Shown here piece after piece: positions 1 to 64,000 of a stretch of 64,000 bases of DNA. The translations under genes were made by a program, and so were the position numbers. The stretch's first letter is position 1, and each line of letters begins with the position of its first letter. The notes below the pieces were generated by a model. It was not told the origin of the DNA and searched no databases. It saw nothing but the letters and a program-made list of their open reading frames with translations. This stretch comes from Thelephora terrestris (Eukaryota; Basidiomycota; Agaricomycetes; Thelephorales; Thelephoraceae), in the NCBI GenBank assembly GCA_015956445.1, contig WIUZ02000008.1, forward strand, positions 1,302,001 to 1,366,000, in the 5' to 3' direction.

Positions 1-758
1 ATCCGGCGCTACAATTTAGGAGGGACGGGGTCAGTGAGAGCTCATGACTGTGTGATTCTGGGAATGGCCTTACGGGGCATCAAAGTCGACGCATTCTGAG
101 TCAAGGTGGCTGACGCCGAACGCCGGAGTGCACGAAGACCAGGAGGGAGGGACAAAGAAGCGTGACCAGCACATGATACACCGGGACATTGACATGAACT
201 ACCACCTCTATGAATAACAAACCAGGAGTGAAGAGGAAGCAACAATTGGCCGATGCGATCTGTGATCGATTGGAGCGGGTGTTGGTTCGAGGGAACCCTG
301 GTTGCGAAGTTTAGCACTCACGCCGAAGGTTCGGATCGTCCAGCTCATGGCGGGCTGCCTTTAGGGCTCGCAAAAGATCAAAATAGGCCTCTTTGTGTGC
401 AGATACACTTGGAGGGCACGAGGTGAACGTGTGTAGTTTTACACCAACACGAGTCAGTGTTCCACGGGCAATCTGATTGGGGGCGGTTTGTAAGGTGGCC
501 CATGAATCGCCTTTCACCTACTTACCTCTATCAGTGCGATTATCTACTCACGTTAGGTGTTATTAACCCTTCCTGAGCCAACCAAGGAAACGACCCTACC
601 TTTTTCGCATGTATCTGGAGTTGTGCTGGAGAGGAATTTCTCACTGTCGCACGCAGCTCGTGTGCTGAGGCGACGAACGACTGTATCGACTGTAAGCGCA
701 CGGCCACTTCGGCGGCATCCGTGCGCAGGTCAAGCTGCGGAGAATAAGACTGCAACAT
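1..758 (-). CDS. Unidentified protein, 5' part of a gene running off the left edge
   Basis: I do not recognise the family. An ATG at 758 opens 69 codons (758-552) rich in Leu, Ala and Gln, with a helical look (motifs DLRTDAAEVAVRL, IQSFVASAHELR). A strong GTGAGT donor at 551 follows. A second segment (472-322) starts after a clean CAG acceptor, keeps phase, and carries AYFDLLRALKAARHEL before another GTGAGT donor at 321. A third segment probably starts near 260 and runs to the window edge. The two exons join in frame and both donors are good, so I think the gene is real although no domain is evident. It is divergent from MCM10, 521 bp away. The remaining exons lie outside the window, and a different start upstream of 758 cannot be excluded. 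Confidence 0.5.
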
Positions 759-1203
759 GGAGAGTAGAGAACGCGAGGATAAGCGGGGGGACGAGGGGGG
801 ATGGGGGGAGGCGAGATTTGGGGTGGGGAATGGAATGGGTGGTAGTGGGAGTTACGGACACAGCACGGCAGGATTGAATTTGGGTGCCCGAACATTTTAA
901 CAATCGGTGCACGACGGATATTTCCGAAGCCACGAAGTCCAGAATGGGAACGAGGAGGATCATCGCTCACTCCGATCACCAACAGATGATCACGCGTCAC
1001 GTCCAGCTCGGCATCCCCCCCACCCGCCTCACCGTCTCGACCGTTCGGTATGCCCGGTGGCAGCCAACGAGAATTTTCAGAGCCGGAAACTCGTTTTTTT
1101 TCTAGTCGCCAGGGAGCTGGTCGGTATTTCAAATTTGCCTCGAGGCTCCAAACATTGATTCCTTAAGGTTCACAAGTGAATCACACGTAATAATGATTGA
1201 GGT

Positions 1204-1276
1204 CACGTGACTAATATTCAGGTTCGCGAACCACGTGCTCCTTTCATCTGATTCCGTCCTTCACGTCACAACGCGT
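1204..1276 (+). promoter_or_regulatory. MCM10 promoter: two CACGTG boxes, a palindrome and an MCB box
   Basis: The 521 bp between the left-edge gene and MCM10 has no ORF that I believe. Close to the MCM10 start it holds CACGTG at 1204-1209 and 1232-1237, a perfect 12-bp palindrome GGTTCGCGAACC at 1221-1232, and ACGCGT at 1271-1276, three bases before the ATG. A second ACGCGT lies at 992-997. ACGCGT is the MCB element bound by the G1/S factor MBF in ascomycete yeasts and commonly marks replication genes. Its use here is inferred. Confidence 0.45.
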
Positions 1277-1279
1277 CGT

Positions 1280-3639
1280 ATGGACTCACACACTACCAGG
1301 AGGACGGAAGAACAGCGCAAACAAGCGGAGATTCGTCAGCAGATAGCCCGGCTGCAGGCACAGCTCGCTGATACATCTGATTCCGTCCCTCCTCCACAGC
1401 CACCGCGTTCTCCCAAGAGAAAGGCCCATGAATCGACTACTATCGCTCCCGCGACACCTTCTCCGAGTAAGTTAACATATAAAACATCTTAACTGCGTTG
1501 TTTGATGCAATTCTCGTAGAAAAGAAGAGGAAGACTACGGGCGACGGTCCAAGTCTCGTTGCCGCTTCCTCGAGTAAATCAGCGCTCACCAGGCCGAAGA
1601 ACAACATCCCGAGATCCGCTACTAAACCACGAGAACAGTTGAACGAGCCAACGCGATCCACGGTCATTGAGAGGCTCGCATCAATCAACCCACCCGCGAT
1701 AAAGCCTACTGAGCTTCGGGTGGCTCATGATTACGGACATAAACGCGATGAGCGCCTTGCGTTGGTGGAAAACTTGACACCTGGTCCATATCAGCACAAG
1801 ACCCTTCCAGACGATCCGAACTTTGATAAGTTTGAACCCCATTCCTCAATTCGACTGTCGTGCGTACCCTCAGCTTCACGTAATTTCCTATACCCTAATA
1901 TCGGGAGCGCCACCCTCATAGATCGCGGGATATGCCGCATGACCAATTTGTCGACTTCCTGCGGGGGAGGTATTATATTTCCCCTTCGCAGCTTTACTCC
2001 GTAATCCGCCTATTGCCCGACAAACAGGGCTACGAGGTTCCAGTGGAAGGCGAATGGGTCACTATCGCTGTTGTAGCCGAACGGGGACCGATTAATCACA
2101 CTAGAGCCCCGGTTGGCCTCGAGCGCGAGGAGGATGATCTCGTTGGTCGGAATGGAAAACCCCTCCCCGGGAAGCCAACCGCAGGGAAGGCCAAGACACC
2201 TGGTTCAGCCCCTCCTAAGCTACTTGGGAAAAAGTATGTGAACCTGAAGCTGATTGATTTTGGATGCCAGTCGGACTCCGGCGCCAATGGCGGAAAACCT
2301 ATCATCCGTGGCGATGCTTCCCTTTCCTTGTTGCTATTCGAATCAGACAGCTTCGACACCTTAGACTCCAAGACCGGCGGTTTACCCAAGAAGGTCTACA
2401 AAGGTGGAAGTAAAGGCGCATTCGAACACATGTCGAAGCTTCGAGAAGGAGCGGTAATCGCGCTCCTTACTCCCAAGATTTTGAAACCCTTCCAGGTTTG
2501 TGGGCTTCTAAACGTGCCATCATGATGATTGACACCGAAAACACGACTGCAGCGTTCTGGCGGCACGCCTCACCCTACGACAAACATCCTGGCGGTTACG
2601 CCCGAGTCGGAGGCGTCTATTTCCATCATCGGGTATGCAAAAGACCTGGGGTCCTGTCCGGCGGTTAAGAAGGACGGAAAACCATGTGGTAGTTGGGTAG
2701 ACAAGCGCGTCTCCGAAGTTTGCGAGTGGCACATTCAAAAGGCTGTGGAAGGGCGGAGGGCAAGCCGCGCCGAATTTTCTTCTGCGTGAGTACGGCTTCC
2801 CGTTTCGTCAGAATTAATTAACGGATCTGTCGTCATTTTCAGAACCTCGGGGCTCAGAGGCGACTCAAAGAGGAAGCCAGCTTATGATCCAACTCGACAA
2901 TGGGGTCTCAAGCCGGACGACTCTCCTTCTTCAGCTTCTACCTATGTCTTCTCTGGGCATGTGATCTCTGGCTCGAATAGCGACTCACGATCGATGTACG
3001 TCGGTGAAACTATAGGGCGGGAGGCCCAGGCCAAAGCGTCTCGCATCTCTGCAAAAGATGCGGATCGCACACTGAAGGCGCTACTGGAGAGGGATAAGGA
3101 AGGGACTCGCGCGCTCCTCAAAGCAAGACAAGCATCTTGCCGGAAGGATAATACCAAGGAAATCTATCCGTCGTCCTCGAAACGGCAGTCAGATCATGAT
3201 CTCAGCGGCAGCGAAGAGGAGGAAGACTCATCGGGGCCACACCCGCCAAGGAAGAATGCCTACTCTGCAGACGTGATAAAGAAGCTCGGTTTTGACCCGA
3301 CCTCTAAAGGTGGGGGGAAAAGCAAACACCAGGTAGCTGAACTGCAGAAAAAGGTAAACGATCTGCTCGGCCTGTTCCTTCCATTGACCGTCTTTGGTGT
3401 GCTGATGATCCCTTCCCGGTTTTTCATAGTTGGATCTATTGACGGCTTCTCATTCCTCAAGACCTATCGAGCTGGGTCCTAGACCAGGGAGAAGTCGGTC
3501 TTGCGTTACCGTTCCAGAACGAAAACCGGACCTGAAGCACGCGCCGGTCTTCAAGGCAGGGCCATTACTCGGTAGAGAGGCCGCATTACCCCCCAGAGAC
3601 GAAGGTATGGTGGACCTAGAGAGCAGCGACGTTGAATGA
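1280..3639 (+). CDS. MCM10: Mcm10 replication initiation factor
   Basis: Mcm10 is a nuclear DNA-binding factor that activates the CMG helicase and links it to polymerase alpha. Exons: 1280-1466, 1520-1859, 1922-2495, 2553-2785, 2843-3353, 3430-3639. They total 685 codons with all phases matching. The N-terminus has a short coiled coil (EEQRKQAEIRQQIARLQ) as in other Mcm10 proteins. The central OB-fold region includes YYISPSQLYSVI, KYVNLKLIDFG and EGAVIALLTPKIL. It is followed by the Mcm10-type zinc finger, seen as GSCPAVKKDGKPC then CEWHI. The basic C-terminal tail is weakly conserved. I chose the ATG at 1280 over one at 1235 because 1280 sits directly behind the MCB box; the extra 15 codons are possible. 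Neighbours on both sides are unrelated. The identification is secure from the OB-fold plus zinc-finger combination. Confidence 0.93.
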
Positions 3640-6600
3640 TATTTTGCATCAAATTACTGTCATCAGAGTGATTCTGCATCATTGATGAGGGAATTCTCTG
3701 TTCGCATCCTCGATTCAATGTGCCTGGGAAGTCACGCACAAGAACCTTACGACTGAGCTGGGGGATATCTCCGGGTTCCATGGCTTTTTTTCCCGGGAAT
3801 CGGGGGACGGGTAACGGAGAAGTAGGCGCTCGTGGAATAAGCGCCTTCTCAACTTCTGCTAGGTACCAACAACGACCTCACAACGATGTCTGCCTTGGAT
3901 ATCTTTCCAGAAAGTTGTGATACTTCTGGGAGTCTGAAATCTCGCCATCAATTTGTATAAACTTCCGCTTGGTTAACGTCTTCCACGAAGGATATCTCTA
4001 CCGTCATTGTTCCATTCGACGCCTCTTTCTCTGCCTTCGTTTCTACATAGTCCGACTCATGACCTGTCTGGATAACTCTGGATTGGCTGGGGATGGACGG
4101 AGTCTCGCTCAGCGCCTCAGGATTTCCCAACTTAGACTTTTTTTGTCGGTATAAACACCCGTCCAGGTCGCTTGCGCTGATTTGATTCTCCCAACCTATC
4201 GCTCGCACGACCATCTGCGTCGTCTCGAGCCCTCTCATTTGCGCCCAAACCCCGACTGCATTGTCAGAAATCGCCATGGCATCTATCTTCTTTGAGATTG
4301 TCCCTACTACTGCCAGTGACGTTACCTCCTTCGACCCAAACAGGCCGATTTCGTTGTTCTTGAAGGTCGCCAACCTCAAGGGACATTTGAGATGGACAGA
4401 TATCCTGCTGAGCACCTTCCGCTGGTCCACAAGAGACGAATCGCAACTTCAACTTATTACCCACGAATCTCCAGGCTGTCCCCACGGATACCAATAATGG
4501 TTCGTTTTATTTTTCTCCCCTACCCTCCAGACGGTAACCTCACTGAACCATAGATCTTTATAACGTCTCGTTCAACTGCACAAGACTATTCAACCTCATG
4601 GCCACTTTCAACATTTGCAACTTCGAGGAATTGTTCAACGTCGTCGTCTTCGTCCTCGGTCTGTTATACTTTTACTTTGGTCCACCAGCGAGTAAAACTG
4701 CCCACGCACAACCCTCGCGAGCTCACAACAACAATTAGGCCGAAGAAGTCCCCACCAGCAACGAATTATTTGGTCTTACGGAGAATCCTCCCTCCTGATT
4801 TCGGGCTGGATGGACCGAAGGCCGTCCGCTGCCGCTGCCAGAGCTCTACAACAGGCGCGGCTAAGCCAGTTCGCCCTCGAAAGGCCCGGTCCGCCAAGAA
4901 ATCTTCAACTTCTCCTGCGCCTCCCCCAATCACTCCGGTGCAGGATTCTGTCCACCTGATCCAATCAACCAGCGCCATCTAACCCCCGGCACAGGCTAAA
5001 CACCCAAATAATCTCAACATAGACGCAAGTTACGGATGACATGGTGAACACTGCTGGACCAGACCCAAGAGGAATGCAGTTGTTGTGCGATGTGGATACG
5101 CCACTCGTCGACACCACCAGTGAGTCGCTTGCTCACTGATGCCGCGCCGTTCTCATATGATTGGAGGGAACGATTCGCGACGAGCTTCAGGCTCCCCTCA
5201 AACATCCGCGCCGTCTTCTTCTCCCTCGTCTTCGTCTGAAATCGTCGCCGATGGTGCAGGTCCTTCCAAGAGGCCCGATAATTCGTGCGGCCCAGAAACC
5301 GTCAACACCAGAGAGGAAGTAAGTTACGGAGTGGGAAAGGGGCGTCTCGAGGATGGTTAGTGAATATAGGAGCAGGCACCTGAGCCATCGGCACGACTGC
5401 GTGGATCGGACAGGCGGGTTTGAAGTAGGGACGTCGACCGTAGGCTGGGGATGGAGCCTTTTGGGGGCCAAGGAAAAACTCTCCACACAAATTTAAAAAT
5501 TAAGCTCGAATAAGTGAACACAACTATTTTACTGATGCGTACCTGGGCGTGTCAAAGGGATTTCGGAGAGGCACCTACTCCCGCGGGATCCGCTCCGCCG
5601 CCTCCAACTTAAAATCTCGTGGCCCCTGCACAGAGTCCTCAGCACACTCACGGAGGTGGACCAACACAAAATCCCGCTACTTGTCCAACCCGGGGTTTCC
5701 TTAAGCCTCGATCACGCAACAAGGCCGAGTCTGAGCGAGGAGCCCGTCAGTCGCCTTATGGACCTCGCCTTCAAGCTCTTCAAGCATCATTGGTTCCCTC
5801 CGCACTCGCCTTGGACCAACTAACCGAGAATCAGTGCAAGACCGCTCTTTTTTTGAATTCGCAAGATCGCTCGTCTTTATCATTATGTTTCTTCTCGAAA
5901 GAAAGCTATTGCTTCTTTGTTACAAAGGCGTCCCTTATTGTGCCGGAAGGTTTTTTTTTTTTTTTTTTGGGTGCTAGTTTATTGTGCGGAGGTAAGAGTA
6001 CCTATGTTACACATCGCGATCGGTGAGGTGTCGGGTGTCGGGGTGGAAAATAGGGAGAGAGTTTTGAATCGGTGCTCTGGAGGGAGAGCGGCGGTGGCGT
6101 CGGCTCTCCCTCGTGTGGTTGGTACTACGGCCCTCTAGCACGTCCCGCCTCTTCTCCCTGTTTACTCCTTCCTTGCCTTAACCTCCTTCTCCAGCTTGGT
6201 TGATTAGTCATTTTGTAATAGGTCGAACGGACAGCAGATGTGCCGGAAGGTTGCTGCTTGATTACAGCACTCGGATCCAATCGTGCCTGCGAATCTCCCC
6301 CCCTCTCAGAAGATGGCGCGCACTTATTTTTATCGACTCGACATCTGCGACCCCCGCGTCTCCGTTCTCACAACGCGGTCCCTCCGAGGTCTCCCTCGTG
6401 GGGACCGGCAACCCGCCTTGGGCGGCGCGCGTACTGATGTGAAATTCATTTTCAGTGAGGAGTACCACGGCCTATTTTCCAGCATACCAAAGGCGAGCAC
6501 ATCAGATTGTATACACAGAAATAATACCTGGCATGATTGTGCAACTATCGGTGATGGGGATTTATTTAAAATGAAACCACCAGCATGAAACATTCATTCC

Positions 6601-8331
6601 GGTGGTTGTTAAAGGAATGTCCTTGCTTAACGGTTGGGGTGTTATAACCGTCGAATTTTACCGCATTCTGGCTCGTTGGGCGCTACACTTGGCACTGCAG
6701 TTAACAACATATGGTGTATCTCATGTCAGGCTCAAGGGACGTGCTCTCTATCTTCATGGTCCCTTATATCCGGGTTACAGCCGTTGCGCTCAAGGGAGAG
6801 CTGTGGCGTACACCCCTGCCCTGTGGAGCTGCTTCACCCGGTTCGATCACTGAGATTTGGGGAAAAACTTCAAATTCTGCCGTTTGAGAAACGTTCAAAA
6901 AAAATCCCGTCACCGAATCAAAGCCTAAGGTACCCCCTCATGCTACATGTTTTCTAATCAATTGTAGTGGGTAACAATCCAGAGCAAATTGGTTTCGAAA
7001 AATGCGGCCAGAGCTGAGTGTGGGAATTCCGCGTGGAGCCAAAATTTGGCAGAGGGTTGCCGGTCCCCAACTCCCTGATGGCTTGCAAAGTATCCCCGCA
7101 ATCTGATTCCCCTAGAAAGGCTTTCATGTGGCAACTCCACTTCGCGGCTGGGGATCGGCGCGCTTCTGGAACGGACAGACGGATCAGCGTCATCTATCTT
7201 AGTAGACCGTCAGAAGCAGGATGTGCTTGTGGCTCCTTCGTCATCCTCTGTGGCTTTTGGCCCCGATTCAGATTCATACTTTAAAGCTTTGGGCGGGAGT
7301 CGGTTCATTGGCCGGATCGCGTTGACGGTAAAGCGCAATTCGGTTTCCGCGCGGGTGCCGAGCTGTGCGGGGAAGGTGATCGATACCAGTCTATGATTCA
7401 CTTGGGCGCTGAACCAGGCCCATTGAAAGAGAGGTCAGGGAGCCTGAAGATGGAGACGAGACCCCCAAATTGTACATGTTTAAAAGTTATAATTGCGGGG
7501 TTGTATTCAACATGGGAGCAGAGTTTGAATCTCAATCCGTAAATATCCCTCCAAGTTCAGCGGGGACACCATCACCCATATCAAATCTGTGTCCCACCCT
7601 GTCTCCAGCACCAGTTTGAACGACACCCAACTCTTGCCTCCATCCTCTGAACTTGAGCAACAAGCCGCTCTCATTTCCCGTGTGAGGGCCGAGGGTCGCA
7701 GAATCCTGCTCGATGATGGTGATGACGTCATCCAAAGCGTTGTTCAACCTCTTCAGCCCCAACTGGAGGTGGTGAGGGTCGCCGTGGTAGCGATTGGGGG
7801 AGAGTTCCCTCTCTATATCACTTCTGGATGACCCCCTTCGCGGGGCTGGGCGGCGGGCGAAGGCTTCAAAAAGTGGGAGATGACGGTCGTAAATGGCAGC
7901 TCACGAGAAGGGTCTACTTTCGGGTATACCTGGCGAGGATAAGGTCAGTAAGAACCTTCCGGTGGGGTACATCGCGCGTTACCTGCCCAGGGTTTTCTCT
8001 GGTTGCCGAGGGACGGATCGAATCATCTTCAGGAAGATCTGGGAACTTAGCTGGAGCTAAAGTCGAAAACCCGTTGGCAAGGTCACAAACCAGAAGAAAC
8101 TCCGTCCTACCGTTGCCTAGAGACATGGTGGTGGTCGCGATTTTGCGTGAAGTGGACCGACCTCACATCTGCAACTTATATGTCTCTCTAGGTGGGGCGG
8201 TGTGACTTCATCATGGTGACGTGGCTCGCGCTGGCACTCCAAGGAGTAGGATAGGCGCGGAGGAGCAGGCTAGGATGCGCAAAAATCTTTCATATATAAT
8301 TGGCAACGTAGTACGCAGTGAAGCCATATTT
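3640..8331. other. 4.7-kb stretch without a confident gene
   Basis: The region between MCM10 and the RING-CH gene has only short open frames with no recognisable domain. The longest is a 160-codon minus-strand frame (4430-3948) with no known motif; a 101-codon plus frame at 4677-4982 and others near 5139-6026 are Pro/Ser/Thr rich. Minus-strand bases near 4670-4600 read as a short acidic peptide followed by a stop and could be a gene remnant. A run of 18 T lies at 5951-5968. The 14-mer TGTGCCGGAAGGTT occurs at 5939 and again at 6239. I see no terminal repeats or transposase. Confidence 0.4.
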
Positions 8332-10131
8332 TCAAACTAAGGTCATCGGAGGTGGCACAATCAAGTCCAACTCCCTAACGTCTATACCTTTGAAGGATTT
8401 GTTCTTAACCCTCCTGGTCTGAATTTCACGCTTCGTGAGATAGAGGTGTAGCAAGCTAACGCAGTCTTTCACCTAAGCCACAGTGTCAGCAATGAAGCGA
8501 CGTCCGCGGAAAGAAATAACCCATACGACAATGAAGACACCAAGCCCAACTGAATTCCGCCACCTAGGAAGCACGCATGATAATCAGGAGGAAGCCATGT
8601 GCCAGGATCCGGAATCGCTTACCAAACAGGATCAGCCTCAGTCCACGTCCTTGTCCCACCGATCATCACCTTTACCGCAGTTTTCACCGCCTGGCCCACG
8701 TCACTGAAGGACCCCACTTCGCCTATGCTGAATCCATCTAGCCTATCCTTCAGCGGAGGACGAGTGGCCAAAAACTTCCGAAGGAGATCTGAGCGTTTCG
8801 ACAGTCGAAGTAGCAACGACCCCATCAAGCTAGAGATTCGAGGGACGAGAAGTGCACCGCCAATATACCTTCCAGCAGATGCACTGGAAAGGCTCTGGAG
8901 ACGCTCTGCAGCGGCTACCGGATCCTGGTTACCATCCCCGTTCTGTTGCTCGTCGGCCCGATTTTCCCCCTCACGCGCTTCCCCATTGGCAGCATCTCCG
9001 GCATCCTGTCCAAAACGAATCTCAAGCCGCCACGGGAAAATCGGTGGGGGAGGCTCCGAAGAGGGCTCCGAGTTCAAGACCCAGCAGTGGAACCTCGCAA
9101 AGAGATTTCTATATAGATTTTGGACGAGAGGGAAGAAAACGGTCGCGACGATCGGTGCGGGAGGCCAACTTAACAGGGATGGTAAAGGGTGAACGGACGA
9201 AACCTTTCGTTGGATTCCCAGCCACATCTGAGGGTCGAGTCTCTTATCGCGTATGGGCAGAGTTGTGGGCCAGGCAAGGAACAATGGGACCATGGGCGAT
9301 ACCGCGCTTTTCCATAAGGAAGAACGGGCCAGGATAAGGCTGAAGGGGATTAGGGGGAGGTTCAAGTATGCATGCCATGGCCAGTTTGTTGGGTCCTCGG
9401 TGAGAATAAGGTCAAACCTACGTTCACACTATCAGTACTTTCCAGGGCTCGTTACCAAACGACATACATCTCCTGACCCAAGAACTCGCGGACCGCCCAT
9501 GCCCCATAAGACGTGCACAGCAAATAGATACCTGGGTTTCCAATAAAGCAGCACGCTTTAGGATTAATGCGTGTGCGGCGGAATTGGGAGAAACGTACAT
9601 GTTCCGAACGCGAAGACGGTGGTCCCAATACCAACTAACGTGGTGATTTTACCCGTCCTCGTCAGCACCTGATTCAGTTTGTTCAGAATCCTCAGCAGTA
9701 GCGGGTTGTCGCTTTCGATCTCGTAGTCCGCGCCACACTGTGGGCATTTGTACGCTTTCTCGGCCCGTGTCTGGTTTTCTTGGGAGCTTTGTATCCAATG
9801 AAGCAGGCACGATTCTAGCGGCACGTGGAACAGAGAATTGTTGGTCTTCAGCTGAAAGTGAATTATGGATGTGGCGGCGCACCGTGGGCGATGAGAGTGC
9901 ATTGGCACGGGTGTGTCCACTTGGTTTTCGCCTGTGTAGGGACTGTGCCCCGTCAGATCAACACACAGACTGAGTGAAGTCGACGCCACACACCATCGTA
10001 TCTCTCCTCTTCCCTGCAGATGTAACACATCTTGACCTGTTGTATCCCTTGAGTACCGTTCACTGCCACGCAAGAGGACACCCTGTTCTCACCCTGAGGT
10101 CATCGACAGTCGGAACCCACGGCTCGCTCAT
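8332..10131 (-). CDS. RING-CH (RINGv) membrane-type E3 ubiquitin ligase
   Basis: Exons (descending): 10131-10093, 10036-9992, 9931-9883, 9814-9599, 9531-9468, 9417-8623, 8563-8527, 8472-8332; 461 residues, all phases consistent. The N-terminal C4HC3 RING-CH finger is spread over four exons: CYIC, then CQC, then HESC, then CPQCG. This is the MARCH/Doa10-type finger that recruits an E2. Behind it come several hydrophobic segments (TTLVGIGTTVFAFG, YLNLPLIPFSLILA, IVATVFFPLVQNLY, GVFIVVKDCVSLLHLYL) compatible with a multi-pass membrane protein. An acidic, Asp/Glu/Gln-rich loop lies between them. The C-terminus reads FKGIDVRELDLIVPPP. Substrates are unknown; related proteins act in organelle membranes. 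The ATG at 10131 is the first in frame and lies 234 bp from the stop of eIF2-gamma, on the same strand. Confidence 0.88.
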
Positions 10132-10365
10132 CGTATACCCGCCACAAATTGAATATCCGAAGGTGGGGGAGGGAAAGTGAACTCCAGTCGATAGTAGGTT
10201 CCAGATCTCACACCAGTTCGCCGTGGCCAGTGACTGTGATACCAGCGGTGACGTGAGTTTCCCACGGATCCCCAGGCAACAACAGTGCAGAGTGCTGGTA
10301 CAGATGAACACAAAGCGAAGGAAAGAATACAAAGCTTTGTACAGAAATACAGGTCAAGTCGTAGT

Positions 10366-12129
10366 CTAGTCAACCTCCAATTCAGTTCCCCGTTGAACAC
10401 TTCCCCAGCCTGTGAAGAAAAGGATAAGTGGCGCACAGAGCGGACCAAACAGGATCCTCACCAACTAATCGCCAGTGCTTTTCGATCCTCCTCGACAACG
10501 CAACCTTCTCCCCAATCTCGGTACAGGCCGGAGACGTTAGCTGGATCTTCGCAAGATCAGCTTTCACACTCAAAACTCGACCCCCAGTCGATGTCGAGCC
10601 GATGTTGATAAGCAGCAGCTCGCCCTTCACGAGCTTCGACACCTTTGTTTGTTTCTTGTCCTCCGTTTTTACACCCAGTAGCCTACGCAACAGGAAGAGA
10701 CTAATCTCCAGTTCTAAACCCCGAGAACAACCGATCAGCGAACGTACACGCAACAAACGGATCTCACTCACCGGTGAAGATTTTCGGCAGTTTGCCGACA
10801 GCACCGAGCACCTGTCCAACCAAACGATCTGCTCGACACAAAGTTGGGTCGATTTTGGTACCAACACCAATCAGCCCCCCTGGGACGGCAAACTGAAGAT
10901 GATTGCTCTCGGCATGCAGTGAGACGATTCGGCTGAAGATAGGTTTGCATCTATTCTTGCCCTGGGCGTCTTTTGTAACGATGCCCGGTCGAATCTCAAC
11001 CTCCTGACCAAGTCGTAGAACACCGCTGAGGATAGAGCCACCAGCAACACCACCTTTCAGGTCATCAACTTCAGCACCGGGTTTGTTGACGTCGAATGAA
11101 CGGATGACAATAAGACGCGGGTCGGAGGTAAAGTCCCGGACTGGGACGGGGATCGTTTTCACGATGTACTCGTTCACCGCGTCGATGTTATATTTCAATT
11201 GTGCCGATATGGGGACGATGGGCGATGACTCGGCGACGGTTCCTTGTCGGGTAGTCAGGACTTTGGAAAATGCACCTTAAAAATCGAGCCAACCTTTTAC
11301 GAAAGCGGAAATCTCCTTTTGGTGCTCGAGAGCCTGAGCTTCCTTGATAAGGTCGACTTTATTCTGAAGAATGATGATATTTTCGAGTTTCATGATCTCC
11401 ACGGCGGCCAAATGTTCTGATGTCTGCGGTTGGGGACATGTCTCGTTTCCAGCAATCAGCAACAGGGCGGCATCCATGACAGCAGCACCGTTCAACATCG
11501 TGGCCATCAAAATGTCGTGTCCGGGACAGTCGACGAAGGACACATGCCGGACCAACTTCATCCTGGACCCGCATCCCGGTCGTTCGCATGGAGGGTTATC
11601 TTCCTTGTCGGAACGGTAAGATCGGTAGCATCCTGGTCGCGGGCATGCAGGATTCTCGCATTTGTAGATCTAATACGACGATCAGAACTGCGGTAGCATA
11701 TGCGAGAGGATGAAGTGCTAGTACCTTGGCATTGGCATAACCAAGCTTGATAGTAATATTTCTGACGAGCTCGTTCTTAAATCTAACGGTCATAACACCC
11801 GAAATGGCCTTCACGACAGTCGATTTTCCGTGGGCGACATGTCCGATTGTGCCTGTTCCACGAAGTAGGTCAACAATCGCACCAGAGATGTGCATAACCA
11901 GTAAACGGAGGCATACCCAGGTTGATCGTGGCCTAGCCCACCATAGCCAATCAGCTATCGTCCCAAAGCTGCCGACCACTCGTGGCGAACGCACCTGCTT
12001 CGAGATCACTTCCGGAGAAAGTGCAGTGAGCCTTGTGATGTCTACTTCGACGGAAGGAATCTCCTCTTCCTCCTCAACTTCGGAGTCGGATTCATCAGAG
12101 TGGTGTTGCAGTGTCTCGTCTCCCGGCAT
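10366..12129 (-). CDS. GCD11: Translation initiation factor eIF2 subunit gamma
   Basis: This GTPase carries initiator Met-tRNA to the 40S ribosome within eIF2. Exons (descending): 12129-11995, 11932-11917, 11852-11725, 11669-11294, 11242-10772, 10713-10462, 10409-10366; 473 residues. An acidic N-terminus ([14 protein letters not shown]) precedes the GTPase domain: P-loop [13 protein letters not shown]3 VDCPGHD, G4 as QNKVDL, and the gamma-specific zinc ribbon (IYKCENPAC ... CERPGCG). Domains II and III end in [20 protein letters not shown]. Exon 2 is only 16 nt and supplies the ATINLG just before the P-loop; it is required to keep frame and conservation. The protein is soluble and cytoplasmic. 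Length and motifs fit the family closely, and I have no serious alternative. Confidence 0.96.
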
Positions 12130-12385
12130 GATGACGTTCGAAATGTGTGGTTTTGCTGAGTATCCGAATCTGAGATAATGTCCTTGCTAACTTTTTATTT
12201 GACTCGGTCGATTGCAGTTAGCCGCCGATCAATTACCACGTGACCTTCCTCTCGCTCTCGGATTTGAATTCTGCGGCAGGGGAGATCTAAGTATCGTCAC
12301 CGTAAGATACCGTTATATAAACGTATAGATTAAACCTCTAAGATCACGCGTATCCCCCATTCACCGGGCGCAGTGAGCCAGGCGT

Positions 12386-15226
12386 TCAGTCGGGCGAAGA
12401 ACGGGCTACACCCTGCTGTAGCGTTCGTTCTCTCCTCCTCTGAAGTGACCCTGAATATGACTTAAGAAGCCACGTGAGATATCTGACGTCGGCCAATCGA
12501 TTCGCTGCAACCAGACGATGGTGAAGGAACTCGACATCCTTGAAAGTGAGGAAAGGTGGAACGGAGTCGTCGACCAACTCCGTGGCTGATGTCAATCGGA
12601 CCAGCGGGCGCCCTCCAATGTTTGACAGGATCGAAGCGGCGGAAGGTCTGGGTATGGCGATAGTCTTGGCGTTATGATTAGAGTTGGAAAGTATTGTGTT
12701 GGTGGACCGGAGGGGTGGTTTCGTGGGAGTTGGAAGAGCAAGGAGTGCCTTGGGAGGGAAAGTTTTCTCAAAAAGCCTGACGCGCTCCATTGCCTTATCT
12801 AAGAGGTTCAGCCTAGAAATTCACTGAGTTAGCAGTGTAGGGATTTGATAGAAGAGACTCACGAAGAAAAGACACGTATCAAAGCGAGGTTCGCTCTCTC
12901 GATCAACCGAATCCGTGCACCAAACATCTCATCTTGGACCCTCTCGTCCTTCTGAAGAAGTTCCCAAACTTCTTCGGCGAAGCTCAACGCTTGAGCCTGC
13001 TTGGTTTTTTCGCACGACCATCTAACACATGCCTCCAGTGCCTCCACGTACGAAAGGAAGTTCCTCTCCACGCAAACGTCCTCAAACAGACTCCTGAACA
13101 GGCTTTGGGTTTCGGAAACTCTTCCGTGGCAATAATGGACTGAGAGGTACGCGTTGACCAACTCCGTGGAAATGCGAACATCCTTGAACAACATAGGGGG
13201 CTCGTTGCTCGATTTCGAGGGAGGGAGGGCTTGCGGACGCTGAGTGTCGTGGAGGATACCTTCAAAAAGGTTCTTAGCCTCCGCCAAAACCTCTCCACGA
13301 GACTGAGGTGGGATTGAGTTGAATCTCGGATCCGAGTCCGCAGTCGCAACCTCGCCAGCCTCCTCTTTGTCCACCTGTGCCTCCGTGGCGTCAGTTGGGC
13401 CCTTGAGTGAACTAGGACGGGTGTCTTCTGGTGGTATAGTTTCGGTCGTGTCTCCCCGGTCTTCCACGATTCGGGTCGCAGATCGATGAAAGGGGACCTG
13501 ATATGAGGCATACGCATGGAAAACATGCACCATCGTATTCTCCGTCAGCACCACAACGTCTTGTTTGGGTATCTCCATTCCATCGTCAACACGGGCGCGA
13601 TGTTGTCGAATGATAACTTGGACCATTTCTGCTAAAATCCACCTTGTTCGTGGAAGGTCTCTTATCCTCTTCGCGCCTTGAAGTAGTGCCCCGAATAGCG
13701 CATTGTTTGGTGTAAAGGTAGGACGACCAAGAGCGTCTCTGTGGCCGTCTAACATCTCCTTCGCGAGCCTGAATGCCTCATTGACGAATTTTGCCCGTCC
13801 AGACCGAGCACACGCGAGGACGACGGCGGTATACACCTCTCTAGTGGGTTGGATATTGTTGTCCACCGTCATTTCTGTGAACAAATCCAACGCTCTCTGC
13901 GGCTCGGAATCACCAGTCCCCCCAGAGGGAGGAGTACGAGCGCACGCTAGGATCATCAAGTTATAAATGACAGCGTCCGGAGTTGGGTGGGCCACGTAAC
14001 GCATGTGCGAGAAGAGGTCCCAGGCCTGCGCTTTGGCGAGAGACGAAGGCACAGATGTCAGTGTAGATATTAAAGAGGCGTAGGTCTTCATTGGGGGAGC
14101 AAGGTTCATGTTTTCGTACTTGTGGAGGAGGGAGAGAGCGGAAAGAGGTATGGTGTCCGGGAGTGTCGAGTTGATGTACGCTTTGATGTGCTGATGCCGT
14201 TGGATGGGATTCGGGGTGTCTGATGGGCCATTTCGGTGAGACTGCGTTGAGAATTTATATGAAGTTTGGTTGTACCTGTTACAAAGCGAGAAAGGATGGA
14301 TTCTATCCTTTCAACATCGCCCGCACGAGCGTAGAAAGTCATCACCGGCGTGATATAATTGCCATCTGGCTTTAATCCGGCTTTCTAAGGCAATGTTATA
14401 CTGGCTTAGCAGTGATGGTTTGAGGGGACAACGGACCTTCATCAGGGTCAGTGCAATTGTAGCAGATTCCCCATCGTTTATACGGATCTATGAGAACAAA
14501 ATCAGGGAGAACGACTCTTGCATTACAGTGGACTCACGCATTCCCGGACAAGTGATGCCCATTCCAGCGGTGATGGCAAAATCCGGTGGTTCATCTCAAG
14601 CTGCGAGGATGAGGGGTCGGGGTTTTCCATGGTGGTGTTCATATCTTCGAGCACAGCAGCCAGCTGAGAAACGACTCGTCGATAGCGAGAGTCGGGCCCT
14701 CGCAAATCAAGGCCATCTGCATGCGATTTGGAAGTTCCCGGTTCTGGAGGCGAATGCTTGTCGAGCCGCTTGATGAGTGAATGCACTGACGTTCGATCGT
14801 TCTCTTGTTCCTCAAACTCGTCTGTGACCGATTCTGCTGACTGGTGTGTTCGAACTTGGGTGTTGAGAAGGTCCTGGTAGATATCTAAAAGCTCCATTTC
14901 CGTGTAAACCGGCTCGTGGCGACCAGACGGGAGATCGGCGTCATCCTTTGAGGTATTAGCGCTACGATGGGAGGGGAAGAATACAAGTATTTCCTCACCG
15001 TGTCGGTAACCATGAGACTTATATTCTCCACCTGTTTCTCGAGGGGGCTCATGGCCTGTCTGCCCTTCTCGGTCGGGGTGACGACCACTTTGCTGCTACG
15101 CCGTTTCCTGCGACGAATGTTAGGGTGGTGACTGGACGAATAAGATAGATACAAACAGGGAATACAGCGAAGAGTTTTCCCCGCTTCTTTCGTGGCCAGA
15201 GCTTGTGGCCAAAACATTGACAACAT
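12386..15226 (-). CDS. Large PPR-like helical-repeat protein, probably mitochondrial
   Basis: Exons (descending): 15226-14999, 14945-14538, 14487-14437, 14384-14276, 14219-12863, 12812-12386; 859 residues, all phases consistent. The middle contains degenerate pentatricopeptide-type units (NYITPVMTFYARAGDVERI, TYASLISTLTSVPSSLAKA, VIYNLMILACARTP, VYTAVVLACARSGRAKFV). PPR proteins bind organellar RNA, and fungal members mostly act on mitochondrial transcripts. The N-terminus is basic with few acids (a run of Arg/Lys near residue 40) and could serve as a presequence. A region near residues 430-480 is acidic and low in complexity. I chose the first in-frame ATG; upstream frame without ATG continues to about 15307. 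The gene is divergent from NOC2 across 259 bp. The target RNA cannot be inferred. Confidence 0.8.
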
Positions 15227-15485
15227 CGAGTTGAGACGCAAATGCGGAATCGACTGCTGAGTGAACTCCCCGCGCAGGTTGTCTCCTCCATAGTCGCGGG
15301 GGGGCACGTGAGATGGTTAGGTCTAACAGATGGCGCGGGCGTAGTGCACGACTAGCCATGGCACACACACCACAGGCCGTTGATGTCAGCGCGACTGGGG
15401 CGGTGACACGAGAACGAGTGAGCGGATCACCGATCACTTCGAAATTTCTTTTCCGAGTCCGTTCATCCGCTCTCCGGCATCCGCG
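15227..15485. promoter_or_regulatory. Shared divergent promoter, PPR gene / NOC2
   Basis: The 259 bp separate two ATGs pointing away from each other. There is a GC-rich tract around 15295-15310 (a run of eight G beside CACGTG) and no clear TATA box. Either gene could have its 5' UTR here. Co-regulation is plausible but not shown by the sequence. Confidence 0.4.
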
Positions 15486-18114
15486 ATGGGTAAAAAAGCC
15501 GTAAAATCGGCGCGAAAATTCGCGGCTAGCGGTCAGCTTAAGAAGGTGATCCAGGCCCGTCATAAACACCAACGGACGAAAAAGGTGTTCGAAAAACGGA
15601 GGGGAAACAAGGGAAAGTCTCAGTTACCCGCGAAGGCCCCTGAATTGGATGAAGATGGGGATGAAGAGCTCGAAGAGACAAGGAGCAAGTATGTGTTAGA
15701 CTTCTGAACTTTGTTGTCTTGCTAATTCTGCTCGCTCGCTAGACTGAAGGGAACGTCCGTCGATGACTTCCTCGGTGCCGGTTTCATGAAAGAAGGCAGC
15801 GACGAGGTATGGTTTCCTAATCCTCGATAGACCTTGCATTCAATCTCTCCAGGAAGAGGACGAAGAAGTTGACTCCGGGGAAGAAGAGGATGATGATGAA
15901 GAGGAGCTCGAGGATGACGCATCCTTACCTTCAGTAGACGACCTCGATGGTACGTGGGACGTAGAAGCTCGTTAATCCCTCGGCATATGCTCACGACAAC
16001 ACGTAGACGAAGGTGCTGCTCATCTCACCGAGCTTTCTGAGCTTGCCAAAAAAGACCCAGAGTTCTACAAGTATCTCCAAGAAAATGACAGAGAGCTTCT
16101 CGGGTTCAATCCAGGTGAAGATGACTTTGGATCTGACGAAGGTGAGGAAGGGGAGGACGTGGACATGGATGGAGCCCAAGAAGCCAAACATGCTCCTGTA
16201 CTGACCGAGAAGCAACTTCGACGGTGGCAAAAGAGCCTATTGGAGGTACTCGTCCGTCTACCTCTAAATTTATGAGGCGCTCATTGAGTGCGGACAGCAT
16301 CGTTCACTTCGGGCATGGAGAAAACTCTTAATCGCGTTCCGCTCCGCTGCGCACGTGAACGACGAAGACCGGGTATTGGCGTACACAATTGAGAATTCAT
16401 TAAGTGAGTGTGAACATTGTATTGGGGATGTGTGCTGACAGACATAATCAGTCTACAATAAACTTGTAACGACAACGCTGAGGTACACCCCGATAATACT
16501 GCACCACCATGTCCCCTACAAGGAAATGGCCAACGGGAAATTGTAAATCTTACTCCTCTGCTGCGCATCTTAACTCATACATTTGATTGTCAGCAAACAG
16601 CCGACTCAAACGGTTAAGTTCAAGACATTACAAAAACTGATCCTGGCATACTTTCATAATGCAGTTCATCTAATCTCGCAACTCACAGACAACGACTTGC
16701 TTCATACCGCTTACTCGGAAATTACCAAGATCATTCCGTACATCATCAGCAGTCGAAAGTCTGTGAAAGCCTTTCTTATGGTACGACTTACAACATCTCG
16801 TCGCTTCCAAACGAGCTAAAAGATTGTCACAGTCGTGTTTGCAAACGTGGTCGACAGCGGATGACCGTGTTCGAATTGCTGCCATCCTTGCTATTCGAAG
16901 ATTCGTCAACTCTGGCGACGAATCCATCATTGATTCGGTTTTCAAGGTTGGCACAACCCTTTAACTACGTTTACCATAATCACAATCAAACTTTCTGCGT
17001 ACCTAGGGTGTGTACCAAAAACTTGTCAGTGCTTGCAAGTCGACAACGGTACACTCGCTACCTTTCATCAACCTCATGAAGAATTCTGCCTCCGAGATCT
17101 ACGTCGCCGACCACAGTACAGCCTATCAGCATGCATTTAAATATATTCGTCAACTTGCGATATTGCTAAGGCAAAGCATCAAAGTCCAGACCAAGGTACG
17201 TACCAAACACCAAACACCAAGTTCTGGAAAGGCCCACTCACAGCCCCACAGGATGCATACAAGCAGGTTTACAATTGGCAATACGTCCATTGCGTTGACT
17301 TTTGGAGTCTCGTGTTAGCTCGGGCTTGCAGCGCTGGAGCTAAGGCTGAACGCGGGGGAGAGGCCAGCGAACTAGCACCTCTGGTTTACCCATTGGTCCA
17401 GGTCACCACTGGTGCAATCAAGCTGACCTCGAATTCCCGGTCGTATCCCTATCATTTCCACCTGACCAAGTCCCTGATACATCTCATCCGGCACACTCAT
17501 ACATATATCCCCCTCGCTCCTTATCTCATTCCAATCATCACCTCTACACTGAGCACCGGGAAGCCTAAGCCATCTACTCTCCGACCACTTGATATGGAGA
17601 CAAATATTCGTGCGCCTCAGCAACTCCTACGGACCCGTGTTTACGAGGAAGGTGTTATCGAGGAAGCTACTTACCTTCTCGGTGACTACCTCTCCACTAG
17701 ATCGATAATGGGCAGCATCGCCTTCCCAGAAGTTGTAACCCCTATTGTCGTCACCTTGCGCCGAGCGCTTAAAACGGGCAAGACGTCTAGTGGGTCTGCG
17801 AAGTCAAAAGAAATTGGGATGGTCAAGGGTTTGGTAGAAAGGGTGGAGGAGAGCGCGAAGGCGATTGAAAAGCAAAGACTGAATGTGAGGTTTGGACCAG
17901 GAGATACGAAAGAGGTCGATGAGTGGGAAGCATCATTGAACATCGAGGAGACGCCGCTAGGGAAGTACATGAAGGTGCAAAAAAAGGCGAGGGAGAAAAG
18001 GAGGAAACTTGTAGAGAAGGTGAGTCTGGGCCTTGACTGTTGTCGTGATTACGGTGTGATAAACCTGCGACTTTCTAGGCGAGAGACGGAGAGGAGGAGA
18101 TGTTGGAAGACTAA
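15486..18114 (+). CDS. NOC2: Nucleolar complex protein 2
   Basis: Noc2 pairs with Noc1 and Noc3 to move pre-60S ribosomal particles from nucleolus to nucleoplasm. Exons: 15486-15688, 15743-15806, 15853-15949, 16007-16245, 16298-16403, 16452-16542, 16594-16780, 16833-16946, 17007-17195, 17252-18019, 18079-18114; 697 residues with matching phases. The N-terminus is strongly basic (KKAVKSARKFAASGQLKK), followed by a long acidic stretch (residues about 80-140). The family core includes LTELAKKDPEF-like ELAKKDPEFYKYLQEND, LRAWRKLLIAFRSAAH, KFKTLQKLILAYFHN, VYQKLVSACKS and YNWQYVHCVDFWSLVLA. The last exon encodes only 12 codons (ARDGEEEMLED and stop). Length and motif order match the family. It is convergent with the ERCC6L2-like gene downstream. 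Confidence 0.95.
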
Positions 18115-18775
18115 TCATAATCTTCCCGGGATCCCACATTATAGCTGACACGTAACTGCTGATATTATAAGCGGGTTCCCTCATTTTACGGCCGCAAGCT
18201 ATGAGTATTTGGCATCATGAGGGATGTGGTCCCACTCTTTTCGTAGACCGGTGCGAGAGACCAGTCAATGTGAGACCGGCCATGACTCCGTAAACCGTGA
18301 ATGGTTAGCCCTTGTGCCATAATGTGGTGCAACTACGGCGGTCTCCAAGTCAACGAGGGTGACACGATGAGCGCCACATACAAGCACCCACAGCGGATGT
18401 CACCTAGCGTTCAAATTCCTCGCGTTTTGCCGCAGAAACCCTCGCCGTCTGTTTCATTTCCGGGTGGGGCCATTCCCGATTCGGTCCAACAGCCGGCATT
18501 GGAACAGTACTTAACTTCCGGGTAATGATTTTGCGGCACACCAGAAACCCTATCTGCGCTAGTGAGTGGACCAATCTGTCAACCGTGGATTCACTAGTGT
18601 CGGGTCTCCCGCTTCCGGGCACTGTTCACTGTTGACCCACGGGTCACTGGGAAAATGTGCAGGGTAGACCATTCTCGCAGACCGCTTCCATCAAAGCGCG
18701 GCCAATCTCTGAGCTGTGATGGTTAATGTACAGATGTGATCCTTCTGAGACATCCGAAACATAGGACGTAAATCG
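18115..18775. other. Convergent intergenic spacer
   Basis: These 661 bp lie between the stops of NOC2 and the ERCC6L2-like helicase and should hold both 3' UTRs. I find no conserved coding segment. A plus-strand frame at 18301-18525 and its antisense have no domain and I treat them as chance. Confidence 0.5.
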
Positions 18776-21700
18776 CTATCGATAGTACATAGTTTGGTTG
18801 ACGAAAGAGGGCGCGACAACCTTTCGATATTCATTCAATCGAGCTATCAACTCGCTCTGTTCCTCTTCCGACATTGTGACGCTGGACAATCATCGGGGTG
18901 TTAGGACCGGTTGAAAGTAGTTGAAAAGAGACGCTTACAAGTGCTCGGCAAACTGAGGCATTTCGGAGGCATCCTTGACGAGACCAAGACCCATAATAGC
19001 ATCTCGTCGACTAGAGACCCTGAAAACTTTCATATTAGGCCATGAGATAGAGAAGTAGGAAGGCCTCCTTACAGTTCCGATGGCTTGGTTTTCTTGTGGT
19101 TCTTCCGTCGTGGTGGCCAGACTGGAGCCTCCGGCTCTTCACTGCGCTTGGTGCTTTTTCTCCTTGATTCTCGTTGGGCCTAGTAAGACACAGGTGTGAA
19201 GTCGGACTTTCGGAACGGTCGATCCGAGGTACGGACCTTCTCCGCTTTTTGAATCCGGGCTCTTTGTACTGGATTGTCTCTGAGTACGCGATCGTTTACA
19301 TGGCTGTATTTGATGCCGATATCTTTCAGGGTTTCGGAAATTTCCGTCGGAGGGGTTGGCATTGTATCGTCTTTATTGACTACATTTCAGTCTAGTCCCG
19401 AAAATCTAGATGGGTCCAAACTTACCTTCATTCAGAAGAAACGCTCCAAGCCCGCTAAAGTCATCCTGGGGGAAACGCAACATTTAGACGGTGTCAGCCG
19501 TATTCTGTCGATGGAACCGCTAACCCCTTCTTGACCGCTTGTCCTTTTCTCAGCGGCGTGGATTTCGTTTGCGTCTTTTTTTGAGGTAGCTCCTCCCATG
19601 TTTGCAAGTGCCCAGTCGAGGTCTGCGAGATGGGCTTCCTCAATCTGTAAGATCAACTGTTGAGCAACCAGGGGTTGGGATTCAAACGGGGAAACCTACA
19701 GCCATCTTAGTAGCGAGGGTATCTTTATGAAGCTTGAAGATATTCTGAAGACCAAACAACTCTCCCTGACGGTCTTTGTCGTTCTGGACGCCCTCGAAAT
19801 ACCTACACCAACAACAGGGTCAGCAACAGAGGTTGGAGTAAGGAGTGAATGTCTCAACCTAGTTTGAACACTAGCATCGTAACCGATTCGCATCTGCTGC
19901 TGTTTGTACACTTGTCGCGCATATATTAGCTCTTCAATAGAGCCCGCACCCAGTAGCCGAAACACCTCGACATCGCGAGATTGACCGATTCGGAAGGCTC
20001 GGTCGATTGCCTGCAGATCATGAGCCGGGTCTGTGAGCGTTTACGTTTAACCCTCAATTCATTTCTAAATATTCCAGGAAATGTAAATCCTTACTCCAAT
20101 TTGGGTCTGTCGGGGGGCCGGGGTGTAAGTCGCGGCAAGCAGATAGGGGATTAGGAAATAGGAAATTTACCGAAAATGACGACCTTGTTCGCCCCAACAA
20201 GGTTCAATCCGGTCCCACCAGCAAGAGTCGAGATCAAGAATATCCAAGTGTCCGGATTTTTGTGGAATCTGTCGATCATAGGCATACCTAAAATGGGACA
20301 GGTCAGCGAATTGTCATAGATATGCTGGTGCTTCTCACGTTCAGATTGCTCGGTCGAACCATCCAGTCGCTCGTAACCCCAGTCTAAGAAAAAGTAAAGC
20401 TAGTGCCATTGTTCGGAAGAACGCCACTCACTCTGCGACTCAACATGGTATTCCAGGATTTCCAATAGCTTCACCGACTTCGTGAAAACTAGCACTTTGT
20501 TGGACTTCTCCTTGTGCCACTCCTCAAGCAACTTTTGCAAGACCTAGAACGCCTAATGTTAGTGTGATGGCTCGTCCGCTGCCCATCAGGATAATCACCT
20601 TCCACTTCCCACAGTGTTCTTCGAGGTGAATAGAAACTCCCCAAAGGGGTATCCTGTCACCGAACGCCAGCTGCGCTATTTCACGGTTTCGTTGCCGCTG
20701 TTGATCACATTAGCCAGGGTCTGAATGGTAAGATAACTTCTATACCTGATCCTTTGAGTCCTTCTCTGCTGCGGGTTCGTTAGGAGCCTATTTCGTTGGG
20801 GCAAACGATGGGGTACGTGCCAGGTAAAATGAGTGCCAGGTGATTCGATACCTTGATGAATGTGGCCATGTATCGAAAAATGTCTGCCAGGTCCATCTTG
20901 TGATGGCACTTATGCCGGCTGGATGGACAAGTTTCCGTAAGGCTCCAGACCTGAAGAATTGGGGTGTCACCTACGGCTTCTTAGACCCACAATCGCATTC
21001 TTCATTCCGACGCAAAATGTTCTGGACATTTGGGGTCTGGAGTAATCGTTCATACACGGCCGTCTGAGTATCTGTGAGGGGGCAGAAGACCACTCGGTCG
21101 AATTTGTGTGGGAGCTGCGAAGAGCATGAATATCCGTCTCCAAGTCGGGAGAAAGACCGGTCATTACCTGAGCCTTGATGATGTCCTTTGTCCTGATTAG
21201 GTAGGTCAGGTGGGAATCTGTAGTTGGAACCCAAAAAACGCACCGGCGCTTGAAATAGTGTGGAAGTAGGTTGTCCTTGAGGATGGTGGCGACTCTCTAC
21301 ATAATCGGATCACACACATTGCTCGGTCCCACCAAAATGCTGGACATACCTTAGCCCTGATTCTCTCAATGTCCTTTGAATTTTTGCTCTGACCTATGGC
21401 AAGTGGCTTGGAAACGTACTTGGTCCATTCTTTCAGGGTTCCGAGCGCCTCTGGGTTCGCCCAATCAAGCATTGTCCAGAACTCGGTGTAGTTGTTCTGG
21501 ATGGCAGTACCTGCAAAATTTGCCTCCATCAGCATATGATGAACACAAAGAGAGGAATCGGTGGGGGAAGTACCGGTCAGGCCCAGGCGAACAGGGCATT
21601 GAAACATATTCAACGTCTTGCTCGTCCGTGATTTCGGGTTTTTTACTCGATGGACTTCATCAACGATGATACACGACCAATGCTGATCGCATAACAGTTC

Positions 21701-23597
21701 AATATCATCTCGTGCTAGTTCAAATGTCGTGACGACTAAATGGAATGAATGGTATGACTCATGGTATTCGGAGGGTGTGCGGCGTACTGATGTCTAGCCG
21801 ACCCATAGTAAAGTCTTTGAGCACGTCTTTGCGTTTGGCGCGTCCTTCGATGTACATTCCGACCTCGAAGTAACCCCACTGCGTGGATCCAGTTGCATCA
21901 GTGCCTGATCGAGGCATGTGCCTAGATGAAGTTTGAACGCACTGTCTCCAGTTCTCGTTGCCAATTCATTGCCACAGAACTCGGAGCGATTATCAAAGCG
22001 GTTGGCCACGTATCATTCGCGGGCGGCAACTTCCTAAACTCGCTCCAATCCTCAGTGTCCTGTAATTTGGCGACGTGATCTCTTCTACGGAATTCATCCT
22101 TCGATGTACCGGTCTTCCTCATAATGGCCGATAAAAATGATATGATTTGAATTGTTTTTCCCTAGCGTCAAGCGAAGAAACAACCCGGTGAGCATACCAC
22201 AGGTCGTGCGGTCCACCTGAGCCAAGACACTCACCAGTCCCATGTCATCTCCTAGCATGCCGCCCATTGAATTCTTGAACTTGTGGTACAAAAACGCGGC
22301 GCCATCTCGCTGATAGTCTCGCAGAAATGTGTTGATGGAAGAAGGTACCTGTATGTGTTTCCGTTGGTCCAGGACCAGAGGGCCGAGGCGTTGTTGAGTT
22401 GGCCCGAGTCGGAAACTTGGGCGCGTCTCCAGTTGTTCGCTTTGTGAGGGATTGCTCCCACTTACAGGCGTAACCGGAACCAGAGGTTCGTCATCGGATT
22501 CAGTTTCTGACCCGCTGGAAAATCGGCTAACCCGAACAGGTGGTCTGTGGTTGGGTTGGGGCATCGTTCCTGGGGCAATTACTGACAAGATTTCACATCA
22601 TTGGAGTGACGGAAACAGACGGGCAGAAGGCCGGACATAGTAACATAATGAGGAAGGGGCAGCTGATTAGTCAAGGGAGGCGAACAATGGGATTCAAGGG
22701 TACACATACAGGGGCCATCATCAGATTCAGTGACCGAGTCGTCGTCGTCGTCGTCGTCGTCTACGGACAACTTCTGCCGTTTGCTTGGAGGTTCTGAATG
22801 AACAGGGTATTTACGTTTGGCTACGGCCTGGAAGAATGCCTCAAAGTCAGCTTCTGTTTCTGATTCTGTGGATGTGACGTCAACGTAATGCATGAGTTGG
22901 TGGCTGAAATTGGTCTTGCCCGTGACTGAATCCTCGTCGTCAGGTGCAGTTGAATTGGGCACGAGGCTGGGAGAGATTTTCAGGCTGGAGCTTCCAGCTG
23001 TGCTATTGGTCTCCCCCGTTTGCTTGGTTCCTTCTTGGGTGTGACTTCCATCCGAGCGGTGGGACCCAACCTCGCGGTCGACACTACCTTCGTGGTCCAG
23101 CACGTCTTCCTTAAAGTAAGAACGGAGTGGCTTATGCCGACCACGCCTTTCCAAGACGAATGCCGGTACCTCTTCCCGCGAGAAGCGATCAGATTATGGG
23201 TGCGTGCAGGCGCGATCGGGGCTTACTGTGGGCATTATCGAAGAAAGATTCCTCGTCGCTTCCGTCCGAGTGGAATCCATGGTCAAGCAGGTTAAAATTA
23301 GCGATACGGTCATCATCGCCCTCCACAAGGTCCTTGGCGTCCGACTTCCTGGGTTCCACTCGCTTTCCACTGCGCCGCCGACCTGTTGCCTTACCCTTCT
23401 TATCATCCCTACGGTCGTACCAAGACTCGTGACCAAAGTCCGAATCTTCATCTTCTGCTACAGGAGCGGGTACCCCGTTCAGGGACTTTCCTGGAGTGGA
23501 TCAATCGGTAAGCCACCAGATCCACCGTTCGGAATGGCTACGACATACGATGTTCATAAACTGATGCCTTATTCTGGGTCGAAGTAGCAGATGACAT
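18776..23597 (-). CDS. ERCC6L2-like Snf2-family DNA helicase, possibly damaged
   Basis: This Rad26/ERCC6-like Snf2 ATPase is related to human ERCC6L2, which acts in DNA end processing. The model has about 25 exons and roughly 1,130 residues. The N-terminus is long, acidic and Ser-rich, with eight consecutive Asp codons. Then come [18 protein letters not shown], motif I GDDMGL|GKTIQ (split by a phase-0 intron), motif Ia [16 protein letters not shown], motif II as DEVH rather than DEAH, and motif III LGLTGTAIQNN. A CDCGSKK segment follows, then the second lobe with [17 protein letters not shown], a 12-nt exon (20106-20095) completing DPNWN, and motif [13 protein letters not shown]. The tail [20 protein letters not shown] is typical. 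Two frame problems appear at 20974-20943 and 20821-20788 (see findings). It is divergent from the otubain gene. Confidence 0.85.
22738..22761. repeat. (GTC)8 trinucleotide repeat
   Basis: Eight GTC units lie inside an exon of the helicase gene. Read on the minus strand they encode eight Asp residues in the acidic N-terminal region. The tract is likely length-polymorphic. Confidence 0.9.
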
Positions 23598-23806
23598 GAC
23601 AAAGCCCGGGGAGTCGATCGCGTCTTCAGGGGGTAGGTCGCGGTTGAGGTTTGAGGTTGAGATGTTCCCTTGGATTCCTGGAATGCAGAAATTAGTCGCG
23701 CGTACGTCACGTGAGCATCTCACAATTGGATATCATTGTGACTCTGCGGATCGCGGACCATTCGTTCCGAGGTTCTTCTCGTGCCACCCACCACAAAACC
23801 AAGACG
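23598..23806. promoter_or_regulatory. Shared divergent promoter, helicase / otubain
   Basis: Only 209 bp separate the two ATGs. A CACGTG lies near 23707 within CGTACGTCACGTGAG, and no TATA box is evident. Both 5' UTRs must fit here, so a bidirectional core promoter is likely. Confidence 0.4.
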
Positions 23807-25263
23807 ATGCAACTTCCATCAGGATCGCAAACGCCTGGTCAAGCGACCTCATCGGAGCCCGAAAATGGTCTGTGACTGACGGTACGAACACGCAAACAGT
23901 CAAAGCTAATTAACGCCACCTCCAGCCTCCCGCCCATCAGTGGTCGTGAATGAGAACACCGGTATGAGGGTGCAATCTGCCGGAGGGGACCTCCTTTAAC
24001 TTTGTTGGGTCCCAGACATCTCACTACTGACTCAAGCTCAACTGTACGATCTCAATCAGGTCTGTGGCGTCCTCCACAACCGCAGATCTTCCTGTGTCAC
24101 TTGCTTCACGTTGAAGTCCGCTTATCTTTATCTTTCATCACCTGCAGAATCTGCTAGAAGATGCTGTCCCAAACATACCACTTATCGGACCCCTGTCATC
24201 GATATCCACGCTCCGTGCGGAATACGAAGAAGGGTCAAGATCGTTTGTCAATCAGGTTGACTACCTCGCCTCACAAGGATACCTGAGCGTCCGGCGAGCA
24301 CGTGGAGATGGTGATTGCTTCTACCGATGTGAGCCACAGCCGGTCAGACCCATCAGGATGCGGCCATCACCATTGCGTTATATTTCTCATTAATCATAGG
24401 AGGTTTTCTCATCGCAGCCCTGGCATTCGCTTTCATCGAGTATCTCTTGAACTCTCCGCAGACGAACGTCGCGGTTGCGCTTGCCACATCGCTATTGGAA
24501 TCCACCATTCCGATGCTGGAAGATGCGGGGTTCCAGAAACTAGTGTTTGAGGATTTCTACGAGGTGCTACTGTCCTTGATCCAGCAAATTGTCGTCCCCG
24601 AGCCGGGGGGGACGACGCTTACCTCCGAAACTCTGTTGGAAGCATTTCAGAGCCCCGAAGGTGAACTCTACTCCATCACCCCGCGTATCAAGTGGATCTA
24701 AAGATCAGAACTCTAGTATCGAACTCTGTCGTTGTATACCTGAGACTTGTGGCGTCGGCTCAAATTCGGAATGATCCAGAGGAGTACTCCCCATTCTTGT
24801 TTCATCCAGAACTTGGGGAACCGATGGGCACCCGAGAGTTCTGCGAACATTTTGTCGAGGCTGTTGGGAAAGAAGCAGGTCCGTAGCTCCTCATTTTCGC
24901 CTTCCTCAATCTGAGTCTTACTTCGTCCGGGTGGGCGGCTGTGGAATTGTAGACCATGTTCAGATGACCGCGTTGACACGTGCCTTGAAACTGAACCTCA
25001 ACGTTGCGTACCTCGATGGGCGATCGTCGACAGGAAAGGTCGACTTCGTTGAGTTCCGTGACCCGGACTCTCAGCTTGAAAACGGTTCTCCAATTACGTT
25101 GTTATATCGGTGGGTTCCTCAATACCTTTCTATGATCTCAACTGCGTTGGGTCAGAGTGCGGGTGAAACCAAGCTAAATGGAGTTTGTTTGTTTATTCAT
25201 CACGACGATCACAGACCTGGCCATTATGACATTCTCGACAAACGAACCGCCGAGGCCCTGTAG
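23807..25263 (+). CDS. Otubain-family deubiquitinase (peptidase C65)
   Basis: Otubains are cysteine proteases that cleave ubiquitin chains, with OTUB1-type members preferring Lys48 links. Exons: 23807-23867, 23926-23961, 24016-24059, 24148-24328, 24418-24660, 24717-24878, 24953-25109, 25215-25263; 310 residues, all in phase. The N-terminus is Ser/Pro/Thr rich. The OTU domain begins near residue 65 (IPLIGPLSSISTLRAEYEEG). The catalytic Cys is in RGDGDCFYR, with the Asp two residues before it, and the catalytic His is in PGHYDIL close to the C-terminus. The helical insert is typical of otubains (NSVVVYLRLVASAQIRND, CEHFVEAVGKEA, DHVQMTALTRAL). The first donor is GTCTGT, slightly unusual. The gene sits head to head with the helicase. 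Confidence 0.93.
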
Positions 25264-26552
25264 GACCGCAGAGAAACGTTGAGATACCAGATTTGTGGAG
25301 CTTCTGCTGTTTGTTTCCCCATCCTCTCACCCTCCTAGTGCCGCATCATTCCTTTGGATCTTCTTTTCGCTTCCCTGTTTTGCGTCCCTTCTGACGGGAG
25401 GAGTGGGCGGCGGAGATATGGTTCACACGGATGGTTCACGAAAGGAGCTGTTTACGAAACCGGGGGTTGTCTACACGTGCCGCTTGTGAGTTACGCACTG
25501 AGAAGAAATGCAAATATTTTCATGCCACTCGGAGTGCACAAAAAATAGCCTCGATCGCGTGCGCTTCCCAGCGCGCTTATGGTTCGCCTACCACGAGAAA
25601 ACTCAGTCCTCTCCGATCTCAAGCTGGGATATGCTCTGCTTTGGGTTAAGCTATGTAAGACGGGGTGAGGGTGGCATTATCCGAAGCGGCCGATCCGATC
25701 ATGCTTCCTGACCAGAACGCTGGAGCATTGATCAATTGCTTGGGGCCACAGCTACCAACGATGTCGCTCATCCAGTGGTTCGACGCTGGTGTCCTGGGTG
25801 TGGGCTGCGCTTTTCGGTTGCAGGTGTATTTGGACCTCATGACTGCACCAGGTGCCAGGTAGTCGGTACACTTGTGGGACTCTGAAGAAATTTTGACGAC
25901 GGTGAACTCAACATCTCATGCAGAGTCGGTTGTTTTAAGATAAGCGCCAGGCCTTTCTCTTCAATGGGATCAACCTGATTTACTTAGTATGGGGTGGCCG
26001 TTATTTAATGACGAGATAACATCGATACCTTCCGGGGAAAACCAGGGCATTTCACCGAGGATAAGTCTAGGTTTTAGTAGGGTGGACAAACCATACGTGA
26101 TGGAGCGCTTCGAGCGATATTTGCACCAGTAATTATCAGCTGGTGGAATCGCCAATCATCGATCGCCTGGAGAAAACTCGCAACCCCGCACGGAACGCTC
26201 GTTAAGGATTCATTGTTCCCGTACTGCGAAGTTAATGGGGAGGGTGGCCAACAGCGTCCGAGGGATGTTTGAGTTGCAATTCAAATTAAAAAATTCATGG
26301 CCCTCCTCCATCCGGCAAATAGCGGGGCAGGGGGGAGTGAAGGGGTTGAGAGGCCACGTACGCTATGATTACCCCGGATGGAATGGCCATTGTTTTCTTG
26401 TGCACAGGGAGCACTTGCCTTAGTATGTGGGATCCAACGAGATGCACGTCACCAGCGGGGTTTGCGTTATGCAGGGGTCATAGCAATGGAATTAACTCGG
26501 TGGGCTGGGGCCCAACCAGGGCTAGATTCTGTGATTCTGTAGGGTGTAGAAA
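25264..26552. other. Intergenic region, nothing recognised
   Basis: These 1.3 kb lie between the stop of the otubain gene and the stop of the small minus-strand gene. Open frames are all under 110 codons, overlap on both strands, and show no domain or splice pattern I can support. Confidence 0.4.
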
Positions 26553-26935
26553 CTACCACACGTTGAAGAACCTTTTCCACCAGGGTCGGCCGATGCCTTG
26601 CGAACTTTTCACAAACGCCTCCGTAAGCCTCTCGTAGTGATGTGGCATGGAAGCAGGCTGCATTATTCGCTTCCCAAGCTTGTACTGTGCACCGAAGTAA
26701 GGGGAGGTTGGCAACCGGGTTCGCGATTCCGGTGAGTATGGACAGAGTGACGTACTTTATGACGCAGATCATCCTGGAGCAGTGAACGCGTGGCAATCAC
26801 CGCTTGATCTGTGAGCTTTGGGTGGTGGGAAAGGGACTCGAGGAACATCTTGAGCTGCAGGTGAGGTCTGAAGGGGTCCACTGGCCATTGTGCGGCGAGT
26901 TTCTGCAGGTTGTTTCCAACGGCTTTGGTGGTCAT
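26553..26935 (-). CDS. Small conserved protein, possible complex III assembly factor (Cbp6/UQCC2-like)
   Basis: Two exons (26935-26756 and 26684-26553) join in phase 0 to give 103 residues. The protein begins MTTKAVGNNLQKLAAQWPVD, is rich in helix formers, contains LHLQ-like LQLKMFLESLSHHPKLT, and ends GIGRPWWKRFFNVW. The LQKLAAQWPVDPFRP motif resembles the EEWPVD motif of UQCC2/Cbp6, proteins that help cytochrome b synthesis and complex III assembly in mitochondria. Small basidiomycete proteins of this shape exist, but the functional link rests on a short motif and is inference. No other domain is visible. The frame is open upstream without a better start. The strong splice signals and the in-frame join make the gene itself convincing. 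Confidence 0.7.
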
Positions 26936-28061
26936 CACGGAGTACGACCGGCGGAGTTTCAAATCGGCGGAATGGAGACTCGTCCGAGTGCGCGTGAGAC
27001 AAATATCCCACGACCTGTTCATTTCGGTACGTTTGTTCCGTCCTTGCGTTGCCCGCCACCGTGGGACGAAGAAAAAAAAGGTCAGGGGCAAAGACAGGCC
27101 TTGTCGTCAGGGAAAATTTACTCATCAGCTCCCAAGGGTTGACGTTGCACCACAACCAGGAGTGCTCTTGGTCGGGTGACCGCGCTCTGGCTTCTTCGTG
27201 CCTAAAACCCATTCAAAGCGGTGAATAGCGTCCCTGAGTCAGTGTCATTGGGAGGCATCTGCATCGGCTCTTCCCCTGACATGAGTTCCTCTTGTCGATG
27301 CTCCCCAATTATCGTAAAACATGGATCAGATCAGCCGCATTTGCACCCATGTGTTGCCCCTTGATCTCGCTCCGTCCGCGACCAGTCCCTGTTCGTTATT
27401 CGTTCGTGATATATGATAGACTGCGGACCGGAAATCCTATGGGGAAGGCGGCGTTCAGTCCAGGCCCACGTTCCAGTTCTCACCTGCGGCATGTGGGACT
27501 CAAGGATCACATCCATCGGTTGATATGCGAGGTCGAATGGAATTCAACCGGAGCATTCCACAAATTAACTCTAATGCATCCGTTGAAGTCTTTTTTACGG
27601 AACAAAGAACTGAATGGCAGTCCACAATCTGAACCATATGTTGTGGGTAAGGAGGGTCTACGTGGACCTCCCACTACGCGTCGGATCTGTGCGAGGTCTC
27701 CAGCCCTCACAGAACTCCATTTGCTCCAGAGATCGGATGCAATCATAAGATGCTGCTGGCTGCTTCGCCTTGTGGTCAGATTTACGGAAGAATGAAGATC
27801 AAGGAATAGTTTTCGGCGTAGGAATCGTTATACGAGCGGTTTGGTGAACCTAGCGTACGATACAGAGTGCTTTCCCTGCAGTGGCCGGTTACCCTTCGTT
27901 ATCGAAACCCATGCGCTGATGGTTGCTGGACTTCATGTACGGGCCACGTGCTAGCGGGCGCTAGGCGCTAGGCGGCAGTGCGGACAACACAGCCAGTTTC
28001 GCGTCGTGGCTAGACGTTTCCTTCCGTTCCCCTGCCACTCTCCCCGTTATCCGCCTTCACC
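26936..28061. other. Intergenic region with a GCGCTAG repeat near the Hsp70-like start
   Basis: These 1.1 kb separate two divergent genes. A plus frame at 27292-27795 (167 codons) has no recognisable motif. A short repeated element (GCGCTAGGCGCTAGGCG) lies near 27958-27974, about 90 bp before the Hsp70-like ATG. The last 50 bp are C/T-rich, as in many basidiomycete leaders. Confidence 0.4.
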
Positions 28062-31000
28062 ATGTCGTCGTGCTGTGGTACGCCAAGTGGAAACCAGGGT
28101 GCGGACGTGAAGAATCGTCCGTACCCTCAATACCCTCAACAATCGCCCATAACCCAGCAGCCAGGCCCACAGCCTGTCCTAGGGTGGGACGAGAAACCGT
28201 ACCAGACCCCTACCATTCCGTCTCCTCCCCCGACCCATTACTCACATGGACCTTCCCATTCGCCACCGCCCACTAATAGCAACCCCTCTTACCAGCAGTC
28301 CTTGTTCAACCCGAGCACTTTGAGCGGAACGACCTACCAGGCGCCTTCCATCAACAGGCCCCCTCCAAGCTTACCGCCCTCGCCGCCTCCGCTCGGAGGT
28401 TATGGGCCTATTAGCACCGTCTCACCACCACCGCAGAAGAAAGGGTACAGCGTCCCCACAGATGAAGGAAAACTTTCGGTCTCGATCGACTTCGGTACGT
28501 CGATTCCGAACCTCTTGGAAAACCAATTAGAAGCCCTCTGATGGCTTAATTTCACAGGTACCACGTTCTCTGGCATAGTAAGAGCCTTTCACGCCCTCAC
28601 CGCCCACAATGCGAGGTGTATTGATCATATGACACGCGTCCTCTTTAGGCATATGGCTCATCCAGAATCGCCGCTGGGCAGGTACAACAGATACTTCATT
28701 GGCCTGGATCCTTCGAGACTTTCCGTAAAATCCCCACTTGTTTGCTGTATAGTGACGACGGACAGGTTCTTGCTTGGGGTCTCGAAGCAAAGAACGCAAG
28801 CCCAATGCCCGGCACGATCAAATGCGAATGGTTAGTATTACTCGTAGTTTATGTCACTTCCTCTGCGCAACGGGTGCGCTTATGACATTTGTGCCATGCT
28901 CTCCCCGCCGTTGGCTCCGACGTGTTGCTAACAGCGCTTTCTCACCGCTTACGTTGTTGCCAGGTTCAAGCTATTCCTAGAGCCGAAAGCGCTTCGCGAT
29001 TCCAGCGCCGTGGATCCTCGCCTGCCCGCGTTACCTGTACGTGTTCTTGCCTAACCAGTCACTCGCCATTCCGCGTCGGCGCCTGGCAACTCCGAACTGA
29101 CCGGTTTTGACGACCCTGTGCACAGCCTGGCAAGAAGGCCATTGATCTAATCGTGGACTTCCTTGCTTGTATTTGGGAATACGCTAAACAACAGATTACC
29201 CGCGAAATTGGTGCTGTCGCTGATCTAGGTGTGTATACTTTATCCTGCATTTCCAATAGATTTAAGACGCTCACCTGTATCTCACCTACCCTTTACTGCG
29301 CTTGCCCCACCAAGGCGCTGCGGATGTGTGGCTGACAGTCCCTGCCGCGTGGGACGCTATGGGCTGCCAAATGATGCGAGAAGCAGCCATCGACGCTGGG
29401 CTCGTCCAGTCTTCGAGAGCAGGCGACAGAGATTGGAGGGATCGTCTCAGGATCATTACGTACGTCACATTCCCTTGCTACCCTCTGCGCTCCGCTGGTG
29501 ATTGACATCTGTGTTGTACGCACTGCCACTTTTGTCGGGTTTCAATCGTCCAGCGAACCGGAAGCAGCGGCCGTTCACTGCGCACACCTCACAGACTTGC
29601 ACAAACTCCAACCAAATCAAAATTTCATGATCTGTGATGCCGGAGGTGGTACCGTCGTACGTGATTTGTCTACGTCTCCATGACTCTCCTCGCTCACTGT
29701 GACAAATGATCGTTCGTCTGTCGTTTCCATTCTTGACCCTGTGCTTTGTTTGTTCGGGGCGCCTGGAACATTTCTATATCCGAATGCGTTTTTAACCGGG
29801 TCAATGTGGTCTCCGTCGTTTGAACCCTGGGAATGTCGTTTCGTAGGATTTGGCCATCTACAAGATCATCGGACAAATGTCAAATCTGGAGATCGCGGAA
29901 ATGTGCGCGCGCTCAGGGGCGAATTGTGGATCGTTATTCTTGGACCTCAGGTTCAGGGAGCTCGTCCGGACGCTGCTCGCCGACCATCCTGCACATCTAG
30001 ATGCCCCGAGTTTGGCGTATTTCATGCACAATTTCAGCGAAACCGACAAGTTGGCGTACCTGGGCGAAGTCGATGATGGTGAGTTGTGTTGGGCTATACA
30101 CCTGAACATAGCCTTTCAATCTCTTATTGTTGGCATGGGACACTGACATCCCCACTCGTTCTATTATTCTGCCTGTGTTGGTTTCCTATGAACAGACAAG
30201 ATGTTCCACTTTACCTGTTTCAATGTCGAGGACCCGGATGATGCTGCCGTAGGACTCTTCAATGGAGAATTGGCTATCCCTGGAAACCTCCTGCGACGGG
30301 AGGTCTTTGAACCGGTTGTCAATCAGGTCGGTTCCCATTTTCAACCAACCGCATGACCCTGCACAGGGCCACTTACGAATCTGTATGACCGTCCAGGCCA
30401 TAGACTTGATCGAGGAACAGTCGAAGAAGATTGATCAAAGGATTGACGCTCTGCTCCTCGTGGGCGGCTTTTCGGGCAGCGAGTATTTCTTTGGGCGCGT
30501 GAAGGTCTGTGCGGATTAAAAGGAGGTAGTTTGGATGCAAAGCTAACTGAGTGCGCTTCTTACCGATTTTGGACGATCCCCGTTACCTGCATCCGCCTCA
30601 GTAGGAAAGGTTTGGAGCCCAGATGAGGGTCATCGCTAGACCGTCCGACTGTGACACCGCCACTGTTCGTGGCGCTGCACAATACGGGTTGGCACGAAGG
30701 CCATTGGTGTCGAGCGTGATCGCACCGCAGTCTTACATGATGAAGGTGAGATTCTTCGGAAGGGCGGTGGAGGTGCGGTGTAGAAAGGGGAAACTGGTCG
30801 CTGATCAATTTGGTGTTAGGTGAAACTGCCCGCAGAGTCAGAAGATTGGATGAAGCGTCCCGCATACATCAAAGAGAACGACGCAGGGATCCCGGTGTGT
30901 GAGAATCGGTAAGTGCAGGGCCTCTCAACTTCATTCTTCAAACCCGAACCTCGGATTTGAATTGAATACTGATAACTATTTTGAACTTCATCAGCTTGCA

Positions 31001-31702
31001 GTATCTGGTAGCCAAGGGTGCAGTGCTGCGCAAAGGGTGCGTTTTGCAGCCATAGGCGCTTATGACGAGTGTCGGCACGGCTGACGGTTTTGGATTGGAC
31101 CTGTGTTACTAGGCAGAGACTAAAGAGGAAGTTCTGGTAAGCGATTTTGGCGGAGTTTTGGAGGGTTACTGATGACACATTACAGCAAATTTTCGCAAAC
31201 TGGCCAAGGTGAGGAGATCAAATTGGGCGGTCTTTTTGTTGGCGTCTGCTATCCTCGAGGACGCCAAGAGGAAGCATTAGCTGACGTGCGCGATTTTCGT
31301 AATCCAGATCGTATCTTCGACGCCATTATCTACACATCAAGGTCCGACAACATCATGCGATACAGCGACGAGGTGGGTGGGCCCGGGTCCTTATCTCTTT
31401 CGCCCGTCCGGTGACTGACGCACACACGCTGTTGTTGAACAGGGTGAGATTACGGAGCTGTGCAAATGGACCGTCGACCTCGGATCTTTACCCAGTTTCC
31501 AAGAGAACTCGAACATGCCCCACCCGAACGGGTTTTACACAGGTAAATGGCTGGTTGGTTTCCAGTGTACACAAGGGTAGCTGACAATTGGGTCGTTACA
31601 GAGTTTGAACTCGGGCTGGAGCTGGACAGCGCTGAGGTCCGGGGTATTCTTATTTACGAAGGACAAGATTGGGGACACGTAGTGTTCGATTTCAGGGCAT
31701 GA
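28062..31702 (+). CDS. HSPA12-like Hsp70 family ATPase
   Basis: Eighteen exons give 704 residues with every phase consistent: 28062-28494, 28558-28577, 28649-28830, 28964-29036, 29126-29228, 29315-29459, 29554-29656, 29847-30078, 30196-30326, 30397-30504, 30605-30745, 30820-30908, 30995-31036, 31113-31136, 31186-31208, 31308-31372, 31443-31542, 31602-31702. The first 135 residues are Pro/Gln/Ser-rich and begin MSSCCG. The actin-like ATPase domain follows: phosphate 1 SIDFGTTFSGIAYG, phosphate 2 CDAGGGTVDLA, adenosine motif LLLVGGFSGSEYF. The C-terminal half lacks a canonical Hsp70 substrate domain, as in the HSPA12 group, and ends in a beta-rich segment (YTEFELGLELDSAEVRG). The family is greatly expanded in Agaricomycetes; substrate and role are unknown. 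No signal peptide is visible. Confidence 0.92.
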
Positions 31703-32029
31703 GTGAGGGACTATTCGGAATTTATGTGCTTACCTTTGATATATATACACGTTTGCCGTACACCAGGGCGGGGGCGGAGCGTGCCCGCGGAAGAAACCGA
31801 TGGACCTGGAAGAAGCCGAGGGAGGATGGACCTGGGGTGTGTCATCAACAGTTTCAGGTTTCAGATGTCCGTGAATTGAAAGTGTGGACATGACTTTAAT
31901 GATTGTGTTTGCCGTGAGATTGGATGATCTCCGTCAAGGAGGGCGAGCGGATCTGTAAACCGAGTACCCGTTAACCCAACTTCCGTCCTTTCGTTGCCGG
32001 ACACATCCGTTCCCCCGCTTTCAGTTTCG

Positions 32030-32037
32030 TATATAAG
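32030..32037 (+). promoter_or_regulatory. TATA box of ALO1
   Basis: TATATAAG lies 42 bp before the ALO1 ATG and is followed by a C/T-rich leader. It is the best TATA candidate in the 377-bp spacer after the Hsp70-like gene; the rest of the spacer holds nothing I recognise. Confidence 0.55.
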
Positions 32038-32079
32038 TTCCATCTCCTCCTCCTCGGAAATGCACCACCCCCCTCTCAC

Positions 32080-33931
32080 ATGTCTGACCTCTCACTGCTC
32101 CCGACCCAGTCTCTCCGTGACGCCTTGGCGGACTGCACCGTCCCCACTTCCTCGCCTCACGCTGCCTTTACCAATTGGGCCAACACTTTTAGCTGTCGCC
32201 CCCAGCTCCTTCTCGAGCCACGGAACGTACACCAGTGTGCGCTAGCATTTGAGCTTGCCAGAAGGGAAGGCAAGCAGGTCCGCGCGGTGGGCGTCGGTCA
32301 CAGTCCCAGTGATCTGGCGTGCATAGATGAGGGGTACATGCTGCGAACCACAAAATTAGATAAGATCCTCACAGTGAGTTTTCCGTCAATGTTTCCCCCC
32401 CTCCCCCTTCAGTTTTTTTCTTCTGGATTTTTGTAAGCATCATGCATCGCTCGGTGATGAAATGATGAATCAAGGTTCACGCTTTTCAAATCAGGCACGG
32501 CCGCTAACCGCCCATTTCCCCCTCCTTCCCTCTATCCCTTTCTTGTCTTATCCTCCTTCAAACAGATTGACAGGGAGAAATGTTTTGTTGTTGCCGAGGC
32601 CGGCATCACACTCGACAGACTCAACACTGCTTTGGGCATAATGGGCCTCGCCGTCTCTAACCTCGGCTCGATCTCTGAGCAAACCCTCGCGGGAGTCATC
32701 ACGACTGCGACGCACGGATCAGGTATCAACTACGGAGTGCTCTCCACGTACGTGCTGGCCCTCAGTCTACTCTTGGCGGACGGGAAGATAGTCAGATGCT
32801 CCCCAACAGAGAACCATGACCTCTTCAAGGCGTCCCTCTGCGGCCTCGGCTGCACAGGTCTTCTACTCACCGTCACCCTGCAAGTCGAGCCCGCGTTCCA
32901 TCTCAAGGAAGTCTCGAATACCATCGGACTGGACGAGACAATCGAGAATCTCGACGAGCTCGCTGGCTCTGGTCAGCATGTCCGCATGTGGTGGTTTCCG
33001 CAAACAGACAAAGTCCGAATCAATGCTTTAGATCGCACTACTGAGGCACGTCAACGTCATTTCGTCATCCCATTAGCTTATCCCTCATTAACGGGATTTA
33101 CCGGCGGGTTTCCCCATATAGCCGAAGCAGGTGACGGAAAGCTGGTTTTGGGAATACGTTGTCGGTTACCACCTGCTGCAATTCCTCCTCTTCCTCTCGC
33201 TGTGGCTACCAGATCTCGTCTTCTTAGTCGGTCGTATCAAGGTGTGGCTTATCGGCGGCAAATCTGTCCGAATCGACGACAGCCACAAAGTATTCAACCT
33301 GGATTGTAGTGTATGACGCAATACCATCTCTCCACCCTTTTTTTTTTTTTGCTCAACTCCGCTTCCACCAGTTCCGCCAGTACACCTCCGAATGGTCCAT
33401 CCCGTATGAACGCTCTCGGTCGTGTTTGCAAGAGCTACGGAGCCTTTTTGACCGGGAACATTCGCACCGGTCGGGAGCGCGGGCCCATTTCCCTGTCGAA
33501 ATTCGGTTCTCTTCCCAGGACGATATTTGGCTGAGTCCCAGCTACGGCCAGAAGACGACCTGGATCGGTATTATCCAATACAAGTGAGCCTCTCTTCCTT
33601 CTCGACCTTCTTGTCCTTTCGTTGGAGACTGATGCACTCTGTGACCGGCACGCTCAGGCCGTACGGGTTCAATTCACCGTATCGTAAACTGTTCGGTTCC
33701 TTCGAGAAAATCATGCTCAAACACGGTGGACGACCTCATTGGGCCAAGTCCCACTCCATGGCTCCCCAGGACCTGAAACGAATGTACCCCCGGTTTGAAG
33801 ACTTCGTTCAGGTGCTCGAAGAAGTCGATCCTCGCGGAATGTTACGAAACTCATACGTCCAGAGGCACATCTTTGGCAAGCAAGATTCTCAATTCGATGC
33901 CAGCAAATTCAAACCTCGCCACAGATTGTGA
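32080..33931 (+). CDS. ALO1: D-arabinono-1,4-lactone oxidase
   Basis: Alo1 is a mitochondrial flavoenzyme that oxidises D-arabinono-1,4-lactone in the last step of erythroascorbate synthesis. Exons: 32080-32373, 32566-33045, 33122-33310, 33372-33583, 33658-33931; 482 residues, all in phase. The FAD-binding PCMH domain shows RAVGVGHSPSDLACID, where the His is the usual covalent flavin site, plus AVSNLGSISEQTLAGVITTATHGSG. The ALO domain follows (QVTESWFWEYVVGYHLLQF, then a hydrophobic stretch, SEWSIPYERS, and PYGFNSPYRKLFGSFEKIMLKHGGRPHWAK in two parts). The conserved HWAK near the C-terminus is present. The second intron (33046-33121) only works with a GC donor (GAG|GCACGT). The length is slightly short of the 526-residue yeast enzyme. 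Confidence 0.95.
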
Positions 33932-35552
33932 TCTCGCCTTCTTAGACGACCTTCAGTCTTCATCTTAAACGGCAGTCGTTCGCCGCCTGTCACATACGTG
34001 CGCTTACGCCTTTCACGAACGACGTCCCAGCATCACATCGTGCTCGTCTCGATTGGCCCGCCGGTCTCTCTATTCCTCGTCATGTGGACACTTGCATTTA
34101 TGGCAATTCTGTTCATCACGGGCGTCGATTAACGTATTTCATTCTCTCCCGCATCACGTCCCGGATAGATTATCCTCCGCCTAGTTACAGTCCTATCTAT
34201 ACGCACGGCCTCCACGTTTCTTAATACATGCCATTTTGACTGTCCTGAGCCACCCTGGCACCGACGCCCCTCGATCTCGGTCCAGGTCCATTAATTTAGA
34301 TCCGACCGTACAGCGATGATTCATGCCGTTACGCCCTCTGCGAATCGGTATGATGTCTAAACACATGTAGCTAGCGTGCGGATACTCCGGCCAGGGGACA
34401 CGTCGAAGCCCGTCCCTGTCGTGAACGAGTGATGTGAAATGTATCGTGTGGACGTATATGTACAAGCCGTTCTGCTGCGCAGGCGTCCGGGAGCCGCCCA
34501 CCTGAATGATAAAAACCTCATGCTGCAGCCCCCAATACATTGCTCACCGGGACAGTGACGTTTGGCAGATAACAATCACTTTCAAGCCCATGGCTTATAC
34601 GGCTAGCCTCGCGCGATCTGTTCATTTGTATTGTTCGGCGTGGTCAGGACGCTCTCGTACACGTACTGCCCGTCTACATGGGCCGTTGGTTTACCCACTA
34701 CTGCGAGGGGAGGTTGTCGTCAACACGCGGCTCACCGGAGCGCCTCTCTTCGGTTCCTCGTAGATCTGTCATGACAAATTCGCGAAGAGAGAATCATTTC
34801 AGCTTCCTTTTGCCGTGTGGCGGTGACGAGACTAGCGAAACCCTTGCACGCGTATCACTTCCCCATGATCCCTTGGAGGTGTTGCGGACGCTGCCGTCCT
34901 GTACACTCGTTCTATCCGCTCCGTCACGAGTTCAATACTATCGTCGGATAGACGAGGGGCTTCCGATGAACCTTGAAAAATGGGGTCAAACATGCTCCCG
35001 ACGCTTGCGTTCTCTCCTATGGCAATGTCATCGGAATCTCTTGGCCCATTGATTTCTCAATCCATTCAGCGACAGCAGAGCCGCCCGAGGCCGCCGAACC
35101 TTTCTTTTCCTAGCTCACTTGGCTGGGATCTGGCAGCGCCCTTGCCATAAGTGGCGATCGTCCGAGATGCAGCGTCGGAACACCTTGGGCCGGGTGCACG
35201 AGAATCATGGCGGCCGTAGGGATAAGGGCCCGTTGCTACTCCGAACCACGGGGCCTCTATACCCGCTGTGGAAATAGCACCGTTCGTCAACAGAACCCGA
35301 GTTGACTCGTGACAAGAGGGTGAGATCGGTTGCCGAAGAGGGGACACGATATGAACGCTGAACTATCATCATCTAGATTCGAATCCAGGCCCTCTCGTTA
35401 GGAGAACTGATAGGTCCAGAACTACACCGTCCGAGTGGGGACGAATTTCATTGTTGCCCGCGCCGTGGACCCCACATTCGTACATGACCAACAACCCACC
35501 GAGAGGTGCGATGCATACGTAATACCGGCGAGAGAAAGTGTTTGCGGAAAAA
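33932..35552. other. Convergent intergenic region
   Basis: These 1.6 kb lie between the stops of ALO1 and UBC7. A 124-codon plus frame (34678-35052) and a 115-codon minus frame (34540-34193) have no domain. A T-loop-like GATTCGAATCC at about 35378 is not backed by a tRNA fold. I see no gene. Confidence 0.4.
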
Positions 35553-36976
35553 TCAAAGCCCCAGCTGTTGCTTGATGGACTCTCTTACGAGCCGCTCGTA
35601 CTCCTAATTCATGATCGTTAGAAACAACGCTGGAAAAAACCACCGAATAGGAGGGTACAATGTGCAAACATATAGTGTGATGGAGGGATCGATGCGGCAA
35701 ATGAGAAGGGAGGGGCGCAGGGTATGGTCCAGACATAAAATTCATGATACATACCGCTTTGTTATCTCGGTACAATTTGCAGCAGTCGATGTTAGCGCCG
35801 CTTTCTAGATTCGGTTCTGAATCCGGTGCGAGCGCAGGGTTAAGCATGTCAGTGAGCACCGGTAGATGTGATGAGCGGCGAGCAACAAAAAAAAGCGGTG
35901 AGTAGTCTGGGGAAGGAGTGGAAGCGACAGGATGGAGAATCAGGGTGGGGGCATCAATGCCTCGTCGTTCAAATCGCACCGCAGTGAGGATGACGATAAC
36001 GGTGGAGTGAGAGAGGCGGCAAATGAAGATGACCGCGGCGAGAAGAATGGCGAGAAGGTTTGCATATGGAGGTCAATCAATTGAACTTGGGTGCTCTCTC
36101 ACCTGCTAACATTGATATTACGCTAAGGATGACCTTTTCCACGCTCTGAACGGGGCTCCAACGTTCGGAAGCTTGTTCGTACATCGTCGGATCATCCCCT
36201 GGCGTGTGCAATATAGAGATGCAGACGTTCCCATCAGGATAGACTAGTCGTCGGACACGAGTTCGCCGGTTTGCCAATCGCTAGGGTCAGGTCAACCAAA
36301 CTGGTCGGCTGTGACGGCATGCTCACTGTTAGGGTGGAACAAAGGGGGATCAAATCTCATTTTGAATGGCGATAGAGGGTAATCGGAAGGCTTTCATCCG
36401 AGGTTTATTTCGAGATTAAGCATTCGGTAAAAAGGGGATGGACAGGAATGAAGATGTGGGAACGGCGAGGGTATAGGGCAACCATTGTCAGCACAAACCT
36501 GCCAAAAATTGCAAGTTGCGGGCTGGGGGACGTACAAAAGTGAGTCTGGCTGCGAACACACCGCCTTCCTGATAAACATCCAGAGATTCGGGGAAGTTCG
36601 AGCGTGAGTGCCAGAAACAGGAAGATCCTGGGTTATTTGACTCCCCGTACACGGGGGGTGTTACTCACAAAAGGTGTATCCTTCGGGCCACAAATCAAGG
36701 CCTCCCAAGTAAAGAAGTCGGATTCTGATATTGGACCTGCGAGTCGTGAGTTGGGGCAATATCAGCTGATGCCAGTTTGAGTAGAAATTTGCGTTGTTAA
36801 GACAAACCAGCTGTAAACATTCCATCTGGAGATCCTGCAGCGTGTTAAGGTCCACGTCAATGAACCCATCCGATGATAATGAACGAAGCATCAAGGATCA
36901 TACCGCCAGCGGTCAACTGCTTGTACTCGGTCATGAGGCGTTTCAACGCGGTAGAGTTCCCAGCCCTTGAATTCAT
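35553..36976 (-). CDS. UBC7: Ubiquitin-conjugating enzyme E2, Ubc7/UBE2G2 type
   Basis: Ubc7 supplies ubiquitin for ER-associated degradation, working with membrane RING ligases. Exons (descending): 36976-36904, 36834-36808, 36736-36669, 36568-36536, 36390-36327, 36243-36103, 35816-35755, 35603-35553; 172 residues, all in phase. The start [21 protein letters not shown] fits the family. The catalytic Cys is in [14 protein letters not shown]. After it comes the extended acidic loop [18 protein letters not shown] that marks the Ubc7/Cdc34 class. The tail reads [15 protein letters not shown]. Two exons are very short (27 and 33 nt). There is no membrane anchor, as expected for Ubc7, which relies on Cue1-type partners. 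A second E2 of the same class lies on the other side of RPC2. Confidence 0.94.
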
Positions 36977-37313
36977 TGAACCCTTTCCGGTTTTTGCAAA
37001 GATCTGAGCAAAGGGGATCACAGGAAGTGGTAGTTCACCGATGACCTTAGACGCTCAATCACACGATTCTTGAGTTCAGATCGTGGGATAGGCGCTGGGA
37101 GACAGACACAGGGACGTCTACGGGTCAGTCCACAGGTACTGGTACATGATTCCAACCATACGGTCTACAGGGTCCACTTCACAGCGTCACTCGCCGGCTA
37201 CTCCGTTAGCCGCCTTTTGGAGCCCGCCCACGCAACCAATAGTCGCCCACCCCCTTTCCGTGGCGAATCCCCAAGGTGTTGATCAGCCTCAGCAAGTGTC
37301 GTGCTATATGACC
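36977..37313. other. Spacer between RPC2 stop and UBC7 start
   Basis: These 337 bp hold the RPC2 3' UTR and the UBC7 promoter, both read on the minus strand. I find no coding segment and no clear TATA box. Confidence 0.5.
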
Positions 37314-40300
37314 CTACGAAGCATCTGCGAGGATTAGTCGGGGTACGACATTCATAGCCATCATCTGTAGCCGCGGAAACGTTGTCCAGCATTAGCGCAG
37401 ACGCGAAGATAACGGGGGAGCTCGATCACCTCTTGGAACAGTAACTTGGCGGCATACGGTATTGTGAGCTGGGCCATCTTTTTGGAGCTTTTGCAATACG
37501 TGCACCATCCGTTGTACCCCATAAGGCCGCAGTCTTCGCAGGCGTTCACCTCGAACTTATCGGAGGATATCATGAGCCGCTCTAAGAGCAGTTGGGTGGC
37601 GCCGTATCCAATCAGGCAGTCTCTTTCCATTTCCCCAAGACGCAAACCACCCTCTCGGGATCGACCTTCCGTAGGTTGTCGTGTCAGTGTCGCCCGAGGC
37701 CCCCTGAAATTCAACGTAATCCGGTCAACGCCACCCCCAAAAACAACAAGCGCCAGGGTGCATAGATGTCACCGACCTTGCTCGAGCGTGCATCTTATCC
37801 ATCACCATATGCTCTTTAGTTGCGTGATATTAGCCGACAATGACCGGTCAGAAGTTCACTTCCGTTTCTGCGGAGTCGAGGGTTACTTACTCAGTTTCTG
37901 AAACAGGTACAAAATCGCGGCGTGAGACTCCGTACGATTTTTTTTTGGATCGCGTTTACCTGATAATAAATAGGCCCGAAGAAGGTATACGCTTCGTGGG
38001 GTTCTCCGGTGATTCCACTGGTCAACATGTCCTTGCCGGCATAGTTGAATCCGTTTTCGACCAGAATCCTTGCCATATCTTCCACCTGTTGAGACCGGGA
38101 GGAAAATGTCAACGCTAGTTAGCTCCGGAACCTGCGTGAACCGTGCTCGGGGATAGGGAGGCCACCGATACACTTGCCTTGGATCCTCCGAACGCCGTGC
38201 CATATTGTAACTTCCCAGCGAGCACTCCTGCCTAGAACAAAGGCACGATGGGCCGAATCAGCACTCTCAGCGCCTAAGTGATCGCAGGTACAATGGCCTT
38301 TGTAACTCATAAAGCCGAGATTACACTTGCCTTGCCCGCGAGAAGTTCGATCATCTTCCCGACCGTCATACGCGATGGGAAGCCGTGCGGGTTCATGATC
38401 GTGTCTAAGAATCGGAAAACAAGGTAAGCATGTGAGCAAACTTCGTATACGCAAACACCCGTGAATGGAAAAAACTTCGAAAGTAAAAGTCGATCTAAAT
38501 CCAGGAACCGGAGTGGAATGTATGGAACACGTCGTGCCCGCTCACCTGGACATATTCCTTGGTCATTGAATGGCATATCTTCCTGGTTTACGATTAATCC
38601 ACAAACTCCCTTCTGTCCATGCCTGCTGGAGAATTTATCTCCTAACTCGGGTCGTCGGGTTTGCCTTATGAGCACTTTTATCAAAGTCTGATCATTGTCT
38701 GTATCCGTGATCATGATTTTGTCGATATTCCCGGGGATAGGAGACTTGTACGTCATCGCCGAATTTTTGTACGACACCGCAGAGGCTTGTCCCGTAAACG
38801 AATTATCGTTGGAGTTCGCAGGTGTCTGTTTGTTGATGTAGACGTCGCCGGGATCGACCCGTTCTCCCACGCCCGCGAGGCCGTCAGGTTGGATGATGTC
38901 GTACTTTTTGTGAATTTGTCCGTTTTCAACGGGGGCATCTGCCAGGCGATCGAACCTGTTCGTGCGCGGACCGTGAGTCAATGAAGTGAGCGGTTGAAGC
39001 AGTGCCGGAAAACGTAAATAGAAACAAGATGTTACGACAGCTAGGCTTCGGCAGATTGCGATCATGGGGAATGCAAAGATGAGAGGAAGACGGGTGTGGG
39101 AGTCGGAGGAAGGTTTTTGGGTATAGGGGATCGGAGGTGGGAGAGATCAAAGGGATCCAGGGCAGTGGCGCAATGTGGGGAGCAAAAAAGGACCAGTTAC
39201 GCACGTGCCATTTGGATATCGCCGTATCAGCGTTGTATACTTTCTGAGTACCTGGCATCTACCATACCCACGGTCCAAACTGGACTAAACGTCCCGATGA
39301 GTCAGCCCACCGCAACGCAACGGGGAAAGGAGAAGGTAACATAGTCAGAATCACGCACCCTGTTCAAAATCAGCGCGTCTTCAATGTCGTACCCAGAATA
39401 ACTCATGACCGCAACAGTGGCGTTCTGACCGGCAGGGAGCTTATCATACCCAACGAGTTCGATCGTCTTGGTTTTCACCATCGGCTGCTGCGGGTATACC
39501 AGCAAATACAGGAGCGTGTCAATTCGGTTTAGTTGGTTGTACGCAATCGCTCCGATCGCTTGTTTACCCATGGCACATTGGTACGTGTTCCGAGGTGATT
39601 GATTGTGGTGTGGGTAAGGAATAAGCCCCGCAACCGCTCCAAGGATCGTAAAGGGCTCGATCTCGAGGTGCGTTGTGGTGGGCTCGATCGTCGATTCGTA
39701 GAGGGCGATGTGAGAGTCGTTCTCCTCATTGACGTCGAGGTATTCAACCAAGCCTTCGTGCAGGAACCAGTCAAAGGTCACTTCTCCTCGCTTCAACATC
39801 TACACGCGTAAATCTCAGCTGGTGTCGTTCGACGAATGAGGGTATAGCTGATCTCCACCTCAATGTGTTCTGCCGTGACCCTCGGTTTACCGTTCTCGAC
39901 GATGATCATAGGCCGACAGATCCTCCCGCCATCACTCGCAACATGAATCGTCTTCTGGTGATGGTTGATGTAGACCCCGACGAATTCATTGACCTTCCCT
40001 GCCCGCCTCAGCTTTCTGAATTTATAGACGAAACGGGTCGCATAGCGGGTGATGCCGATTATGGAGCCGTTGACATGAACTACGAAGGTCCCTGGGGAAT
40101 AAATTTCCGTTCCTGTTGCAAGCGAGATGTCTGACGGCCGAGTGATCAGTAAGGGAGAGAATGAGGGAGCAGAACTCTACTCACCTTCAACCCCCAGCAA
40201 GTACGCCAGCCTGATGATTGGTTCCTCATCGACGTCTGTTGTGATGTGTGTCATTAATGCCAGGTTTTTGACCAGACCACATGCTTCTCCTTCCGGGGTA

Positions 40301-41946
40301 TCGCTCGGACACAACATCCCCCACTGACTCGGCTGCAACGCACGCGGACCGCTGACCTTTCTTGTCTTCTCGAATTGGGAGCTGATGCGCGTCATCATCC
40401 CCAAGGCGGAAATGAACGAAAGTCGGGAGAGCACATGGGTAACACCAGCCCTGTCCATTTTGAATCGCTTAAGGGACCAGTTTCCAGTGGAGATCGCCCG
40501 TACGAAGCCAGACGTGATGAGATCCCCGGTGAATTGCATGGTGTTGAAGGCGTCGAATTCGGTTGTGCGGGAGGGCTTTTTTAGAACCTTGTCGATCCCC
40601 GACTTCAATGTCACGTTGAAGGTCTTGAATAAGTCTTCGAACAGAAGCGCGAGCAACTGTCCTGCTCTGCAGTATAATATTTAGCACAGAGATTAGATGC
40701 TATTTTTGTACTTACAACTCAAGACGTTTGTTGCCGACGTAGTCACGGTCATCGACCATCTTTTCGTCTTGCATCGCCATGAGGACTCTCCTCGTCATAG
40801 TCCCAACAAAGATCGCCTTGGGGCGTAAGTCAACGCCTTTGACAGTGACATGAGCAAGCACTATAGTTGCTAAGGCTTCCAAGGCCTCCTCCCAGGCCGG
40901 TCTCCGAGGACCCACGACCTTGCGATTTACCTTGACCTTCGCACCGATAAACTCGAGTGCCTGATGTCGAGTGAAGATGCTGAGCTTCGCAGCTTCTTCG
41001 AGACACTGGGAGAATGTGGAACGGTAGGCTTCGGTGGTACCGGCAGTCAGGAGCAGTATCTCCTTGTCAGATTGGATACCAAGGGCCTTAAGGGCGATGG
41101 CGATGGGAACGTCCTCTGCTATGGAATTGTGACGAAGGTAGATTTTTCCTTTCTTCGTCACGACATAGGTTTTAGACTTGAGACCACCATGAGTGGAACT
41201 ACACGCATTTGGTGAGGAATTTGGGGGAGTAATTTTATTCGAAGTCGGGACGCACGAAGTACACGAAGCCTGCACAATCTGTTTAACGGGGTCTACCTCC
41301 ACGATTATTCGGTTCTTGCTGAGTTGCTCTTGGACCAGAATAACCTTTTCCGTACCCTTGACGATGAAGTAGCCTCCGGGGTCCAACGGACACTCGGTCA
41401 TCCTGGCCAGCATTGCCTCTGAGCGTCCAGCAAGAACACACTTGTTGCTTCTCAGCATAATAGGCAGTCGTCCTATGCACACATTCGGACGTTTGACAAT
41501 CTTCTTACCGCGTGTGTACTGTATTGTCACGTAAATTGGTGCACTGTAGGTCGTGTCACGAAGACGGCATTCGTGAGGGGTTACGCTTTTGTCGATTGCG
41601 TCCGGGTCTGTTCGATCAGGGAAGCCGACAGTAATATCGGTGTATTTGAGCCAGAAACGGGGGTCAACGTCTGAGGTGACTTTGTTGTTAGCTTTGAGAA
41701 TGTTCCTGATATCGACATCGACAAAGTAGTTGAAAGAGTCGATATGCTGTTTTACGAGCCCTTTGACCTTGAGAAAGGCTGGCAACAGCAGCCATTTATC
41801 CTGCTGGGATTCAATAAATGACGACAAAGGAGACCATTCAAACTCACCTGTATGTTTTTGATTGGGTCCGTAAGGCCGAGTCCTCGCCAACGGGTGTCAT
41901 TCATCTGCATCCACTGCTCATCGGCATCGTCCGTCGCGCCAGTCAT
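37314..41946 (-). CDS. RPC2: RNA polymerase III second largest subunit
   Basis: Rpc2 (yeast Ret1) forms half of the Pol III active site, which makes tRNA and 5S RNA. Exons (descending): 41946-41848, 41800-41256, 41198-40716, 40666-40185, 40130-39859, 39799-39359, 39284-39205, 38955-38546, 38404-38331, 38231-38178, 38085-37960, 37897-37891, 37813-37777, 37703-37430, 37364-37314; 1,144 residues. Family motifs include [68 protein letters not shown] and [21 protein letters not shown]. The C-terminal zinc ribbon is [22 protein letters not shown] with Pol III-type flanks separates it from Rpb2 and Rpa135. Introns after exons 9 and 10 use GC donors, and exon 12 is 7 nt. The 57-nt second intron has no stop in frame. 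The seventh intron is long (about 250 nt). Confidence 0.96.
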
Positions 41947-42068
41947 GGCCGTCGAAGCGAAAGATAAAAGAAAGAAAGCAGTCACGTGGTTATATAAGCT
42001 CGACTGTCTCGTTTCCTCGAACGAGCGCGAACTCTTGACCACAAACCACCACCTACTTTTCTCCGCGA
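41947..42068. promoter_or_regulatory. Shared divergent promoter, RPC2 / UBE2G1-type E2
   Basis: Only 122 bp separate the two ATGs. CACGTG occurs at 41983-41988, and TATATAAG at 41991-41998 points toward the E2 gene, 71 bp before its ATG. An A/G-rich tract at 41956-41980 lies on the RPC2 side. One bidirectional promoter must serve both genes. Confidence 0.55.
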
Positions 42069-43009
42069 ATGTCCAAGTCGTCTACGCCAAAGCCATCCAA
42101 CACCCTGCTTCTTAGCAGGCAACTCCAGGAGCTCACCAAGCGACCTGTCGAAGGGTTCTCAGCAGGTACTGATCACATGCACCTCCAGTTGATCTCGAGG
42201 AGATAGTGTTAACAGATGTATGCCATGATAAAAGGACTCGTTGACGACAGTAACCTATATGAGTGGGAGGTCATAATTATCGGGTTCGTCCATCGCGCAC
42301 GATATCTACATGTTGAGCGATCGTTGTCTCACTATCTCGGACGCACTTCCAGACCAGCAGACACCATATAGTGAGGGTTCCCATGTCCTTGGGGTCCAAT
42401 TAGGCTCAATATCCTCTCATGCCACAGTGAAGGCGGAATATTCAAGGCTAGGTTGACATTCCCTGAGGACTTTCCTTTGAACCCTCCAAAGATGCGATTC
42501 ATCACCCCAATGTGGCATCCGAACAGTTGCGTGTTTTAAACCACTGTTTTTTCTCTCTACTAACTCACTGTACTCGAACAGTCTACCCGGATGGCTCGGT
42601 CTGCATCTCGATCCTGGTAGGTAACACCCTGATCGATTTTAATGTGTCATTTATCCTCTCCACCAGCATCCACCAGGTGATGATCAGTACGGATACGAAG
42701 ATTCTGGAGAGAGGTGGTTGCCCGTGCACACTGTCGAGTCAATCGTAAGCTATTCTTTGCGTCTCCTGGTTCCACCCTCAACTGACATCTGACTTAGTTG
42801 TTGAGCGTTATCTCCCTCCTTTCCTCTGATCGCCCCGAAACTGGCAGTCCTGCAAATGTCGATGCTGCAGTAGAAATCAGGGACGATTTGGTTGGTGGGT
42901 AAAGGTTCTGCCCTGGCTCTGTCGTCCGCACTAATAATGTTCGCCTGTAGGATACAAGAAGAAGGTCCGACGCCTGGTCCGACGCAGCGCTGAGGAGGCA
43001 TACGATTAG
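42069..43009 (+). CDS. Ubiquitin-conjugating enzyme E2, UBE2G1 type
   Basis: Exons: 42069-42165, 42235-42283, 42353-42370, 42428-42525, 42582-42616, 42667-42744, 42798-42894, 42951-43009; 176 residues, all in phase. The sequence follows human UBE2G1 closely: LLLSRQLQELTKRPVEGFSAG, LYEWEVIIIGPADTIYEGG, FPLNPPKMRFITPMWHPN. The catalytic Cys is in YPDGSVCISIL, followed by the acidic loop HPPGDDQYGYEDSGERW and LPVHTVESILLSVISLLSS. The C-terminus is basic (KKKVRRLVRRSAEEAYD). UBE2G1-class enzymes build Lys48 chains, often for cullin-RING ligases. It is a distinct paralogue of the UBC7 gene at 35.6-37.0 kb and not a recent duplicate, because the introns differ. The third exon is 18 nt. Confidence 0.93.
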
Positions 43010-43350
43010 TGCTCCTGTTCAATATGCAGGCTGTCGGATGGCGATGGCTCCTCACGATGGCCACCGGTGGCGCTTGGTCAATGACTGCTGACGATAAGGT
43101 TCTTTGCATTCACTCTAATTCCACCCTCCTATCCATAGTACATTCCACGTAGTTCTGTTGCGGTGTATGAGATTGAAATTGTCAAATAAATAATCTGTGC
43201 TGGGCTGTGGCCGCTGATCGCCCAGACAATGATGGCTTCATCGTCACCCTCTTCGCTTCACCACCACCTCCCTCACCGTTCTGTTTCGTACATGCGCCGC
43301 TAATTTGAGAAAAAATCCAACGAAACGAGTTGTGCATCGCTCCCAAAGCA
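43010..43350. other. Spacer between the E2 and Munc13-like genes
   Basis: These 341 bp hold the E2 3' UTR and the promoter of the Munc13-like gene. I see no coding signal. The leader just before the ATG at 43351 is A-rich. Confidence 0.5.
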
Positions 43351-46300
43351 ATGTCTAGGACTAGTTACTATGATGGTGAAACACAAGAGAAGCGGATGTC
43401 GAAACATCGAGTCTCGGACGACGACTTGTTTGAGTGAGTCTCACCGTCATCTGTTCGCCTGTGTCTATTCATCGTGTCCTTCAAGGTATACGCTGCGAGT
43501 AGCGTAAGTCTGCTTGGCGATCTAGTCTTTGGTACCGAGAACTGGGCTGATATCACTGGTCACTTTCTCCTTTCAACTGCGCTTTCGTTTCCGCCCCTCA
43601 CAATCCAGATACCTCGGCTATCTTATTCAACCGAAATCTCTCGCATCTCGCCATGATCCCCATGTCGAATCCCGTGAACGCGAGCGTGAGCGCGAACGCG
43701 AACAGTCCAAGATATCATCCCTCTCTAGTTCAATATACTCGATCGGGGATCTCTTCAAGGATGTAAGAGAGGGCTCCAAAAGCGCGAAATTCCCGAGGGA
43801 CCTTCTCAAAGTGTTGGAAAACAAGCTCCAGCTTATCGCAATGGGAAAGGATCCTGCGTGCGTCATGCCCGGAGGTCTCCGTCCTGAACGGTGAACTAAC
43901 CTGATGTGCATACCCAGCTATTCGGACAACCTCGTTCGACGCACGATGGCTGTGTTTTACGGGCAAGTCAAAGACGAAACTTTCCGCCGGCAAATGAAGG
44001 AGAACCGCAAGATAGAAGAGCTCATCCTAATGTTCGCTACAAACGCCACAAACGCTCTCAAGAAAGATCCGTCTCTCGCGGGAGACAAGTGGAAGAGCGA
44101 ACTGAACAATCAGATCGCCCTCTTCGTCAGGCTCCTCCGTGATTGTCTGCGTGGGATGAGTCACGTATCCCCAGAGTTGACGCAACGGCTCGATGTTTAC
44201 ACGACAAAACTCGCGCCTCAACAACAATCTGGGACAGCGTACAGCGATTCGGGATATGACTCGAGCTCTACAAACAGAGACCGTGATTCTGTCATTTCTC
44301 CGAACAAGGCGAGCAAGAGTATTGTCGAAATGCCTCTGGTATTGACCGTTGCGAGACTATTCAAAATACCCGAACATCCTTTGCAAGGGGAGGTTGACAA
44401 AATCAGCAAGTTTTGCACAGAGAAGGTGATCGGGTTTGTTCTGGTCTCTGGATTATGCTGATAGACGATTTACCGACAGGCAGCATTAACAGACTTAAAG
44501 GTGCGTCCAGACCAACACCAGCAGGCAAGCCGTCTCTAATGTCGAGTAACCAGACTTGCCTCAAGAACCTAAACGCTGGTTCCCCTTTTCCTGGCCGCCG
44601 GGAAGACTTCCGATCAGATGCCGCGTTTCAGCACTGGCGAACCCTCGAAACCTCCCATCTTTCCCAACTCATGGTAGTCATGGTGCAGTTCAACCCAGAA
44701 CTAGCAAAGTCGACCCCGGGAGATCTAGGTTCCCTCCAGCAAGCCTCTAACACGCGACCGACTTCGATATATTCACCGTCTGGGAACAACAGGGACTCGG
44801 CGTACCATCCTGGCGGTAGGAACTCTTCAGTGAGCAGCAGAAACTCACGCCTCAGCGTATTTTCTCCAGGAGACCTCGAAGGGGTCGCAGAAGATCTTGA
44901 CGCCGACGAAGACCTACCCCTTGGCCACCACTACACGTATATCCCACCGAACCCTAAAAAGTTCTACAAACGACTCCTCGAGTTGTGCCTCATCGCAGAT
45001 TTGGAGGCCATGCTTTCACCGACTGTGGGTGACGAGGATGAAGTCTCACTGGGAATACTCACTGAAGCGCATATTGAACTTATCAATGAGTGTGCGCTGA
45101 GGTGGAGGATTGGCCAGCCATATCGAGTGTCGTGTTTCCTGGAGTTGATTAGGCAGTTTTACGAACGGAACGAAGTGCCGATCGAATGCATACCAGAAGC
45201 GCTTGCCAACGTAAAGAAAGTGCAACAGGATCTGGATCTGGAGAAGTGGCCGATACAAGATGTAGGTGCATCTGACTTTGAATCTCGACCCGCCTCATCT
45301 TTTTTTATAGAACGACTACCTTGCGAACGTGTATGGAAGTTTGTACTCCGTTTTTCTTGGATCGATCTACCAAGCCCTGGAGTCGATCCCTCAACTTGGA
45401 GCATCTGAGTTAAAGCCATACCTCCGCATACTGGAGTCCATTCAAGACCGCCGGCTCCTACAGCGGTTTGATGTGGATATACAAGCTAGAATAACGGACG
45501 TCCAAGAGCAGGTCAAGATATCTGCAGAGGCAAGCTACCATAGGAAGTTCAAGGAACTGGAGAGTCGGCCAGGGGTCAACAGGGCTCTACCTCTACTGTT
45601 GGTGACGGATGAAATCGAAAAGTGGGCGAAGCTGATGGATAAAGCGTTTAAAGAACCTATTTTAGGGTAATATCCGTGCTTCCCTGGTGTGACGGTTGCA
45701 TCTCTGACTTTGACGAGTGCAGGAAGATCGATGTGGTTGCCTTGGTGGTGGACGTAGTAGTGCCGTTATTCCTCATGGAACTCGATGCGTCATCGAAACG
45801 CTTGTGGCAGGATTCGATGAACGGACCAACACCAGACGTTCCTATCGAAGACCTCTTCTCGTTGTACAGGCGGACGAGGGTGATGATGGACATTTACCAC
45901 GCTTTCTGCCCAAAGTTCGTTCGTTTGCTTCCTACCCGATTGAACTGCTTTGACCATCCTCGAGCAGTGGTGATGCCGAGTTTGACGTTGGTGCCTTCTT
46001 TGAGCCATATGTCAGGCAATGGTTAGTCAACACGGATGATAAGACGACACAGTGGGTCCAAGCGGTAAGTCTTGAACATTTTATCCGACGTATTGCTAAG
46101 TATCTGACTCGACGACAGGCCATCGCCGCAGATAAGGTGATTCCACTAGACAAGGCACCTGACAAGGCACTGATATCGCGTATCCGACGTTAGTTCGAAA
46201 CGGAGGGCGATGAAGGCCATAGTTCTTCGATCGTCGATCTGTTCGACTCACTGCGAAGTCCAATCAACTTTTTGCAAGGTCTTGAGTGGTCCGATGAATA

Positions 46301-48346
46301 TCAAGAAGCCCGGTTCTTTACCAGTTTATCAAAGGTTTGTCCTCGTAGTCCTATTCACCATTTCTCCCGAAAGCTCAGCTTTGTGTAGACCATCAGTAAA
46401 GCCATCGAAACCTATTGCAGAAGTATCGAGGACCTCTTCATGGCCGAGATGTTCCCCCGACCAACCGACCACCTCCAACCGCAGAGGTCTTCCGCGTGGA
46501 TCGAGAAGGCCAAACAGCTCACTTCGCAAGGGGAGAACAAGAAAGTTGAACCGTTCAACTTCTTGCCTGAGACTTGTGTCAAGCTAAACAACGCCGATGC
46601 CGCTCGGCGTCTCCTGGACAACATGTACAGCCAGATGGGAGCCGACAAGATTGCAGAGGTTCTGTCAAAGTCACCACCAGTGCCAGACAAGAGGGAGAGC
46701 GAAAAGTTCCTCTTCACAGTGAAGGTTTGCCTGGCGGAAGACCTGGTGGCGTTGGATTCAAGTCCCTCAGCGCTGCTAGACACGTTCGCAACGCTGAGCG
46801 ACGAGAATGGGGGTAGGCTAGCCAAGACGAGGACCATCTATGAAACGTTGAACCCAAGATGTGCGTATTTTTTCTCAAGGTTTCCTGCGCGTCTCAAATC
46901 AGTTCCAGGGGATGAAACTTTCGATCTTTCGGTCGATAAACCGCTCTGGCTGATGGCCTGCGTCCGTGATCGTGCTTTGATCGGCAAACACGATATTGTC
47001 GGGAGGAGTTACTTCTGCCTCGACCCACGTAGATATGAGGACCTTCTGACCCATGACCTTTGGATGGACCTGGATACTCAGGGTCGGATACTGCTTCGCG
47101 TCAGTATGGAAGGTGAGAAGGACGAGATTGGATTCTATTTCGGACGTGCTTTCAGATCGCTCAAGAGGGCAGAGAGCGAGATGCTCAGAATATTCGTTGA
47201 CAAAGTAGGCTCCTCTTTCTAAATGGCAGGAATATCGTTGACCAAGGCGCCTCGCTAGATGTCGCCGATGATATCCCAGTCACTTTCCCGAAGGGTGGTG
47301 AAGTCCTTAATCAAGCCAGCCACCAACACGGGATCACTGGACTACAAGGGAGTTCTTGGGAACGTCAAAGGATTCTATACATCTGCTCTCGGGGGTTCTT
47401 CGTCAGAAGTGCAGGTCCCTCCGCCACCTTCAGACGGTCCGAGGGCACGTCCCGGGGAGTTGACAGACGTCGAGATCGAACAAGCTATCGTGCCCCTATT
47501 CGACTACTTCGATGCTAACCTGCAGACGCTGAACACGTACTTATCCGACGCGACAAAACAACAAGTGATGGCTAAGGTGTGGAAGGAGATCTTGAAGACT
47601 ATCGAGGGACTGTTGATTCCCCCACTGTCGGAGAATTCGAGTGATATGAAGCCTCTATCCGACAAGGAGGTGGACATCGTCTTCAAGTGGTTGAAGGTAC
47701 TGGGTTGCCTCTACGATCATCCTCCCGCTGACCTTGTACATCCTAGTTCCTGAGGGATTACTTTTATGCTGGCGGGGAGGGACCTGTACCACTGGAGACG
47801 CTGCAGAACCAGAAGTACCGTGACGTTGTCTCCATCCGATTGTACTATGACTGGCACACGTACGCCTCTCAGACTTTTTATCGTGAGATAAATCGCTGAC
47901 CTTACGCTTCCCGCCAAACAGAGATGCCCTCATGGAGGAATATGTACGACTCATGCAGAACATGCTGCGGTCAACCTCGACTATAAAGAAGAGGGCGAAG
48001 AGCGTCTACCACTCAAAGAATCTTGGCACGATCAAAAACAGGAAGCAACAGAAACAACAAACTGCAAAGGAGGACTCGAATGGCGAGATTATACTGAGGA
48101 TTCTGCGAATGAGGTATTTACTCCCAGTTGAAACCCGCATCAATCGTGCTAAACCGATCCGATAGGAGCGGAACTTCCGACTTCATCGTTCAACAGCTAC
48201 GCACTATCAGCAGTCTTCAAGCTGAGCAAGAAGCGCGAGAGAAGGCTAAGGTGCAGAGGAAGTTGAATCGTCCACGTCAAGATGGTCAAGGCGCGATTCC
48301 TCCCGTCCCCGCTATCCCGCCTGTACCTCCAATGCCATCCAATTAG
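43351..48346 (+). CDS. Munc13-like protein with MHD and C2 domains
   Basis: Munc13/UNC-13 proteins prime vesicle fusion; fungal members act in exocytosis and cytokinesis. Seventeen exons give 1,360 residues, all in phase: 43351-43433, 43486-43503, 43609-43857, 43918-44425, 44480-44500, 44554-45261, 45311-45666, 45723-45914, 45968-46064, 46119-46136, 46194-46334, 46389-46860, 46909-47204, 47259-47696, 47747-47859, 47922-48113, 48166-48346. An Arg/Glu-repeat tract lies near residue 55. The MHD1 region is in exons 8-12 (IDVVALVVDVVVPLFLMELD, FFEPYVRQWLVNTDDKT). A C2 domain follows at about residues 900-1050 (KFLFTVKVCLAEDLVALD, YETLNPRWDETFDLSV), then MHD2 (KVWKEILKTIEGLLIPPL, VFKWLKFLRDYFYAGGEG). 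The tail is Pro-rich. Exons of 18, 21 and 18 nt are needed for continuity. Membrane association is inferred from C2. Confidence 0.9.
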
Positions 48347-50299
48347 CGTTCCTGGTTTTCTAGAAATCCTCTCATGCTCTCGACCATATATACGGATTGA
48401 TACCACTTCTTTCAAGATTGTATTATGATATACCGCTCTTTATTATGACTGGGGAATACCAGGTGTTGTGAGGGATCCCGGTTTGGCGAACATGGAACTT
48501 GGTGGCGATTGGCACCAGGAAACAGGGAACCTAGTGCTGGATTGACGTTGTAAAGGCTTCTGGACCCACATTCTGTGGATGGCAACGAGAGCTCGAGTGC
48601 GGTGCGAAGTCATTGAATACTCGGTACGTATCAGTGTCGACCTCAGAACCTGCTTCCAAAAGGTGCACCATCGCAACTCGGTGCAGGTAGGATAGGTAAA
48701 TAACTTGGGACTCGTTGATTCGGGGTTTGTTGGTTTGTTGGTGAAATACTCATTATTAACATCAACGAACGATATTACCAACGGTTGGTAATCCACCAGC
48801 CTTTACAAAGGTCAGTAAACTTTTCGAAACTAAGCGCAGCGTTGGATAAATTATTACCTGCCATCGGGCGGTTTGGTTCCCGCCAAAAATTGGCGTTTCA
48901 ACGACTCACAAAACCTTTGCCTAGTATTCCACCCGCACACTATATAGCTACACTGATAGTGACCGCCGTGTGCGCATGCCTGTTGCTCCCATTCTTTCTT
49001 CCATGCAATTTTCTCCACAGGGAAAGTTTTGCTGTTCGTGGATCAGGAGATATGGCCCACCACCTGCGGTGAGCGTATTTTCAGTCATGCCGTGTTCCTG
49101 TCCAAGCGGTTGCGTACATGAGACAGGGAGGATAAATTTCAGTTGCCGCCTCAGTGGGGTCGTATGCGTAACGGCACCACTTTTCATGAACTGGCAATCT
49201 TTTCGTTCGTCGCCCTTCCTCAGCGGATGGTTTTACTAGTAGATGTCATGTTCGTTAACTTTGCACTCTTGGTCTCGGACAGGCTGCATCATCACGGTCT
49301 TAGGAGACTTTGTTGATCACCCGCTTCAGCGGTGACCGGATCGCGGTCAACATCGTTCCAACTCCCACGAACTTTCATTTGGGACGGTGGGACTGCTTAG
49401 GAGTGCTCTCGGCGTTGACAGCTGGTTTTAAGTGCGTATACGGACTCCCGGCTCCTTTAAACAATTTGAAGCTTGGAAGGCGATTGCAGTGGTGTTTCGC
49501 CTAGATTTTCCTGTGGGCATTGGTGTAGACAGGACGGAAAACGCTCCTACATGGAAGCTCCGATTCATTCGACGGTACGCTACGCGGAGCTTTGCTTCCA
49601 TAAATCCAGCAGCTCAAGGTGAGCCCATTCACGAAAGATTCCCTGATAGAATTTTGCCCCAAGCCGCTCAGAAGCATAACGGGTATACGGTGGTCCCACT
49701 GAAGCCTTTTGGGTTTGCAAAAACGCGTGATATTGGACTGCGAGGTTTCCTGAGGGGTCTCCCCTAGGTATCATGTCAATCCGCGTCCACCCCGCGTCTG
49801 GATTCGAGGGTGGATTCCGACCTATCCTGAGGGTCAACTCTCCAGTTTTTATCGGGAGCCACTAACCCCAAGATGTCCCTAAGCCCAGTGGACACCCCCC
49901 CTCCCCCCCGGCTGATTCCTGCCACTTTCCGATGGCTACGCTTACCGAGATCAATTGTGCATCCCGACATCAGAATAAGATGATCGCACCTCAGCCTTGT
50001 ATCCTTTTGTGCTTGAGGATCAGGTAAACTGCTTCACTTATGACATCTCGTCAGTGTTCAACTCTGTGTTGCACTACTGAATTCTAATCGCACTTTGGTC
50101 GCCCTCGTTGGAAATCACGGGCTCCCCGTGAAACGAATCGTGACCAAGATATTCCCTATTTGTTTAAACCCGCATTGATACCTTGCGACAAGGGCAAGTC
50201 TTTGCGATAGGACCCCTTGAAGCTTGATGCTCTGTGTAGGCCGCCTGGGTCATCAGTTACTCCAGAGCGTTTGCCTGTGTTATCACCTCAATTCCTGGA
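48347..50299. other. Intergenic region without recognisable genes
   Basis: These 2 kb follow the Munc13-like gene. Open frames are under 120 codons on both strands and match no family I know. A C-rich run lies near 49896-49910. Apart from the palindrome at 48774-48792, nothing stands out. The gene density drop marks the start of the accessory right end. Confidence 0.4.
48774..48792. repeat. Perfect 9-bp inverted repeat with one-base centre
   Basis: ATTACCAAC and its exact reverse complement GTTGGTAAT flank a single G. It lies about 430 bp downstream of the Munc13-like stop. It could be a protein-binding site or an element end; no partner repeat was seen. Confidence 0.6.
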
Positions 50300-51420
50300 A
50301 CAAGGGATAAGTATGGGGCATTCCAGGCAATCACTAACAGGATGTTTCCTTTTCCGACGTTCGTTCTACCAATGTTACCATTGGGAATCTCGAGGTCGAA
50401 GTAGGCGTCACGACCTTGATTGTTGACGCGTTGCAGGCCAAATTCACCACGCCCGAGGTTGATTAAGAAGGTGGCGTGGCGTGTGTCGAGCCCGAAGGAA
50501 GGTTCTGGAGGACATTTCGGTGGACTTTCCTGCTGGTACCCTGACAGTGACCAAATCATCGGCGGTAGCGGGAGCGGAGAGGTACGCCTACGGTTCCATA
50601 CGTCTCCTTCAGGTTTGATCCTATGCTTCACCCGTTCCTCTAACAGACCGGAAGTACCCGCTACGCGACTTTCTTACCGTCACCAGTGCATATGTCACAC
50701 AGACAAACGTGTTGTGACTTCCGCCTCTCACTGTCCGCGAAACATTGCTCCACGCAGCATCCCTGCGACTCCCGTAGGAGGCCACTCCTCGTCCCCAGCA
50801 GCGAAGGCAGCTGGTAGAAGAGATCCTCCTCGAACTTGGTCTCAAGGAATAGACTGATACGCGGGTCGGTGATGGGTTTAAGAAGAGCGGGTGCTCGGGG
50901 GGAGAGCGGCGAAGAGTCGGCAAGAAACCCGAGCATCCTATTCCTTGACGAGCCGACGACGGGATCGGATGCCACTAGTGTTTTCCGCCTCGTCGAAACC
51001 TTGAAACATCTTGCTACCCATCACCACCACCATTCACGAGCCCCGATCAGACATTTTCTTTCTATTCAGTAGGCTCACCCTCCTATCGAGGGGTTCCAAG
51101 AGACAACTGGATATGGCTCTAGATTGGTTCAACCCATTGGAACGAGAGGAGTTTCATAAGGTACGTAGGGATCCATTCGTTGGGCCTCTTCGCTTGTTCA
51201 AACGGCCCATAGGAACACGCCGACGGAGCGTACTCCATGGAATCGTTCTTCTTCGTATACCTAATTCTCGAGGTACCGTTCGAGATCACCTCGATCTCCC
51301 TGCTACTTATCGCAGTGAACCTGGAGCGAACCGTGTTGATGTACTTCACCTCCACTCAGGTTTCCTTCTGCATGGTTAACTGGGGGAGACTCTTGGAACA
51401 AGCTCGTCGTCGATAGCATT
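50300..51420 (+). pseudogene. Decayed ABCG-type (White/PDR half) ABC transporter
   Basis: Plus-strand fragments in all three frames follow the order of an ABCG transporter. They are NVTIGNLEVEVGVTTLIVD (near 50370-50430), EDISVDFPAGTLTV (near 50510-50550), the Walker A remnant IIGGSGSG in another frame (near 50557-50580), DFLTVTSAYVTQTNV (near 50665-50710), LTVRETLLHAASLRLP, EEILLELGLKE, SGCSGGERRR (signature region), SILFLDEPTTGSDATSVF (near 50935-50990) and IHEPRSDIFFLFSRLTLLSRG (near 51030-51090). Stops follow QTNVL and LGLKE. The Walker A frame shifts before the catalytic Lys-Thr. Membrane-spanning segments are not readable beyond about 51400. The gene cannot make a functional ATPase. The intact version would be a plasma-membrane or vacuolar exporter. 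Confidence 0.75.
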
Positions 51421-51959
51421 TGGTTTGCGACAAACATCACCAACTCAGCGGCATCGATCGCGATCGTTCATGGCTGGTGAGCACTCTCCATGTTTGTTAT
51501 CAAGTTGCTTGTTCTGAGGCCGGTATCTCTAGGTGTGGTGTCTATTGACATGTCCGCGTTTTTCAAGGCTCTCCGCTCAAATACGCGTCCGTCAAAGTGT
51601 TTACGGACTTCGAGTCCACCTGTACGGACGCGCAGGGACTTGCCGACGGCGTACGTGGTCTTGAGGTGTCAAAGGCCGATTTCGGAGTCGCTTGAGGGGT
51701 GACCGCGCTCAAGTTGAAAAGAGTCATGCTTGGGAACTGAAGCCACATTTATATTTTACTTCTAAGAGCTGCACTCTGTATTTGATACGGAAACCAAGGC
51801 TTTCAAATTCCACCTGTTGCTGTATGTCCGTGGGTCCAAATGACAAATTTGATGCATTGCATAGCAACTCCGCGCTGGAATGTCGCACTGTTCGGGGACG
51901 CGATCGGGGATCCACACTGTTGTAATTAAAACTGTCTCCTCGCTACCGCCAACAAGCGA
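51421..51959. other. Spacer between ABC pseudogene and hypothetical gene
   Basis: These bases may include the eroded 3' part of the transporter (an Asn/Thr/Ser-rich reading near 51420-51480). I find no intact frame. Minus-strand frames at 51563-51989 have no domain. Confidence 0.4.
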
Positions 51960-52854
51960 ATGCCTGGTCCACGAAATTCGAAAAGACAAAAGAAAATAAA
52001 CGCGGTCAAGGGTAAGAGGCGAAAGGGATCACAGACGTGCGAGACGGAGGCCGAAGCTGTCGCCACTCCACAGATCGGTGAAAACGTAACACCGTCGGAC
52101 TTGACGCCACACGCGGAGGAGGGGCAGGCTGTCGTTATGGCGGACGTGGAGCAGCGCGTGGAGCTGAGTGAGCAGTTGCTTAGAGAACCTCCCGTCTACG
52201 ATCCAGGGACGGGGCCCCGAGTGAAGTCGATGGGCGAGTTTCTTCGGTCGAGTTTCGCGTCTGAGCCGACGTTGGATGACGAGCTTTGCGCGGAGTTCGC
52301 GCAAGAGGAGATGTTGGAGATGCTGAGGGAGGTCCTGCCTGAGGAGATGGCCCTGGTAAGTCCCGAACTGTGTACCCTGGGATCATTGATCTGAGACTAA
52401 AAGTGGGCGGTAATGAATGAAGTGCGTTTGGTACAACAAGAGCCGGCGCCGCTCGCGCGTTTGTCCAGCGTGTTGGAGGATTTTTCAAACCGGGGACGTG
52501 CTTTCAAGTCCACTCCGGGGTCTGGAGTTACCTCGAATACCGCACAAGGTTTATCCGGAACTGGTGGCAGAGCAGGGGATCAGCGGACTCTGTATGCGCT
52601 CTTTACCTTCCCCGCCTTGATGGAAATTAATTTTCGCAGGTTCAACCGTCTGTTTCGTCCTCGCCTCGATAAAATACCCGGAGGCCATTCGTCTCATATT
52701 TGGGCGGAGTGCGGCGGAAATGGAGGAGATCACCTGGGAGTGTCTGAACGCTGCTGCGGGAACAGACGTCGAGCCGGATGATGGTGGACTCTCATTGATA
52801 CTCAGGATGACGAGGCTGGACGATTTGGGACTCGGGGAATTACTATTTTCATAA
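51960..52854 (+). CDS. Conserved basidiomycete protein of unknown function
   Basis: Exons 51960-52355, 52423-52591 and 52640-52854 join in phase to give 259 residues. The N-terminus is basic (MPGPRNSKRQKKINAVKGKR), then acidic Glu/Val-rich. A conserved middle reads YDPGTGPRVKSMGEFLRSSF, LDDELCAEFAQEEMLEMLREVLPEE and WYNKSRRRSRVCPACWRIF, with a CxxC pair that could bind zinc. The third exon reads VCFVLASIKYPEAIRLIFG and ends SLILRMTRLDDLGLGELLFS. I recall similar uncharacterised proteins in Agaricomycetes but know no function. The strict in-frame splicing and natural stop support a real gene. Its position beside the NACHT gene, 94 bp upstream on the same strand, may be chance. Confidence 0.8.
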
Positions 52855-52948
52855 TTCCTTGATGGATCTCTCTGTCTTTTTATTTCATAACTCTCTCACC
52901 ACGACCACGATTTGTTCCCCCATCTCTCTTTTCCCCCTCCCACCTCTC

Positions 52949-55732
52949 ATGTCAGACCAATCCCCGGAAGAAAAGGACCAAGGGCAAGAAGTAGACTGGG
53001 CCGCCCTTGAAATTGCCGTTGACGAGATAGTCGCCGCTCTCACCCTAGTACGCGGCGACCTCATCACAATCTTCGCTAACCTCACAAGTCTAAATTCCCT
53101 TTTGCCGGTTACAGTTCACCGGCGACTTCGACTCATTGAACGGAGACGACACCGCGCTCCTCTCCGACATAAACTATAGAGCTCAAGGTCTCCGCCAGGC
53201 CGTAGGCAACGACGAGAAGCACACGTTGTCGCCTGAAGCCATCGTAAGGTACGTCATTTACGGACACGGCAGAATACGATCTAGCACCCACCGGGCACGT
53301 GCATTCCACACGGCATTCTAAACCGGGACGCGAACTGTTTCGATGTGCGTGACTGACGCCCACTTTCCCCTTTTGGCAACAGGGCTTTGGTGGCTGTGCA
53401 ATTTGATTTACGTCATCTACCTCAACACGACTCCGAGCATGGGCTTAAAATAAAGTCGATATGCAAGGTGCGTTTGGTCGTGTCATGCGCTCTCATGAAC
53501 CTCATCGCCAAAAAGGCAGCGATCTTGTTAGTAGACCCGTCCAGAAAACCCGAAAATTCCGACATTGCGCCGCAACAGTCACCATCGGCAAAGGGCAAGG
53601 CACCCATGAATCCCTCAGCGAAAGTACGTGTTATCTCCGCTCTCAGATCAAGCAATATGAACTCATCAGAACGTCTCACAGGAAACCGTCCACGATGGTT
53701 CGTGATCGGTTTTCCCTCTTTCGCTTCCCCGTTCTCAAGCTCGTTCCATGCATCAGACCTCTTCCATAGACTCAAGGCGGCTCACGGAGCCAGATGTGGC
53801 AAAGCTATTCCCTGTGCCCCAAACACTCGTGCCGAGCTACTCGACAAGATAACCTTGTATCTATTGTCGCCAGCCCTCAATGACTCTACCACATCCGCGG
53901 AAGACCGCATATGTTGGCTCGTTGGTTCTCCTGGGATCGGAAAGTCCTCTATTGCTCGTTCCTTGGTCAACACCCTCGGCGATCGCGCGGTCGCTTCATT
54001 CTTTTGCTCGTCATCTTCCAGAGACACCAGCAATGTCAGGAATATCATCCCCACCCTTGTTGCACAGCTCGCACAGAGACCCAACTGGCAAAGATTTAAA
54101 GACGCGCTATCGAGGGCGCTGCCCTCTGAAGGTGATTCCTCGACCCTGATTGGGAGAAGGGCAAGTTTGGAGGCGCAATTCCAGAAACTCATGGTCGAAC
54201 CCTTTGGAGCCACCGCCCTGCTCAAACCCGCTGTAATCATTATCGATGGACTCGACGAGTGCGTCGACATTGACGTGGCCGCAAAGTTCATCACGTACCT
54301 CGGTCGGTGCCTGGAGAAACTGCCCGCGAATCTCAAGTTCTTCATCTCGAGTAGAAACGATCCTCGCCTGCGGAGGGGAATGAGTCTAGTCGACGCTGCG
54401 TGCAGGGCGGGCAAGGAAGACTTGGATCCTCCCCCACTTTCCGTCAAGAGAATCGACCTCGACGCGGCCGAATACGATGATTCTACCCGAATTGATATCG
54501 GGACCTACATTCGCTCGGGCTTTGCCAAGTACAAAGGTCTCACCTCCCCTTCATCCACGACAAACTACCACGACACCTTTGCGTTCCCGCGTGAAGATGA
54601 GCTCAGGCGTCTCGTCACTAAATGTGTAGGCCTCCCGTTCATCGTCGCCAGCACCATTTTCAGACATATCACGGCCAAGGATGCCGCTGATCCGAGAGAG
54701 AGAATGAGGAGGTTCTTCAATTTGCGGCTGACAGATGTGTCATTCAGCGCGAACGCCGATGCGAAGATGCAGCGGCTGAATGAGGTCTACGCTCACATCA
54801 TCTCTGTCACTCTTGATGACGCCCGAAGAGAATCAAAGTCCAAGGAAACCCCAGAGCTTTACGAAGAGGTTAGGATGGTCCTGGGTTGTTTCATGGTGAT
54901 GCAGCGCCCATTATCTATCAACGCGCTGGCGGACCTGCTCGGACTAGAGGTATCAACCGTTCGGGCGGCCCTCGAGCGGTTCCGAGCTATTATACCCATG
55001 CCTAGGGACGAGAATGAAGAGTTGAGTATCTTCCATGACACTTGGAAGACATTCGTCGCAGTCGCATCTCGGAAACCGCCGTTTACCGGTCCGATCATCC
55101 CGGCCTTGGACCTACGGATATACCTCGGGAAGATGACCGTTCGGACTTTGACGTATCTGGTGGAACGCCTCCATCGCGCGTACGTTGATCACGGTCAGGC
55201 CAGGCTTGGGAAAGAGATTGCGGATACGATGAACAGGCCGCTAGGCTACTCTTGTTCGTACTGGGTCCCTTACCTTCAGCTGTTCCAAGCCGCCATGGAA
55301 GATGAAGTCAGCACCAGCCCACAGACTCGGGAAATCTTGGAAGTTCTCAGGACCTTTACCCTAGATAACAGGGGCCTGCTTCGGATCTGGCATAGAGCGG
55401 TCCTTGCCGGAGGGGCTGAGAAAACTGCCGTTCTCGGGTTTCTTCAGGTAAGTGACGAAGCAACTTGACTTGGGAATTCTCACCAACGCCGCCACGCAGG
55501 CGACAGTTGACGAACCCGAGGGCAATGAAATTTACCTCGCATTTGACAGGAGGGAACGGGCGCCCCCTACAACGTGAGATTATCCCATATGATACCCACC
55601 GTTTGCAGACCCTTAGAGAACTTCTGTAGGTCGAATAGGTCGAGAATGGAAAAGCTCATCGGAAGGCTCGACGAACTGTACCGTCGTTTGGAGATGGTCG
55701 GTACCAAATCGAGACGTCCAAACATTCCATGA
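52949..55732 (+). CDS. NACHT-domain STAND NTPase (NLR-like)
   Basis: Exons: 52949-53047, 53115-53248, 53383-53467, 53516-53623, 53682-53697, 53757-55447, 55500-55573, 55609-55732; 776 residues. The N-terminus is acidic with a predicted helical DUF-like region of unknown type. The NACHT domain starts near residue 170 (NTRAELLDKITLYLL). Walker A is WLVGSPGIGKSS and Walker B is VIIIDGLDECVD. The sensor-like FFISSRNDPRLRRG follows, then a winged-helix-like segment (MVMQRPLSINALADLLGLEV). No WD40, ankyrin or TPR repeats follow; instead the protein ends in a short coiled tail (MEKLIGRLDELYRRLEMVG). Such proteins often act in self/non-self recognition in fungi. The 48-nt intron at 53468-53515 is in frame and may be coding. 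The last intron is only 35 nt. The 3' end is copied at 59.35 kb. Confidence 0.85.
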
Positions 55733-56092
55733 TCGCTTATACCCCCCTCCTCTTTTCCTGACACCTTTTTTTAGAGACGCGGACGCAGTGCTTTCAAGTA
55801 GAGGCCTTTAATCTTTATACCTGCTTTAGATTTTTTGTGTGTAACTTTTACGTTTGGTGGACGGTCAACGTTGTAATTACTGTAGATTGCTTTCTTTCTT
55901 GCTCCCGCTCCTCGTAGATTATCGTTACGTCTGGACATATTTCTTGGGGTTTCAACGATGTACGCTAATTCATTACGTTCTTTCACGGACCAGTTTTTGG
56001 CGAGGGCCGGTCGCAGGGGGACGTCCCTCTTGAAGATGGATGAATCTCGATGTTGCAGTCACATGATCGATCGGAACGGTCCCTCGCGTGTC

Positions 56093-58150
56093 ATGACGCG
56101 TGAAGATGGGTCCGCCTTTGAGTTCAAAAAGAAGAAATCCAGGAAGGAAAAAGGTGCGTATATGCGTTGAATTACCTTGCTCAAGTCTCTCGACGCTCAA
56201 CGACAAAGTTTCTTTTACCAGAGAGTTCCTCGACCGATCACGGGACGAAACGAGCCGAAGCGGCGCACCCTACAACACAGGACAGTGGCCTTGGCGCAGG
56301 GGCCACGGAGAGGAAGAAGAAAAAGAAAAAGACCAAGGATACCGAGGGGCTCGCTTGGCCCCATATAGGAGATACCCCAAGTGAGGGATCAAACTTTCCC
56401 CACATGAGCAAAAGTTCACCAAGCCGTATGATGTAGTTGCAGAGATACCCAAGAAGAAGAAAAAGAGGGGCAGGACCGAGCCCGAGGCTAAAACCGTAGA
56501 TGGATCAACCGTGGAGCCTACCACGTTCATGGAGGCTGTTGCCCGAAGGCTCTCCATTCCGGAACTTTTCCTTGTTTTGAACGAGAAACTTGGCGAAGAA
56601 TGCTCTAAGCGGCTATCCTTCGCACTTTCGGCGGCATCGATTGAGTCCGAGGTGCGTTCCAGACAGTCCTGCGAGATGCGCCTAGAGTTGTGGAATTTAA
56701 TAACGAATTTTAGATCAAGGCTCTCGAAACAAGAGCGCAAGATATCCAGAGGTTGATAATCACCCTACGGAGCATGTCGCGACCCGTACACAGGTTACCG
56801 CCGGAGCTCATTTCCCACATCGCTCAATACGTCCTCGATGAAGACGATGTTGACGCGAGGTCGATTGTTCCACTCACTCACGTATGCCGATTTTGGCGCG
56901 ATTCCATCATCTCGACATCAGAAATCTGGGCGCTGATATCCAATGAGCGGATGGAGCTTACGGAGCTCAGCCTGGAGCGTGCCAAGGCCCTCCCTCTTAC
57001 CGTCCACCTCAGGCTGGGTAAGAAGGGAAAGCGAGGACCCATCAACCTTCTCCTGCCCCACGTGGAGAAAATTGTGTCCTTTGGTTGTGTTAACCCCAAG
57101 GCAGAAGAACTGACCCGGCTCCTGGATTTTCCCAAATCAATGCCCAAACTACGATCGCTGTCTCTCGAAAGGGCCGAACCCATCGGCCAGAATCTACCCA
57201 TCGATTCATTCGATTTTTCGACTCATTTCAGGTTGAGGGAACTCTCGTTGCACAACTTCCTCATCGTTCCTTCATTCCTCAGCCTCAGAACTCTCACCAA
57301 ACTCATCCTATGGGATCGCAATATCCGAATCCACGTCGACGTACTCCTGAGCTTTTTGGAGCAGAACTACTCGCTCGAGAGCGTGAGCTTGACGATCAAG
57401 TTCGAGGAACCTTCCCTCTGTCATTCGCATCGAAAAACTCCAGTCGGAAACGGACTCTATCACCTGTCGATCACGAGCGACGACACGACGAGCATCCGAG
57501 CGCTGATTTCCGGCATCGCACTCCAGGGGGGTGGAGCTCTGAGGATCTCTCTTAATGGAAACGACGCAGGAGAGACCGGATTGACCGGTGTCATTTCCGG
57601 TGTTTCAACGAACCACCTTCCGAATCTATCGTCCCCTATCTACATGGAATATGCACCCTTCCCGAGGAGAATTACACTGGTGGGGCCGAATGGGAGTTTC
57701 TGGTATGGGGGCTCCCTCCCCACGGAGGGTCCTTTTCCAGAGTTTCCCCTGCTCCCACTTGCAAGTATTCGAGAACTCCGCCTCGTTTTCCGCAAGCATT
57801 GTGCCCTCGAGTGTGCCCTCGAGCAGTTCCGTCTGTCGTCCTTCCCTTCTCTCGAGATACTCGCTGTCAATTACGGGGTGTCATTCCTCTCCACAGTTCT
57901 ACCGGATTCGACATCTTCTCCTTCCTTGAGAACGCTCGCGCTATTGGATTGCAAGATCAGCGAAGAGTTCATGAACCAATTGGCACAAGTCGCCCTCGAC
58001 CGCGAAAACGCTTCGACTTCGCTTCGTCGCGTCGTCATCATCGATTCGGAGGGACAGTTTCCTTCTGCGACGTCGGTTGAGCGGCTCAGGGGGTGCGTGT
58101 CAGTCGTTGAGTTGCTAGAGGGGAAGGAGTTTCCCGAGGATCTGTCGTGA
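56093..58150 (+). CDS. F-box protein A with lysine-rich N-terminal extension
   Basis: Exons: 56093-56153, 56222-56380, 56443-56651, 56714-58150; 621 residues, all phases consistent. F-box proteins bind Skp1 and select substrates for SCF ubiquitin ligases. The first three exons encode three lysine-rich blocks (FKKKKSRKEK, ERKKKKKKTKDTEG, IPKKKKKRGR) that resemble nuclear signals. Next comes a helical module (MEAVARRLSIPELFLVLNEK), a short coiled coil (IKALETRAQDIQRLI), and an F-box near residue 170 (HRLPPELISHIAQYVLDED, PLTHVCRFWRDSI, IWALISNERM). About 400 residues of Leu-rich, degenerate repeat-like sequence follow. If the extension is not used, the start could be the ATG at 56529. The protein ends at a TGA where copy B reads on for 14 codons. 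The 5' exons are absent from copy B. Confidence 0.8.
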
Positions 58151-58811
58151 AACCGTGATGCATTGCGGTGCCACGGTAGGTGTATGTATGAACGCCTTTG
58201 TGCCTGGCATATTTATCTATTGTTCACGATGGCTGGTCCGGAGTACAATCACCGCAAGGGGTGGGTAATCATCTCGTCCTTTTATATGAAGGTGTGTTTG
58301 ATGCCCCCCCTGAAGGACAAATCAAGCGTCATTTTGTATGTGCGTTTTATACACCGGAGCTGGACCCTGAGGTTTGAGGCCGGGGTTACAGCTGTACAGC
58401 CCTGAACTTGTCCGGTCGCGATGGGAATGAAGCTGGATGAGTTCGAAATCACTTGAAGCGACGGCTGTGCGGAAGTGCCTGCCGTGAATCTGCCGATTCC
58501 GAGATGGTCAAATCGCAGCTAAGTATTCTTTCTCTTTCGTTGACCAGCCCTGCAGGAACCAGCTTTATATAGGATGGACCCTGAGTTTGTTATCCAAACC
58601 GGCGTGCTTTCACGTACTGGGTAATTTGACGGAGGGACCTTTGTGAAAAAGCCGTTTTGTGTAGTTTCTCTAAACCGTTCGGAAGCGTGACACTTGGGAG
58701 TGAACCTCGTGAGCGCTCTCTGGTGCTGGCTGAAACTTTGGCGCCTATCTCGCTGGCGGTTCCCTCATCAGCACAAAACTGGGGCCCCTTGATAACCATC
58801 GCGATACCATC
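58151..58811. other. Duplicated spacer after F-box A
   Basis: Non-coding sequence closely matching 61554-62284. It contains the F-box A 3' UTR and the former promoter of F-box C. Frames on either strand carry no domain. Confidence 0.6.
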
Positions 58812-59540
58812 ATGTTCATGAGGGCTGTGAGGGCTGCTCGAATGCTCTCTATACAGAGCTACTCCAACTGCTGGGCGAGAAGCTTGACGAAAAATACTCC
58901 GCGATGCGAGAAATCCCACTTCATTTTGCACTTTCGGCGGGATCGCTCGAGCCTGAGGTTTGTTCCAGTTGTCCCGTGGGATACACTCATGAAACTGCGG
59001 GACCTGACGGCGAACCATTAGATTGAAAATCTTGAAACCCGAACGCACGAAATCCTGCGATCCCTGCGTTGTCTACGGAACAGGTTGCGACCAGTGAACC
59101 GGCTGCCTCCAGAAACTATTTTTCACATCGCTCAATGCACCCTCCAGGAAAAATCCTGGGACGCGAAGCATATCGTTCCACTCACTCACGTCTGCCAATA
59201 CGGGCGCAATTCCATCGTATCAACACCTGAGAATTGGACGCGGATATTCAACGGTGCGAGCAGAATAGCAGAGTTGAGCCTGGAACGTGCAAAGTCGGCT
59301 CCTCTGGATGTCTTCCTCGAGTTTAATTTGGAAATACCTCGCATATCACAGGAGGAAACGGGCGCCCCCTACAACGTGAGATTCTTCCCTATGATATTCA
59401 CTGTTTGCAGATCCTCCAAGAACTTCTGTAGGTCGAATAGGTCGAGAATGGAAAAGCTCATCGGAAGGCTCGACGAACTGTACCGTCGTTTGGAGATGGT
59501 CGGTGCCAAATCGAGACGTCCAGTCACAAACATTCCGTGA
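58812..59540 (+). pseudogene. F-box pseudogene C, truncated and fused to a NACHT tail copy
   Basis: The first exon (58812 to about 58958) aligns with exon 1 of F-box D but has lost one base near 58852 (ATACAGAGC against ATGCCAGAGC), which shifts the frame. The second exon, after TTAG at about 59023, reads IENLETRTHEILRSLRCLRN, then the F-box NRLPPETIFHIAQCTLQEK and PLTHVCQYGRNSIVSTPENW. The Trp of the usual QYWR motif is Gly here. At about 59345 the F-box homology stops inside the protein and continues without a break into the copied NACHT 3' end. The frame stays open through the unspliced NACHT intron copy to SRMEKLIGRLDELYRRLEMVG and a stop at 59540. It is a duplication-junction chimera and is probably not functional. 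Confidence 0.75.
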
Positions 59541-59894
59541 TCGCTCATACACCCCCCTCCTCTTTCCCTGACGCCTGTTTTAGAGACGCGGGCGCAGTGC
59601 TTTCAAGTAGAGGCCTTTAATCTTTATGCCTGCTCTGGATTTGTGTGTGAAACTTTTACGTTTGGTGGACGGCCAACGTTGTAATTACGTACTGTAGACC
59701 GCCTCCTTTCTTGCTCCCGCTCCTCGTAGATTATCGTTACATCCGGACATACTTCTTGGGGTTTTGACGTTGACTTTAATTCATTACGTTCTTTCACGGA
59801 CCAGTTTTTGGCGAGGTGCCCGTCGCAGGGGGTGATGGGTGAATTTCAATGTTACAGTGTGATCGATCGGAACTGTGGCCGCTCTGCGACTACC

Positions 59895-61553
59895 ATGTCC
59901 ATAAAGGCTGTTGCCCGAAGGCTCTCCATTCCGGAACTTTTCCTTGTTCTGCACGAGAAACTTGACGAAGAATGCTCTAAACCGCCATCCTTCGCACTTT
60001 CAGCGGCATCTATTGAGTCCGAGGTGCATTCCAGAAGCCCTGCCAGATGCACCTAGAGCTGTGGAATCTGATGACGAATTTAGATGAGGGCTCTCGAAAC
60101 AAGAGCGCAAGATATTCAGAGGTTGATAATCACTCTACGGAGCTTGTCCCGACCCGTGTACAGGTTACCTCCGGAGCTCATTTCCTACATCGCTCAACGC
60201 GTCCTCGGTGAGGACGATGTTGACGCGAGGTCGATTGTTCCACTCACTCACGTATGCCGATTTTGGCGCGATTCCATCGTCTCGACATCCGAAATCTGGG
60301 CGCTGATATCCAATGAGCGGATGAAGTTTGCGGAGCTTAGTTTGGAGCGTGCCAAGGCCGTCCCTCTGACCGTCCACCTAAACCTGGATAGGTTGAGGGG
60401 AAAGCGAGGAACCCTCGACCTTCTCCTGCCCCGCGTGGAGAAGATCGTATCCTTTAATTGTATTAGCTCCAAGGCAGAAGAACTGACCCGGCTCCTGAAT
60501 TTTCCCAAATCAATGCCCAATCTACGATCGCTGTCTCTCACAAAGCCCAAATACGCCGGCAAGAATCAACCTATCGATTCATTCGATTTTTCGACTCATA
60601 CCACGTTGAGGGAACTCTCGCTGTCCAACTTCCCCCTCGTCCCTTCAATCCTCAGCCTCGGAACTCTCACCAAACTCATCCTGTGGGATCGCAATATCCG
60701 AATCCACGTCGACGTACTCCTGAGCTTTTTGGAGGAGAACCGCTCGCTCGAGAGCGTGAGCTTGACGATAAAGTTTGTGGAACCCTCCCTCTGTCATTCG
60801 CATCGGCAGACTCCAGTCGGAAACGGACTCAAACACCTGTCGATCTCGAGTGACGACACGACGAACATCCGAGCGCTATATTCCAGCATCGCACTCCAGA
60901 AAGGTGGAACTCTGGAGATCTTTCATTCTGGACAAAACGCAGGGTTGACCGGTGTCATTTCGGGGGTTTCAACGAACCACCTTCCGAATCTATCGTCCCC
61001 TATCTCCATGGAATATGCACCCTTCCCGAGGAAGATTAAGTTGGTAGGGCCGAATGGGACTTTCTCGCACATAGGTCCCGTCACCACGGAGGATCCTTAT
61101 AGGGAATTCCCCCTGCTCCCACTTTCAGGTATTCGCGAACTCCGCCTCGATTGCCGCGGATCGTGGGTCCTCAAGCAGTTCCGTCTGTCGTCTTTCCCTT
61201 CTCTCGAGATACTCGCTGTCGGTGGTAGTTCCAAGGTGTCACTCCTCCCCCCAGTTCTGCCGGATCCGACATCCTCTCCTTCCTTGAGGACGCTCGCATT
61301 ATTGGATTGCGATATCAGCGAAGACTTCATGAACCAATTGGCACAAGTCGCTCTCGACCGCGAAAACGCTTCGACTTCGCTTCGTCGCTTCGTCATCATC
61401 GATTCGGAGGGACAGTTTCCTTCTGCGGCGTCGGTCGAGCGGCTCAGGGGGTGCGTGTCAGTCGTTGAGTTGCTAGAGGGGAAGGAGTTTCCCGAGGATC
61501 TGTTGTGGAACCGTGATGCATTGCGGTGCCACGGTAGGTGGAAGTATGTATGA
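59895..61553 (+). CDS. F-box protein B, paralogue of A
   Basis: Exons 59895-60023 and 60084-61553 give 532 residues. The sequence parallels F-box A from the helical module on (MSIKAVARRLSIPELFLVLHEK, then ALETRAQDIQRLI, then F-box YRLPPELISYIAQRVLGED with PLTHVCRFWRDSI). It differs by scattered substitutions and small indels in the C-terminal region, for example around residues 170-180 and 330-350. It lacks the lysine-rich exons of copy A, because the equivalent 440 bp are missing from the unit. The C-terminus extends 14 codons past the A stop and ends CHGRWKYV. The ATG at 59895 is preceded by duplicated non-coding sequence. As in A, the Leu-rich part may be a substrate-binding surface; that is inference. 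Frames are fully intact, so the gene is likely active. Confidence 0.82.
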
Positions 61554-62284
61554 ACGCCTTTGTGCCTGACCTATTCACTTATTGTTCACGAGGGTTCGTT
61601 AGGAGTACAATCACCGCAAGGGGTGGGTAATCATCTCGTCCTTTTATATATAGGGATGCGTATGATGCCCTCTTGAAGGACAAATCAAGCGTCATTTTTT
61701 GTATGTGCGTTTTATACACCGGAGCTGGACCCTGAGGCCGGAGTCACAGCTGTACAGCCCTGAACTTATCCGGTCAATGAAGCTGGATGAATTCGAAATC
61801 ACTTGAAGTAGCGGCTGTACGGAAGTGCCTGCCATGAATCTGCCATTAATACTGGTTCCGAGTTCCTTGGATCGCAGCCTCGGAGTATTCTTTCTCTCTC
61901 GTTGACTGCTGGCCCTGCAGGAACCGGCTTTTGGAGGATGGTCCCTGAGTTTGTTGTCCAGACCGGCGTGCTTTCACAGGCTTTCACGTACCGGGCAATT
62001 CGACGGAGGGACCGGGACATTTGTGAAAAAGCCGTTTTCTGTAGTTTCTCCTGGACAGGACTCCAAGCCGTTCGGAAGCGGCGTGTCACGTGTGAGCGCT
62101 CCCCGGTGTTGGCTGAAACGTTGGCGCCCGACTGGATGGCGTCTATCTCGCTGGCGATTCCTAAGGTACCGTCCCCTCGCAAACCGTTCCTCCTCCGCCT
62201 CTGAATTCGAGGCTGGATTCCAGCCTAGGCGATTCCCTCCTCGGTACCAAACTGTGGCCCCTTGATATCCATCGCGATACCACC
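61554..62284. other. Duplicated spacer before F-box D
   Basis: Counterpart of 58151-58811 with small insertions, one of them a short CTTTCACAGG-type local repeat near 61970-61985. It must hold the F-box D promoter. No coding domain. Confidence 0.6.
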
Positions 62285-64000
62285 ATGTTCATGAGGGCTG
62301 CTCGAACGCTCTCTATGCCAGAGCTACTCCAAGTGCTGGGCGAGAAACTTGACGAAGAATACTCCACGATGCGAGAAATCCCGCTTTCTTTTGCACTTTC
62401 GGCGGGATCGCTTGAGCCTGAGGTATGTTCCAGCTGTCCCGTGGGATACACTCATGAAACTGCGGGGCCTGACGGCGAACTATTAGATTGAAAATCTTGA
62501 AACCCGAGCGCACGAAATCCTGAGATTCCTGCGTTGTCTACGCAACAGGTTGCCACCAGTGAACCGGCTGCCTGCAGAAATTATTTCTCATATCGCTCGA
62601 TGCATCCTCGAGCTCCAGGAAGAATTCGACGCGAAGCCTATCGTTCCGCTCACCCACGCCTGCCAATACTGGCGCAATTCCATCGTATCAACACCTGAGA
62701 ATTGGACCCGGATATTCAACGGTGCGAGGGGAGTGGCAGAGTTGAGCCTGGAACGTGCAAAGTCGGCCCCTCTGGATGTCTTCCTCGATCTTGATTCGGG
62801 GAAAGAGTTCAATTACTTCGACTCTGACGTTGGCCTCGACGTCGACGTAACCCTCGACTTCCTGCTGCCCCACGCGCACAACGTCGCTTTCCTGAACTGT
62901 TTCGGATTCGCTTCAATAGAGCTGACCAAAGCTCTTCCTAATTTCCCTAAATCTATGCCCAACCTACGATATCTGACTCTCACTGGTAACGGAATGGACG
63001 CTCAGGATCGGAGTCGCGCCAGTGATCCATTCGATTTTTCAACTCATACGCTGAGAGAACTCTCATTGGAATACTTCCCCCTCCTCCCCTCCTTTCTCAG
63101 CCTCAGGACTCTTACCAAGTTCGAACTCCGCGGTCCCTGCACCAACCTCCATGTTGACACCATTTTGGGGTTTTTGGAGAGGAACCGATCGCTCGAGCAC
63201 GCAATCTTCTGTGTAGATTTTGAAGACTCCCTCCGTCGTTCACAACGTCAAACCCTGGCCAAAACCACTCTTAAATCCCTGTTGATCTATTGTTACAAGG
63301 GGAGGGACGTCAAACCACTGGTCTCCAACCTAGCACTCCGGAAGGGGGCAGCTCTGGAAATTTTGGACTTCGGCTCCGGAGGGCTGACGCGCCTTCTTTC
63401 CGGTATTTCTACGAACCACCTTCCGGGTCTGTCGTCTCCCTTCTCCATGGAATACCAAATCTTCCCGAGGAAGATTCGGTTGCTTTGTTCAGACGGAAGT
63501 TTATCATACACCTCATCATGGACCTCTGATGGACACACCCCCTTTGGGGAGGAGTTCCCTCTGCTACAACTTGCCGACGTGCGGGAACTTCGCCTCAAAT
63601 TCTACGGACCGTGTTTCTTCTCCCAGTCCCCCTTATTGCCCTTCCCCCCGCTCTACCACTTGCCGTCTTTTCCTTCTCTCGAGATACTTGTTATTGACGG
63701 TTCCATCGACGACGATTCCATCTCCAGTATTGGTGGCCCCATCAAACTATCCCTCTCCACTATGTTACCGCACCTTACATCTTCTCCCTCACTACAAACC
63801 CTCGCGTTCCTGGATTGCTCTATCACTGAAGATTTCATGGGTGAATTGGCGCGGGTTGCTCTCGACCGCAAAAACCACACCTCGGCCTCACTGCGTCGAG
63901 TTGTGATTGTGAATTCGACAGGACGTTTTCCTCCTGCAGGTTCGGTTGGGCGGCTCAAGAAGTGCGTGTCCATAGTTGAGGTCTTGGAGGGGAAGGAACT
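62285..64000 (+). CDS. F-box protein D, 3' end outside the window
   Basis: Exon 1 is 62285-62422 and exon 2 starts at 62487 and stays open to the last base, giving about 550 codons so far with no stop. The layout matches A and B: a helical module (MFMRAARTLSMPELLQVLGEK), a coiled coil (IENLETRAHEILRFLRCL), and an F-box near residue 70 (NRLPAEIISHIARCILEL, PLTHACQYWRNSI, NWTRIFNGA). Leu-rich repeat-like sequence follows (SMPNLRYLTLTGNG, TLRELSLEYFPLLPSFLS, PSLQTLAFLDCSITEDFM). The last visible residues KCVSIVEVLEGKE match the last 15-20 residues of A and B, so only a few codons are missing. It is a more diverged member than A and B. Pseudogene C is a truncated copy of this gene. Confidence 0.82.

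Follow-up and report, generated by a model that had tools for sequence, protein, structure and literature searches.

How did an array come about in which a NACHT gene is followed by a series of F-box genes and by a copy of its own 3' end? This question is raised by the right-hand part of the analysed stretch of DNA (the window, 64,000 nucleotides of the Thelephora terrestris genome). The locus offers a compact case of fungal F-box array growth, combined with a duplicate that may have been turned into something new, and both can be dated relative to their neighbours. The following features are relevant:

53357..55732, + strand: NACHT (NPHP3_N-type) NTPase gene (model), main frame 53357-55447 and tail exons 55500-55573 and 55609-55732; the main frame is read from a stop to a donor site, and 53357 is not a fixed start
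55533..59334, + strand: duplication unit 1, with the NACHT-tail end, a spacer, F-box A, a second spacer and the 5' part of F-box C; collinear with unit 2
56079..56520, + strand: helicase-derived insert, which duplicates the initial exons of a gene for a DEAD-box helicase; 91% identical to G000:C56:377425-377856 and absent from unit 2
56093..58150, + strand: F-box A, chimeric 624-aa model with exons 56093-56153, 56222-56380, 56437-56651 and 56714-58150
58812..59540, + strand: F-box C, an exon-1 remnant followed by an F-box exon that continues into a copy of the NACHT tail; the frame is open from 59022 until a stop at 59538-59540
59325..59334, + strand: junction of the D-type F-box exon with the NACHT-tail exon, placed by eye in a three-way comparison
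59335..62799, + strand: duplication unit 2, with the NACHT-tail copy, spacer, F-box B, spacer and 5' part of F-box D; collinear with unit 1
59895..61553, + strand: F-box B, exon 1 59895-60023 and exon 2 60084-61553
62153..62236, + strand: 66-bp dispersed repeat (62162-62227) with a 9-bp target-site duplication on either side, restricted to unit 2
62285..64000, + strand: F-box D, exon 1 62285-62422 and exon 2 from 62487; its end lies 34 bases beyond the window

Layout and common origin of the two units

A self-comparison with blastn revealed three collinear direct blocks that span both units with a similarity far beyond chance: 55533-56080/59335-59876 (86%, bit score 649), 56518-58758/59890-62141 (84.5%, 2553) and 58755-59331/62228-62799 (88%, 742). 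In an end-to-end alignment, 2960 of the 3294 aligned bases are identical, introns and spacers included. The diagonal is continuous through the spacers and is broken by only two large gaps, which stem from an insert of 442 bp at 56079-56520 in unit 1 and one of 75 bp at 62153-62227 in unit 2; this bears out the statement of the initial annotation that coding and non-coding DNA are both conserved. The gene order that it had read from the sequence, NACHT, F-box A, truncated F-box C, NACHT-tail copy, F-box B and F-box D, is correct as well, with C being directly fused to the tail copy, and its limits of 55548-62790 are off by no more than about 15 bases. Between the units, the longest stretch of identity is 86 nt, in the NACHT tail, a length reached by a fraction of 0.012 of shuffles. 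No inverted pairs of at least 40 bases were detected in 50000-64000. The 66-bp repeat in unit 2 was also considered as an introner, i.e. a mobile intron. This is unsupported, since none of the 14 empty sites gave a longest open frame that exceeded the longest of 40 control positions, a weak test with loci of only 1.2-1.8 kb and controls from the same locus.

The initial annotation had ascribed the structure to a single direct duplication with its left break in a 3' exon of the NACHT gene and its right break in a D-type F-box gene. The diagonal, the dS values, the tree and the even divergence agree with this proposal, the right break being in exon 2. Divergence is uniform over nine segments (chi-square heterogeneity p=0.50) and over the four non-coding segments alone (p=0.56). 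Moreover, dS is 0.16 for A/B and 0.13 for C/D, and the other 26 pairs among A-H range from 0.37 to 1.21; in the tree, A+B, C+D and G+H are each paired at 100/100. Thus, the uniform divergence and the agreeing dS values of A/B and C/D fit one event for the duplicated part, and we assign a probability of about 0.85 to the view that the stretch holding A-B and C-D is one direct tandem duplication of limited scope, which does not account for E-H. The duplication as such is ordinary.

It is conceivable that two or more separate duplications, of A to B and of D to C, came to lie side by side by chance, and the growth of the wider array through several duplications lends this idea some credit. However, it is very improbable, because the diagonal crosses both spacers and the NACHT tail with only the two inserts interrupting it, and independent events would require identical end points and the same age to give even divergence and matching dS. 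A head-to-tail join of two divergent haplotypes of a single locus by the assembler would give a similar structure, and the assembly appears to contain some redundant sequence: contigs C29 and C12, a putative haplotig pair, are 99.69% identical over 9.6 kb, although this pair is the only yardstick and C29 may be a segmental duplication. Immune-type loci can also be far more polymorphic than this pair. Nevertheless, we hold an artefact of this kind to be hardly credible, because the units are about 10% apart as against 0.31% in the putative haplotype pair, a frameshift and a lost F-box tryptophan set C apart from D, a second tandem pair (G/H) exists in the same array and no further near-identical copy of the locus was listed in a genome search that scored 40 of 126 candidates. 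When the left flank was searched against the whole genome, no second copy was listed either, a weak result since the window's own site was also missed.

Contrary to the initial supposition, the single tandem duplication is not recent. Among the 3294 aligned bases, 334 differ between the units; K2P distances in the two long spacers are 0.10 and 0.11, and each of the units has an insertion of its own. Near-identity, as expected of a population-level duplication, is thus lacking when judged against the difference in the single putative haplotig pair. Nor does the duplication explain the whole array, in contrast to the initial annotation. Four more F-box genes, E, F, G and H, lie within about 9 kb after the window edge, and their dS values (G/H 0.37, C/E 0.53, D/E 0.575 and 0.8-1.2 for the remaining pairs) indicate that further, older duplications are needed.

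The junction and how it may have formed

The junction exists as initially described; its position is not 59345 but about 59325-59334, i.e. about 10-20 bases earlier. By eye, the possible microhomology at this site amounts to about 4 nt (GAAA) at most. Longer homology between the flanks of the breaks was not found, the score of a 200x200 alignment being reached by a fraction of 0.348 of 500 shuffles. As the sequences at the breaks are unrelated and have at most a few bases in common, end-joining or microhomology-guided template switching would be a likelier route than unequal crossing-over. Unequal crossing-over at repeats flanking the breaks was rejected because the flanks are devoid of homology, and crossing-over between F-box paralogues should yield a hybrid F-box gene, of which none was seen. 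Judging from this one assembly, a single direct duplication took in some 3.4 kb of an F-box array that already existed and the end of the NACHT gene, leaving one NACHT gene with its tail, the A-type F-box genes A and B, a full D-type gene (D), and a D-type stub (C) with a spare NACHT tail.

Segmental duplications without long homology at the breaks are also described for yeast, where they are attributed to microhomology/microsatellite-induced replication (PMC2518615). There, 5-10 bp of microhomology or microsatellites are involved, whereas the maximum here is about 4 nt. Thus, this process is only a candidate mechanism for the present locus.

A helicase-derived patch in F-box A

The sister genes A and B differ by the 442-bp insert, which the initial annotation does not mention. 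This insert matches the beginning of a gene for a DEAD-box helicase at 395 of 432 aligned positions (91%). The donor gene encodes DEAD (76.8 bits) and Helicase_C (103 bits) domains downstream of the shared start, and its PDB matches include many DEAD-box helicases; it is presumably DBP3-like. A protein search with the donor N-terminus hit two places only, the donor and the insert. The insert retains the donor's introns (GT-AG, at the same positions), reading frame and start codon, and it is joined in frame with F-box A, so that coding exons of two parents form an open, four-exon chimeric model of 624 aa. By eye, the patch replaces about 16 bases preceding the old start codon of A. This codon is ACG in A, ATG in B, C, D, E, F and G, and a slightly displaced ATG in H.

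Since the patch reads in frame into the F-box exon, A may make a chimeric protein. Judging from the sequence, we put the odds a little above even that one putative protein combines an F-box with a lysine-rich N-terminus from the helicase and a leucine-rich-repeat-like region. It is also plausible, at somewhat less than even odds, that the helicase piece is inert filler and that A starts at a second, in-frame ATG at 56527, two codons past the lost start and still present, or stays unexpressed. The A protein changes quickly, and in neutral simulations the frame and splice sites of the patch survive in 0.20-0.64 of trials (37 down to 10 changes, no indels), which makes the open frame of the patch by itself weak evidence. 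However, a mere filler does not sit well with the retention of frame, start codon and both introns, the in-frame join and the loss of the old start codon. Furthermore, exon 2 of A stays free of stops in just 0.07-0.15 of neutral simulations (95 or 67 changes), and therefore A is probably still a gene.

Copy A would have received the patch at about the time of the duplication or afterwards. The dS between patch and donor is 0.129 (8 of 67.7 sites), about equal to the 0.13-0.16 of the duplication itself and indistinguishable from it, which would also suit an insertion before the duplication followed by loss from unit 2. This order of events is unlikely, because the start codon in unit 2 is at the place typical of the array, no trace of the patch was seen there and an insertion after the duplication is simpler. 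Chimeric genes formed by exon capture share with A that a host gene acquires foreign first exons in frame; the partners here differ, being a DEAD-box helicase and an F-box gene. To our knowledge, no such pair has been recorded, and none is named in the titles listed, which represent part of the literature found. As the unpatched sister B, the donor gene and the patched A coexist in one genome, the effect of gaining a helicase N-terminus is directly testable.

The encoded proteins and the wider array

The four F-box proteins align with one another, and A exceeds the Pfam cut-off for F-box-like (27.2 bits; cut-off 24.3), with B (22.6), D (18.1) and C (14.2) below it. No LRR model exceeds its Pfam cut-off in these proteins. 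A structure model of an F-box protein is poor (mean pLDDT 60.8, residues 17-91 below 50) and gave weak PDB fold matches, the nine that reach an E of 0.001 or less having TM-scores of 0.19-0.43. Chains of an EDS1-PAD4-ADR1 complex and of NLRC4 are the two best matches of this low-confidence model; LRR chains and F-box/LRR chains (D3, MAX2 and TIR1, and lower down COI1 and Skp2) are also weakly matched.

We take A and B to be SCF ubiquitin-ligase adaptors, as is general for F-box proteins, in which the target-binding part would diverge and the F-box be retained. Over their whole length, omega of A/B is 0.72 and not significantly below 1 (p=0.07). The F-box (residues 1-90) has an omega of 0.35 (p=0.02), and nonsynonymous changes are rarer there than in the remainder (p=0.012). 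Divergence outside the F-box is not uniform, as residues 285-381 have an omega of 0.50 (p=0.04) and residues 91-187 one of 1.58, which is not significantly above 1 (p=0.34). Polarised nonsynonymous changes number 53 in A and 29 in B (p=0.011), synonymous ones 14 and 15; A and B show no significant difference in the ratio of the two types of change (p=0.13).

F-box C is probably a decaying stub: a 1-nt loss causes a frameshift in its exon-1 remnant, and it lacks an F-box tryptophan that is present in D. The NACHT frame of its tail is readable only if the 35-nt intron is retained. More speculatively, the block might have fed two putative fusions: a working A chimera, in which the lysine-rich helicase N-terminus would redirect the SCF adaptor into the nucleus or the nucleolus, and a C protein in which an F-box joined to the NACHT helical tail might compete with the neighbouring NACHT protein or serve as its adaptor; we regard this as decidedly unlikely.

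The NACHT gene itself scores over the Pfam cut-offs for NPHP3_N (82.5 bits; cut-off 24.8) and NACHT (33.2; cut-off 26.7), and a NACHT or NB-ARC domain is what marks an NLR-like STAND NTPase. Its two short tail exons show GT-AG splicing and are open up to a TGA, the second intron comprising merely 35 nt. For the main open frame, the Pfam matches with E up to 1 include no C-terminal repeat sensor (WD, ANK, TPR or LRR). Its highest-scoring paralogues share 31-34% identity with it across some 500 residues, and shorter matches reach 43%. A survey of fungal NLR-like (NACHT) repertoires gives 1,589 hits in 22 species for agaricomycetes (PMC4986451). The present genome fits this picture with at least 72 scored loci and a NACHT domain over the cut-off, and the gene differs by the lack of a detected C-terminal repeat domain and by its distant paralogues.

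The initial annotation had stated that the event doubles an F-box gene beside an NLR-like NTPase. This is too simple a description, as C looks decayed and A looks chimeric, and a special meaning of the adjacency finds no support. Of 72 NACHT loci (72 of 83 rows, the last 11 being second pieces of listed loci), two have an F-box gene within 5 kb (2.7 expected), one of them the present locus, four within 10 kb (5.3 expected) and six within 20 kb (10.6 expected); rows on C12 and C29 may be one locus counted twice. Proximity is thus not above expectation, with both gene lists being lower bounds: the F-box list comprises the 150 scored of 441 candidates, which include only A and the outlying gene I from this neighbourhood. 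F-box genes cluster with one another: 42 pairs lie within 10 kb (5.5 expected). F-box arrays grow in tandem in plants, too. Tandem-array growth of F-box genes in nematodes likewise involves clustered copies of which some have decayed (PMC5041008), whereas the present array belongs to a fungus and its duplicated block includes the end of an unrelated NACHT gene.

Structure, origin and age of the tandem duplication

The initial annotation ascribed an array of NACHT and F-box genes to a single, recent tandem duplication. The window corresponds to G000:C59:1302001-1366000. When it was compared with itself by blastn, three collinear direct blocks of 84.5-88% identity were found, spanning 55533-59331 and 59335-62799, and the gene order agrees with that annotation (NACHT, A, C, NACHT-tail copy, B, D). 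A global alignment revealed that 2960 of 3294 aligned bases are identical between the two units. The duplication is real, was correctly described and is ordinary in kind. In seven further self-matches (65-71%), an A-type F-box gene is paired with a D-type one from this region.

Features of the array (window coordinates unless stated otherwise)
53357-55732 (+): NACHT gene (NPHP3_N-type NTPase)
55533-59334: unit 1, with F-box gene A and the 5' part of C
59335-62799: unit 2, collinear with unit 1, with F-box gene B and the 5' part of D
56093-58150 (+): F-box gene A, predicted chimera
56079-56520: 442-bp insert in unit 1
L009 4981-9116 = G000:C59 ~1370981-1375116 (downstream of the window): tandem F-box pair G/H, ~2.26 kb apart, 80% DNA identity, dS 0.37

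A joint origin of the units predicts equal age in every stretch. Nine segments were compared, covering exons and introns, the tail exons and two spacers. Their K2P distances range from 0.066 to 0.158 and show no heterogeneity beyond sampling (chi-square p=0.50), nor do those of the four non-coding segments alone (p=0.56). A and B have a synonymous divergence (dS) of 0.16, C and D one of 0.13, and the values of the remaining 26 pairs among A-H lie between 0.37 and 1.21. In a nucleotide tree, A+B, C+D and G+H are each paired at 100/100 support. Past the window end, four more F-box genes (E-H) follow on the same strand within ~9 kb, and I, a more distant relative, is located ~16 kb on. G and H are a second tandem pair, older than A/B and C/D. 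Since the array extends to E-H with this older pair, the single duplication accounts for no more than A, C, B and D. In exon 1 of F (L009 ~2590-2870), there is a 4-base gain relative to its neighbours, and the N-terminus or start of F may differ.

Nor is the event recent, as the units are ~10% apart, as compared to 0.31% between two stretches on contigs C29 and C12 of the assembly (40.6 Mb, 60 contigs). Moreover, each unit carries one sizeable private insertion. The duplication is older and smaller in scope than had been claimed. The C29 and C12 stretches (G000:C29:20000-29999 and G000:C12:2725500-2735499), which are 99.69% identical over 9.6 kb, are cautiously interpreted as the two haplotypes of a single locus, the alternative being a very recent segmental duplication; both contain NACHT loci and a nearby F-box match. 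The longest run without any difference between the two units measures 86 nt (59419-59504 and 55617-55702) and lies in the NACHT tail exon. A run of this length was reached in 0.012 of 3000 shuffles and may reflect either constraint or local conversion.

At the junction (~59325-59334), the D-type exon 2 abuts the NACHT tail exon. The 200-base flanks of the breaks align no better than shuffles, 0.348 of which reach the score, and by eye the parents have GAAA in common, which makes end-joining or template switching the likely mode of duplication. In yeast, duplications of such kind have been described with 5-10 bp of microhomology (PMC2518615). The NACHT gene has NACHT and NPHP3_N domains above the cut-off, a domain scan of its main frame found no repeat domain, and its best-scoring paralogues share 31-34% identity over ~500 residues. 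Among the loci scored, F-box genes are not enriched next to NACHT genes in the genome (2 of 72 NACHT loci within 5 kb; 2.7 expected) and, therefore, the breakpoint common to the NACHT gene and the F-box array is most simply a positional accident.

A possible helicase/F-box chimera

What goes beyond the initial annotation is a possible helicase/F-box chimera that formed on one duplicate. The insert at 56079-56520 is absent from unit 2. At 395 of 432 aligned positions (91%) it agrees with the beginning of a gene for a DEAD-box helicase, the donor, which is located on contig C56. Downstream of the matched part, the donor encodes a DEAD domain (76.8 bits) and a Helicase_C domain (103 bits). According to the gene model, the insert contributes the donor start codon, the first two introns and part of the third exon. 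The modelled frame of A runs from the insert into F-box exon 1, across the F-box intron and up to the F-box stop, using the same GT-AG introns as the donor. The predicted chimera comprises 624 codons, with the stop included in the translation length. The former start codon is ACG in A, and the next ATG is two codons downstream. We estimate the probability that A is expressed as a helicase/F-box chimera at about 0.55. An intact frame and intact splice sites are by themselves weak evidence of selection for the chimera: when 37 down to 10 changes were simulated under neutrality, both remained intact in 0.20-0.64 of the cases. Insert and donor differ by a dS of 0.129 and a dN of 0.076; by this dS, insertion and duplication are similar in age, and their order is a parsimony argument. 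The donor N-terminus as a protein query gave 5 matches at 2 places, donor and insert only. None of the paper titles listed mentions this helicase/F-box chimera.

Divergence of the F-box copies

Between A and B, omega is 0.35 for residues 1-90, the F-box part (p=0.02), 1.58 for 91-187 (p=0.34), 0.92 for 188-284, 0.50 for 285-381 (p=0.04), 0.67 for 382-478 and 0.72 overall (p=0.07). Nonsynonymous changes are rarer in the F-box than elsewhere (12 of 205 versus 102 of 854 sites; p=0.012). Polarisation by the outgroups F, G and H, which left 54 changes unassignable, gave 14 synonymous and 53 nonsynonymous changes in A and 15 and 29 in B; A has the excess (p=0.011), and the difference between the ratios of A and B is not significant (Fisher p=0.13). 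There are five gaps in the A/B exon (3, 9, 2, 10 and 6 bases), and the frame is kept because those of 2 and 10 are adjacent and total 12. PF12937 was above the cut-off in A alone among A-D. The PDB matches of a low-confidence structure model include D3, MAX2, TIR1, COI1 and Skp2, and its leading matches are a chain of the EDS1-PAD4-ADR1 complex and NLRC4. A putative F-box/LRR identity is supported by PF12937 in A and by this model. In mushroom-forming fungi, gene groups associated with complex multicellularity contain ubiquitination genes, and F-box proteins are named among these (PMC8893723).

For C/D, omega is 0.93. One base of exon 1 that the seven other aligned genes kept is missing from C, and C lacks the F-box tryptophan present in the eight others (A, B, D-I), so that C is probably a stub; F has its own 4-base gain near the lost base.

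Dispersed repeats and shared stretches

62153-62236 and genome-wide (G000): dispersed repeat, 64-89 nt

When up to 3 mismatches were allowed, the 32-nt 3' part of this repeat matched 132 sites and a control pattern matched 0. Of these 132, 17 copies in retrieved loci were inspected, and 15 of the 17 are flanked by a direct duplication of 8-12 bp, which is 9 bp long in 9 of the 15 and has the same starting base in 13. The 5' end is variable, and the uniform 3' end is partly owed to the search pattern. That the duplication length is nearly fixed and the 5' end variable is odd for a SINE and for a DNA transposon alike, and an introner test gave no support for an introner. F-box-bearing stretches are common to G000:C7:800000-836000 and G000:C10:60000-90000, at 81-97.5% identity piecewise and with some pieces inverted. 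Another dispersed repeat at ~45039-46742, with copies of ~92-94% on contigs C8 and C12, is probably a transposable element.
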